Under the pieces are notes generated by a model. It did not search any database and was not told where the DNA came from. It was given only the letters and a program-made list of their open reading frames with translations. A program made the position numbers and the translations under genes. Source: Calliopum simillimum (lineage: Eukaryota > Arthropoda > Insecta > Diptera > Lauxaniidae). From it: 64,000 bases of DNA. Positions 1-64,000 of this stretch are shown piece after piece. Location: contig OX638368.1 in NCBI GenBank assembly GCA_951812925.1, forward strand, positions 149,220,492 through 149,284,491, given 5' to 3'. Numbering within the stretch: the first letter of the stretch is position 1; the number at the start of each line of letters is the position of its first letter.

Positions 1-23
1 TTTAGCAAAACAAACCCATTGCA

Positions 24-140
24 TTATCATAGCCATTATCAAAATTGTTGATAGCCATGGGTTTAATTGAATAGTTTGTTGCGTCATCACCATTGCTTCG
101 AACAGCTATAAAAACGCTCTCATTCGCATTAAGCTTCATT
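24..140 (+). promoter_or_regulatory. Promoter of protease copy 1: GATA-type cluster, TATA box, initiator
   Basis: Three GATA-type sites lie close together: TTATCA at 24-29 and 36-41, and TGATAG at 49-54. TATAAAAA follows at 107-114 and a TCATT initiator at 136-140. The spacing from TATA to the likely start at A138 is 31 bp, which is textbook. The same arrangement precedes copies 2 and 3, so it is conserved across paralogues. In Drosophila, midgut digestive enzymes are controlled by the gut GATA factor through TTATCA/TGATAA sites; applying that here is inference. The upstream region continues beyond the window edge. Confidence 0.75.
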
Positions 141-170
141 AGTTTGGTCTGCACTTTGAAATTGATCGTT

Positions 171-1082
171 ATGAAGTTTCTAGCAATTCTTGTTTTGGCT
201 TTGGCTACGGCCTCTGCATATGAGACACCAGTTCCTTTCAGGGACATTCCCCTAGACGAAGGAAGCCAGGGCCGCATTATTGGTGGCAAAACAGCTTCAG
301 CCGGTCAATTTCCCTATCAAGTTGGTCTATCACTCAATGGTGCATGGTGCGGTGGTTCTTTGATTTCAAACACAGTAGTTTTGACTGCTGCTCATTGTGT
401 CCATGGGTAAGTGATGTGCATTTGAATTAACAATTTATTTTACTTATTTCTCCTATTAGAAATACCGTTGGAGGAACAGCCTACTTAGGTGCTACTGCTC
501 GTACCGCAGGTACCGCTCGCAAATTTGTAGCAAATGCTATTACTAAACATTCAGGATATTCCTCATCTACTATTACCAACGATATCGCACTTATCAAGAT
601 TGATTCTGTAACCTACAGTACTACCATCAGAAATATCCCATTACCAGCTAGAGCTAGTTCATACTCAACCTATGCTGGAAATACTGTTGTTATTTCTGGA
701 TGGGGCAAGACATCTGATTGTGAGTTTTGTTTAACATAAAATCATGCTCGCATATTTATATCTTATGTTTTTCTTTTACTTTTATTCGATAGCATCTTCT
801 GTTGCTTCCAATTTGATGTACGCTAATGCCGTTGTCATCACCAATTCCGAATGTCAAAATACTTATGGCAGTTCTTCAGTCAACAGCGGTGTTATTTGCC
901 TTTCAACCTCAGCTGGAACATCTACCTGCAATGGTGACTCTGGTGGCCCCGCTGCTTATAATGGTCAGCAAATTGGTATCACTTCTTATGGTTCTTCTGC
1001 TGGTTGCACTAAGGGATACCCAGTAGCCTTCGCACGTGTCACCTATTTCCGTGATTGGATTTACAACAACTCTGGCATATAA
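171..1082 (+). CDS. Secreted chymotrypsin-like (Jonah-type) serine protease, copy 1
   Basis: Exons are 171-406, 460-719 and 793-1082; the introns are 53 and 73 bp with GTAAGT/GTGAGT donors and TTAG/ATAG acceptors. The product is a 261-aa S1A protease precursor. Residues 1-16 form a signal peptide, 17-35 a short propeptide, and R35|IIGG is a tryptic activation site. The triad is His75 (TAAHC), Asp120 (NDIAL) and Ser215 (GDSGGP). The residue six before the catalytic Ser is Ser209, where trypsins have Asp, so chymotrypsin-like or Jonah-like specificity is expected. The likely role is digestion of dietary protein in the gut lumen. The ATG at 171 is chosen because it opens directly onto the signal peptide and lies 33 nt after the initiator. 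AATAAA signals are at 1109-1118. The protein is identical to that of copy 2. Confidence 0.95.
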
Positions 1083-1367
1083 TATGTGAAATTAAAGACT
1101 AACGTATAAATAAATAAAAAAAAATATTGCATTCATTGAAACATTTTAGACTTGTTAAAATTTCATTGTGACTGCCCTTCTGAGCTAAACACGCATTTGG
1201 ATTGCACAACTGTTAAAAAAAGTTTTCAAAAAGATAGTCTAAAAAGTAGTGAAATTGAATGAAATGGAAGAACAGAATGTTATATGTAAGTATTTTGGAA
1301 CTTTAATAAAACAATTTGTTTAATTTTGCATAAATGCTGTCGAAGTACTGTACTAGGGAGAGAATCT

Positions 1368-1372
1368 AACAA
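1368..1372. other. Unoccupied target site of the BEL/Pao insertion
   Basis: The sequence AACAA here is the single, undisturbed version of the TTGTT that is duplicated on both sides of the retrotransposon at 38294-38298 and 44038-44042. Flanks on both sides match the inverted right arm, so this is the pre-insertion allele state preserved in a paralogous segment. Confidence 0.9.
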
Positions 1373-1742
1373 GTTAGGTTAGGGTGGCGGTAATTGCGTG
1401 AGCAAAAACCTCACATAGCGTTAAGAAGAATCTAACAAATAGCTTAAACATATATCAAACATTCGATCTTTCGTTTATAAATCAGGAGATCAATGTTACC
1501 CATTACACGGGTGGTCAAAGAGCAACAAAATTTCGTGCCTTCGCTATGTAGCCTCCAAAATAGTCAAAAATAATGTTTTTGTTCCTTTTAAATTTTTAAA
1601 CAAGGATAATTCCGAGAATTTTAAAAGACTTTTGTAGACAAAGATATGCACTTTTAACTTATATTTCAGATTTCACGAAAAGTATCCCATCTTGAGTCGT
1701 ACGTCGTTTTGAAGCTTATAAATTATGCTTTAATTTAAAGTA

Positions 1743-3633
1743 GGGTAAGGGAGGGAAATATATAAAACAAAACACTTAATTTTATGTCATCCAGTAAAGC
1801 GAACAATTTACCTTTATTCTGATTCACTTTTAGATAAATATCTCATCAGGACAAAGAAAAAAAATTAAAAAACTGAAAATACTCAAAATGAAGATAAAAA
1901 AAAAGTGTAGTGTAATATGGACCATATAGTCCATTTGGTACAGAAGTTGCATATAAAAATGTCACTTCCATATTCGGCATATTTTTCATGACTCCAAGAA
2001 CGTCAGATTACACATTCAACCCAAAATTCGCCACGTCGATCTTCTGAGTAAAGGGTGTTACATTATATGCATTTTTTATCATATTTTTCCTTTGTAGTTA
2101 ACGAATTACATAAAACTAGTATCGCCGGTGGCCAAAATTTGGCCTTTTACTTTGAGATATATACACTTTTTCCGAGTACCGTTTGATAAAAAAGAAAGCC
2201 AGAACATTGAGTTTTCATTAATCGTAGCAACATTTTTTATATGCACCAGGCTCAGTATATCTTAAAACCGAATAACATAAAAATTGGTGTAGTGCTTGTG
2301 CCAAAAAATATCGGAAAACATCCAAAATATCGAAAAGATCTAAAAAGTATCGATAAACATCGGTATGTATATCGGTAAAAGTCCAAAAGCATCGAGAAAC
2401 ATCCAAAATATCGGAAAAATCCAAAAGCATCGAAAAACATCCAAAATATCGGTAAAAGTCTAAAAGTATCGAGAAACATCCAAAATATCGATAAGAGTCC
2501 GAAAGTATCGAGAAACATCCAAAATATCGATAAAAGTTCAAAAGTATCGAAAAACATTCAAAATATCGATAAAAGTGCAAAAGTATCGAGAAACATCCAA
2601 AATATCGATAAAAGATCAAAAGTATCGAGAAACATCCAAAATATCGGTAAAAGTCCAAAAGCATCGAGAAACATCCAAAATATCGATAAAAGATCAAAAG
2701 TATCGAGAAACATCCAAAATATTGGTGAAAGTCCAAAAGTATCGAAAAACATCCAAAATATCGGTAAAAGTCCAAAAGTATCGAGAAACATCCAAAATAT
2801 CGGTAGAAGTCCAAAAGTATCGAAAAACATCCAAAATATCGGTAAAAGTCCAAAAGTATCGAAAAACATCCAAAATATCGGTGCAGAACGTCGACAGAGC
2901 GCAACGAAACAGGTTTCGTGCAAGCAAGAGAAAAGCAACAACAACAAAATTTCTCTTACTCCACTGTCTCATTCACTTTCTAAACAACACAGCATAACTC
3001 TGTGGGTGCTGTTGTTGTTGTAATTATAAAGGAAACTTTGATCCTGTTTTTAAATGTCTGAATGGCAACTTATGAGGATAATTTTTAGATTCGTGGATTC
3101 TACACCACAGTATCTATCATATAAAAAAAAATATCCAAAATCGGTTAAATGGTTAGCTCGCAAAAGGGGCGCAAAAAAAACTGTTCACGTATTTATATAT
3201 AGATGACCATCAACTGCAACTAGATTCCCCATCTGAAAAAGATGATAAACATATTTGTTTTTAAGGCTTTTTTCTTTGGTGGTCCATATAACCCACAGCA
3301 CGTGTTGGTGAAATAAATGGTTTTTATCGAAAACTCTTTTGGTTAATGAACTTATTTGTACTAATAAATTATAAATGGTATTCACTGACTTTATATAATG
3401 AACCATTTATTTACAAACGCGATGTCTTTAAAGTGAAATAATGAAATAATAAAAATAAGAAAAATCAACTTTACAGAAACATGCGACTTCACCGAACGCT
3501 GAAATCGCCCTATTATAAGCTTTAGGTATTAGCGCTAAGTTTGAACATGAATAACGGGAAATCCTATGTATGCAGTGGGAAATAACCGTGTGGTCCATAT
3601 TACCCACGTAGTCCATATTTCCCTCGCTTACCT
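1743..3633 (-). mobile_element. TA-flanked TIR DNA element (family A), copy with internal insertion
   Basis: The left end GGGTAAGGGAGGGAAATA and the right end, ending CCCTCGCTTACC, form terminal inverted repeats with TA on each side (1741-1742 and 3634-3635). The empty site is seen at about 35155-35165, where a related sequence reads GAAGTACTTTT without the element. Interior 1743-2110 and 3195-3633 match family copy A3 (59996-60841) in reverse. About 1.1 kb with a minisatellite is inserted between those parts. The TA duplication and TIR suggest the Tc1/mariner/pogo superfamily. No intact transposase remains. Confidence 0.8.
2306..2885. repeat. Minisatellite, 39-bp unit, about 15 copies
   Basis: The unit is 39 bp, centred on the pieces GTCCAAAAGTATCGAGAAAC and ATCCAAAATATCG. 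Because 39 is divisible by 3, both strands stay open and give repetitive 13-residue reading frames, which I do not regard as genes. Several units contain TATCGATA (for example near 2486, 2525, 2565, 2604 and 2681). The array lies inside the foreign insertion of element 1743-3633. Confidence 0.9.
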
Positions 3634-6048
3634 TACTTTAAAAAAAATTTAAGGGGTTTTTTTTTTAAAAAATTCAAAAGTATTTTTTAATTTAAGAAAT
3701 TTTGGTAAAAAAAATTGTTTTCACCAAGAAATATTTTTTTGTATTGTAAAAAGAACACTTCAAAATGAATTTACAAACTTTGGAGAAAGCTATATGTTTT
3801 TGAAAAACACCCTTTTCATGAAAATGATTAAAAACGCCAATTTCAACACCCTGTATTTTAACAAGAAATGGTACTAGAACCAAATCCTCCCGAATGATTG
3901 TTCTTGCACACCGTGACTACCATATTGCCAAATTTGAGCAAAATCGTAGATAAAAAACATTTTCAGCTGGTACACTTGGCGTGTTTTGCTTCATATATAT
4001 TTGCATAGGAAGTTCCACATCGTCTTATCAGGATTTGGCATAATTTTATTTTACCAGTTTTTTGAGTTTGTGCGATAGACGTATTCGTTAACTTATCTCG
4101 CTCATTTCAATCGCTCATGCTAATCTTGACAACATAAGTGAGTGCAAAAAATTCCAACGAATTATCTTACTTCGATTGCCCGTAATTGTATTTTCCACAG
4201 ACAGACTGACGGACAGGGCTATATCGACTGAAGGTGAAGGTGACGCTGGTAACGAAAGTGTGTACATTTCTTTACCTGCCACGTCTTTTGCTGTGCGTTA
4301 TGAACGAAATGGCATACATACAATCAAAATGCTCGTTGAGCGACCAGTTAAAATGCTTAGATCGAGCTGAAATTTTTTGGGGCTTAATTTTTCGGCTTAA
4401 TGAAGACATTTAGATTGTAAAATCGAGGTTTTGAAAACCTTCGATTTTTTTGAATCAGTCTAATATATATACTCTAGGTATAGAGAATAACACAATGTAG
4501 TTAAAACTTTCAAGCACTTATATTTTGATCTGATGATATTTTAATCAGTTTTCATTCATATTTTGATTTCACACTTGATGTGATTAATCTTGGGTATTTC
4601 TATTATGATTTATAATTTTATTACCACTATCTTTTGTCTAGCGCACTTATTATGCCCAAACTTTAACACAAACAATAAATAACAGAGATAACAAATATAA
4701 ATTTGGAAAGGTAATTGAGTGCTGATTAACTATCTTAAAGAAAAAACACTCCGCCAGTACGTAAGCTTATTTTTAAAAATGCAAATTTGCACCAGTCAAT
4801 GAGGATATCTCAGAAAATTAATTTTTGTAATGACTTGATATAGAAAAGTTTTTCATCCGACCCTATTAAACATTAATGGGTAAATAATATTTGCACTTTA
4901 ACACTGCTAAGAATGGGTTAAGTTGATTGTTTATTTCTGAAAAAACGCGAACCAACTTCGCTATTCTGGCACCATATTCGGATTCAGCAACCCCGAAAAC
5001 ATAAAGTTCAAGTGGTCTGATCTTTCGCGCAGGGTACTTTTTTTTTTGTGGGCCTGTGTTATTAATGTCAACGCTAAGCTATCACCAGCTGGCCAAAAAA
5101 TTGTTTAGTCTCATTTCCGGTCGCTAATAAACTTACATTATTTTCATGGAATGCCATATAACCGCTTGGATGGCCATTACCACTTAAGACGCATATAAAA
5201 TGATATTCGATTTTAGTGTGCGCTTCCAAGGTTTTAAATTTATCACAGTTTTTTTTCTAAATTTTCTTGGCCGATATCCATTTTGGATTGATGCCATACT
5301 CGAGTTCTACTTGTTGAGTTTGTCGTTTCATAAATTAAAATTGTTGGAATTTGTTATTTTCATACATTAGTAGAGTTGCCAGGGCGTTAAAAACACGTAT
5401 ACGTAGGATTTCTACAAGACCGCATGGTATTTAATTTTTAAAAGTGGAATGTTTAGCTTATAATATAAATAAAAAAGTTTACCTGTTAAAAAGTTGTGAT
5501 CTTTTTGTAGTGCGGTCATTTGGTAGTTTTACCTAGAAAGTTTTTCGAGGTTTTTGAAACTGAGTTATTTTTTTAAATTGCGATGACACATTAACGGAGC
5601 GTCGCAGCAAAAAAATAAAAACACCAGCTTATAGGGAATTTCTTGTTCTACAAAGAACATATTGCTTTTTTTTGTACAACTTAAAGCTTAGGAGATATCT
5701 TTTGACAACCCTAAAATTTAGAAAAAAAACTGTTTTTGCAAAATATTCCGAAACGATATGCCGTAGAAAAAATTTTTTCCTTGGATTTTACAGAACATGT
5801 TATTTTCTATGAATTTCTTTACCAACACTTTTTCCGTCCGACTTACCGTTCATGAGATATCGCCATTTGAAAATGAACATAGTTTTATGAAAAGTCATAC
5901 GCAGTAGGCCTCTTCGTTTTGACTTTTTGGACAAAACACCGTAGTCGGTGTTGGAAACAACTTCAATTACGAAGAAATTTACTAGAATTTTTCTCTAGAA
6001 GTACCCGTTACAGAGATAAAAATAGTAATTTTAAATGTGCTTTACGAT
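3634..6048. other. Gene-free, repeat-derived DNA
   Basis: Positions 3634 to about 4010 match one arm of the fold-back element at 34402-35674. A roughly 55-bp stretch at 4189-4256 with a GACAGACTGACGGACAGG-type motif reappears inverted at 12722-12780. The rest is AT-rich with no coding signal or recognisable element. Confidence 0.6.
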
Positions 6049-7537
6049 TAGTGGAGTGCCTGAGACTTTTAACCTAGGATTTTTATTAGAGTGAATGAAT
6101 CTATATAGTTGAGGTGGGATTTTGTTTTTTATACCATAAAAAGAAAAGTTTATCAAAAATTTTTTTTGTGCATTTGATTTTTCTTTATTTCAGCAATAAC
6201 TATAAAAAGTTAATACTACACTAAATCCAAAATAGATGTAACATTTTGCAAACTATTTTTTCTAAACAAATTTAGAGTTGCTAAAATGGAAAAACCCACT
6301 TATCTTTTATTTTTTTGGACCGTTCTCGAGTTATTCGGATATTTATATTTTCGAGGTTATGGCTTCAAATACATCAATATATTTGTAGAACGCCAAGTCC
6401 GATCGATTTTATTTTACAACGCTTACAAAGAGTGAGTAATGGCTCTTTTAATGAGTATGCCAATGATTATGCTCCGATCAAAATTGAATAAGGTATATCA
6501 AGAAAAACTTCGATTTTTTAAAAATTTTTTAAAAATTTTCATATCAACCTCAAATGAAACACTTAATTTTTCGCACATTTTGTTTTTAAATAAACTTTTT
6601 TGCAATTTTATTTAATGGCACATTAAATTCCAAACATTTTGAGCTTAAGCTAAGCAAAATCAAATGCAATTTCGTGAAAATATTAAGAATATAGTGCAAT
6701 AATGATGATGAGAAGTTGTCCTGAGCATTTTCAAAATGTTCAGCCTTAGTCAACAGATCCAATTTTTCTGCTTCCACATCGGCCACTCTACCCTCATTGA
6801 ACATTTTAAAAATGTTCTAGATATCTTCTCATCATTTCCTGTAGAAGAACATTGAGGATCATGTTGCAATCGTATCAAAAATACTAATTTTTGAAAGAAA
6901 TAAAAATGTCTCTATTGCACTAAAACCTTAATATCTTCTCGAAATTTCATTCGATTTTGCTCAGCATAGGCTTAACACGTATGCAATTTAATGTGCCATT
7001 AAATAAAATTGCTAAAAAATAAATTTAAAAATAATATATGTGAAAAACTAAGTGTTTCATTTAAAATTTTTTAAAAAAATCCAAGTTTTTCTTGGTATAA
7101 CTTAGTTAATTTTGTTCGGAGCAGAATCATTGGCATACTCGTTAGAAGCGTCATTTGTTACTCTTTATAAACGTCGTAAAACAAAATCGATCGGATTTGG
7201 TGTCATACAAATACATATATTGATGTATATGAAGCTATAATATCGAAAATAGAAAAGTTCGAATAACTCGGGAACGGCTAAAAGGAATAAAAAATAATTG
7301 GGTTTTTCATGTTCAGCGACCTGAAATTAGTTTAAAAAAAATGGTTTTCAAAATGTTACAATTATTTTTAATGTAGTGTTGTACTAACTTTTTATAGTTA
7401 ATACACAAATCAAAAGCACAAAAAAATTTGGGTAAACTTTTTTTTTTTATGGCATTTAAAACAAAATCCCATCCCAACCATATAAATTCATTCGGTCTTG
7501 TAGAAATCCTAGGTTAAAAGCCCCAGGCACTCTACTA
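6049..7537. mobile_element. Long fold-back element, about 1.49 kb
   Basis: Left arm about 6049-6700 and right arm about 6890-7537 are inverted copies; ends read TAGTGGAGTGCCTGAGAC and, reversed, TAGTAGAGTGCCTGGGGC. Blocks such as the AATGGCACATTAAATTCC region and GATCGATTTTATTTTACAAC recur inverted in the same order. The centre near 6795 has no open frame. This looks like a non-autonomous fold-back transposon. No convincing target duplication was found. Confidence 0.75.
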
Positions 7538-7732
7538 CATATCTTTGCTAGAATTTTACTGTTTATGCTGTTGCATTAACACAAGCCAGCCGATTTCATT
7601 GCGAATCAGGTCAATGCCCTATAGGTCTGGGATATTTGTTGAAGTGAGTTTATATGTTGTCGTTTTTATTTTGGTTCCCATTTGAAACCAAAATTATTAA
7701 ATTATTTATCTAAACTTCACTAACTTGGAGGT

Positions 7733-8137
7733 ACTCAAAAGCGGCCAAAAAAATAGCGGCCATCAAAAAGGGGCCAAAAATTAGCGGCCAAATAAAAAGG
7801 GGGCCAAATATAAAAAGGGGCCAAAAAAAAGGAAAAAAGAGGCCAAATGTGGAATCGTTGGATGTTATAGACTGATCCGCGGCCGAAGGCCGCCGCGAAG
7901 CCTATGTTGGATTTTTGGGAGTTTTAAATCCTGAGCTGCGGCCGCAGACCGCCCACTTACCCCTACTCATATGAAAGTTTACTGTGGCTAGCAAACTAGG
8001 TGTTGGATATATTATAGACTGACTCTTTTTTCCTTTGGCCTCTAATTTTTTGGCCCCTTTTTGTATTTGGCCCCTTTTTTTTGGCCGCTATTTTTTGGCC
8101 CCTTTTTTTGGCCTCTATTTTTTGGCCGCTTTTGAGT
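7733..8137. mobile_element. GGCC-array fold-back MITE, 405 bp
   Basis: The ends are ACTCAAAAGCGGCC and its inverse GGCCGCTTTTGAGT. Each arm is a degenerate array of GGCC spaced by A-rich or T-rich runs (about six per arm). The GC-rich centre, unusual in this AT-rich window, contains two GCGGCCG/GCGGCCGC cores near 7878 and 7937. No coding frame and no clear target duplication. Confidence 0.7.
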
Positions 8138-8156
8138 GGAATCGTTCTTTGCATTG

Positions 8157-8991
8157 CACAGTGGGCTAGAATTTTTTAAAATCGGCAAAATTATGGAAAC
8201 CCCTTAGCTCAAGTATTGAAAGACAATTTTTAAGTTTTCGGGCCTACTGAATTCCAATTTCTTAAAAATTTGGAAAAAAAATGTATGCCCGAAAGTAAAA
8301 ATTTATTTTATTTTTCTACTAAGTTCATTTTTTAAATATGGATTCTTCTGGTTTTTGCCTCAAGTCCTACGAATCAAGGACTTAAAAATCAATATAGAGG
8401 AACGATAGTAGCATATCTAGAACTTAAATTATTGATTAAAATTTATGTAAAAATGCATTAATAGAAAAAATTTATTTAATCCACATCGCATAAGATTTAC
8501 GTACAAAAAATTTTTGGGGGGACAATGCGGGAGCTAATTTATATTTATTTTGGGTCTCAATAGAATAGTTCTTTATCTACAATACGCAATAGCCAGGGAT
8601 CTTCAGGGTACATAACTATTTTTATCTTTTTTCTTAGGTTATAAGATTTTCACAGTTTAATTGAACGCACCTGTCTGAGATCCATTTTCACATACAATAT
8701 AAAGAATGATGACTAATATTTTTTTACAAGTGCCATCTACTTACCATTATAATTATTGTCCAGTACGCCGTTTTAAAATTAACAGTGCGGCTTGGAATAT
8801 ATTTCACTTCGCGTGGACCGTTTACTTTCAAATAAATATTTTTTAAAAACAAAAGTATGAATGTGACGATACCAATTTTTTGACACAGGATGTACAAATA
8901 TATGTAAATTGAAATAAGTGACATAAAAATCAAAAATTCAAAACTATAGTTTTTGTATTTTGGCGATTTAAAAAAATTCTAGCCCACAGTG
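8157..8991. mobile_element. TIR element, 835 bp, ends CACAGTGGGCTAGAA
   Basis: The left end CACAGTGGGCTAGAATTTTT and the right end match inverted over about 35 bp. CATTG flanks both sides (8152-8156 and 8992-8996). Internal sequence 8540-8680 is similar to 21880-22020 and partly to 23560-23640, so it is a dispersed family. The end sequence resembles hAT termini, but an 8-bp duplication is not evident. Non-autonomous. Confidence 0.65.
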
Positions 8992-9265
8992 CATTGTCTC
9001 AATTTGCAACTAGTTGTCTAATCCAATACCATGCTTTATTTTATTAAAATATTTTCAGTTTCAGAACATATACAATACACATAATATATTTGCATAATAA
9101 TAATAATATTATGACGATAGCGACAATTGACCGGAAAGATGTGAACATAAAAAAAAAAAAATTATCAGCTCACGCCCATATTATATCCCAATCAGACTAC
9201 GACCCAAAGCATTACACTGTTTGACAATTTCAAACTTTTTGTAAATCACATTAGAAAATCCAACA

Positions 9266-9515
9266 AAATTCTAAAAGTAGACGTTAAAAAAAATACCCGT
9301 TTCTCGTGGTTTTTCTCGAGCACGTCACATTTTTGTTTAATCGATTTTTGAAGTTTTTTTGTCCATTGTACATAAAAAAACCAAAAATACCGTGTGTGTT
9401 AAATCGATGAATGAGATGTATTATGTGTTCAGTAAACTTATGCAAAACCGACGTGCTGCAGAAAAACGATGAGACACGGGTAATTTTGTTAATGTCTACT
9501 TTAAGAATTTTTTGG
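9266..9515. repeat. Fold-back, about 250 bp
   Basis: Left arm 9266-9370 and right arm 9410-9515 are inverted copies, for instance TAGACGTTAAAAAAAATACC against its complement in GGTAATTTTGTTAATGTCTA. The open frames across it arise from the palindrome and are not regarded as genes. Confidence 0.65.
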
Positions 9516-9637
9516 ATTTTCTCATGTGTTTTTTTTTTGTGTCGGACGGTGTTATCAGTACCAAGTTTCATGCTTCATTCGTTTGGATGTAATTTTTCAA
9601 ACAGACCCACCAAAAGCACCATTGGGAAAAAGTAAAT

Positions 9638-9960
9638 TGGCCAAAAGTGTAAAGCACCCCACAATTTGCTACTGATTTTCTAACATTTATCGCTTATTTT
9701 TGGCATTGTAAAATCAACTAATTGTCGTGTTTTTGCCTAAAACTGAAATAATGTTAAAAAACATTGACCAATAAAAAGCCGAAAAAATCGAACAACTTGT
9801 TTCTGTTTGTTATTTATTTTATGACCTTAAAAAAATGCTGCTTATGTAATGGTTAGTGAGCCCGGCATCATATTTATGATAACCCTTTATTCATTTCTCA
9901 ATTAGAAAAGCATGAAGTACCTATGCACTTTTATGGGTGCCTTTTACTTTTGGCCAAGGC
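9638..9960. mobile_element. Tc1-like short element with TIR TTGGCCAAAAGT
   Basis: Left TTGGCCAAAAGTGTAAAGCA and right TTTTACTTTTGGCCAA form inverted ends. The right end continues into AGGCTG followed by TA, so reversed it reads TA-CAGCCTTGGCCAAAAG, typical of Tc1-like termini. The left terminus seems truncated. There is no transposase frame. Confidence 0.55.
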
Positions 9961-12053
9961 TGTACATGCTCTTATGTCAGCTAGATATTTGAAATTTTTA
10001 AGAATACTCGAATTATTTGTAAGTAACAGGCCGGTTGTTTTGAAGAAAACAGACTATTTTGGTCAAAATGGATTTTATTTATAAACATAGTCATATTTTA
10101 GAGCGATACACCCATTCCAGCGCTACTCTAGCATTTTGAAAGCATTCTTATAATACGGTTTATATTTCGCCTCGGGCGTTATATTGACAGATCTCTTTTC
10201 AGCGAACATTTTTTTTTGGTCTGCGACAACTTAAAGTTGCTTGGAGAGATATCTAGAGAATTGGGTGGGTGGGGCAGCAATTCAAAGCGGAATTCATTAA
10301 TTTTTATCATCTTTTTCATCTTGGAAAAATAGCAAACACGACATCCACTTTAAAAGAAAATTTTTTATGATCAAATTTTCATGCGAAATTTTAAATACAC
10401 TAAGTGTCAGCTATCTACCACAATTTCACTTCAAGTTCTTCAAAACTATTTCGTTTATTTTTTTTAATATTTTCCGGAACAACTGCCGATTTAAGACGAA
10501 CAGAGAATCATTTGTGCATGTTTGTGCAATTTTTTAGTCCGGACCATACTCAAAAAGCCAAGTTTTTGTTCCAGCACTATTTTTTCCCATTATCCATTTA
10601 TTCTTTCTAAGGACAAAAGTTGTTTTACTTAAAATGTTGTTGTAACACAAGAACCAATTTTCCAATCGCTATCAAATTTTGACACGCATAGTTTGACGGT
10701 TGGTTCTCACTAAGAATCTTATGAAAACAATTCTAGTGGCACCATCCCTTAGAAGCGATACAAACTTTTTGACTTTGACACTATCAAAAAAACCGATTCA
10801 AATACCGAAAAAATCATGTCATTTGGAACTGATCATTACCCACTACACGGGAAACAAATTTTTATTCTATAAACCAACAATTGCAAATTTCAGAATTCTT
10901 TTTTACTTTGGGAACATCAATTAATTACATAAGACGTTTTCCGATATTTTTTACCGACAACCCCCCTACGTCAGGAGCCGTAAGATTTTTCCTTCCACTC
11001 CTCTTTTCAAATCTAACGTATGGTAACTAACCGTCCCGGATTTTGCGGAACAGTCCCGAAATTCGCGCTAGTGATTTGAAAATGTGCTGGATATTCATAA
11101 ATGTCCGGATTCATTGTGAACATTTATTTGTCCCTACTGTTTTTTATACCCTACACCCAGTGCTAATTCACTTTGTCCTTCCGTTTGTAACGCAGAGAAG
11201 GAGACGCACAGTGCGTTGAGCCCATACAAGCAATGGTCAAAAATAGAAGGGGTCGCTGAGCTCAAAAATGATCTCAGATTTGTTGTAAACATTATAGTTT
11301 TGCTAAAAACCAGGTATTTAGGACGATTTTCTTAAGGTCCATATATAACGATGATGAAAAAGTAATGTTTAATGTTAACAAATAAAATGTACGTAGTAAA
11401 AATAGTGTTTTTTGTACTTGTGAAACCATTTGTGTTCATAAAAACAAAAAAAAAATTTTCAACATAAATTTTATATTTCATACAAATTTTTCGTTTTAAG
11501 CATTTTTTAAAAAAAGAAAAAAAATATTTGTAGGACGAAGTAGGAAAAGTTATTTGCAGTTCTTGATTATATAGAATTCGAACTAGTAGATTAAGAAAAA
11601 AAACGGCACTTATTTTTATAAGATTTGTTTTTTTTTTTTCATCGAAATTTGTCAATTTCTGAAGTTTTTCATTTGATAATATCATGTATTAAAATCACTA
11701 CAATATATATCAAATTATATATTTTCCAAAATTTTTTAGTTTTATTTATTTACTCAAATACTATTTATAATAAAAAACTTTACTTCACTTAGTTTAATCA
11801 AAAGACAAATTTTTGATAATTATTTGTTCAAGAGAACCCAAAACGAAGTGAATAAAACATGATTTTTTTTTAAAAATATCTCAAATTTGAAGTGTCACAG
11901 CGTAGCCAAAACTGAGTTTTTCCCCTAAATATTTTGTTTTTATTTTAGTGATACAAGTACCTGTCGCTTGATACCAATATTATTAGGTTTCGAGTCACAA
12001 AAAATTTTGATTTTTGCCCACTAGCCAACGCAGTGTGAGACGTGGCAAATATA
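9961..12053. other. Gene-free AT-rich stretch
   Basis: No coding exon, RNA gene or complete element was recognised. Open frames such as 11332-11685 (-) are low-complexity Phe/Asn/Lys-rich and lack any domain. A TATACCCTACACC motif near 11146, common at ends of fly repeats, is present. Confidence 0.5.
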
Positions 12054-12703
12054 CACAGAAAAAAAAAACTGTCGGTAAAATTAACTACAAATTTTGTATT
12101 CTACAATTCCAAAATTAGTTTTACTGTACATTTTGTATTCCATACATTTTTTTTATTTTTCATATGAATAAAAGTTTGAATTACGTTTTTAAAAGGTTCA
12201 TAAAATTCTCACATTTTTTAAGAATAAATCAACACAAGTTTTCTAGAGTTGTACACATTGATATTTTGCCACTCGAAATGGTGCCGCCGTACAAGTTGTT
12301 TCCTGCAATTTCAACGGCTTTTTAAAAACGGCTAGTTACATTCTTTCTGGAGTGCCAACTATTAAACCAATGCAAAAATGTTTTAACTGTATTGTAACAG
12401 TTGAAATTGTTGGCTGTCCTTTTTAGAAGTTTGCTTTTTACTTTAACTGCGTTTAATAGTTTCTAAACCGAGCAAACAGTAAATTTACAGAGTTCAACAG
12501 GCCAAATATAAAAACTCCGGGTTGGTGCAATTTCTATCGAAAATCTAGGTTAAATTAACTGGTTCCACATTATACCAGTAATTGTACAGTACTATTTTCA
12601 CAGTAATTTTACTGGACCGTACAGTCAATTTAAGCTTTACTGCGGGTTGGTGCAATTTCTATCGTAGAAATCGGTTGGATTGACCTATATTTTTATTTCT
12701 GTG
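12054..12703. mobile_element. MITE family R copy, ends CACAGAAA...TTTCTGTG
   Basis: The ends CACAGAAAAAAAA and TTTATTTCTGTG are inverted. TA precedes the left end; the right flank is TG, perhaps a mutated TA. The internal signature CGGGTTGGTGCAATTTCTAT occurs near 12643, with a related one near 12519, and is shared with the copy at 15509-17142. Fragments of the same family occur near 13610-13690 and 56150-56250. Confidence 0.65.
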
Positions 12704-12721
12704 TGGAAAAGTGTTAATATT

Positions 12722-13183
12722 GTGATCAGCGTCACCTTCCGAGTCAATATAGCCATGTCCGTATATCTGTCTGTCCTTCTGGCTGGCTGTCAGTTGAAAT
12801 AGTTTTCACGGGAAAGCTAATCAAGATAATTTGATAAAATTTGGCACACTGCTTTTGTTGTAAAAGTAAGCTTGTGAAAAAATGAGTGAAATCGGTTAAC
12901 AGACACGTCCACCACCCGCACGAAAAAAAAAACATTTAAAGTGCAATTTTATGAGTACGTATGTATATTATTCACGATAACGCAACCAAAATAGACACAA
13001 ATACTAAGAATAGTAAGTGCAAACTCCGAGCAAAGGGTAAATGAATTCGGACAAGATGGCGTGGCACCTCCCATACTTCGCAAGAAATATTTTTTTTTTA
13101 ATACTAGTTATACATATTATTTGTGCGCTTTGCCTCACTTGATATACCTAATCGTATTGATCTTAGTCAAATAAGGCTTTTTC
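12722..13183. other. Repeat-derived spacer
   Basis: It begins with an inverted copy of the motif at 4189-4256 (CTGTCTGTCCTTCTGGCTGG type), common in dispersed fly repeats. The remainder shows nothing identifiable. Confidence 0.5.
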
Positions 13184-13460
13184 CTAAACGTCAGTTGCTT
13201 TGTATTGAAACAGCATTTTCGTGAAAAAAAAGTCGCATAATTTTAGGAGCTTATTTTTTTTTTTTGTATTCTTTCATTTCATAACGCCGAACTAAAAAAT
13301 GTTAACAATGCATATCAATCAGCGCATCAGCAAAAAAATTGATGCTTTTTATCAACTTTGCTCTTAATAAATTAATAGTAAAAAAAACATCCTAAAATTA
13401 TGCAACATTATGTGCTCGAAAATGCTGTTGCACTGCAAAGCAACTGACGTTTAGGAAGAC
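13184..13460. mobile_element. Short MITE with ends CCTAAACGTCAGTTGCTTTG
   Basis: The 20-bp end CCTAAACGTCAGTTGCTTTG is perfectly inverted at the right terminus (CAAAGCAACTGACGTTTAGG). Similarity of the arms extends about 75 bp. No coding capacity. Confidence 0.75.
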
Positions 13461-13734
13461 GGCCATGGTTTCAGAGCTATGAAGAGTATTTTTGCTGGGC
13501 GTTGCGCACTGGGCCCATACGCAGTTAGCAGTCCCAAAAACGAATAGAAGCTATTAGTGTTAATTCATACAAATCTTTTTTCTTTAAATGTTCCTCTTAC
13601 ACAGTACTTAAACATTTTAGCATTAACTGCTTATGCAGTACTATTTTCACAGTCAATTCTACCGTTATTTTATTTTTTTCGGTGTAGTGTATAGTACGGA
13701 GTGGTATGTATGTGTGTGTGTGCGCCATCCTAAG

Positions 13735-14586
13735 AGTAAAAATTTCTAGCGCTTCTGATCCAAGCACTTCAAAAGTGCTTGTCCCTATAGAAATTTAGAA
13801 GCACTATCGCAATGATTTTTTATAAGGCTGCAGTAAGAACAACGTGAGTTCGAACCCAGCCCGGGAGATTTTTTTTTACTATTTTTTTGCTTTATTTTTT
13901 TTATTATTAAAATATTTGTTATTCAACATCTTTTATTTCACTTTTCCAATTTCTTTTCTCTTATTAATTTACTTTTGTTTAACTGAATTGAAATTGATTA
14001 CACAATGATTCCATATAGGGCTGCAGTAAGAAAAACGTGAGTTCGAACCCAGCCCGGGTGATTTTTTTTTTCCTCAATTTTTTTTTTTTATTAAAATATT
14101 TTTTATTCAACCTTTCTTTATTTCACATTTCTATTTTCCTTTATCTTTTTTATTTACTTTTGCTTACTTGAATTGAAACTGATTGCGCAATGATTATATG
14201 TAATGCTGCAGGAGCATTTGTATGTCAAATTCTGTTTAGACAACATTGCCTTAATATACCAATTTAATATCTCTTCATATCATCGGGCATTGTTGGAGCG
14301 GTCTAAAGGGTTGGTTAATGTAAGAAAAAATATCTAGCACGCGGACGGTCGTGGATTCAAATCCTGGCGCGGACAGTTTTTTGGAAGCTAATGCTTCCTT
14401 ATCGGACGTTTTGAGAGGCAGAGTCTGAACAGCGAAAACATGCAACGAAAAAGTGTAACGGATGTTTGCAACGAAAATGCGTCACACATATAAAAATAGA
14501 GACGTACTGTATACAAAGTACAGTATACAGTATATATGTATGTATACATATATATATGTTTATAAACATTGCGCGCACCAGCTCAT

Positions 14587-14631
<45 letters not shown>

Positions 14632-15060
14632 TATTTTTCGAACGTAAGAGGGGCGCTCATATATATAGATATATACATTTCACATATGCAATAAAAATAT
14701 TTTTGTATTTAAGCTCGCTTTTTTAATACTCCAGTTCAACATTTTACCTCTTACTTAATAATAAACAAATTTTAAAATATCAATTTATTATAAGTTTTAA
14801 CTATAATAAGTTTTAGCTTATTATATTAGCTTATAATAAGCATTAGCTTCCAATATCATCGGCCACTCCCCGAGTGCCACCTGCCGTTTTTTTTTTTTTC
14901 TTTTTTTTAATTTTATTGAAAAAACGCTTACCGCAGCATTACGAATAAGCGCTTTAAAAACTCTTTTTTGGTAAGGCTGCGGTGAGCTTTTGCTCGCTTA
15001 CATCCTATGACATGCAATGTTTAAAAGAAAGTATTGTTCTTACGGAGCGGAAGCGCTTAT
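13735..15060 (+). repeat. Composite tRNA-like repeat, copy 1, with internal tandem duplication
   Basis: Shared with 26393-27045. The order is: a hairpin AAGCACTTCAAAAGTGCTT near 13766; a tRNA-3'-half-like block with GAGTTCGAACCC followed by a T-run; a tRNA-like block at about 14284-14376 with B-box-like GGATTCAAATCC, also followed by a T-run; and a stem near 14932-14992. The first block is duplicated here, about 13811-14027 and 14028-14205, but is single in the other copy. T-runs after tRNA-like parts resemble pol III terminators. I infer a SINE-like origin; neither block folds as a proper tRNA. Confidence 0.55.
14587..14629. repeat. (CT)n microsatellite
   Basis: About 43 bp of uninterrupted CT dinucleotide, within the first composite repeat and absent from the second copy. 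Confidence 0.95.
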
Positions 15061-15553
15061 TGGTGAAAAGGATGCACTTAAGAAGGGTTTTGGAAGCACT
15101 TCTTTTCCCCTTGGGATTCTACAGGTTTTCATATTTATTATATAATTGCGGAAACCATTAAACCAAAACACAACATCAGCTTGGTAATGAGAATAGAAGA
15201 AAAAAATATGGCTTTTTGTCGGACACTGCAATTTCTGCTACCGCATCACATTGAAATGATTAAGTCCGCGAGCATTGCTATGTGGATTCAGTTAAAAAAA
15301 AAATAATATTTTTATATAACTCATTGAATACATGGGAATATGAGAAAATTATGGTTGCATTCAGTTTAAAGTTTTTGTAAAAAAAAAAACCAAATCCTTT
15401 AAAAGGCCAGTATATAACTCGTATGTATTAAAATATGAAATGTTTGGTAAAATATGTTTTTCAGCACTAAAAGATTAAAAGCACTTGCTTGCATATGAAT
15501 GCTGCTTACACAGAAAAAAACAACTAATGGTAAAATTTATTATAAAATTTGTA

Positions 15554-16781
15554 GGGGAGAGTCCCCCAAGGTGGACATTCCCCTAAGGTGGACACACCTG
15601 AATTTTTTTGCAAAAGGTGGTAGCTTTATGTGTGTATTACAGTTTGGTAATGCGCAGTTTTTGGTTATGTTATGAAGTTACTCCTCGTGGCTCTTTGTCT
15701 GCTGCAATTCCCCGGTCATAGAAGTTACTCGAAAAGTGTGGACGGCGCTCGGAATAAGTTCGATTTAATAAACGAAAACAGTGTTTCCAAAAACGTAAGT
15801 ACCCATTTAACTTAGCTTACGTACCAATCAAACATATTGTAAACAAATTTGCATAATATTGGGGGCTGATAATTTTTTTTTTTTCCTTTTTCCAAGTAAA
15901 TTGCGTTTTTACCCTAAGGTGGACACTTTTTAAACCCTTTTTAAACCCTTACGTTTTTCATCAAACTTTGTGCACAAATAATATTAAATTATATGTATAT
16001 GAATGTTAAAAGACAAATATAGTTACAGGCGTGTGACTTAAGATTGTGAGTCACAGTGCCTTAGCGACAGTCAGCGGGGCCCCGAGGCGAAAAAACCAGC
16101 ACGAAAATGCTAGCACGAAAAGTGATGAAAAAGGTCGCGGAAAAATCAAAACAGCCATGTCCAGCAGAACCAGCACGAAAATCTTTGAGATTTTCGGAAC
16201 CATCGACTAAGCAAGAATCTTCAGACGACGATGTAGACTTTTGTATAATTTGCTCGAAAAAGGCATAGACGACAACGAAATCAAATTCCATAGCGTGCAA
16301 CGAAATGTAAACGAGGGGTACACTTGAAATGTGTAAAAATGCGCGGCTCTGGGTACACTTGTGCTCAGTGTACCTCCGATAGTGCTGATTGAGTCCTTTT
16401 TTTGTCTATTTAACGCTAGGTCTGCGCTTACTTTGTATAACGAATTTTTCTTTTTATAAGCATTCCATATAATTTTCAATAAAAAACATCAAATATTAAA
16501 TAAAATTGTCAAAACATGAATTTTTGGGGGTTTTTCCAACTTCTGGAGTGAATTTCTTAGGTGTGTCCACCTTGGGGGACCTTTTTTCAATGTGGCCATT
16601 TTCGACTATTTTTGAAATGGGTGATAATTTTGGTTATATTCAAGATATCAAAATTCTGTTTCATGGGTTGTTAGCTAATGAGTTAAGGTTTCAGGAAATG
16701 TATAATTGTTCAAGATATGTTATGTAGTTTACATTCTACCATTGTTTAAAAGATTGGTGTCCACCTTGGGGGACTCTCCCC
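15554..16781 (+). mobile_element. TA-flanked TIR DNA transposon (family B), defective
   Basis: The ends are near-perfect inverted repeats starting GGGGAGAGTCCCCCAAGG, with TA at 15552-15553 and 16782-16783. AAGGTGGACA-type motifs recur subterminally (about 15588, 15915 and 16565). Length is 1228 bp. TA duplication plus a remnant Cys-rich C-terminal domain suggests a pogo/Tigger-type (DDE_1) element of the Tc1/mariner superfamily. It is nested inside a family R MITE. Confidence 0.85.
16050..16380 (+). pseudogene. Remnant transposase C-terminus (Cys-rich, PHD-like)
   Basis: The + strand translation around 16200-16380 contains ESSDDDVDFCIICSK, then a broken block with NSIACNE and, in a shifted frame, a Cys/His-rich tail. 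This spacing resembles the zinc-binding tail of insect pogo/jerky-like transposases. A stop follows SKKA and the frame changes, so it is dead. The DDE core is missing. The family assignment is inference from the tail and the TA-flanked TIRs. Confidence 0.5.
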
Positions 16782-17372
16782 TATTTTATAGATTATTAAA
16801 TTTTCTATAGAAAAAAAAAGAAAACAATAGAAGATTTCCGAATTTTTTTACTTTTTTACAGTTAAATTACTCTATGCATTTTGGTATTCTATACATTTTT
16901 TAATTTATGTCAAATATTTGAATCGGCTAGTAACAGACCTTGTGTAGTACTTACTGTCACAACTTTTGCATAAAAGTTTATTACAGTTACTAGTAGCTAT
17001 CTCCTATAAAAAGAATATTTCTACTGAAAAGAACTGAATCCACAGTTTTTAGTACGAACAAATTGTAAAATTACCAAAACTGTGGGTTGGTGCAATTTCT
17101 GTCATTCAAATTGGGCAGAATTATCGAAATTTTCGCTCTGTGTAATAAAAGGCTAATACGGCATTTAACATAATTGAATTCTATACGGTTAAGCGTATGT
17201 AAGGGTGCTAAAAAAAACACTATCTCTTAAAATATGGATGTAGCCTAGTGTTTAGAACCCTACTTTAAATAAAGTACATGTACTATAACTTCAAATCTAT
17301 TATAATTTTAACCCCATGCTATAATTTTTATATTCGACTTCAAAAACGTAGGACATACAAAAGAATTAAGCA

Positions 17373-18128
17373 GGGGTAATATGGACTACGGGGGTAATTT
17401 GAACCACACGGTTATTTTCCATTACATGCATAGGACTTGCCGTTATTCATTTACAAACTTGACGAAAAACACTACAGCTAATGTCAGGACGATTTTAATA
17501 TTCAGTGAAGTCGCATCTTTCTGTAAAGTTGTTTTTTCTAAAAAAGTGTTTGGTGATAATTTTTTTCTAGTGAATAAATTTTAATTTTTCACTTTAAAAA
17601 CATTGTGTTTTAAATTAATTAATTAGTTATATAATGTCAGTGAATACCATTTATAATTTATAAACAAACATTTTTTCATAAATCACAACAGTTTTTGATA
17701 AAAAAACCATTTATTTCAACAACATGTACTAAGGGTAATATGGACCAACAAAGAAAAATGCTTCAAAACCAAATGTATTTTTCATCTTCTTCAATTGGAG
17801 AAACCGGTTGCAGTTTTCATGATGAGTCTGATAATTATCATTTGGAATACCCTAAATACTGTAATACCTTTAACTCAAAAGATCGCAGTGGCTTGGTTTG
17901 GGTTGAATGTGTTATCTGGCTTCCTTGGAGTCACAAAGAATGCACCGGATGTGAAAGTGACATTTTTATATGCAACTGCTGTACCAAATAAATATAGAGA
18001 GCAATATGAACTATATAGTCCATATAACACTACACTTTTTTCTTTTTATTTTGTGCATATTTTTTATTAATTTTTTGAGTTTTATTTTTAAAATAGAGAT
18101 TGGTGGTCCATATATCCCTCCCTTACCC
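17373..18128 (+). mobile_element. Family A TIR element, copy A2, left end truncated
   Basis: The left end begins GGGTAATATGGAC, lacking the outer bases, and the right end is GTGGTCCATATATCCC followed by TCCCTTACCC and TA. Order and content match A3 at 59996-60841. It holds the remnant reading frame at 17695-17991. Confidence 0.75.
17695..17994 (+). pseudogene. Transposase tail remnant of family A element
   Basis: An open frame ends in ...SGLVWVECVIWLPWSHKECTG... and ...DIFICNCCTK. This fits the pattern WV-C..C..W.H..C....FIC..C of Cys-rich tails on insect DDE_1 transposases. One expected Cys is replaced (VIWL). The frame lacks a catalytic core and is too short to function. Equivalent degraded sequence is in copies A1 and A3. 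Confidence 0.55.
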
Positions 18129-18250
18129 TATCCCTAATTTTCCACCATGGTTTTACGATTACATCATAAAATGCCCAAAAATCATGTTAAGAGTAATTTG
18201 GGTACAGATTTGCCAATATTTTTCAAAAAGAATATTTTTTGTATACCGTA

Positions 18251-20359
18251 TATGGGTGATTCTTAGATAACTGTGCTTTTTCGAGTTGTAAAATTGGCAG
18301 ATAATTTTTTTGGATTTTTGCAAGTTTCTTCATGCTATCTTATGTAAACACTCTCTTAAAACTCACCTTTTAAGTAGATCAACTACAAGTGTGAATTTAC
18401 GGCTTTGAGGTCGAAATTAAGAAATTTTGCTGCCACGTTTGTGACTACATTGCCACGTTTGTGACATTTTAGCCACTGTATGGAAAAATTATGGTTTTGA
18501 AGCGTTTTGATGAGAGATATATTGCATATAATGACAAATTTACACTTCAAGACTAATTTTGCGACGGTGTCATGTCTCCAGTGGTCCATTTTTTTTATAC
18601 CCTACCGCCCAAAAGATCAACTAAGGTTTCCTGTCCTCTGTTTTTATAGCCGTTTATGGTGGATTAGAATCTCCTAATTACGAATCTGATCTTGATTTTT
18701 TTCTATTACATCAATATCCTTAGATATCCTTGCTCAAAAGTGAAAAAATCACAGTTTTGATATCTACTTAACAAAAACAACAACAAGTTAAATTAATTTT
18801 TGTCAATGGATTCTGACAGCCGAATTTATTATCAACAAGACATAATTTACCGTTTTTCAATTGGATTCCCAGTTTCCGAGTTATAAGCCTTTAAAAAAAG
18901 GATACCTCTCAATAGCACAAAAAGGATTTTCTGGACCGAAAAATTAACAAAAATGGTAAGTTTTATTATTTTTACCAGAAATATATTTTATCACGAAAAT
19001 TTTAAGCCCTTGCAGACTAAAATCGGATGAAAAAATAAGGCTCTATTGTAGATTTAGTGAATGAACAGATGAAATTTTGATTCTGTTAATTTGCAAAGCA
19101 GTAGTTTAGTAGGCTCATTCACTAAATCTAGCATAGAACTGTCATTTTTCATGCGATTATAGTCTGCAAGGTCTCGAAATTTTTGTAATTAAATATGTTA
19201 TTGATAAAAATAATAAAACTTGATTTTTTGTAACTTTTCGGTCTCGAAAAATCCTTTGTATGTTATCGAAAGAATCCTTAATTTAAACGCTTATAACTCG
19301 GAAGCTGGGAATCCAATTGAAAAACGGTAAATTATGTCTTGTTGACAATAAATTTGGCTGTCTGAATCCATTGACAAAAACTAATTTTACTTGTTGTTGT
19401 TTTTGTTTTATAGCTTTAAGTAGATGTCAAAACAGTGATTTTTTCACTTTTGAGCAAGGATAACTCAGGACTCTGATGGTGTAGAAAAATTTTTGTATTA
19501 AAAACATAATTAATAGCCTTCAACTTAACATCTGTATACTCAAAGTTTATATCGAAATATGTTTTTTGCAGACTGATAAAAAGTGCCACGTTTGTGACAT
19601 TTTTGATGCGCCACGTTTGTGACATTTTTGTAGTTTATCGCTCATTGTAAAGCACGCTTTTGAGTTCAAGATTTTTCCGAAAGAATTTGGGGTCATGTCT
19701 GCAAATCCTACAAAAAAATTGTTTCATGCATAAAATAGAATGTACAACCTGGGAGTACCGAGTGCCACGTTTGTGACTATAATTTTTAAAAAAAACTGTT
19801 TTTGTTTATAAACTGCCCTATAAAACGCAACCGGATTTATTTTTGAACGCGTCTGGACATGATGACCCTTGGGTGATGGATAGTGATCAGAACTAATGCA
19901 TATGTATTGCAATCTATTGACTGAGACAGTAGTACCATGCAGTAGTAGCATAATGCTTTCAAGAAATTTTTTTTTTCCAAAACTAGGGGACAGTTTTCAA
20001 TTCGAAATTGTGCCCTCTAAAATTTATTTAAAACTGCAGACGAGCTCAGAATATTGTAGCCTTAAGTATTTTCTTAATATGTGTAGTAACTTGTTTTCTG
20101 TTCTATTTCCGTTTTTAGGTCGTTTTTCATCGTTTTGTGTGAAAAAAGTAGGGGTAGGACATGCCACGTTTGTGACATTTGGGGTGTATTTCCAAACTTT
20201 CACGGTAGACCAATAATTATTTGGTGGTAAAATTGATCCGCTCTATTAGAAAAACATAGTTTCTAACTTACAGCGTCATTTTTTGTGAAAAAAAAGCCTG
20301 CTGTATAGGTGAAATCGCCAGAGGACACAAAAAGTACAGTTATCTGAGAATCACCCATA
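18251..20359. mobile_element. TA-flanked TIR element (family C), 2.1 kb, with internal fold-back
   Basis: The ends TATGGGTGATTCTTAGATAA and, inverted, TATGGGTGATTCTCAGATAA match over about 31 bp with few mismatches. TA lies at 18249-18250 and 20360-20361. Inside are inverted arms of about 370 bp (18700-19070 and 19110-19470), similar also to 22930-23175. Six same-strand copies of GCCACGTTTGTGAC are scattered across it. No transposase was recognised. Confidence 0.75.
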
Positions 20360-20361
20360 TA

Positions 20362-23300
20362 CCGATTGAACCATGTTAAAATGGCGTAAATCTAAACCTT
20401 GCTGCTATAGACGTTTCGTAAGGTTTCATGATGTCATCTTAGTGTGGCCATAGCTTTCCAAGAAAAAAAAAAGGCAGATGCACTCAATAGATTGGAGCAG
20501 CAAAAATCCTTGCGTCCGGGAACGACGCAAAAACGACACTTTTTGCACTTATAGCTTAGGATATCTCAAAATCCTGAAGAGGTAGAAGGATTTCGTGGTC
20601 AACTCAACGAAATCTATTGGAATCGCTTTTTAAAACTAAGAAAAATTCACTTTATAGGTCTGTACGCACATCAGTAAATGTGGTGCAAAACTGTCAAAAT
20701 GTTTTCGAAATGTTTTTTGTTCCGTATTTTTTTTATGGAGTGAAGTTCTGTAAAATTGTTCACATATTTGAAAAGAGGAAAGGTTGAGCTTTCGTTTGGT
20801 TCATACTTCTTTTTGGTTATATGATAAGAACGGATGCTGTAGCAGTGTTTTGCAGAAAAAATAAAACATGCTGACAGTTTTGCTTCTCACTGTACATGGT
20901 ATTCACCAAAGACCATGCAAAAAATGGGTAGATTAGACCAGGGGACGTTGCACTCTTATACAAAGAAATCATAAAATTTGTCTTTCAATGTGTGTTTTAG
21001 GGTTTTTTTTTTTGTACACCCTTAATGCACATTAATACATTCATTCATATGAGCCGATTATGTTAAAAGTGGTATAAGTCCAAAAGCAAAACACAAAAGT
21101 AATGTCATTATGTAAATTGGCTGCCATTTTGTTAGAAATTAAAAAATTTAGCGTGGTTTTAACGGGAAGGTTTAGCACTTAATGGCGTAAAATTAAATTA
21201 AAAAAATATATTGGTCAATTTACAACCTCTTGAGCATTTGTATGTATATGTATGTCAAAGTTCTATGGCATTTATCATCATTTTGAAAAATTATTCAGGT
21301 TGCAACAATATTTTTACGATTGGACTTGCATCAATTTCAGGATATTGAGCCACGGAATATTCACTTTTAAAATAAAATTACAAAAATTTACGTGTTTTAA
21401 AAATTTACCTCAATATGTTAGTTTTTTTTTTTTTTTTTTTTTTTTTGGTTTTACTGATGCTTTTATTTTGGCTTTTCAGCCATGAAAATGTGTGCTTGAG
21501 TGCTTGCTTACAAAAAGCAGCGAACTACATTTACGGATCCAGTTAAAGAATAATGGAATGAAAGGAATATGTGTAATAAGGAAGTTCGTACAAAAATATA
21601 TGAACGCCACACTTAGTGGTCGGTCAACATTTCAGTATTTGTTTCTAATTTACAAATAATTTGGTTAATGAATAAGTGTTTTTGAATAAAAAGTACAAAA
21701 TGTGTACTTCAAGATAAAAATTTACTCCGAAGATAGAGGGAAAACGCATTTAAGTAATTTAAAAGCATAACTAATAATGTATGATCTTTTTGAAATGAAA
21801 TTAAAAGATTTCAAGTTTGATTTAAAAATTTGTTCAACAAAATTTAATTGGATTTTGTGACTCTTTCTTTTTTACAGATTTTGGGTCCCAATATAATTGT
21901 TCTTTATCTGCAATACGCAAAAGTCGGGGATCTTTATGGTAAATAACTATTCTTATATCGTCACCTAGGTTACTCCAATTTTGATTGATTTGATATAATT
22001 AAATTTTCAGTGCACATTTTCTAAAAAGTCTGCGAATCTAGTAATGTAGTTTCCCGAACATCTTCGATAATTTGAAGGTAAAGGATCAAAGTTATGATTG
22101 AACATAAAATTGAGCAGAAAAAATTATTTTTGGTGGATTTATAGACGTAAAAGCAACGTTGGTTACGTTATGCAAAAGCGTTGGGAACGTTATGCGTACG
22201 AATTTCCATAAATAAATTGAGAACAAATACAGCCAAACAGTCCAAACATCCATAAAGATGAAAATATGTGAATATTTCATTCCTTGGAAGGTTCCCATTT
22301 ACACTACATTACAAATTTTTTGCTCCAAGACCTCGATATATATATTTTTTTTTTGAAATTTTTGATGATTTTTGATTAAAAAATGTTGGGAACTTTATAC
22401 ATATTTAGTGGATATGTTCACCATGGTAGATGCTTTATTTAGGTAATTTTAAAATGGATTCAGAAACTAGACTGAAAATACTCGAAAAGGGTGATTGCAT
22501 TTTAATGTTTTACCCACTAACTTCCGCTACAAGAAACTTCAGAATATATTTCGTTGGCAACGTTATGTTTTTTTTGCGGTAGAATTCATCGCCAACAAAT
22601 ATGCACAAGCAACTGGTTTTCCTTCAAAATGTCAATGTAAATCCTTAATTTCAAACATTTTCTCTCTGAGGAAATCAAAATTGCATTGATACAATAAAAA
22701 TAAAGCAAATTTTTACCTCCTTTTTGGTTTTTTTGGCATTTTTTTTTTCTTTTCACAAGTAAGAGTAAGTTTTTATGAAAAAAGCACCCCTAAATCAACT
22801 TATATACTTGAAAATGGTATTTTTTGACCGCATTAGATGTAAACTTATGAAATATGGGCAAATGAGTGGGAGATTTAAAGAAAAAAAAAAAGTTGTTGTC
22901 CTACGTGGCCGTGCCCATATAGTAAAATGAATTTTTGTTAATGACTGCGGATAGCAAAAATTACCCTTAACAAGCCATACCTTAACTATTTTTCAATTGG
23001 ATCACCACATCCTGAGTAATAAACCTTTAAAAACAGGATATCTATTTCCGGACCGATAACTAATAACTTAAAAATTTATTAATTTTATTATTTTATTGCA
23101 AAAATTTCAAGCTTTTAGAAAACGAAATCATATGAAAAATGACAGTTCTATTCTAGATTTAGTAAATAAACCAACAAATGACTGAGCAAAAATTAAAATT
23201 TTGAGAAAATTCGAAAAAAATTAACGTTAAAGTACAAAAATATCCAATAAATTGATTTAAAAGTTAGCAATTCGAATGTCTATTAATTCATCATGAGCTG

Positions 23301-23629
23301 GAAAATATACTTCTGATGAAAAATCATTGATTTATCAAAAGTTACTAAGAGATTCTTTATGAAAAACACCACTTTCTAGACGTAATTTTGATTTGAACTT
23401 TTTGTATGGGGTGATGAACCAATCCAGCAAAACGGTTAGCACCACTGAATGCCCCGTACCCGAATTAGGTTAGAATGACCTATCTTCCGCAATACCATAA
23501 AAAAAAGGTCCCAAAAACTAGTACAGTGTAATTTAGGAGTTTCCTAGTTGTAGTATTGAGGTGTCAATATTTTCTTTCAGGTTATAAGATTAACGCAGTT
23601 CTACTTGGAACTCTTTTTTACATACAAGA
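20362..23629. other. Gene-free, partly repeat-derived stretch
   Basis: Positions 21780-22330 resemble the element at 8157-8991 (block 21880-22020). Positions 22930-23175 match the fold-back inside 18251-20359. A T-run lies at 21422-21446. The reading frames found are short and low-complexity, and no gene was recognised. Confidence 0.5.
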
Positions 23630-24253
23630 TGCAAACCACGTGTAAACGATCAAGAAATTTTTTCATGGAATCCGATTTGGCTGAAAATTGACATAAGTAA
23701 TAGTAGCATGGTGAGAATTATTACTACCAAATATTTTTTCATAACTTAAAAAAATGGCGGAGATATGAGACTTTGAAATTTTTAAGTAAGTTTTTTTTGA
23801 GAAGCTATAACTTTAGTTGCATTTACCCAATTCTCAATTTTATGGTGTCAAATGATTTGTATTGAATCAGGCTTTAAAATAAAAATTAGCAAAAATTTTT
23901 TTTAATTTTTTTTATGTTTTCACTAAAAAAAAAAAATTTAAATTGAGTTTCCCAAAATATGCCATTTTTGATATTTTTTATTTTTCTTGCAAAAAAAGCT
24001 ACAGGTGTAACATACCAGTCCTCCAAAAATTGAAGTTGGCCTTCCAGTGGTTCTCCAGAAAAACAATAAAATGTGGCTTCTACCGCAATTTTTCAGTACA
24101 ATTTTTTTGAATTTGAAATTTTTAATTAAACTTTAATTTGAAAAAAAAGTGCGTTGGTACTTTCATTAGTACTATACAAGCAAAAAAACAGTCAATAAAC
24201 TAACTTCAGCATGTGAACATTTTATTTAATAAAAATTTTAAATTAAAAAAATG
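23630..24253. repeat. Left arm and centre of a fold-back split by a 9.8-kb element
   Basis: The arm at about 23630-24140 is inverted relative to 34077-34400 plus 35675-35810. The centre is near 24150-24200, and the beginning of the right arm (about 24205-24253) complements 24105-24135. The right arm was then cut by element 24256-34075 and, further out, by fold-back 34402-35674. Reassembling the arms across both insertions gives a single TA at each site. Confidence 0.7.
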
Positions 24254-24944
24254 TAGGGTAGAGTCACCGGTTATAAGACACCTCCGGGTATGAGACAGTC
24301 GAGTTTTTCTATGATGCAAAATTAATAATGCCAATCTGACTACAGTCGAACTATCCTCTTACTATGACCAATTTTTTAAGCCAACACCGAAGTGAAAAGA
24401 TCTATTTTTTATTTAAGTTATACACCTCAGGTCGCAACTCGACTTAAATCGTTCTTAAATTAAATATTCAGAATAAAGCCCAAAATAGCATAAAATCATC
24501 CTAAAATACGCCCAACTTGTTCGCAACTCAAGCTCAAATTTGGGCATAATATAAATTTTAATAATTAAGGCCAATTGTACTCAATGCATGCCATTTAGAA
24601 CTTGTTTATCAAAAAAAAAAAAATAAATAATTCAAGCTTTTTTGTGATTGTTTATCAAAAAATAAATTTTCATTTGTGTTTATTCTGTGTGTTTATGATT
24701 CTCAATATGACTATGTCATCTACTGCTTAAATAATTCCTGCTCGACAGTCGAACTGGGTATTTTTAAAAGAGTAAATACTTCTGACATCCCATAATGGGA
24801 TATTACGATGTACTGAGGTGTCTTTGGACATTTTTGTACATTGATTTTTGAAAATGAAATGATATTTCTTGCTTTTGGCTAAAATGGTCATATTCATATT
24901 TTGATAAATAAGAAAGTATTTAAGAACAAATGGGAATATTATTT

Positions 24945-25412
24945 TTTTTTTTTATATAGAAAATTGATTTTTTAATTGAACTTTTAGTCATATATTTGCA
25001 AAGATCGACTTACATATAAATCTATCAATGCATTTTTCTAACACATAATTATGACAAATCAAGGAACGGATTAAAAACACGGCTATAGTGACATATGTTT
25101 CGTCTTTCGCCACAAAGACTCATCAGACTATTTTTGTTTTAATTATAATTATATTTATTTTACTAAATTAATTATAATTGAAAAATTGCAAATTTGAAAA
25201 CTTTTTGTGTTTTTGGCCTGGGCGGGAGTTGAACCAAGGAACTCGCGGTTGGTAGCAGAAGTCGTTACCACTGCACCAGCCTTGCCCGGCTGCGAAGTCG
25301 ACTTTTGCCAGTTTTGTTTGTGTGTTAATACGTATTGATATATCATAATTGTTGTTTTGTGTTATTTATTGATATTTGGTATAGTTGTTCCTTTGGAACA
25401 AATTCAATACCA
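24945..25412 (-). mobile_element. tRNA-headed SINE-like element with hammerhead, inverted copy
   Basis: On the minus strand the order is: A-box-like TGGTGCAGTGG (25268-25278), B-box GGTTCAACTCC (25225-25235), a body ending in AT-rich sequence, a hammerhead motif (25085-25131), then a tail. It is the mirror of 25514-25981: coordinates of matching bases sum to 50926, with very few substitutions. Together the arms form a hairpin of about 468 bp with a 101-nt loop. Confidence 0.8.
25085..25131 (-). ncRNA. Type I hammerhead ribozyme motif (minus-strand copy)
   Basis: The sequence is identical to that at 25795-25841. Read on the minus strand: stem I strand ATAGT, CTGATGA core, stem II GTCTTT with a six-base loop and AAAGAC, then GAA, stem III ACA-TA-TGT, C17, and the other stem I strand ACTAT. 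Every conserved core position of a hammerhead is present. Predicted cleavage follows the C complementary to 25090. Confidence 0.85.
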
Positions 25413-25513
25413 ATTCAATTTTCTATATATAAAAATGACATTAAGTAACACACTTAAAAACTCTTAAAGTTATTTGGGAGAACAAGCCCTGATAAGGTGG
25501 AAACACCTGCAAT

Positions 25514-25981
25514 CGGTATTGAATTTGTTCCAAAGGAACAACTATACCAAATATCAATATATAACACAAAACAACAATTATGATATATCAATACGTATTA
25601 ACACACTAACAAAACTGGCAAAAGTCGGCTTCGCAGCCGGGCAAGGCTGGTGCAGTGGTAACGACTTCTGCTACCAACCGCGAGTTCCTTGGTTCAACTC
25701 CCGCCCAGGCCAAAAACACAAAAAGTTTTCAAATTTGCAATTTTTCAATTATAATTAATTTAGTAAAATAAATATAATTATAATTAAAACAAAAATAGTC
25801 TGATGAGTCTTTGTGGCGAAAGACGAAACATATGTCACTATAGCCGTGTTTTTAATCCGTTCCTTGATTTTTCATAATTATGTGTTAGAAAAATGCATTG
25901 ATAGATTTATATGTAAGTCGATCTTTGCAAATATATGACTAAAAGTTCAATTAAAAAATCAATTTTCTATATATAAAAATG
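25514..25981 (+). mobile_element. tRNA-headed SINE-like element with hammerhead, direct copy
   Basis: A-box-like TGGTGCAGTGG at 25648-25658 and B-box GGTTCAACTCC at 25691-25701 are spaced as in tRNA genes (43 bp between start points). The AT-rich body at about 25712-25790 is followed by the hammerhead at 25795-25841 and a tail with TTCAATTAAAAAATCAATTT. Head, body, ribozyme stem II and tail are shared with 43195-43435, so this is a real dispersed family. No protein frame. The element should be transcribed by RNA polymerase III if its boxes work. Confidence 0.8.
25795..25841 (+). ncRNA. Type I hammerhead ribozyme motif
   Basis: Stem I is ATAGT (25795-25799) with ACTAT (25837-25841). The core CTGATGA is at 25800-25806. 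Stem II is GTCTTT (25807-25812) with AAAGAC (25819-25824), loop GTGGCG. GAA is at 25825-25827. Stem III is ACA (25828-25830) with TGT (25833-25835), loop TA. C25836 is the cleavage-site base, so cleavage is predicted between 25836 and 25837. An outer helix, ATTAAAAC (25783-25790) with GTTTTTAAT (25848-25856), could extend stem I beyond an internal loop, as in natural type I hammerheads. The very short, self-complementary stem III (ACATATGT) suggests better activity as a dimer. Confidence 0.88.
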
Positions 25982-26392
25982 TCATTAAGTAACACACTTA
26001 AACATTTTTTTTTATAAACAAGTACAAAAGGGCTGAGTTTAATAAGCACAAATAAGTTTAATAAATTTTTGATGAACAATCCCAAATTGAATTGAATTGA
26101 GCTCAAATGAGCATATTCACTTTTTTGATAAACAATCACATTATTACTTGATATCAAGAAAATTATGGACAAGCGGAAAATCACACCCAACATTGATTGG
26201 TTTGGGATTGTTTTCAGCTCAAAATTCTCTCCGTGTTAAAAAGTGTCATGTATTCGGGTATGAGACATCATGTATCCTGGTATGAGACACTTTATTTTTT
26301 TCAAACCTAAATCGTGTGCAACTGTCAAATATCGACATGTATGTAATGATGCACACATGTGTTTACGTACAGTTATGGTGTTCTTCCCAAGA
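25982..26392. other. Interior of composite element D
   Basis: Starts with a repeat of CTATATATAAAAATG-CATTAAG (also at 25422). Contains two GGTATGAGAC motifs near 26257 and 26280, matching the ends of element D. No gene. Confidence 0.5.
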
Positions 26393-27045
26393 GGAAAAAT
26401 TTCTAGCGCTCTGATCCAAGCACTTCAAAAGTGCTTGTCCCCATAGAAATTTAGAAGCACTATCACAATGATTTTTTATAAGGCTGCAGTAAGAACAACG
26501 TGAGTTCGAACCCAGCCCGGGTGATTTTTTTTTCCTTTTTTTTTATTTGCTTTTGCTTTATTTTTTTTTTATTAAAATATTTTTTATTCAACCTTTTTTT
26601 ATTTCACTTTTCTATTTTCCTTTCTCTTTTTTATTTACTTTTGCTTACTTGAATTGAAACTGATTGCACAATGATTCTATGTAATGCTGCAGGAGCATTT
26701 GTATATCAAATTCTGTTTGGAAAACATTTGCTTAATATACAAATTTAATACCTCTTCATATCATCGGGCATTGGTGTAGCGGTCTAAAGGGTTGGTAAAT
26801 GTAAGAAAAAATATCTAGCACGCGGACGGTCATGGTTTCAAATACTGGCGCGGCCAGTTTTTTTTTTTTTCTTTTGTTTTTAATTTTATTGAAAAAACGC
26901 TTACCGCAGCATTACAAATAAGCGCTTTAAAAACCCTTTTTTGGTAAGGATGCGGTAAGCTTTTGCTCCCTTACATCCTATGACATGCAATGTTAAAAAG
27001 AAAGTATTGTTCTTACGGAGCGGAAGCGCTTATTGGTAAAAAGCT
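26393..27045 (+). repeat. Composite tRNA-like repeat, copy 2
   Basis: Same order as at 13735-15060: hairpin AAGCACTTCAAAAGTGCTT, block with GAGTTCGAACCC and T-run, tRNA-like block at about 26765-26857 with GGTTTCAAATACTGG and T-run, then a GCTTACCGCAGC stem. It lacks the tandem duplication and the CT microsatellite of copy 1. Confidence 0.55.
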
Positions 27046-27186
27046 GCTAGAAAGCTGGCAAAGTATCTCATGCAAAACATAGGTTTGATTGCTTTACTGT
27101 AATTATGATAAAAAACAGCTGGCGATTTCGTAACAACTCATATAAATAATTTGTCTGGAAATTATGGGGGTTATCGTGAATCAAGA

Positions 27187-27246
27187 TTCCCGGAGAATTT
27201 TCTCAAACTGCAAACTGCACAGCAGTTTGAGAAAACTCCCCGGGAA
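27187..27246. repeat. Short palindrome, 60 bp
   Basis: TTCCCGGAGAATTTTCTCAA is followed, after a loop, by an inverted counterpart TTGAGAAAACTCCCCGGGAA. The central CAAACTGC...GCAGTTTG also pairs. Function unknown. Confidence 0.7.
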
Positions 27247-27663
27247 AAAAGCTCGAAGAAATGGTATAGGTTTCATTTGCGAAAGCCAGAAATGACTAGC
27301 TTACTTTTTTCACCTGTCAAATTTATTTAGTTGTATGTAGCTGCCCTAGAAAATACTAGTCCAATGCTGCCAGTTTCGTTTCCACATAGCCGAAACCAAT
27401 GACGTAAAGCGCGGACTCGCAACGGTGAAATGCATTGTTTTTATGTTGCGAATTGTGGAATGAGAAAGGCGCAAAAAGATCCGTGTTGCCAGATCGCGGT
27501 TAGGCATATATTTTGCGAATAGGGATTAAAACTTCAAGAAATGTATTTGATTATTTACCTATGTTGCTGTCGTGAAATGTGTTACAATACTACCAAATAC
27601 CTGTTCAGTTTTTCACCTATCAGTTGTTTAATTTATTTATCATAAAAAAAGCAAAACTATTTA

Positions 27664-30600
27664 TTCAAAGGTCGTATCAAGTTACTTTCTATGTTTGACG
27701 ACAATTCTGATATAACACTAGACAAATTAGTAACCGAAACACAACGAATGTTAACACTTGAAAGTGACACACATCTAGTTGAATCTCCTTCATTGGCAGC
27801 AAACGCAGTTCAACAACAAAAATTTAAAACACATAATCATCAATCTTATCATGCAACACCAAGGCGACCATGTTGGCAGTGCGGTGCCATGCATTTTGTC
27901 AAAGACTGTGATTTTAAACAACATAAATGTACAATCTGTGGCAGAATTGGACACAAAGATGGGTATTGCGCATGTTTTCGGGGACAATATGATGCGGACA
28001 ACAAAATCAATTCTTCAAAATATCAGCGTGAACACGATAACTTCAATCATCACACACAAGTCGTTTCCGCAACTTCACATAAAAATGTAAAAAGCGTACA
28101 CACATCCTATCGAAAATTTATCACAATCAAAGTTTTCGATAAATCACTTAATCTTCAATTTGATACAGCATCTGATATCACAATAATTTCACAATTGAAT
28201 TGGAACATGATTGGTCGACCTACACTTTCACCTTGTTCTCATTATGCTTCGGACGCTTCTAATAATGAAATTCAACTTATTGGTGAATTTGAAGGGCTGG
28301 TCCATCATCAAAACAAAGCTTGTGAATGTACAATTTTTGTCACAAGCCTTCCGAATTTGAACATTTTTGGCCTTGATCTCATACACAAATTTGATTATTG
28401 GAATCAATCACTTTACTCTATTTGTAATGCAATCTCAGCAAATATGAACAAAGAAATGCTTTTTAACGTCATAAAAGGTAATTTTCCTGAAGTACTTCAA
28501 GAGAAGATAGGTCACTGCACAAAATTTCGTATCAAGTTGGAAATCAAATCAAACGCAACATCAGTTTTCAAAACAAAACGACCTGTTCCATATGCGGTTC
28601 TCCAAACAGTTGAAGCCGAATTAAAAAAACTCGAAGAAGCAAATATTATTACACCCATTACACATTCAGAATGGGCTGCTCCTATAGTTGTGATACGGAA
28701 ACCAAATAATCAAATTCGTATCTGTGCAGACTATTCAACAGGACTAAATGAATGTATGGAACAACATCAGTATCCACTACCACATGTTAACGAGATTTTT
28801 GCAAAAATGTCTCAATGTAATATATTTAGTACGATTGATTTGTCAAATGCATATTTGCAGTTTGAGATAGATGATGAATCTAAACAAATTCTAACGATCA
28901 ATACTCACAAAGGACTTTTTTCTTTCAACCGATTACCATTTGGAGTTAAATCTGCACCGGGCGCTTTTCAAAAGGCCATGGATACCATACTTTCAGGACT
29001 TGATGGAGTTACTGCTTATTTAGACGATGTCATTATAGCAACTTCTACACTAGAAAATAACTATAAATTAGTAATGGAAGTTATGAAAAGATTCCGAGAA
29101 CATGGTCTGACGGTAAATTGGGCAAAATGTGATTTGTTTCAAACCACAATCAAATACCTTGGTCATATTATTGATAACGAGGGCATTCATCCAGATCCAT
29201 CAAAAATAAAAGCAATTCAACATATGCCAAGACCAACAAATATTTCTGAACTTCGATCCTTTTTGCGAGCCGTAAATTATTATGGGAAATTTATAGCTGA
29301 AATGAGGAAATTACGAAGTCCATTGGATGAATTGCTGAGATCTGGTGTTAAATGGAACTGGAGTAGCCAATGTGAAAAATCATTTGAAGACTTTAGTCAA
29401 ATTGAAAAGGAAGCATTAGCATTGGTATATGCTTGTACAAAGTTTCATCGTATGATTTATGGTCGTAAATTTACACTTTGGACGGATCATAAACCATTGC
29501 TAAAAATTTTTGGTTCAAAAAAAGGTATACCAACACATACTGCAAATAGATAACAGAGGTGGGCATTAACCATGATGAGCTATGATTTTGAAATTCAGTA
29601 CATTAACACAAAAGAATTTGGCAATGTTGATGTTTTATCGCGACTTATCGATATTCAAAGACATGGCGATGAAGACTTCGTAGTCGCACGTGTAGAAAGT
29701 GAAGTAAGGAATATTCTTCAGGAAAACATAGATTATTTACCTGTCACATTTAATATAATACGGAAAGAAACCCAATTAGACTCAACACTTTGTAAAGTAT
29801 GTCGTTATATTGAAACTGGTTGGCCGAATACATCAAAAGATATTCCACTCGATGTGCAACCGTTTTTCAAAAGACAAGAAACACTCAGTATTGTCAATAA
29901 TTGCATTATGATGTTAGATCGGATTCTAGTTCCATTCAGACTTCAGAGAAAAATCCTAAAACAACTACACAGAGGACATCAAGGTATTGAAAGGATGAAA
30001 TCCATTGCCAGATCATATGTATATTGGCCTCAAATTGATGAAGACATCAAGAATTTTGCCAGACAGTGTGAAAATTGTGCTGTTGTTGCAAAATCACCAA
30101 TCAAAACTACACTAAGCTCTTGGCCAGTTCCAAAGGAACCTTTAGAGAGGATTCATATTGATATCGCCGGACCTATTCGTGGCTATTACTACTTTATAAT
30201 GGTTGATGCTTTTTCAAAATGGCCTGAAGTAGCTCAAATAACTTCAATTTCGTCACACACAATAATTAATCATTTACATAAATTTGTATGCAGATATGGT
30301 CAACCAAAAACAATTGTTTCTGATAATGGAACACAATTTATCAGTTCAACTTTTAAACGATTTTGTGAAGAGAGAGGAATTATTCATATATTTAGTCCTC
30401 CATATCATCCTCAGTCAAATGGACAGGCAGAACGCTTTGTCGATACCATTAAAAGAGCCTTGACAAAAGCTTATGGAGAAAGTTCTAAAGACGACAAGAC
30501 GAATCTTCTCATTTTTCTAGCACAATACCGCTCCACCCCAAATACGAACACATTAGATGGCAAATCACCATCTGAGTATTTTATAGGTAGAAAATTGACA

Positions 30601-30708
30601 ACTCCATTAGATCTTATCAAGTTCAAAGATTTACCTGTTACAGAAAGGAACATTCCAATGGAAAGAGCTTTTAATAAAAAAAATGGAGCTTTGCCGCATG
30701 AATGATAA
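27664..30708 (+). pseudogene. Decayed Gypsy (Mag-lineage) retrotransposon, gag-pol remnant
   Basis: It opens in the C-terminal part of gag. Two zinc knuckles follow (C61-X2-C64-X3-H68-X4-C73 and C80-X2-C83-X4-H88-X4-C93, counted from Met at 27691). Next come an aspartic protease motif (FDTAS near residue 155), a reverse transcriptase with YLDD at residues 443-446, a partial RNase H, and an integrase with the HHCC finger and DDE residues (HIDIAGP, SDNGTQF, QAE). Breaks: gag N-terminus missing; deletion of the first part of RNase H, with its first catalytic Asp, near 29395; in-frame TAA at 29551-29553; frame loss near 30701; 3' end cut by fold-back 30715-31683. No LTRs were found. Lineage is judged from the RNase H/integrase wording (TDHKPLLKIFG, HTANR) and the paired knuckles. 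Confidence 0.92.
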
Positions 30709-30714
30709 AGTTTA

Positions 30715-31683
30715 CGGCTCTTGAACAGTCGATAGGTTTTTTGAATATGTGGAGAAAATCTGTGAATGGGGTTTCATTTGTATTAGTTTAGTGGTCTGAA
30801 AAATGCAAGCCCCGAAATCGTAGCTGATCATCCCCGCGAAATATCGCAAAAGTAAATATCCCATATAAAATAAAAAAAATTCAGAAAAAAAACGCAACAA
30901 ACAAATATAAAAATAGTTATTTTTAATGTATTTTGCAATGCTAAGTCCGAATCCGGCCTTAGAATTGCTGTATCTTATACGGTTTTTGAGATATCTAAGC
31001 CTAAACAAGGAAAAAAAGCCAACGCTATGTTTTATTGTTGCGTTTTGGAGCTATATAACAGGACGTATATCCGTAAATTCTGATGCAAAAATGGAAAGCT
31101 TTAATCAATCTTCTAAACCAAATTCAAATAATGTCGATATCTTTATTTTTCTCGGAGATATCCTAACCTAAAAAGTTAAAAAAGTGCTAAAAACGTGTTT
31201 TGTCATTATTTCAGTCTACGATATTTCAGAGAAAAATAAAGCTATTGACATAATTTAAATGCGGTTTTAAAGAAAAAGATTGCAGCTTTCAGATAATGTA
31301 TCGAATTTTGTGTATGAATGTTCTATATTCTAGTTATATAGCTTCAAAATATAGCAAAAACGGTCTTTTTTCCTTGTTTAGGCTAAGATATCTCAAAAAT
31401 CGTATGAGATATAGCAATTTTAAGGCCGGATTCAGATTCAGCATTGCAAAATACATTAAATATAACTATTTTTATACTTGTTTGTTGCATTTTTTTTCGG
31501 ATTTTTTTTTTTTTTAAATGGGATATGTTTTTTTGCGATATTTCGCGGGGATGATCAGCTACGATTTCGGGGCTTGCATTTTCCAGACCACTAAACTAAT
31601 AAAAATGAAATCCCATTCACAGATTTTCTCCACATAGCCAAAAAAGTTTTTTGAAAAAACCTATCGACTGTTCAAGAGCACCG
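30715..31683. mobile_element. Fold-back element, 969 bp, truncating the Gypsy remnant
   Basis: The ends CGGCTCTTGAACAGTCGATA and, reversed, CGGTGCTCTTGAACAGTC are inverted, with arms of about 470 bp meeting near 31195. TA precedes it and TG follows, consistent with a mutated TA duplication. Inner sequences (GATATCCTAACCTAAAAAG) are shared with the family at 48340, 59920 and 61120. Confidence 0.75.
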
Positions 31684-31904
31684 TGTCAGGCACAAAACAA
31701 AAAAAAAAAAAAATTAAATGAACTTTTTATTTCTTATATGCAGACTTATGTACTTTTTGACGCTGAATCCGTCTTCATCAGCAGAACTGTCATTATACCT
31801 GTAGGATTTTGAAATATCCTTGTTTGAAGTTGAAGAATACGCTGTGTTCAGTCTTACAGCATAGCTACAAGAACAGCTGAAATTCTTTTTTATCAATGGC
31901 ATGC

Positions 31905-33166
31905 ACGGTGGTTTTTAAAAAATTTTAACTTTTTGAAATACCACCCGCGATTTTTTTCAGGGATAATGTTGGGGGACCCTTCTAGTATCTAAATCCGCAA
32001 TCCGCGAAATCGGACGTCCAGCCGTTTTTTTTTTCGACCTTTTAGTTTTTTTAACGATTTTTGAGTATGTCTCGGTGTGTATATACATATAATGTACACA
32101 TATATATGTATATACGTACATATATATACATGTATATGTATATATGTGTAATATATATATATGGATATACATATACATACGTACATACATACATATAAAA
32201 GGTATCATTTCCGCACCATTTATTTTTTAAAAAATCGGTTTTTTCGTATTTAAGAAAAACACAAACAAAAACCGGAAACGAAAGTAATCACTTCAAATGT
32301 GATTTTTGATGCTTAATCCGATTCCGGTATTATAATTGCTCTATTACGTCTGGACTTTGAGATATCCTTACATATATGTTTAAAGGACACCATTTTTTTT
32401 CCTATTTTTGAAGTTATATAACAAGATAAGGTAATATTATGCCGTAAAATCTGGTATGACAGTTAATAGCCTTAGTTTTTTCCTTGAAAACTCAATCAAA
32501 CCGATAACGATATCTTTTTTTTTGTCGGAGATATCTTTGCCTAAAAAGTTAAAAAAGTGCAAAAACACGATTTTTGGCTATATTGGATGTTATATGCAGG
32601 ACACACAAAATTTTTTTGGGAATTTCTATTACCAGAAACATTTGCTACTTTCTTTTGGCTATAAATTGAGCTATCAAATGTTTATCTGCAATATTTCTTT
32701 GCAAAGTTATGTTAACTTTAAAATCACACCATGAAACTTAAAGCGAAAAATCTCGGTTTTCGGCTATATTTGAGGTTGTATACAGTACGGACGAAATTCG
32801 TCTGCTCTTTTTTACTAACCGAAGCATTTAAAACCATTCTTTATCTTCAAAATGAGCTACTAAATGGTCTGTTGTAATTGTTTTGTAAAAAGTTATGACT
32901 ATTTTAAGACGACATGTTGCAGCAATATAAGGAATACTCGTACACTGTGAGTTTGCACTCCATAATGTAATTTTTAAATGGTCATAACTTTGTGGAAAAC
33001 AATCATAAGAGACCACTTAATAGCTCATTTCGAAGATAAAGAATAGTTTTAAATGCTTCGGTTAGTAAATGCGGATTTAGATACTAGAAGGGTCCCCCAA
33101 CATTATCCCTGAAAAAAATCGCGGGTGGTATTTCAAAAAGTTAAAATTTTTTAAAAACCACCGTGA
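31905..33166. mobile_element. Fold-back element with nested inner palindrome
   Basis: The ends GCACGGTGGTTTTTAAAAAA and, at the right, TTTTTTAAAAACCACCGTG are inverted over about 90 bp (31905-31990 against 33075-33166). A second, inner palindrome has arms 32815-32905 and 32965-33070. A run of ATATAC-type microsatellite lies at about 32080-32195. No gene. Confidence 0.7.
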
Positions 33167-34075
33167 ATGAAATAGCCACTCTCTTCCTTATTAAAATATC
33201 CTTTAGAATTTTTCCAATGAGACTTTTTTCCGAGTTTTGATCGTTTGAAGATATTTCAGCCTCCATACAAAAGACGAAATATTTTGGGTGTGTGGCACAT
33301 ACCATTTATTTATTTTAGAGCATTCTATTTCACCGAAAAAAATTTTGAGTTTTTGATATTTTTCGATAATATTTGTTACTTTCCGAGTTTTTTCTTACTA
33401 TTGTTCTCATCGGCAAATTTATCATTTTGAAAGCATGAAAATTGGAGGCGAAAAGATACGAATTTCTTCACAAAATATGAATAAAAAATTATCAGATCAG
33501 ATTTTCGACCGAGCAGGGATCGGTCTCCAGGTACTTATTTTTTAAAGAAAAAAATACAATAACTAAAGCTTTTGGTTTCGTTGCAAAATCACAAAAAAAA
33601 TCTAACATTTTTTTAATTGTTACGCTGAAAAAAAATTAAAAATTATCGAAACACCCTAAAATTTTCGAGCTGCGAAATTATTCTTTCCACTGCAAAATCA
33701 CAGCAAAATAGCTGCAAATTCCAAGCCTACTCCCGACTTGATCCGATGAAGTTGCCCCGCTAACTTGACGTCGAGCTTCATTTTTAATTCTTAATTTTTT
33801 AAAGAAAAACGACAGCTGCAACATTTTTGTTTTCACGGAAAAATCGCAAAAAAAAGTTGCAAATTCCAAGCTAAAAATTTTTTCATTTTTACACTGAAAA
33901 AAATTAAAAATTATCGAAACACCATAAAATTTTCGAGCTGCAAAATTATTCTTTCAACAGCAAAATCACAGCAAAATAGCTGCAAATTCCAAGCCTACTC
34001 TCGACTCGATCCGATATAGTTGCCCCGCTAACTTGACACACATCTCATACCCGGATACTTTCCCTTACTGAAAAA
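33167..34075. repeat. Direct duplication of a 146-bp block near the right end of element D
   Basis: The block at about 33626-33771 recurs at about 33891-34036 (265-bp spacing), sharing GAAACACC(C/A)TAAAATTTTCGA and AGCCTACTC. The second copy runs into the right terminus of element D. No gene was seen in the remainder. Confidence 0.7.
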
Positions 34076-34401
34076 TTGCGGAAGAAACTACATATTATTG
34101 TTTTTCTGGAAAACCGCTGGCAGGCCCACTCCAATTTTTGGAGGACTAGTAAGTTACACCCGTAGCTGTTTTTGCAAGAAAAATAAAAAATATCAAAAAT
34201 GACGTATTTTGGGAAACTCAATTTAAATTTATTTTTTAAGTGTAAGCAATATTAAAAAAATTAAGAAAGCTTTTTGCTAGTTTTTATTATAAAGCCTGTT
34301 TCAAGACAAATCATTTGACACCATAAAATTGGGTAAATGCAACTAAAGTTATATATATGTAGCTCTCAAAAAAACTAACCTAAAAATTTCAAAGTCCCAT
34401 A

Positions 34402-35674
34402 TGAGGAATTCTCAAAAATTGTGGAATTCTACAGTTTTTGAGGCACATTCACCAAACTTGGTGGAGAGTTCACTTTTTATATAAGAATCAAAAATTGGAA
34501 GGGTGCACGTTAAAAAAAAAAAGTAAAAAAAGTTACGCATATATATATGAAGCAAAACACGTCAAGTGTACCAACTGAAAATTTTTTTGTCTCCGATTTC
34601 GCTCAAATTTGGCAATATAGTAGTCCTGATATACAAAAACAATATTCCGGGAGGATTTGGTCCTAGTACCATTTATTGTTGAAATACAGGGTGTTGAAGT
34701 TGGCGTTTTTAGTGATTTTCATGAAAAGGTGTTTTTTCAAAAATTTGGAGCTTGCGCCAAAGTTTGTAAAGTGACTTGTCCTATTCATTTTTAAATGTTC
34801 TTTTTATAAAAAAATATTACATGGTGAAAAAAATTTTTTTTCACCGAAATATTTTAAACTTAAAAATACTTTTGAATTTTTTTTAAAAAAAACCCCCCTT
34901 AAATTTTTTTTAAAAGTACTTCAAATTAAAGCATAATTTAAAAGCTTTAAAATGATGTGTGACTTGAGATGGTATTCGGTCGTTGGATGAGAGTTTTTGG
35001 CTTTTAAACGCCCACAGCAGGCAAAACTCTTTGTTTACTCAAGAGGAAGGCATCTTACGAAAAAAGCGTTTAAAAGCCAAAAACTCTCATCCAACGACCG
35101 AATACCATCTTGAGTCACACATCATTTTAAAGCTTTTAAATTATGCTTTAATTTGAAGTACTTTTAAAAAAAATTTAAGGGGGGTTTTTTTTAAAAAAAA
35201 ATCAAAAGTATTTTTAAGTTTAAAATATTTCGGTGAAAAAAACTTTTTTCACCATGTAATATTTTTTTATAAAAAGAACATTTAAAAATGAATGGGACAA
35301 GTTACTTTACAAACTTTAGTGTAAGCTCTAAATTTTTGAAAAAACACCTTTTCATGAAAATTACTAAAAACGCCAACTTCAACACCCTGTATTTTAACAA
35401 TAAATGGTACTAGGAAGAAATCCTCCCGGAATATTGTTTTTGTATATCAGGACTATTTTATTGCCAAATTTGAGCGAAATCGGAGACAAAAAAAATTTCA
35501 GCTGGTACACTTGACGTGTTTTGCTTCATATATATATGCGTAACTTTTTTTACTTTTTTTTTTTGTCGTGCACCCTTCCAATTTTTGATTCTTATATAAA
35601 AAGTGACTTCTCCACCAAGTTTGGTGAATGTGCCTCAAAAACTGTAGAATTCCACAATTTTTGAGAATTCCTCA
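34402..35674. mobile_element. Fold-back element E, 1.27 kb, with TA duplication
   Basis: Arms 34402 to about 35013 and about 35064-35674 are inverted copies with ends TGAGGAATTCTCAAAAATTG. The spacer is about 50 bp. TA is at 34400-34401 and 35675-35676. The unoccupied site survives inverted at about 23763-23775, in the other fold-back arm. A half-copy of this family occurs at 1640-1740 plus 3634-4010. Confidence 0.85.
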
Positions 35675-36043
35675 TATCTCCGCCATTTATTTAAAATTTT
35701 GAAAAAATATTTGGTAGTAATTTTTTCCACTATGCTACTATTACTTACGCCCATTTTCAGTCAAATCGGATTCCATGAACAAATTTCTTGATCGTTTACA
35801 CGTGATTTGCATCACAATATAAATAACAATTACAATCAATTATTTTTTTCCACAAGCAGTTTTGAAATTTATCGCGCTGTTAAACAAATACTTCTCTCTC
35901 TGTGAACTGCTTCTTCTCCAAAAACCATTTTTTTACAATTGACTAAAAAAACCTAAGTTCTTACAGCTGTGAGCTACGAATTACAAATGCAGCAACTCAT
36001 TTTTTTTTTTTTTTGGCCGTATAAATACCGTATAAAATATATG
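35675..36043. other. Outer right arm of split fold-back, then unique DNA
   Basis: 35675 to about 35810 is the inverse of 23630-23765. From 35811 nothing recognisable precedes the hAT-like MITE. Confidence 0.6.
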
Positions 36044-36051
36044 CTTTATGG

Positions 36052-36450
36052 CAAGGGTGTCAGCGTTTTCAAATCACTGAGTCAAGCGCAGTCAGCGCAA
36101 AATTTTGGCTTTTACAATAACTTCACATTCCTCGAACTACAACAATCGCAAAATCTATTTTTTGCTGGTTTTTTGGTGGCTCGCTTGCAACAACAACAAT
36201 ATTTCAATAATTTTTTAAATTTCTGAGAACTACAACACACACGAAAAATGTTTATTGTTTTTTTAGAGTGCGAAACAACAAAAACATTTTTTCATAAATA
36301 TTTTAATTCCGCGAATTTTGACGAGCTCAAAATAAACAACAAACATTGTAAGTGTGTTGTAGTTCTCAGATATTTAAAAAATTATTGAAATATTCTTGTT
36401 TTTGTAGGCGAGCCGAATTGGCTCACTTTTGTTCTACGCTGACACCCTTG
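36052..36450. mobile_element. hAT-like MITE, 399 bp, 8-bp target duplication
   Basis: The ends CAAGGGTGTCAGCG and CGCTGACACCCTTG are perfectly inverted. CTTTATGG is duplicated exactly at 36044-36051 and 36451-36458. An 8-bp duplication and a CA-rich GGGTG terminus are hallmarks of hAT. An internal inverted pair reads TCTGAGAACTACAACACAC. The frame 35969-36226 across it is not a gene. Confidence 0.92.
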
Positions 36451-36458
36451 CTTTATGG

Positions 36459-38197
36459 TACTACTTAAAAATCCTAAATGAGAGGTTTCCGCGGAATTTA
36501 CACGCTATTTAGATCAAAATTATAAATAAATAAACTAAATAATACATTGTAGTCACGGGTGGTCAAAACATTTTTTAAACCTCAAGTTGCATCATTCTGA
36601 AAATTTGTATATTTTCTTATTCAGGGTACTTTTCTTATCATATTAAAAAAATAATAAGAATATATGTCGGGCGCTTATTTTAAATCGAATTTTCCGTTTT
36701 AGGCAAAGTTGTGTGAAGTCAAAAATAACATGCGAAAACTAAAATCAATAAATAATAACTCTTATATACTTTGTATTTTTTGTAAAGGAGTGATTTGTAC
36801 CCGAAGATCTTGTTTCTACAGCTAACAGTTTGTGCACTAGGGTCCGATTTTTGTAAAAAAAATCTAACTTTTAGATACTTTTGTTTTTAAGAAACATTTT
36901 TACATTGTATTTTTAAAATTTACCCAAAATTTTAGTAAAAACCTAAAGAACAAGTTAAGAGCTTTTGAACATGGTCTTCCAAATAGAAATCGGCTAAAAC
37001 TTACGCAAGATTTAAGAGTTATAAGAGGGAGATATTAGAGAATTTTTTTATTGTAAAGATATGATTTTTAGTTATTTTTTTATATCACAGAGTGTATAAA
37101 AACGGTCATGTCTCGCGAAATTTTTAACCGATTTCTATTCACGTTTGAAAGCCTATGACTTCTTCTTAAGTTTCTTATCAAAATTTTGAGAAAATTTGCA
37201 AAGAAAAAAATTAAAAGTTCGCAGCAAAATAAAAATTTCTAAAAATTCGATTTTTTTATCACAAAAATTGTCTTCTAGTGCACAAATTGTTAGCTGTAGA
37301 AACAAGATCTTCAGGAACAAAATATATCAAATTGTATGTCCTACAGATTTTGGAATATAACTGTGCACATTTGGAATCGTTTTTATTGTATACACTCTCT
37401 CATATTCAAAAAAAAAAGGCGTTTTTGACAAAAATTTAAAAATATCGGAAGTCTCAGGCTGAAATTCGCAAGGAAACCAAAAACTAATTTTGACAATCTT
37501 GGTTTTGAAAAATGCACCGTTTATCACTCTTTGACGTAGTGTAGTACACATAAAAAAGTTTAAAGTTTTGGATGCAAAATATACTGTGAAACAAAAATAC
37601 CCAAAATCACGCCTTTACAAAAAATACAAAGATTTTCGTTTTAAAGACTATGTTTGAAAACCCTTAACTTTTCCATTAGTTTCCAATTAAAATTTTGGGT
37701 ATATTTTTAAACAAAAACATAAAAAGGTCGCTTTTTCATAATATACAATTATTTTTAACAAATTTCGGCCTCTAGCGGGGAACCGTTTACTTTTAGAATA
37801 AAGATTTGAAAGCAAAACTATAGGATATTAGATTTCCTACATTTATTGAGGTCTAAAGAGTTTGTGTGTGTCTTGTATATTGAGTTATAGGAAAAAAACC
37901 GTTTTTTGAATCAAAAATTTTTAACTTCTTCCGGGACTTCCATAGGGTAAACTTCACCGTAGAGCAATAAGAAAAAACAAAAAATGTAGAAAATTTATCC
38001 CTTTCAAAGATTTATGATGAATTACTGCCAATAATTTCGTTATTTTTGAGATAAGTTAAAAAAACCGTGAAAAAATAATGATTTTTGTCGTTTTGACCAA
38101 AACTAAGTATGCAGCCTTTGTTATAAGACCTGTTCCTAAGATACTCTTTGATGCAACGTGCAATTTTCGCATTATTTCGAAAAAGTGCTGCACCCTA
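36459..38197. mobile_element. hAT-like fold-back family J, second copy (left end unclear)
   Basis: From about 36770 the sequence is related to 53631-55751, with inner inverted blocks (about 36802-36870 against 37230-37320). The right end is CTGCACCCTA at 38188-38197, the same terminus as the other copy. The 8 bp after it (ATGTTGAA) correspond inverted to TTAAACAT at 1444-1451 in the other duplication arm, which looks like the unoccupied site. The left terminus was not found. Confidence 0.6.
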
Positions 38198-38298
38198 ATG
38201 TTGAAGTTATTTGTTAGATTCTTCTTAACGCTATGGACCTAGTTGGTCTATGTGTGGTTTTTTCTCACGCAATTACCGCCACCCTAACATAACTTGTT

Positions 38299-38519
38299 TG
38301 TTTAAACCTTCGATAGCCAGCGGAATAAAACACAACAATTATTGTGGAAAAAGGAACTATGTCCAAAAAACCACATTTATTCACAGCACACAAAAGCACA
38401 CAATAAAAGCACAACTTTACATCACAATAGCTCAAATAATACTGATACATTATACAAATATGAAAATACATTTTGTTGATTCTCTGAGAAAAACTCGTAT
38501 ACAGGGTGTATACGATACA
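38299..38519 (-). repeat. 3' LTR of the BEL/Pao element
   Basis: 221 bp, no difference from 43817-44037 seen. Begins with TG and ends with CA when read on the minus strand. Confidence 0.93.
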
Positions 38520-38574
38520 GTGCCCGCAAAAACCAGCAGGTTTTTAATAATGATGCCCATCTCAATTAATTTGC

Positions 38575-38904
38575 TCAGATGGCTCGTCTGCAGTTTTGAC
38601 AGATAAAATACAGATTTTCTGCACGGGTCGCTTCAATCGATTTAGCGTTTGCATCACAACTGATATAGATCCTTCCCAGAGACCATTGTTCTGGGGGAAA
38701 TACTTCGCTCTTGATGCTTAAGTTATAATACACTTCTCGCCCTTGACACTTCTCACACACCATTTTCAGCTCTTTATTCGCACCAACAAAAGATGTACCA
38801 TTATCGCTGCAAATTCGCTCACAACGCCTTCGTCTGCAAATAAAACGCTCATAGCAAGCAATAAAAGATAAATAAGTTAAATCTGTCATAGTATCAATGT
38901 GCAC
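38575..38904 (-). pseudogene. BEL/Pao integrase remnant
   Basis: A 109-aa frame contains CSDNGTSFVGANKEL, with the second catalytic Asp of the integrase, and FPPEQWSLGRI followed by a Cys-rich end, resembling the BEL/Pao integrase C-terminus. The upstream Asp and the Glu motif are not present in order; the two motifs are brought too close, implying an internal deletion of the DDE core. Confidence 0.75.
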
Positions 38905-39589
38905 TGCTCGTGTCTTTAAACAAGCAACATAAGCTACCTAACATTTTTTATTAAATACTACCTACTTAAACAACCATTTAAGGACAAAATTTACAATCAT
39001 TATCTAAACCTGTATGTAAGAAAGGTTTACCAATTCTTACTCTTTTTCTCACATTTTGCAATATATCGCGCACAAATTACAGTTTGCTCCATAATCACGT
39101 TCTCCAAAACTAATGTCTTGCAAATTGCATCAGTACTTACACAGCACCATGCATTTTCGCTCTATCTCATTAGGCACATCAGCTCTGTTATTCTGCTGCC
39201 CACTCTTATTATTTAAAATGGAATTCAAAAATTCAATTGAACTCCTATGCTGCACATGTTTTTTTTTTCTTTTATCACGGGTATTCATTTCGCAAAGTCT
39301 TTCTCTTTTTCTTTTTTCAGCAGAACTTCAATTATTCTTTTCTCATCTCTCGAAGGGCAAGCACCTGTTTCCCATTGCGCTTCGATTGTCACTCATTAGC
39401 TTTATGCCTGGCTCCATCGATAAATTTTAGCACAAATGCTAAAATATCTATAACATTCTCCAAGCTGTGCGCATTCTCCAATCTGACAGCCCAGCCGATA
39501 GCCGGAATATATATTTGCATGTATATGATCATATTTTAATATAATGCTGAGCACATTCAATTCAGCCTACATACCTTCTGACCAGAAAT

Positions 39590-39970
39590 TCTAAAATTTA
39601 CTCCACTCTTTTGGAGCATACAAATACTTTTCATAATCGACTATCCCTTTTGAAGACAAACCTCGGCTCAATAAATTATCCGAGCTATGAATATTTGGCG
39701 TTAACATTTGGCCAATCTCACTGTTGCTCATAATTTATGATAAGGAACCACTTGTGAATCGCACCGCAGGAAGTATTCACAACCTGCCCAGCCTATTTCC
39801 TCCAGCACTTTAGTCAGAAGTTGAACCAACAATCTTGCGCCAAACACTCTAATCTTGACACTGTTTCCATTTCCTACAGTGTTGCACTCGCTTTTGATGC
39901 TTAAAGTTTCACTGAAACTTATATGCTTTGCTCCATTGTCACATAAATCACTGCACCATATATGATGCAT
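39590..39970 (-). pseudogene. BEL/Pao RNase H-like remnant
   Basis: The minus strand encodes ARLLVQLLTKVLEEIGW followed by CDSQVV, the RNase H pattern of BEL elements. After an in-frame stop comes DNLLSRGLSSKGI with a later PKEWSKF, matching the conserved stretch downstream of RNase H. Stops and substitutions show it is inactive. Confidence 0.7.
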
Positions 39971-40140
39971 CGGAAAACCATGTATCTGAACCTTTGTGCC
40001 CGCAATCCACCTGCTAATTATGAAATTTTCAAAATAGCAAATTCTTTCTCCAGCGCTATTCTATCTCATAATGAACATTTTTGCTTAATCCCTACTAATT
40101 TTCCATATAAAAAGCTCAAAATCACCGCTCTTCAAAAAAG

Positions 40141-40319
40141 CAGTGACCATATCTCTTACTAAAGTAAGCGCCAATTTCTCTGTATATGCACCCATTGCAC
40201 AATCATGCATTTAAAAATCTTGCTGTATTATATCAGTAGCCAAAAAGAATTCCTCTTCGGCCACTCTTGCATATTGAATCAAAGCTCCTACTGCGCTCTG
40301 TGTAGATGATGTCATACCA
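40141..40319 (-). pseudogene. BEL/Pao reverse transcriptase remnant
   Basis: The minus strand reads YGMTSSTQSAVGALIQYA, then ATDIIQQDF-stop-MHD where BEL polymerases have DFYVDD. Thus the catalytic Tyr is a stop codon and the first Asp is lost. Order (RT, RNase H, integrase) along the minus strand is that of a pol gene. Confidence 0.75.
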
Positions 40320-42960
40320 TATGTCATAACTGTCAACCAATATTAATGCAATGTGTCGACCTTAACATTATCTTAATATCAGCATAAATCGCAATTGTAT
40401 ACCTTCTAAAACGCATAATTAAATGAAAAAGGTTTTTCAACATCTTATCAAACAATTGCTTAGATTCAAAGGCACGCCTGTTTCAGTCAAACCGTTTACA
40501 ACAAAGACCACTCTAAATTTCATGACGCAATAATGAGGAACATAATATAGCAAATTACCTTGCTCTGCTCTACCAGTGTCTTTTCTCAAATGCTTAAGCT
40601 GGTCATATTTTCATAAAAGCAATATGAGTATTTTGCTTCAATGCACAATCCTTCTCCAATCGCTTCTCTTAAAACATTTATCCATTCAAATATTCAATTA
40701 TTCTTTTTTAAAGAAATCGTTACTGTAAAAAGCCCTAAACTATCTCAAGAATATGTTTACAAAAATTGTCTTTGGATATTTGTTCTTCTTCTTCTGATCT
40801 CAAATGTTTTAGCTCAGCAACTTGATCTAGTTGCCAAAACCGCAGCAATATCTCATCTAAATGTCCATTATTAGTGCACTCTACAGAAGCCATATTCGCC
40901 TCCTGTATTTGCTCTTGCTCAAAAATAATTTCTCAAAATGCGACAATAAAACCGTAGCTCCATTCTCATCGTGCAAACTCATCGCTCTAACCGTTCTACC
41001 CTTTGCTAGCAGAAGAAGAAAAATAATAAATAAATATATTTATAAATAATAATAAATTTAAACAATTATTGGAACACTCGGAGTACATTTCAGCATCATG
41101 CCTAGTTCTTTTTGTTTCAAATGGCGTTCATTTTAGAAAATTTTGGTTTTTAGATCCATCCCTTAGCCAGATATTTGACTAATTTTTTGTTTGGTTGTAA
41201 GCTGTATGTTAGCAACACGTTTCTCTATAAATTTGTGCAGACAAAGCATACTGTTGTGCAGCTCCATGGCACATACTGGCTATAATTTTCTCCGAAGCAC
41301 TGCTCGCAGTTGGCAAATTTCTCGATTGATCTCACATATTACATGAAGCGAATTGCCTTTTAGGATTCTGCTCTCTCAAGTTATAAACAAAGCCTGCCGC
41401 TCTGTTATACTCCCATTAACGCGCTGTCTCTCACTTATATTATATTCTATTGAGCTGAAAGCGCTCTTTTAATTTCTGTTAACGCAGAAAAAGTTTCTCG
41501 AACAATCGATTACATTTGTTGAAAATTTAATTGATGTCCTTATCTATTTTGATATCTAATGGAAGAATAATAAAAATATTAAAAAGGAAAAATAATGCCT
41601 GCATAAATTTATCCTATTCCTTTAATTTTATATAAAGTGCCAAAACCTTTACCATCATTGTGAGTTTTATGTAATATTTTGTGCCTATGTGCCACTGTGA
41701 GTGATTGCCTTTGCCTCGCACACAAATTCATTTGAGTTCGCATCATATACGATACAAACTCTCTTGCTCTATTGCGTTTCGCTCTTTAAAACGTCTTATT
41801 ATTTATAATTTTATTGCACACATACAAGCCCATATCAATTTGACATGAACTAATTTGCACTATAGCTCTTGGTACCATTTGCTCTTGGTCATCTTGCTCT
41901 TGCACAATTTACTCTCTTTGAATATCGGTGACGATACCCAAAAATGACCAATATGCTCTACCTATTTTCATAACATGCATGTTACTACTTGCTAAGAATC
42001 TGTGAGTGTGAAAAACGCATAAGAAGCCGCTGCTTCACTGTAACAGAAACATGATCAACGCATTTGATCAATTTCATCCACCCTAATAAACAAACAATGT
42101 GTTTGTATAAACAAAAAAAAAAAAAACGCACGAAAAGACGCTACCTCACATTTGCCTGCGTTTCTCTTCTTTCTGTTCTACACATAAGCCTCAAAAGAAA
42201 GAGAAAATAGAATAAAAAAATAAAAGCCCTTTTACGCATACAAAAAACAGTACACGCACTCTCAATTTCTATGCACTCACACTCACAACTATGATGCTGC
42301 AAGCAAAACGCACACACGCACTCAAAGCAATCTGCTCATGTCGCTTTTGTTATTCTTTATCAAAAACTAAATGCACAATATTTGTCACAGAATCTATTAT
42401 AAAATTGTAAACTCTTTACAAAATTATTATCACGCACTATGCCCTAGCTCTACACTTCACAGTTCTTAGCATAAACGCAAAAAATTGATCGCAAAAAAGG
42501 CAAACAAATCAAAACAAAAAAGCCGCAAAATTTCTCACATTGACGCCGCACTGTCGTCGACATTGCTCAAGGCACTCACAGTGATTTCAATAAAAAACTC
42601 ACAATAGCACTTTTTAAAATATAATACTCACAAATTATTATTGTTTTATGCATTTTGCAGAAATATAGTTAGTATTTATTATTAACTAAAACATCGAATG
42701 ACGCAATCGCATTTGCTCGCTCATTTTTTCTGACATCACAGCGCCAGTATACTTCTCCTTCTCTCCGCACAGCCACTCAACTAAGTGATGTTCTCTTCAG
42801 TACAGCGGTCTTCTCAGTAACAATTCCTCTCATGCCAAACTCACATATACATATTTAATATTTGAAATTAACCCAACAGAAAATTTCGATGCGCATCCCC
42901 AAGATGCAATAGCGATGCGCGTCCCTCTCGCATCCAAAGAGCTGATTTGTATGCGCATAT
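40320..42960 (-). other. BEL/Pao interior without recognisable coding sequence
   Basis: This would hold gag, protease and the start of RT in an autonomous element. Frames are short and no zinc knuckle or protease motif was seen. The composition is rich in CA and CTC, as in the untranslated or decayed interior of a non-autonomous derivative. Confidence 0.5.
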
Positions 42961-43140
42961 TTTCTGCGCTATAGGTAGCGAGAGCGAAGCGCATCCAAAG
43001 AGCATTTCTGAATGCGAGAGCGACGCGCATCCAAAGAGCATTTCTGGTAGCGAGAGCGATGCGCATCCAAAGAGCATTTCTGGATGCGAGAGCGATGCGC
43101 ATCCAAAGAGCATTTCTGGTAGCGAGAACGATGCGCTTTC
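42960..43140. repeat. 36-bp minisatellite, array 1 (about 5 units)
   Basis: The unit GAGAGCGATGCGCATCC-AAAGAGCATTTCTGGTAGC is 36 bp and keeps all frames open. Lies near the 5' LTR of the BEL element. Confidence 0.9.
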
Positions 43141-43194
43141 GGTCACGTATTAACGTACAAAACAAAATAAATCAATAAGTCGTCTTCGTAAGAG

Positions 43195-43435
43195 CGCGAT
43201 GATAGAGCAGTGGTCTAGCGACTGGCACTGCGATTGAGAATTGTAGCAACCGTGAGGTCCTCGGTTCAACTCCGGCCCAGACCTAACACAAAAGTTTTCA
43301 ACTTGCAATTTTTCAATTAGAATTAATTTAGTAAAATAAAAATAATTATAATTACATCAAAAAAAAATAATTGTCTGATGTGTCTTTGTTGACGAAAGAC
43401 GTAAAATTTCAATTAAAAATTAATTTTTTAAATAT
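43195..43435 (+). mobile_element. tRNA-headed SINE-like element, third copy, decayed
   Basis: Head with A-box-like GATAGAGCAGTGGTCTAGCG (about 43209-43228) and B-box GGTTCAACTCC (43263-43273), then the same AT-rich body as 25712-25790. The hammerhead is damaged: CTGATGT replaces CTGATGA at 43375-43381. Stem II GTCTTT/AAAGAC survives (43382-43387 and 43395-43400), but about 105 bp after it, including the cleavage site, are deleted. It separates the two 36-bp arrays. Confidence 0.75.
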
Positions 43436-43449
43436 TTTTATTGTCATCC

Positions 43450-43575
43450 AAAAAGCATCCAAAGAGCATTTCTGAATGCGAGAGCGATGCGCATCCAAAG
43501 AGCATTTCTGGTAGCGAGAGCGATGCGCATCCAAAGAGCATTTCTGGTAACGAGAGCGAAGCGCTTCGTTCCAAT
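43450..43575. repeat. 36-bp minisatellite, array 2 (about 3.5 units)
   Basis: Same unit and orientation as array 1; presumably one array split by the SINE-like insertion at 43195-43435. Confidence 0.85.
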
Positions 43576-43816
43576 GACATGCCAATGTTAATTTCAGCGC
43601 TTTTGGCAACGAGAGAGATGCGCTTCACTGCTGCTTTAGAGCGCTTCAGAAGCGGTATTGATGCGCTCCATTCCCCATTGGGTAAATATGACGCTACGCA
43701 TACATCCACAATGAAATTTCACAATTTTCAACGATTTTTCTAGAATTAACTTCTAGAAATTTTGCACTTCGCCAGAAAATTTTTTTTTTTTTTAATTTAT
43801 CCGCTCGAATGACCAA

Positions 43817-44037
43817 TGTTTAAACCTTCGATAGCCAGCGGAATAAAACACAACAATTATTGTGGAAAAAGGAACTATGTCCAAAAAACCACATTTATTC
43901 ACAGCACACAAAAGCACACAATAAAAGCACAACTTTACATCACAATAGCTCAAATAATACTGATACATTATACAAATATGAAAATACATTTTGTTGATTC
44001 TCTGAGAAAAACTCGTATACAGGGTGTATACGATACA
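43817..44037 (-). repeat. 5' LTR of the BEL/Pao element
   Basis: 221 bp, no difference from the 3' LTR seen. A TGG-initial primer-binding candidate lies just inside, at about 43801-43815 (complement). Confidence 0.93.
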
Positions 44038-44309
44038 TTGTTAGATTCTCTCCCTAGTATTTATGCAAAATTAAACAAATTGTTGTATTTAAGTTCCAAA
44101 ATACTTATATATAATATTCTGTTCTTCCATTTCATTCAATTTCACTTATTTTTAGACTATCTTTTTGAAAACTTTTTTCAACAGTTGTGCAATCAAATGG
44201 CGTGTTAAGCTCAGAAGGGCAGTCATAATGAAATATTTATAAGTCTAAAATCTTTCAATGAATGCAATATTTTTTTATTTATTTATATGTTAGTCTTTAA
44301 TTTCACACA

Positions 44310-45221
44310 TTATATGCCAGAGTTGTTGTAAATCCAATCACGGAAATAGGTGACACGTGCGAAGGCTACTGGGTATCCCTTAGTGCAACCAGCAGAAGAA
44401 CCATAAGAAGTGATACCAATTTGCTGACCATTATAAGCAGCGGGGCCACCAGAGTCGCCATTGCAGGTAGATGTTCCAGCTGAGGTTGAAAGGCAAATAA
44501 CACCGCTGTTGACTGAAGAACTGCCATAAGTATTTTGACATTCGGAATTGGTGATGACAACGGCATTAGCGTACATCAAATTGGAAGCAACAGAAGATGC
44601 TATCGAATAAAAGTAAAAGAAAAACATAAGATATAAATATGCGAGCATGATTTTATGTTAAGCAAAACTCACAATCAGATGTCTTGCCCCATCCAGAAAT
44701 AACAACAGTATTTCCAGCATAGGTTGAGTATGAACTAGCTCTAGCTGGTAATGGGATATTTCTGATGGTAGTACTGTAGGTTACAGAATCAATCTTGATA
44801 AGTGCGATATCGTTGGTAATAGTAGATGAGGAATATCCTGAATGTTTAGTAATAGCATTTGCTACAAATTTGCGAGCGGTACCTGCGGTACGAGCAGTAG
44901 CACCTAAGTAGGCTGTTCCTCCAACGGTATTTCTAATAGGAGAAATAAGTAAAATAAATTGTTAATTCAAATGCACATCACTTACCCATGGACACAATGA
45001 GCAGCAGTCAAAACTACTGTGTTTGAAATCAAAGAACCACCGCACCATGCACCATTGAGTGATAGACCAACTTGATAGGGAAATTGACCGGCTGAAGCTG
45101 TTTTGCCACCAATAATGCGGCCCTGGCTTCCTTCGTCTAGGGGAATGTCCCTGAAAGGAACTGGTGTCTCATATGCAGAGGCCGTAGCCAAAGCCAAAAC
45201 AAGAATTGCTAGAAACTTCAT
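44310..45221 (-). CDS. Secreted chymotrypsin-like (Jonah-type) serine protease, copy 2
   Basis: Exons in transcription order are 45221-44986, 44932-44673 and 44599-44310; introns of 53 and 73 bp with the same splice sites as copy 1. The 261-aa protein is identical to copy 1: signal peptide 1-16, activation site R35|IIGG, triad His75, Asp120, Ser215. The few SNPs within the gene are silent or intronic, e.g. GGT to GGC at the Gly before the catalytic Asp-Ser pair. Its 3' flank (about 44165-44308), in contrast, matches copy 3 exactly and differs from copy 1, a sign of gene conversion. Poly(A) signals, as complements, are at 44274-44283. Divergent orientation to copy 3. Confidence 0.95.
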
Positions 45222-45251
45222 AACGATCAATTTCAAAGTGCAGACCAAACT

Positions 45252-45368
45252 AATGAAGCTTAATGCGAATGAGAGCGTTTTTATAGCTGTTCGAAGCAAT
45301 GGTAATGACGCAACAAACTATTCAATTAAACCCATGGCTATCAACAATTTTGATAATGGCTATGATAA
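45252..45368 (-). promoter_or_regulatory. Promoter of protease copy 2
   Basis: Mirror of the copy 1 promoter: GATA-type sites at 45338-45368, TATAAAAA at 45278-45285, TCATT initiator at 45252-45256. It differs from copy 1 by a C-to-T change between the GATA cluster and the TATA box. Confidence 0.75.
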
Positions 45369-45470
45369 TGCAATGGGTTTGTTTTGCTAAAATTTGAAGT
45401 TTATATTTGCAGATGTATGTGCAGAAACATATCGATACATCTAACGTAAAAGTTTGTAACTCAAGCACTA

Positions 45471-45830
45471 AGGAACGATAGAATGACCAGTATGTTTTAA
45501 GTAGGCGGTGTCATCTAAATGGGAAAAACGCTTTTACGGCCAAACCACTGCATCGATGCTTATTAAATTTGGTTTGGAGATAAAGTTAACTATAAGGAAC
45601 TATAAAATGACCATTATGCTTTAGGTGCGCGATGCTAGGCCCCTAAATTGAAAAACCCCTCTCACGGCTAAGCCAGTGCATCGCTTTTCATGAATTTGTG
45701 TATAGAGATATGGCTAACTCTTAGGAACGAGAGTATGAATTTTATGTTTTACAGTGCGCGGTGCCACACGCTCACTGCATTGATTTTTATGAATTTTGGT
45801 GTAGAGATAGAATGAACAGGACGGAAAGAT
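45471..45830. repeat. Degenerate tandem repeat, about 125-bp unit, three units
   Basis: Units begin AGGAACGATAGAATGACC (45471), AGGAACTATAAAATGACC (45595) and AGGAACGAGAGTATGA (45723); each ends with a GCATCGAT/GCATTGAT-containing part. It lies between the promoters of copies 2 and 3. No function is evident. Confidence 0.7.
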
Positions 45831-46403
45831 ATCAAAAACTTTTTGCTCTTTAGCAGGAGTAAAACACCTCTTAGTGTAAAGCACGCTATTGCGACTAATC
45901 TGTGCACCGATTTTTATGATGTTTGTTTCGTATATCAAATAAGACAGGACAATGGCTTTCTATTTAAATAATAAAAAATATAATAAAAAATCATTCAATT
46001 TTTATGCATTTTGTACATACATATGTAGGTTTTAGATATTGTTAAAATTTTTTGATCTTGTGACTTTTTTTTTTAATAAGCTCATTGATTGGAACAATTG
46101 CTTGATATATGAGTTGTCTTGTTTCAAAACCAGACATCTGCCAAAAAACCGAAAATTGATTTCGAAATTTTAAATTAAAATATGTATAAAAAATCTATTA
46201 TTTACATGAACAAAAAACACTTTAAGTCAAATTAGCCGATTTTAAAGTTTTTTTTTTAAATATCCTCTCATTTTTTTTGAAAACTACGTGTTTATGTCAT
46301 TTGAATCTTTTTGAACGAAAAACATCAATTCATTTTGATTATGAAAATAGTGACATACGAGTACAGGATACTTCAATTCAATGGCTTTTGTATAACTGTC
46401 TAT

Positions 46404-47504
46404 TAGGGTGGGCCGATTTGAAAACTGACCTCGGCTACCCCCCTATTCTATGAATATTTGCCCCAGGAACCATACCTCTGCGTTCAACTGTAGTTCGGCG
46501 CATTTTCGATTGGAAATTTTACCTTGCGTTAATATTTATTTTATACTAAATTTTTAAAATTCTGGTGGAGACAAAAGTAATATATATAAAATTATGTTCT
46601 GCTTTTACGGGAAGCTTTCTTGATAGTGTTGAATTGATAATAATAATTCCCTTATATCGGTCAAATGACCGATTTATAATAAACGATTCATATTTTTATA
46701 TGGATTTTGGGTATAATGTTCAGTAAAATTAAAAAAAAAACACTTGGTTTGGTGTTTTGTTTGAAAAAATCCATGTAAAAGTATGACTCGTTTATTTTGA
46801 AATCGGTTATTTGACCTATATAATTTTTTTAAATAAATTTCATCAATTCCATACTATCAAGTAAACTTTCCATAGAAACAGAACCTAATTTTATTGATTA
46901 CTGACAGAATACCAGACAAAACATATTATAACATTACTTTTGTCTTTACAAGAATTTTGAAAATTTAGCATAAAAATAAATATTAAACCCAAGGTAAAAT
47001 TTTCAATCGAAAATGCGCCGGACAAAAGTTGAACGTAGAGGTATAGTTTCTTGAGCAAATATTCATAGAATTCAATGAACTTTTAGCCTGGGTTGGTGTT
47101 TTGTTTGAAAAAATTCACCTAAAAATATGAATCGTTTGTTTTGAAAGTGGGTCATAATAATCGGATATTTGTCCCATATCACTTTCTCAAATATATAACA
47201 TCAATTCTACACTATCAAGTAAACTTTTAATGTAAACAAAATTCAATTTAATTGTTTACTGACAGAATACCAGCCAAGTTATATTATGACATTACTTTTG
47301 TCTCTGTAAAAATTTTCAAAATTTGGTATGAAAATAATAAAAATATTAAATGCAAGGCAAAATTTTCGATCGAAAATGCGCCAAACTAAAGTTAAACGCG
47401 GAGGTATAGTTCCTTTGGCAAATATTCATAGAATTGAATGAGCTCTCACATAGGGGGGTAGCCGAGGTCGATAAAATTTCGTCCATACAATTGGGCCGAC
47501 CTTA
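46404..47504. mobile_element. hAT-like non-autonomous element, 1.1 kb
   Basis: The ends TAGGGTGGGCCGATTTG and, reversed, TAAGGTCGGCCCAATTG are inverted, and CTGTCTAT is duplicated at 46396-46403 and 47505-47512. Subterminal and internal blocks are repeated in both orientations (for instance GCGCATTTTCGATTGGAAAT and its inverse). No transposase. Confidence 0.85.
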
Positions 47505-47512
47505 CTGTCTAT

Positions 47513-49130
47513 ATTTAAATTTTTCATTAAAAAAAACCCAAGTTTGTTATGTATGATCCAATCTTAAAGATTTGGTGTCAAAATAAAGCTGTGATAATTG
47601 TGCATAAAACTATGAAAAGGTATTAGAATTTAATATTATTATTATTTAATGTGGATCGTGATTCTGGATTTATCATTTATCTGCAAACTGAGACGTGATT
47701 TAAAAATTTTTTAAATGCAGTCAATAAAGGAATACTAATTATATATTCCGAATTCAGATAAAATCAAAAGTCTAAAATTCGTTTAACAGCTTTGAACAAT
47801 TTTCTGATTTAGTTTGTATTAAAATATTTTCTATGAGTAAATACTTCTTTTCGTAATTAATATTAAAGTTTTTTAAAATGGTGATATTTTTTGACAAAAT
47901 AATTTCCATTTTTTACAAATTTTCAAAAAAGATTAGCAGACCAACAAAAAAAAAGAGACCATTTTTGGTCTTCTTGTCCGAGTTTATTTAGTTCTTGCTC
48001 AGATCCTGCATTAATAGTTCTTAGTGTCGGAGTTTCTCAAAAATGTTTTCAGTTTTGGAAGATTCTTAGAGCTTGGATTAACTGTTCTTAGTGCGTGAGT
48101 AAAATTGAGTTGGATTATCTCACAAAACGTTTTCAGTATAGCACTTTGAAGCTTTTGCTTATATGGGAGATGTCACGCCCATTTGTTCGAGTTCAGAAGT
48201 AGTCGGTTCGTTGATCATGTTTAAAATGTGAAAGAAATCAAAATTTCGTAAAATCTGGTAAAGTACTCTAAAGTCCTTATCTTTGTCTTTAAAAACAAAT
48301 TAAAACTATGTTGATATTTTTTTTTTCCTCAGAGATATCCTAACCTAAAAAGACAAAAAAGTGCAAAAACACGTTTTTCGAATATTTTGGTCTACGATAT
48401 CTCTTAGAAACATAAAGACATCAAAATAATTTAAATTAGGTTTTAAAGAAAAAAATTACAGCCTTCAAGTACCAGATTTAACAAATAAATGATATGCTAA
48501 ACATATATATAGCTTCGGAAAATGGCAAAAAACGATTTTTTTTTGGTTTTTAGCTTAAAATATCTCAAAAACTATTCAAGATAGAGCAAGTCAAAACAAA
48601 TCGAATGCGAATATTTTGATTTTTCTTTTTTGTAGTTAAAATTTTTTTTATTTTTTTTTTTTATTTGGGAAAATGGCCCAACTTAAAAAAGGCTTTATCT
48701 CAAAATTTAGTCGAGGAGTCACGAGCGAATTTTTTATACATCATTTGAATGATAAGTGAACAGAATCTGGAAAAAAAATTGATGTACTACGACGCTCGAC
48801 TTAAAACGGGTGAAGGCACGCCGTGAGCGGTTAAGTCTTTTTGACGGTTAGAGCGCGATAAATTAAAAATGAAATATATAATTTAAATAACTGAATGATG
48901 TTTTTTTTTTAAATGTATCTTATTTGAGACGAAACGCATGATTTCTTCTAGTAAAAAAATAAAATTTTAGTATTTTCTAATTGTAGGTAAAATGTTTCAT
49001 TGTCCATAAAGTTGTAATGTTACCATCAATAATAATTATTCTCATATAAAAAAGTCTTGAACAAATTTGATGCTCCTAAGCGTACAGCGATATTAATACA
49101 TACTTATGTACATGCACATACATCTGCAAA
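47513..49130. other. Gene-free stretch with dispersed repeat K fragment
   Basis: About 48200-48830 is a copy of the repeat found at 60980-61640 (shared GATATCCTAACCTAAAAAG and the end near GGCACGCCGTGA). Upstream 47513-48200 shows nothing recognisable. Confidence 0.6.
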
Positions 49131-49167
49131 TTTATACTTTAAGTTTAAGCGACACAAACCTATTGCT

Positions 49168-49276
49168 TTATCATAGCCATTATCGAAATTGCTGATAGCC
49201 ATAGGTTTAGCTGATTGCGTCATTAGTATTGCTTTGGACAGCTATAAAAACGCTCTCATTCGCATTAAGCTTCAGT
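49168..49276 (+). promoter_or_regulatory. Promoter of protease copy 3
   Basis: TTATCA at 49168-49173, TTATCG at 49180-49185, TGATAG at 49193-49198, TATAAAAA at 49243-49250, and a consensus arthropod initiator TCAGT at 49272-49276. TATA-to-start spacing is 31 bp as in copies 1 and 2. Spacing between the GATA cluster and TATA is shortened by about 8 bp. Confidence 0.78.
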
Positions 49277-49306
49277 AGTTTGGTCTGCACTTTGAAATTG
49301 ATCGTT

Positions 49307-50216
49307 ATGAAGTTTCTAGCAATTCTTGTTTTGGCTTTGGCTACGGCCTCTGCATATGAGACACCAGTTCCTTTCAGGGACACCCTTGAAGTTGGAAGCG
49401 AAAGTCGCATTATTGGTGGCAAAACAGCTTCAACCGGTCAATTTCCCTATCAAGTTGGTCTATCACTCAATGGTGCATGGTGCGGTGGTTCTTTGATTTC
49501 AAACACAGTAGTTTTGACTGCTGCTCATTGTGTCCATGGGTAAGTGATGTGCATTTGAATTAACAATTTATTTTACTTATTCCTCCTATTAGAAATACCG
49601 TTGGAGGAACAGCCTACTTAGGTGCTACTGCTCGTACCGCAGGTACCGCTCGTAAATTTGCAGCAAATGCTATTACTAAACATTCAGGATATTCCTCATC
49701 TACTGTTGCCAACGATATCGCACTTATCAAGATTGATTCTGTAACCTACAGTACTACCATCAGAAATATCCCATTACCAGCTAGAGCTAGTTCATACTCA
49801 ACCTATACTGGAAATACTGTTGTTATTTCTGGATGGGGCAAGACATCTGATTGTGAGTTTTGCCTAACAGAAAATCATGTTTCGCATATTTATGACTTAT
49901 GTTTTTCTTTTACTTTTATTCGATAGCATCTTCTGTTGCTTCCAGTTTGATGTACGCTAATGCCGTTGTCATCACCAATTCCGAATGTCAAAGTACTTAT
50001 GGCAGTTCTTCGGTCAACAGCGGTACTATTTGCATTTCAACCTCAGCTGGAACATCTACCTGCAATGGTGACTCTGGTGGTCCCGCTGCTTATAATGGTC
50101 AACAAATTGGTATCACTTCTTATGGTTCTGCATCTGGTTGCACTAAGGGATACCCAGCAGCCTTCTCACGTGTCACCTATTTCCGTGATTGGATTTACAA
50201 CAACTCTGGCATATAA
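49307..50216 (+). CDS. Secreted chymotrypsin-like (Jonah-type) serine protease, copy 3
   Basis: Exons 49307-49539, 49593-49852 and 49927-50216; introns of 53 and 74 bp. The 260-aa product keeps signal peptide (1-16), activation site (SR|IIGG), triad and the Ser at the specificity position. Relative to copies 1 and 2 the propeptide is one residue shorter and changed (TLEVGSES for IPLDEGSQG). Scattered substitutions include [17 protein letters not shown] and GYPAAFSRV; the last alters the S1 pocket wall (Val to Ala). It is therefore a diverged but functional-looking paralogue. Poly(A) signal at 50243-50248. The 3' flank is identical to that of copy 2 for about 150 bp. Confidence 0.95.
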
Positions 50217-50399
50217 TGTGTGAAATTAAAGACTAACATATAAATAAATAAAAAAATATTGCATTCATTGAAAGATTTTAGACTTATAAATATTTCATTA
50301 TGACTGCCCTTCTGAGCTTAACACGCCATTTGATTGCACAACTGTTGAAAAAAGTTTTCAAAAAGATAGTTTAAAAAATAGTGGAATTTTGTTGTCTAC

Positions 50400-53300
50400 T
50401 TAAAGTGCCAATGACGAATCGCTACATAAAAGTTCTCCACCACGTGACAAAATGACAAAAAATTGCCCAATAACCAAATAAAGATAAGCATAGTTTTTGA
50501 TGAAAGATTTTTTAGATATTCACAAATTTTTTATTTCTTTTGTGAAAAGGTTATTTGCACTAAATTTCAAGCGTCTACCTCCATTCCGTTGACCAATTTC
50601 GCTCATATTCAATCCCACCGGCTAGCTTTGACGACGGAGGTAGTGTACCTAATTTCATTGAATTGTCTTGCTCAGACAGTATACGATGGGTGTAGGGTAT
50701 AAAAACTATGCCTCTGAAAATTTTTTGTAATCTTATACTAAAAGAGTTCTACAAATAGTACTTTTTACCAAGTAGCAAAAAACTTACGTTACGTTTATAG
50801 CCTGATTCAATTTCTTTCCAAAAAAAGACAATTTTCGTGGTATCGTTATTTGCCGATTTTGTCATATTTTCTACCCCCTCAAAATTCTCAAAAAATTGGG
50901 AAAAATCTTGTTTATTTTGCTATTTTTATTAGTTTTGGCCGAAAAGAAAACCATGTTGAACCCAAATCTTGTTTCGGTAGGAACTGATATTTCATTGTGG
51001 AAAGTGCGACAAAAGTAATGTCATTATGAAAATCTGACATGACTTTTGCAAATAGCATCAAATGTGATACTGCTTTGACATTTATATTGAAAACAGTAGT
51101 GTGCATTAGCGCAAGAGGTGGTCATTTAACCGACATAGTTTTTTCAACTAAATGCCGTCAGTTCTGCTCATTTGCGCAAACTTTTTGTGAAATAAAAGTA
51201 CAAATGTTTCCATTTTAGCAAAATAGCGGCGAATTTATATCATAACATTACTTTTGTTCTTCTTTGTATAGGCAAGTAGACAAAAATTCGGACAACAACA
51301 AGGAAAAATGTGCTAGAAAGACATAACTTCCACAACAAAATTTCACCTTGATAACTCTCTCTGTTTAAAAGTTATTAATTTAATTCCGCTAGATTGCCCA
51401 TTTCTCCCACTCTCTTTTGCCACTTATTCGTGGGCACGGGGGTACTGTATATGTTCTGGCCTGATTTACGAATCTCTCACTACTCTAGAGCCACCATACT
51501 ATGGTACAATACCAATAACATTGTTCCCAGAAATGCGTATTGACAGGATTGGGCCCTAATGAAATCAGTTTTTGGAAGAGTAAAAATAATGCAAAAAATT
51601 TACATTATTTCAGAAATAAGTGACGAAACAACTGTACAAAACTTTATGAAGGGTCTAAAGAAAAAAGTAATACATTTTTATAGAAAATAAATATTGAGAA
51701 TGAAAATAAATATTCGTTAAGGGTTTTAAAGTTATTTATATTCGTTATACTACTCATTAATACAAAACAAAAAAAAAAAAATAATTAATTTGGTATTTTG
51801 TTATTGATGAAAAACAAAGTATAAAATTTTCTGGGACAGCCCTTATATCGGTCACATCCAACATTTCCAACAGGCACACTTGAAATGTTGTCCTTCATAT
51901 TTGTAACGCGTCTTGACAAAGCGAGCATTATCTTCTGCATTGGCAGAAGGAAGGGGCTAGCGTGCTACATAAGTATGTAAGGTGCCTTTTATGCCAGAGA
52001 AAGATGGTTTCTTGAAATAACTCTCTGACCTATATTGCCTTGCCTGTAAGCTGTGCCAAGGATATGGAACTCTTCAAATTATCTTTTTGGTTTGGTCCTT
52101 ATCAGTGCATTAATAAACTGCCTACCAGGTGCTCCTGGACTGGTGAGCGTCTGCTCGCGTTCACTTTAGGGACAAATCCAATACAAGGTGGAATAGCATA
52201 TTGCGAGGAATAGATGCCAGGGGGGTCAGCTAGTCGCGAATGTGCGGACTTAGCATGAATGGCTAGGTTCTAATATACGCAACGGGGGCTCTTTTTGACC
52301 TTTGTCTCCTGATTCAGTTAAATTATTGATACAAAACATCATAGAGCACGACACGCCTTAACCCGTTTTGAATCGAACATCATAGCACATCAATTCAGAT
52401 TGGCAAAAAACGATTTTTTTTTTTTGTGTTTTTAGGTTAGAATATCACACGACAGAGCAATTCTGAGTTCGGATTCGCATTTAGCATTGCAGAACACATC
52501 GAATGTGATAATTTTGATTTTTGTTTATTGTAGTTAACATTTTTTTTTTTATGGGAAAATGGCCCAATTGGAAAAGGGGTTATCTCAAAATTTAGTCGAG
52601 GAGTCACGAGCGACAATTTTTTTATACATCATTTGAATGATAAGTAAACAGCAGTAAACGTACCTTCGTTTTGTGTTAAATGTAATGCACTATTTTGCAT
52701 TAAACGATGATCCAATTGCCTATATGAACTTTATAGAACCAAATTAAAAATTGTTTGTTTCGTTGAGAAAACAAAACGGAATTTTTTGTAAAAATATTAA
52801 GTTTTTTTCTCCTTGGAAACTTTTTATGAAATAAAGTCTATTTTTTCATGAGTTGTAAGCTCAAATTTTTGAATTATACACAATTTTGCATTCGAAATTT
52901 ATTGTTTTTTAATTAAAAATCTAAAAATTGCAACGTTACTTATTAAGAATATTATTGCTGTTCAGTCCCGTTGTAAAATATATTGCACATTCCCCAACTT
53001 TGGGGGGGCTGAGTCCGGGTAAAAATTTAAAAACTAATTTTTTCACATATATTTTTTATATCTAGTTAGAATCATTAATTGAAAAAAATTATTCCACCAC
53101 TAGATCTGTCTCGGCACCGAAATGGTTAATATTGGCTCATTCAATCCAAAGACCTAAAAAATCCAATATACATACATGGCATAGATCCAAATGGCAACAT
53201 GGGTGCACCACCTACGATAGCAATGAACCAAGGTTGCAAGTGCAACTTATATACATATACGATATGAGTTAGCGTTTAACTAAAAGCATAAATAAATTAA

Positions 53301-53622
53301 ATTCGAAAAAAGCGTAGTTTTGTAAAGTAGTCACATCCAAGGTTGATTCTTAAGATCTTATTTTAAGTATGAGTCATTTTTGCACTCTTACTTTCACTTG
53401 CTTCAGGCAAAAAACCTTCACAGAATACAAACAATTTTAGTAACTTTATTTCACTGTTTTATATCAAAGTTGAAAAAAAAAAACATTTGGTAAATTCTGG
53501 TCACGACTGTAAATTGGCCAAAATAAAAATAAAACAAGAAGGTTTCCACACACAACATACCTCTGTACAACTCGATATTGTGGTAGTTTCGTACTCAAGC
53601 TCTATCGTACGAACATATGAAC
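50400..53622. other. Gene-free stretch downstream of copy 3
   Basis: About 50380-50400 marks the end of similarity with the other gene copies. A GGTGTAGGGTATAAAAA motif near 50690 is typical of fly repeat ends. About 52380-52660 is a fragment of repeat K. No coding region was recognised. Confidence 0.55.
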
Positions 53623-53630
53623 ATGTATGT

Positions 53631-55751
53631 TAGGGCAAGTCTTATAACAAAGACTACATACTTAGTTTTGGTCAAAACCCCCGAAAAGATGGCCCGCCCG
53701 GGGCCTAATTGATGGTCTAAACGACAAAAATCATTGTTTTTTCTCAGTTTTTTTATTTTATCTCAAAAACCACGAAACTATTGGTACTAATTCATCCTAA
53801 ACCTTTGAAAGGGATTAATTTTCTACATTTTTTGTTATTTTCTCATTGCTCTACAGTGAAGTTTGCCCTATGGAAGTCCCGGAAGAAGTTCAAATTTTTC
53901 GATTCAAAAAACGGTTCTTTTTCAGTAACTCAAGGTACAAGAAATACACAAAAACTTTAGACCTCAATAAATGTAAGAAATCTGTTTTCCTATAGCTCTG
54001 CTTTGAAATTTGAACAACTCAAGAGCTTTCAAACGTGGTCTTCAAAGTAGGAATCGGTCGAAATTTCCGCGAGATATGACAGTTTTTACATACTTGGTAT
54101 TTTTTGTAAAGTTCTGATTTTGGGTATTTTTGTTTTCACAGTGTATTTTGCATCCACAACTTAAGATTTTTTTATGATTATTATCTTACGTTAAAGGACG
54201 ATAAATAGCGCAACTTTCAGGACTAAGAATATCAAAATCAGATTGTAGTTTCGTTGCGAATTTCAGCCTGAGGGTTTGGATTTTTTTCAATTTTTGTCAA
54301 ATACGGCTTTTTTGAGTATGAGCGACTGTACACCCTAAATACCGTAAAAAATGTGTACTATTACATCGCAAAAACTGTAGAAAATGTATTTTGCTATATT
54401 TTGCTCCTGATAGTCATCATTCCACATCTAATAGTTTGTGCCCTAGAGGCCGATTTTTGTGATAAAAAAAATCGAATTTTTAGAAATTTTTATTTCGAAG
54501 CGACCTTTTGATGTTTTTTATTGCAAACTTTCCAAAAATTTTTATAAAGAATTTAAGATAAGGTTAAAAGCTTTCAAACGTAGTCTTTAGAATAGAAATC
54601 GGTTGAAATTTACGCGAGATATGACAGTTTTTATATACTCTGTGATACAAAAAAATATCCAAAAATCATATCTGCACAATAAAAAAATACTCTTATATCT
54701 CTCTCTTATAACTTTTATTTCTTGCGTAAATTCCAACCGATTTCTTTTTCAAAGACCATGTTTCAAAGCTTTTAATTTTTTATTAAGTGCCTCTAGGGCA
54801 CAAACTGTTAGCTGTGGAAAGATGACTAACAGTAGCAAAATATAGCAAAATATATTTCCTACAGTTTTTGCGATATAATAGTTCACATTTTTTACAGTAT
54901 TTAGGGTGTACAGTCGCTCATACTCAAAAAAAGCCGTATTTGACAAAAATTTAAAAAATCCAAACTCTCAGGCTGAAATTCGCATTGAAACTACAAACTG
55001 ATTTTGATATTCCTTTAACGTAAGGTAATAAACATAAAAAAATCTTAAGTTGTGGATGCAAAATACACTGTGAAAACAAAAATACCCAAAATCAGAACTT
55101 TACAAAAAATACCAAGTATGTAAAAACTGTCTTATCTCGCGGAAATTTCGACCGATTCCTACTTTGAAGACCACGTTTGAAAGCTCTTGACTTCTTCATT
55201 AGTTTCTTATCATAATTTTGGGTTCGTTTCAAAACAAAAACATTAAAAGGTCGCTTTTACATGATATACAATTATTTTTATCAAATTTCGGCCTCTATCG
55301 GGAAACAGTTTACTTTTGGAATAAAAATTTCAAAGCAGAGCTATAGGAAAACAGATTTCCTACATTTATTGAGGTCGAAAGTTTTTGTGTATCTCTTGTA
55401 CCTTGAGTTACAGAAAAGAAGCGTTTTTTGAATCATAAAATTTGAACTTCTTCCGGGACTTCCATAGGGCAAACTTCACTGTAGAGCAATGAGAAAATAA
55501 CAAAAAATGTAGAAAATTAATCCTTTTCAAAGGTTTAGGATTAATTAGTAGCAATAGTTTCGTGGTTTTTGAGATAAAATAAAAAAGCTGCGAAAAAACA
55601 ATGATTTTTGTCGTTTAGACCTTCATTCAAGCCCCGGGCGGGCCATCTTTTCGGGGGTTTGACCAAAACTAAGTATGCAGTTTTTGTTTTAAGATCTTAA
55701 TCTATGATAATTTTTGATGCACTCAATTTTTTTGAATTTTGCTGCACCCTA
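53631..55751. mobile_element. hAT-like fold-back element J, 2.1 kb, 8-bp duplication
   Basis: ATGTATGT is duplicated at 53623-53630 and 55752-55759. The ends are TAGGGCAAGTC and, reversed, TAGGGTGCAGC. Most of the length is palindromic: blocks such as CCCCCGAAAAGATGGCCCGC (about 53680) recur inverted at about 55632-55660, and inner arms meet near 54650. A second, truncated copy lies at 36770-38197. No transposase. Confidence 0.85.
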
Positions 55752-55759
55752 ATGTATGT

Positions 55760-56286
55760 ATAAAACTTAGTTATAATGATGATTGTGTGTAAAATTTTGA
55801 TTTCTCTTCCTTGGCACTGTCTACACTGAGGAATGCATTGAAATGCAGCGCTTCTTTCATGTTCACAATGCATAGAACACAATTTGACCACAATTTAGAA
55901 CGTGACATTGAAACAGTAAATCAGTTGTAATCATTCTCTCTTGGGCAAACAACAACGACAAGAACATCTATGAGCTAGAGCAGTGAAAGTAGAACAACTA
56001 ACTATACGCTGTCAGAGGTGCAGACGATTTCGATGTTTTTTTTTTTTTATTTTTTTAGGAACTTTGATTTATGAGGACTGATTCCTGATATGTAACAGTT
56101 TTTTACTCATCGTTCTTATTGATTCAATTCAAAATTTCAGGTGTCGTTTTACTTTTTTAAAAATGAATTCTACTGTACATTTTGTATTCTATACATTTTT
56201 TTTTATATGAATAAAATTTTGAGTTGAGTTTATAAAAGGTTTCATAAGTTCAACATAAGTAACATAAAGTTGATTGATATTTTTAA
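55760..56286. other. Gene-free stretch with MITE R fragment
   Basis: About 56150-56250 resembles 12110-12200 in MITE family R. The rest has no recognisable feature. Confidence 0.5.
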
Positions 56287-56899
56287 TCTATATATATAAA
56301 AATGAAATGGTGTCCGTATGTAGCTTATGAACGCGGAAACTACACGGTCGATTTAAACGATTTTTTTTCTAAATTGTTCTTATGGTCTGTAGAAGGTTCA
56401 TAAGGGGGTGAGATGCCGCTGAGGGGCACGGGGGTTGCACCCCCCATACAAAAAAATAAAAAAAATGCTATATCTCTGCACTTATACAAGCTATGATTAA
56501 GAAAGTTGGTGAACTTATGCATAATGTATCTACAATTCACAATGCAAAACTTGGGAAATATTAGGTGTGGGAGAATTGCATCTTCTTTACAAAAAATGCT
56601 ATATTTCTTCACATATGTCAGATATCATTATAGAACTTCGTACATACATGGTTGTATATTCTATCTACCATTCACCTTGAAAAATTGGGGGGGGGGGTGA
56701 GAAGGGGGGGTTCCACCTTTCATACAAAAAATATATAAAATGATATATCTCTGTACATATGGGACATATGATTATAAAAGTTGATACATTTATCTTGAAA
56801 TTCTTGGTGATTGGAAGAGAGGGACGATGGAGATGAATGGGACTTCATACGTAAAGGGCATCGGGAACGGGCGAACGAAGTCGTAACCAGGCCAGCTAG
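56287..56899 (+). mobile_element. Non-autonomous Helitron, 613 bp
   Basis: Begins TCTATATATATAAAAATGAA, a standard Helitron 5' terminus. Ends in CTAG (56896-56899) preceded by a GC-rich part (AACGGGCGAACGAAGTCG) that can form the subterminal hairpin. It sits between host A (56286) and T (56900) with no target duplication, the Helitron signature. No Rep/helicase coding capacity; the G-rich interior holds runs of Gs. Confidence 0.88.
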
Positions 56900-57177
56900 T
56901 AATTATAATAAAACAAGATAAGTTTTATTTCAGTGGAAAATTTATGTTGTTCGTATGAAAGTTTTATTACAAGTGCAGTTTAATTCTAAGTTGAATATGA
57001 ATATTGAGTATACAAATTCGTATGTTGCTAGATTTTGTTCTAGTTGAGTATATACAGTAGTTTTGTGTTACTGTCAAATTAGTATTCCATCACCGCCTCT
57101 TAATTTGATCCGTTAACACAAACTCAATTCAAAATAAAAAATAGTTAACAAAATTTTAGGTCAAAAGCAAACATTAA

Positions 57178-57462
57178 TTAATTTAAATTTAAATTAGCTC
57201 GATGCTTTTGAAACAAAATTCTTCCGAGACCTTTTGTCATGATATCTACAACTTGATCGCTAGATGAAATGTACTTCAAATTGATTTCCTTCATCGCGAC
57301 AGCTTCTCGAATGAAATTGTACTTCATGTCGATGTGTTTCATCCTTTTGTGTTCACGTGGCTCTTCTGCTACTTTAATGCACGACTGATTATCCTCAAAT
57401 ATTCCATTAATACGAATTTGTACAGTCAAATTTGCAATGAACAACAACCGACGCTACAAATA
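57178..57462 (-). pseudogene. Copia-like retrotransposon RNase H fragment
   Basis: The minus strand encodes EDNQSCIKVAEEP, KHIDMKYNFIREAV and YISSSDQVVDIMTKGL, the C-terminal RNase H end of copia pol. The frame is open for 89 codons from its first Met but the rest of pol is missing; upstream it is cut at about 57462 by the ribozyme-bearing repeat tail. Short pieces of the same gene, in both orientations, recur at 59608-59672 and 59709-59768. Confidence 0.88.
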
Positions 57463-57510
57463 TTAACTTGGAAATTGGTGACATATGTTTCGGCTATTAC
57501 CACATATACA
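57463..57510 (-). mobile_element. 3' part of second tRNA-headed repeat, with 3' half of a hammerhead
   Basis: The minus strand reads AATAGCC (stem II, complement of 57492-57498), GAAACATATGTC (57480-57491) and ACC (stem I, 57477-57479). This is the half after stem-loop II. It faces the fold-back 57511-59087, beyond which the other half lies in the same orientation. Confidence 0.75.
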
Positions 57511-59087
57511 TATGGGCAAATCCGAAAATAATCTCCTCTTATATGACCCAGTTTTTAAAAAAAAAAATTTTTCATGTACAATAACCAAATGTGGTGGACT
57601 TTATTCGTAGACGTATGAACTGCAATTTCCAATAGGCGAACAAAAAATTTTCGACCTGAGGGGGTGTCAGGAGGTCGTTTTATCTGAAAATTTTGGGAAA
57701 ATCGAGATTTTCGATACTATACGGGAGAGCACATACTTCAGAAGTAGTAGATATGTTACGGGGCACCTTTCCAAATATTCTGAAGTAAAATTCAAAAAAA
57801 TCGTATGTGGGTCGTGGCGACAAAATGGGTTAAAAAGTCTAAATCACTCATTACGGCCACATATTAGGTCCTAAAATTCTGAAAAAAATCAAGCAAGTTC
57901 CTTGATAAAAAATAAATCGACTTTGCTGATGATATTTTTTAATCTAAGCGCCCCCTGCCGAGTAAAAAATTAAAAACGCTAAATTTTGGGTAAAAAATGC
58001 AATTATTGGCGATATGCGATCGAGCACACCATAGCGACACATAGGGCAAGATAGCGGGATATCTAACAAATATTCTGGAGTAAAATTCAGAAAAATCGTA
58101 TGTGGGTCGTGGCGTCAGAATGGGTTGAAAAGTTTAAATCGCTCATTACGGCCACGTAACAGGTCCTAAAATTCTAAAAAATATCAAGCCAATTCCTTGA
58201 TATAAAATAAAGCGAATTTGTTTATGATGTTTTTTTAATTTAAGCGCCCCCTGCCGAGTAAAAAATTAAAAACGCTAATTTTTGGGTAAAAAACGTGATT
58301 TTTGGCGAAAAGCGAAATTTTGAGTTTTTTCATTTTTTGCTCCAAATGAGGGGCTCAAATTAAAGAAACATCATAAAAAAAGTCGATTTATTTTTTCTCA
58401 AGGAATTTGCTTGATTTTTTTCAGAACTTTAGGACCTGTTACGTGGCCGTAATGAGCGATTTAAACTTTTCAACCCATTCTGACGCCACGACCCACATAC
58501 GATTTTTTTGAATTTTACTCCAGAATGTTTGTTAGATATCCCGCTATCTTGCCTTATGTGTCGCTATGGTGTGCTCGATCGCATATCGCCAATAATCGCA
58601 TTTTTACCCAAAAATTTGCGTTTTTAATTTTTTACTCGGCAGGGGGCGCTCAAATAAAAAAACATCTTGAACAAATTTGTTTTATTTTCTATCAAGGAAT
58701 AAGCTTGATTTTTTTCAGAATTTTAGGACCTAATATGTGGCCGTAATGAGTGATTTAGACTTTTTAACCCATTTTGTCGCCACGACCCACATACGATTTT
58801 TTTGAATTTTACTTCAGAATATTTGGAAAGGTGCCCCGTAACATATCTACTACTTCTGAAGCATGTGCTCTCCCGTATAGTATCGAAAATCTCGATTTTC
58901 CCAAAATTTTCAGATAAAACGACCTCCTGACACCCCCTCAGGTCGAAAATTTTTTGTTCGCCTATTGGAAATTGCAGCTCATATGTCTACAAATAAATTC
59001 CACCACATTTGGTTATTGTACATGAAAAATTTTTTTTTTTTCAAAACTGGGTCATATAAGAGGAGATTATTTTCGGATTTGCCCATA
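57511..59087. mobile_element. Fold-back element F, 1.58 kb, inserted in a hammerhead loop
   Basis: The ends TATGGGCAAATCCG and CGGATTTGCCCATA are inverted; arms run to about 58310 and from about 58350. Each arm contains two related blocks with GCGCCCCCTGCCGAGTAAAA. TA-rich flanks fit a TA duplication but are too repetitive to define it. No coding region; the reading frame at 58525-58746 is palindrome-derived. Confidence 0.8.
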
Positions 59088-59268
59088 TATATATTTGCAT
59101 ATATATACATGTATATATATATTTGCATATATATACATGTACATAGCCTCATCAGACCTACATATTTTAGTTAATCTTTGCTTCTTACTAGAATCGAACC
59201 TGCAGCCTTCTGCATTCTAATGAAAGAGTGCAGCAGGCCTCTACCACTTAGGCCACGCTACGGAACGA
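59088..59268 (-). mobile_element. Head of second tRNA-headed repeat, with 5' half of a hammerhead
   Basis: On the minus strand: A-box-like TGGCCTAAGTGG (within 59243-59258), B-box GGTTCGATTCT (complement of 59191-59201), then GGT (stem I), CTGATGA (complement of 59149-59155) and GGCTAT (stem II, complement of 59143-59148). It then enters an ATATAC microsatellite. Stem II pairs with AUAGCC at 57492-57497, and stem I GGU with ACC at 57477-57479. So the original element had a complete hammerhead. Confidence 0.75.
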
Positions 59269-59607
59269 TCTACCTCGTCAAAGATCCTCACATAAATAAC
59301 ACTGTTGTTGTTGTTATTTATGTAAGTACACTTGTTGCTATCAGCTGTGTTCATTGGAAATATTTTCTTAATTGTTTATTATGTTGGATGCACTCTCAAA
59401 TTTGGTTTTGAGACATTCTATCTTCCACAATTCACAATTAATATCCTACTGTTGTGGATTATTTGTCCACTGCTAGTGAGATTCTTGCTCTCGCAAGGTT
59501 ATAATTGTAAATGTTAGAATTCTAACATTAATAGGCGGGTTCACCTTTTCAATATTAAATGATTTTTCACAAATTAAAATGATTTTTAATTTTGCTTTTT
59601 AAGACTG

Positions 59608-59770
59608 CTATTTTTGAATATTCCATTAATACGAACTTGTACAGTCAAATTTGCAATGAACAACAACCGACGCTACAAATATTAACTTGGAAATTGGTGA
59701 CATATGTTTGTAGCGTCGGTTGTTGTTTATTTGCAAATTTGACTATACAAGTTCGTATTAATGGAATATG
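59608..59770. repeat. Rearranged inverted copies of copia and repeat-tail junction
   Basis: 59608-59710 duplicates 57395-57490 (copia end plus repeat tail) and stops inside the hammerhead GAAAC. It is followed at 59709-59768 by the same copia piece inverted. The result is a hairpin with arms of about 60 bp. Confidence 0.7.
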
Positions 59771-61300
59771 TAACATATCATTTATTCGTCAAATGTGGCT
59801 TGAAAGTCCTAATTTTTTCCTTTAAAACTTAATTTAAATTATATTTATATCTTCATGCTTCTAAGAGATATCGTAGACCGAAATATTGTCAAAACGGGTT
59901 TTTTGCACTTTTGTGTCTTTTTAGGTTAGGATATCTTTGAAGAAAAAAAAGATATCAACATAATTTAAATTAGGTTTTAAAGGCAAAGATTAGTAGGGTA
60001 AGGGAGGGAAATATGGACTACGTGGGTAATATGGACCACACGGTTATTTCCCACTGCATACATAGGATTTACCGTTATTCATGTTCAAACTTAACGCTAA
60101 TACCTAAAGCTTATAATAGTGCGATTTTAGCGTTCGGTAAAGTCGCATGTTTCTGTAAAGTTGATTTTTCTAAAAAAAAGATCAGTGATAATTTTTTTCT
60201 AGTGAGTATATTTCATTATTTCACTTTAAAGACATCGCGTTTGTAAATAAATGGTTAATTATACAAAGTCACTGAATACCATTTATAATTTATTAGCACA
60301 AATAAGTTCATTAACCAAAAGAGTTTTTGATAAAAAAACCATTTGCCTCCAAAGCAAATGTATTTATCATCTTTTTCAGATGGGGAATCTAGTTGCAGTT
60401 TTCATGACGAGTCTGATGGTCATTATATGAAATTCGTTAACTACAAAGGAAAAAAATGATAAAAAATGCATATAATGTAATACCCTTCACTCAGAAGATC
60501 GTCGTGGCGCATTTTGGGTTGAATGTGTAATCTGACGTTCTTGGAGTCATGAAAAATGTGCCGAATGTGGAAGTGATATTTTTATATGCAACTTCTGTAC
60601 CAAATGGACTATACCTATGGTCCATATTACACTACACTTTTTTTTTTATCTTCATTTTGAGTATTTTCAGTTTTTTAATTTTTTTTTCTTTATCCTGATG
60701 AGATATTTATCTAAAAGTGAATCAGAATAAAGGTAAATTGTTTCCTTTACTAAATGACATAAAATTAATTGTTTTGTTTTATGTATTTTGGGTTTTATTT
60801 AAAAAAGAAAGATGGGTGGTCCATATTTCCCTCAATTACCCTACTTTCAAGCTGCTTACCAGATTTAGAGAAATTAAAATTTCTTTCACGTTTTAAACAT
60901 GTTCAACGAACCGACCATTTCAAAAATTAGCCGTATGTCATACACGTAACAACAACACTCGGGGTGTCAAACGGCTGAATTTAGAAGTAGTCGGTTAGTT
61001 GAACATGTTTAAAATGTGAAAGAAATTTTAATTTTGTTAAATCTGGTAAGCAACTTTAAAGTCATAATCTTTACCTTTAAAACCTATTTTAAATTATGTT
61101 GATATCTTTTTTCTCCTCAAAGATATCCTAACCTAAAAAGACACAAAAGTGCAAAAAACCCGTTTTGACAATATTTCGGTCTACGATATCTCTTAGAAGC
61201 ATGAAGATATAAATATAATTTAAATTAGGTTTTAAAAGAAAAAATTAGGACTTTTAAGTATCTAAGCCATATTTGACGAATAAATGATATGTTACATATG
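59764..61300. mobile_element. Fold-back repeat K split by a family A element
   Basis: Arms about 59764-59993 plus 60844-60900 are inverted relative to about 60980-61290 (shared ACGATATCTCTTAGAAGC and GATATCCTAACCTAAAAAG). The family A element 59996-60841 lies in the left arm; the right arm shows the corresponding empty position near 61060. Confidence 0.75.
59996..60841 (+). mobile_element. Family A TIR element, copy A3, 846 bp
   Basis: The ends GGGTAAGGGAGGGAAATA and, reversed, GGGTAATTGAGGGAAATA are flanked by TA at 59994-59995 and 60842-60843. This is the most complete copy and the reference for A1 (1743-3633) and A2 (17373-18128). A degraded Cys-rich transposase tail (WVECVI, SDIFICNFC) lies at about 60490-60605. 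Confidence 0.85.
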
Positions 61301-61908
61301 TAGTTATATAGCTTAAAAAAATGGCAAAAAACGACTTTTTTTGGTCTTTAGGTTACAATATCTCATAAACTATACACGATAGAGCAATTCTAAGGTTGGA
61401 TTCGCGTTTAGCATTACAAAATACATTGATTGTGATTATTTCAATTTTTGTTTAATGTAGTTAAAAAATTTTTTTTTTTCTTTTTGTATGAAAAAGCGAT
61501 TATCTTTAAATTTAGTTGAGGAGTCACGAGTGAACATTTTTTTATACATAATTTGAACGATAAGTAAACAAAATCTGGAAAAAAAATTTGATGTGCCACG
61601 ACGTCCGATTTAGAACGGGTTTAGGCACACCGTGACTGCTTTGCTTTGCGACCAAAGATCGTCTTAAGCAGTTATTGCTTATTACAATAGACATCACTAA
61701 AACATCAAAAATTCGATTATAGGTACACTACAAAAATTTCACTGATTTCATTCTTGTACCGCAAGTCAGAACAGAATTTCCCGCCGAGTCACAAATTCAA
61801 AATATTATATTTTCTTCTTTTTAATAGCTAGCTTTTGTTTTCAAGTCTTCAGTTGTGGTCACATATTTCTTCAAATGCAACATATAAAATAAATTGATAA
61901 CACAGCAG
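61301..61908. repeat. Outer part of repeat K and unique DNA
   Basis: 61301-61640 matches 48500-48830 and partly 52380-52660. 61641-61908 shows no gene or element. Confidence 0.55.
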
Positions 61909-61910
61909 TA

Positions 61911-62096
61911 CACAGCCAAAAAGTTTGAGGATAAAGTATAAACTTGGATTTGTATTCATTCCAATTTGGTTTGAATTTTACACCCAGCAAATAGTTTTTG
62001 CAAAAGAGACGACAATAGATAGGGTGTTGAATTCAAACCAAATTGGAAAGAATACAAATCCAAAGTTTATACTTTATCCTCAAACTTTTTGCTGTG
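61911..62096. mobile_element. TA-flanked palindromic MITE, 186 bp
   Basis: The ends CACAGCCAAAAAGTTTGAGG and CCTCAAACTTTTTGCTGTG are inverted, arms are about 70 bp, and TA lies at 61909-61910 and 62097-62098. No coding capacity. Consistent with a Tc1/mariner-type MITE. Confidence 0.88.
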
Positions 62097-62098
62097 TA

Positions 62099-62765
62099 GT
62101 TTAGCAAAACTTCTACCTTAAGTACATAAATGTAAAAAAGCATTCCGTTTCACGTCCTATGAGTCACACTAATTTTAACAAAAATTTACGATATAAAACG
62201 TTATCTTTTTTTTGTGAATTTCCTCATATTTTGTAAAATAAGGGTTTTTTAGTTATTTTCGAGACTGTTTTCACAGGCATGTTATATTTTATAGAAAAAT
62301 GTCTCATGAGACACGATTGAATGCCCCATATTCATATATACTAGACCGGGTCGATATTTAGATTCATCCCGAAACCGACTCAAAAGCATCAGCATCATAT
62401 TTTTTCTTCATTCTTAGAAAAACCAATGCAGCACTTGTGATTCTTATAAAGGCATATTTTGGCTAAAAAACATGTTTTTTTTTGTCATAACTTTTTTTTT
62501 CATTGGAAAATGGCGTTTAAATTATTTTTTTTTTTGGGTTATATGGGTTATGGATAATAATTGGTTCCAAAAATTGATTTTTTTTGCGATTTTCAATGGA
62601 GGTCAGAAAAAAAATTTTGAACGCAGAAGCAAGGCATCTTACAAAAAAGTGTGAAGGGTCCGCCATCTAACGTTTTTTTTCAACTAGTGCTTATTTCGTG
62701 AATGGTAACACCTAGCTCATGTCTGATTTGACGGATAATTAGTTTTATCCTTCCGCTAAACGAAT
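62099..62765. other. Gene-free spacer
   Basis: AT-rich with T-runs. It may include decayed 5' mariner sequence, but no motif could be assigned. Confidence 0.45.
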
Positions 62766-63228
62766 ATGGTTGTGTATACGTTGCGTTTTCACTTCGCTAA
62801 GTGGGCGTTCGATCGACTTACAGAAGATACCGATTTTGCCAAAAAAATCATTTTTTCAGATGAAGCTCATTTTGATCTTGGCGGGCATGTAAACAAGCAA
62901 AATTATCGCATTTGGGCACAGAAAACCCGCACGCATACATTGAAAAGCAGCTGCACCCAAAATGAGTCACTGTTCGGTGCGGATTTTGGTCCAGAGGCAT
63001 AATTGGGCCAATGAGCAAGGAGTGGCCGTTACAGTCAATGGCGATCGTTATCGGGCCATGTTGAACGAATTTTCGTTCTTAAAAATTGAAGAGGAGGATA
63101 TTGGCAACATTTGGTTTCAACAGTACGGCGCTACGAGCCACACAGCCGAAGCTACACTCGATGATTTTATAGAATTTTCAAAAAAAAAAAGTTATTTGGC
63201 GGACCCTTTATATGGCAAAAATGCTTAG
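62766..63228 (+). pseudogene. Mariner-like transposase remnant
   Basis: Two overlapping frames (62766-63002 and 62962-63228) encode KKIIFSDEAHFDLGGHVNKQ, AVTVNGDRYRAMLNEF and DIGNIWFQQYGATSHTAEA. The first motif carries the first catalytic Asp. In the second, Tyr (TAC at 63124-63126) stands where the second catalytic Asp belongs. A frameshift lies between 62962 and 63002, and the third acidic residue is missing. Dead copy; no TIRs were seen. Confidence 0.88.
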
Positions 63229-63239
63229 AATTGTCCAAA

Positions 63240-63770
63240 CAATAGATTTCAAGACAAGGTCTTCAATCTGTGCATTTTTGAGTGGACGATAGAAGGCAAA
63301 CCGTCAGCGTAGTCGAGATCTAGATGTTCGGTAAAGTTTCATCGAATACCTCTTTTGGCTTTATTAAGAGCTTTGTCTAGGATAAGGAAGAGAGATGGTG
63401 ATAGTAAACAGCCTCCGTTGTGTTTTACACTGCATTTAAAGCTTTCATATTGTGCACGTACTAAATTTTTGACTTTTGCGGCAATACCTCTTCGCTGCAG
63501 TGAAACCTAAATGTTTTCTCGGGAGACACTGTCGAAGGCAGTGTTATAGTCTACGAAGACAAATTGAAGCGCAGCACGCCACTCGCATGATTGCTCGACA
63601 ATTACTCTGAGGGTGTTGATTTGATCCACGCATGATCGGCTTAGACGAAATCCTGCTTGTTGTTTTCGGATGGCCAAATCAAGTTTTGCGCTTACCCTGT
63701 TTAGAAGCACTTTTGTGAGTCCATTGGATGGTACTGAGGACAAAATTATTCCAGGCACAACCATTGGTGT
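63240..63770 (-). pseudogene. Non-LTR retrotransposon reverse transcriptase remnant
   Basis: The minus frame 63764-63507 encodes RKQQAGFRLSRSCVDQINTL, EQSCEWRAALQFVFVDYNTA and FDSVSREN, the RT motif with the first catalytic Asp. Downstream (63500-63240), in shifted frames, are GGCLLSPSLFLI and LDYADG, where the second motif is YADD in active enzymes. The clade is uncertain; RTE-like wording is suggested. Frameshifts and the changed YADD show it is inactive. Confidence 0.82.
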
Positions 63771-64000
63771 CGTCTTGAATTTTGTTTTTTTTTTTTTTGA
63801 TCTGAGTTATAAGTTACAACCCGGTGGAGTTTTTGAGCGACATAATCCATTATGATATTGTTATCGATGATTCATCGAGAACATAACATAACACGAAATG
63901 AAATTTTCCGAAATGATTTCTCCATCGATGATTCATAATGTGTATGTCAGGAAGTTAGTGTTCTTTGCCGGACAATGTCGTTTAAATGTCTCTGAACTTC
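63771..64000. other. Right edge of window
   Basis: No feature was recognised; it may hold upstream sequence of the non-LTR remnant. Confidence 0.4.

Follow-up and report, generated by a model that had tools for sequence, protein, structure and literature searches.

Metazoan non-LTR retrozymes are described as tandem, low-GC repeats of 150–450 bp that carry type I hammerheads and are flanked by duplications of more than 4 bp (PMC7229834); they are reported from many phyla including insects, with Penelope-like elements (PLEs) suspected as their helpers (Cervera and de la Pena 2020, PMC7229834). According to a 2020 review, retrozymes seem to be without promoters, and the metazoan repeats to be without a conserved motif that would betray the helper (PMC7761336). 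PLEs themselves are reported to insert as tandem or partial tandem copies, with a head-to-head inverted part and an optional 30–40-bp tail at one end (PMC3846280), an inverted pLTR being among the published traits (PMC11167929, PMC3846280). In vitro, an Anolis PLE was reported to cut and extend both strands, and its reverse transcription (RT) to begin at two internal positions, by which the tail is defined (PMC11167929). A further group, the schistosome repeats Sm-alpha and Sj-alpha, is SINE-like, combines similarity to tRNA-Gln with a hammerhead and is estimated at more than 10,000 copies, with a satellite-like relative of 335 bp (PMC2770079, PMC8490949).

With animal retrozymes and a tRNA-headed schistosome hammerhead SINE already known, the element described here is a variant. 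It probably belongs to a retrozyme-like family, non-autonomous and non-coding, whose 543-bp unit is moved by PLE machinery via circular or multimeric RNA. A description of this 543-bp family was not found among the titles and abstract openings listed in searches of the open-licence literature. Like metazoan retrozymes, it is a small AT-rich tandem repeat with a type I hammerhead in each unit and many copies, and it shares with them the low GC (33% in the unit of one array, L044) and the duplications of more than 4 bp (10–14 bp, at 18 of 39 loci). Its unit, however, lies outside the reported size range (which is a range of reports and not a definition), and it is therefore called retrozyme-like rather than a sure member. 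Also unlike those retrozymes, it has inner A and B boxes, and its insertion ends bear a PLE signature.

With PLEs the element shares a hammerhead that precedes two alternative RT starts, an optional tail, an inverted head-to-head part, tandem copies and a target duplication; unlike them, it has neither an RT nor a GIY-YIG gene, and its sequence resembles none of the PLE regions compared. The RT starts lie ~120–175 nt past the cut site here, as against ~85–90 nt to the first site reported for the Anolis PLE (PMC11167929). The schistosome repeats are similar in being SINE-like and in joining a tRNA-like part to a hammerhead; this combination thus has a precedent, as Sm-alpha is known. Their similarity to tRNA-Gln is, however, plain, whereas none is recognisable in the present element, and PLE-type ends such as those found here go unmentioned in the accessible text on the schistosome repeats (PMC2770079, PMC8490949). 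Helenus TRIM elements, which have tRNA-derived sequence in the LTR, are likewise non-SINE retroelements with tRNA-like boxes; they differ in being LTR elements, and the accessible text on them does not mention a hammerhead (PMC10886601).

The hammerhead motif and its 543-bp unit

In the window (the whole 64-kb stretch of DNA that was analysed), the original prediction had placed an element at 25514–25981. That span was too short: the insertion extends over ~24957–26004 once an inverted copy is included. Its parts are as follows, with u numbers used below for positions in the 543-bp unit.

24945–24956, no strand: left target-site duplication, TTTTTTTTTATA, an exact repeat of 26005–26016
24957–25415, minus strand: inverted partial copy of the 543-bp unit, from comparison with other copies
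25085–25131, minus strand: second hammerhead, identical in sequence, inside the inverted copy (core start 25126; strict descriptor)
25415–26004, plus strand: direct copies, joined head-to-head to the inverted copy, from comparison with other copies
25648–25658, plus strand: A-box-like sequence, TGGTGCAGTGG, from a box search
25691–25701, plus strand: B-box-like sequence, GGTTCAACTCC, from a box search
25726–25729, plus strand: TTTT between B box and hammerhead, a potential pol III stop
25741–25745, plus strand: TTTTT between B box and hammerhead, a potential pol III stop
25795–25841, plus strand: hammerhead ribozyme motif, type I, from Rfam alignment, strict descriptor and letter-by-letter reading
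26005–26016, no strand: right target-site duplication, TTTTTTTTTATA, 12 bp, an exact repeat of 24945–24956

The inverted copy extends from its outer, ‘short' 3′ end (~u510) to an inner end at u43, and the direct part consists of the end of one unit (u491–543) followed by one nearly complete unit, terminating at a ‘long' 3′ end (by eye ~u534, a little before u543). The AT-rich body is present where it had been predicted. By eye, the 543-bp unit has no ORF over ~70 codons, and it contains no frame of the size of the RT plus GIY-YIG ORF of a PLE. Elsewhere in the window, open frames that by eye resemble a Ty3/gypsy-type pol (zinc knuckle, RT and integrase) lie at 27646–30705 on the plus strand, in two adjoining pieces with a stop between them, and repetitive open frames on both strands at 2218–3023 are probably a minisatellite.

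Every core element that had been claimed for the hammerhead was confirmed by letter-by-letter reading and by the strict descriptor. These are the core CTGATGA and GAA, stem I (ATAGT/ACTAT, 5 bp), stem II (GTCTTT/AAAGAC, 6 bp, with loop GTGGCG) and stem III, an 8-nt palindrome (ACATATGT, 25828–25835), with the predicted cut site between the cleavage base C25836 and A25837. The motif thus has the CUGANGA/GAAA/NUH core, the three stems and the open stem I of a type I hammerhead, and it is because stem I is open that it is assigned to this type. The strict descriptor matched only the two motifs listed above in the 64-kb window, and had 0 matches in 1500 Markov-1 randomised 64-kb sequences (one strand). 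As a sequence motif the hammerhead is real, and self-cleavage is predicted from it.

Comparison with the Rfam type I covariance model, which had been proposed as a check, was favourable in alignment but not in score: Hammerhead_1 (RF00163) aligned over its full length with 25795–25841, at 21.5 bits (E value 0.017 with 701 bases searched), under the gathering score of 34 bits. An Rfam scan of the window at gathering level consequently lists nothing, and the claim made here is for a motif whose hammerhead core is complete, and not for a curated family match. In the array L044, the best hammerhead-clan match was to the type III model (22.7 bits, E 0.37), so far below its cut-off (48.5) that Rfam leaves the hammerhead type unsettled. 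Searched across the whole genome, RF00163 had 0 matches, as it had in the control genomes; since the known copies were missed as well, this result is uninformative. An exact match to the 30-mer hammerhead core was absent from the viral and genome contig collections searched. MIR and snoRNA matches in the Rfam output were dropped, being attributed to the inverted structure and the AT content.

To describe the family, the source genome (690 Mb, 334 contigs) was searched with the 468-base query, which gave 1779 candidate places; the best 40 were scored (134 matched stretches) and 39 loci were fetched, a sample biased to intact copies because it was drawn from the best 40 of 1779 candidates. A 42-base hammerhead pattern (up to three mismatches) matched the genome 2185 times (1110 plus 1075), while the reversed pattern, used as a control on the same genome, had 0 matches. 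Seven direct units follow each other in the array L044 with a period of 543 bp. Among the 39 loci, the best of the 1779 candidates, runs longer than one unit were found in 33, and runs on both strands in 30 (runs for the strand counts being defined as at least 30 nt at 88% identity).

From the 39 loci, 84 units of at least 440 bp were assembled into a set. The 50-base stretch around the hammerhead was unchanged in 76 of the 84, the strict motif giving the same count. The expectation that the core varies less than the body was borne out on average (mean variability 0.002 in the hammerhead versus 0.016 outside it), but among 493 sliding windows 24, that of the hammerhead being one of them, were equally low, and as the copies are ~98% alike this test of conservation is weak. 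Same-strand units within an array had a median identity of 0.996 (73 pairs), compared with 0.978 between loci (3396 pairs). Opposite-strand pairs inside one locus (median 0.982, mean 0.969; 17 pairs) showed no clear excess likeness over units of different loci (mean 0.974). Moreover, several loci hold a unit identical to one at another locus, which indicates recent activity of the family. The reading as a mobile, non-coding and recently active repeat with an intact hammerhead is supported.

Insertion ends and Penelope-like elements

The outer borders of the copies were sorted, by a forced two-way rule, wherever the 3′ part u465–489 was kept and flanking DNA was reached. In the 39 loci, 60 outer 3′ ends were thus classified: (i) 30 ‘long' ends, 28 of which were measured at u540–543 (2 unmeasured); (ii) 30 ‘short' ends, 23 of which were measured at u493–510, the other 7 being unmeasured, mainly because the A run there differs in length. 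One long and one short end were combined in 15 of the 39 loci, while 10 loci had a short end only and 9 a long end only; two short ends (2 loci), two long ends (2 loci) and two long plus one short end (1 locus) made up the other combinations. Flank duplications of 10–14 bp were found by an automatic rule in 18 of the 39 loci (12–14 bp in 16 of these), as against 24 of 1482 control pairings of flanks taken from separate loci, and a looser listing of flanks suggests that more than 18 of the loci are duplicated. The duplications reported for rotifer PLEs are shorter, at 8–10 bp (PMC3846280).

All components of the PLE footprint, that is, two 3′ ends or a tail, an inverted part, tandem copies and a duplication, were therefore present. 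This insertion pattern points to the reverse transcriptase of a PLE as the spreading machine. Furthermore, a pol III SINE accounts less well for the 543-bp tandem unit, the two 3′ end classes, the duplications and the head-to-head inversions than does a retrozyme-like repeat inserted in PLE fashion.

The retrozyme-like repeat could instead have been moved by a LINE enzyme, with the inversions arising via twin priming, as inverted 5′ parts and duplications like those of 10–14 bp seen here also occur with LINEs. This is unlikely, however: the two 3′ end classes lie ~35–50 bp apart, as in published PLEs (PMC11167929, PMC3846280), the ends listed have no consistent poly-A tail, and in 20 of the 39 loci both outer ends are 3′ ends of the element.

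PLEs that bear hammerheads reside in the same genome. Scoring of 150 of 209 candidates gave 51 GIY-YIG matches, two of them in 841-aa open frames, and hammerhead-like cores were present in 23 of the 30 GIY-YIG loci fetched, the cores falling into four PLE families. Stem III of these cores is short and mostly palindromic; a short helix III has been linked with cleavage as dimers (PMC7761336). In one PLE family with its own hammerhead, copies end, by eye, at two places ~34 bp apart. The cores of the PLE families (L051–L077, L099–L101 and L103) are short and occur, for example, with GAAATGCATC or GAAACGTC.

Six further PLE fetches yielded hammerhead-like cores in four (L099, L100, L101 and L103), none of which matched the 543-bp unit. 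The remaining two (L098 and L102) are without such a core, and L102 matches the unit solely via a dispersed repeat of ~870 bp. When the 3′ part of the element was compared with six PLE 3′ regions of four families (A, B, D and E), the similarity was not above that of shuffles. From the insertion pattern we infer a PLE as helper of the repeat; among the PLE regions compared by sequence, none was identified as this helper.

The dispersed repeat, ~870 bp long by eye (L078–L097; L058:659–928), was first met beside a PLE (L058), and a search for it gave 1490 candidates, 40 of which were scored. It contains a tRNA-like part, an AT body and a hammerhead with altered core bases, the altered motif being found by pattern in 6 of 20 copies and also in the majority sequence of 19. 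As an ancestral SINE of the present family it was rejected, and it is taken to carry a captured retrozyme fragment.

Among the 51 GIY-YIG matches, the two on contigs C183 and C104 look bacterial. More broadly, GIY-YIG or COX1 frames on C183, C104, C219, C211, C326, C50 and C58 look bacterial or derived from other mitochondria, and the assembly may thus contain symbiont or contaminant contigs. The host mitochondrion seems to be contig C334 (16,185 bp), of which C2 carries copies.

The template RNA and the pol III boxes

The position of 5′ ends bears on the RNA from which the copies were made. Among 80 runs, 60 read across the cut site. The 5′ ends of the 80 are scattered round the unit, with only 2 within 3 nt of the cut site (~1 expected); 7 begin at u1, which is probably an artefact of run chaining. 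Linear monomers cut by the hammerhead are thus not the usual templates, because their ends would fall at the cut site. The ends fit templates of RNA continuous across that site, with circles and uncut multimers fitting equally. As evenly spread 5′ ends suit uncut multimers as well, the ribozyme may not be involved. The hammerhead of the Anolis PLE is reported to be inactive without protein and dispensable for insertion in vitro (PMC11167929).

The A and B boxes are present where they had been predicted. By expectation, a 64-kb strand holds 0.01 such pairs. The window contains three: two belong to the element, and the third, an unrelated pair (59191–59255, minus strand; TGGCCTAAGTGG ... GGTTCGATTC), is tRNA- or SINE-like, with no tRNA call. 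In the unit set, the A box was found in 82 of the 84 units, the first ten bases of the B box in 79, and both boxes in 77. No tRNA was found by ARAGORN in the window or in five loci; Rfam, too, gave none for the isolated segment or for that of the relative L058, even with the threshold relaxed to E 10. The term ‘tRNA-headed' thus comes down to the two boxes, and the recognisable tRNA head of a tRNA-derived SINE is absent.

The segment from A to B box also changes faster than the ribozyme. Its version in the window matches the genome 395 times (199 plus 196; up to three mismatches), whereas a version with the B box GGTTCGTCTC, in which the near-invariant A of the consensus GGTTCRA is replaced, matches 735 times (373 plus 362); together these typed copies correspond to about half of the 2185 hammerheads. 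The GGTTCGTCTC version was read in one unit (C1:60409110–60409705), where the hammerhead is unchanged and the sequence nearly identical elsewhere. As this 735-copy version pairs a damaged B box with an unchanged hammerhead, the hammerhead is kept where the B box is not. Likewise, the mean variability is 0.025 in the tRNA-like part versus 0.002 in the hammerhead. One reading of this fast-changing segment, which we regard as quite improbable, is that a PLE protein copies circular or multimeric RNA from two fixed sites and that the segment is an RNA handle and not a promoter; it would then serve, for example, a circle-closing tRNA ligase or the binding of the PLE protein.

The original prediction was of a tRNA-derived SINE whose pol III transcript includes the hammerhead and cuts itself. 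The proper spacing of the boxes and their joint presence in 77 of the 84 units would agree with this, as would the precedent of Sm-alpha, a tRNA-Gln-like SINE with a hammerhead (PMC2770079). However, of the 84 units examined 80 were scorable, and 78 of these have both T4 and T5 between the B box and the hammerhead; the B box ends with CA, not CC, in 72 of the 77 units where it was read. Since T runs of at least four terminate pol III, a transcript from these boxes should mostly stop before the ribozyme. Together with the lack of a tRNA call from either program, the greater abundance of the damaged B box, the higher variability of the tRNA-like part and the tandem and inverted arrays, which are not SINE-like, this makes the pol III SINE very unlikely. 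A satellite spread by unequal exchange, with the hammerhead a functionless relic, would explain the tandem 543-bp arrays and the greater likeness of units within them, yet is highly improbable in view of the small, dispersed arrays, the inversions, the duplications at 18 of 39 loci and the unchanged hammerhead in 76 of 84 units.

Proposed cycle and significance

For the retrozyme-like family moved by PLE machinery, the following cycle is proposed. Tandem genomic copies would be transcribed into multimeric RNA, for which read-through or pol II transcription is likelier than pol III. The hammerhead would cut this RNA to unit lengths, probably as a dimer of two units, since its stem III is an 8-nt palindrome and a palindromic stem III favours dimers. 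A host RNA ligase may then close the unit-length RNA into circles, or the RNA may stay multimeric. The PLE protein would bind the RNA and cut AT-rich DNA on both strands, and reverse transcription would start at either internal site (~u493–510 or u543), once per side of the break. Finally, the two cDNAs would meet head-to-head, which would leave tandem units, partial copies in inverted orientation and a duplication, mostly 12–14 bp long.

The element bears on two questions, namely which enzyme helps animal retrozymes and why their hammerhead is retained. Its insertion ends supply a helper-revealing motif of the kind that metazoan repeats were said to lack. Moreover, since this end motif and hammerhead-bearing PLEs coexist, the link between retrozymes and PLEs can be tested with one purified protein and one RNA, in a family of about two thousand natural hammerhead copies with two well-defined ends.
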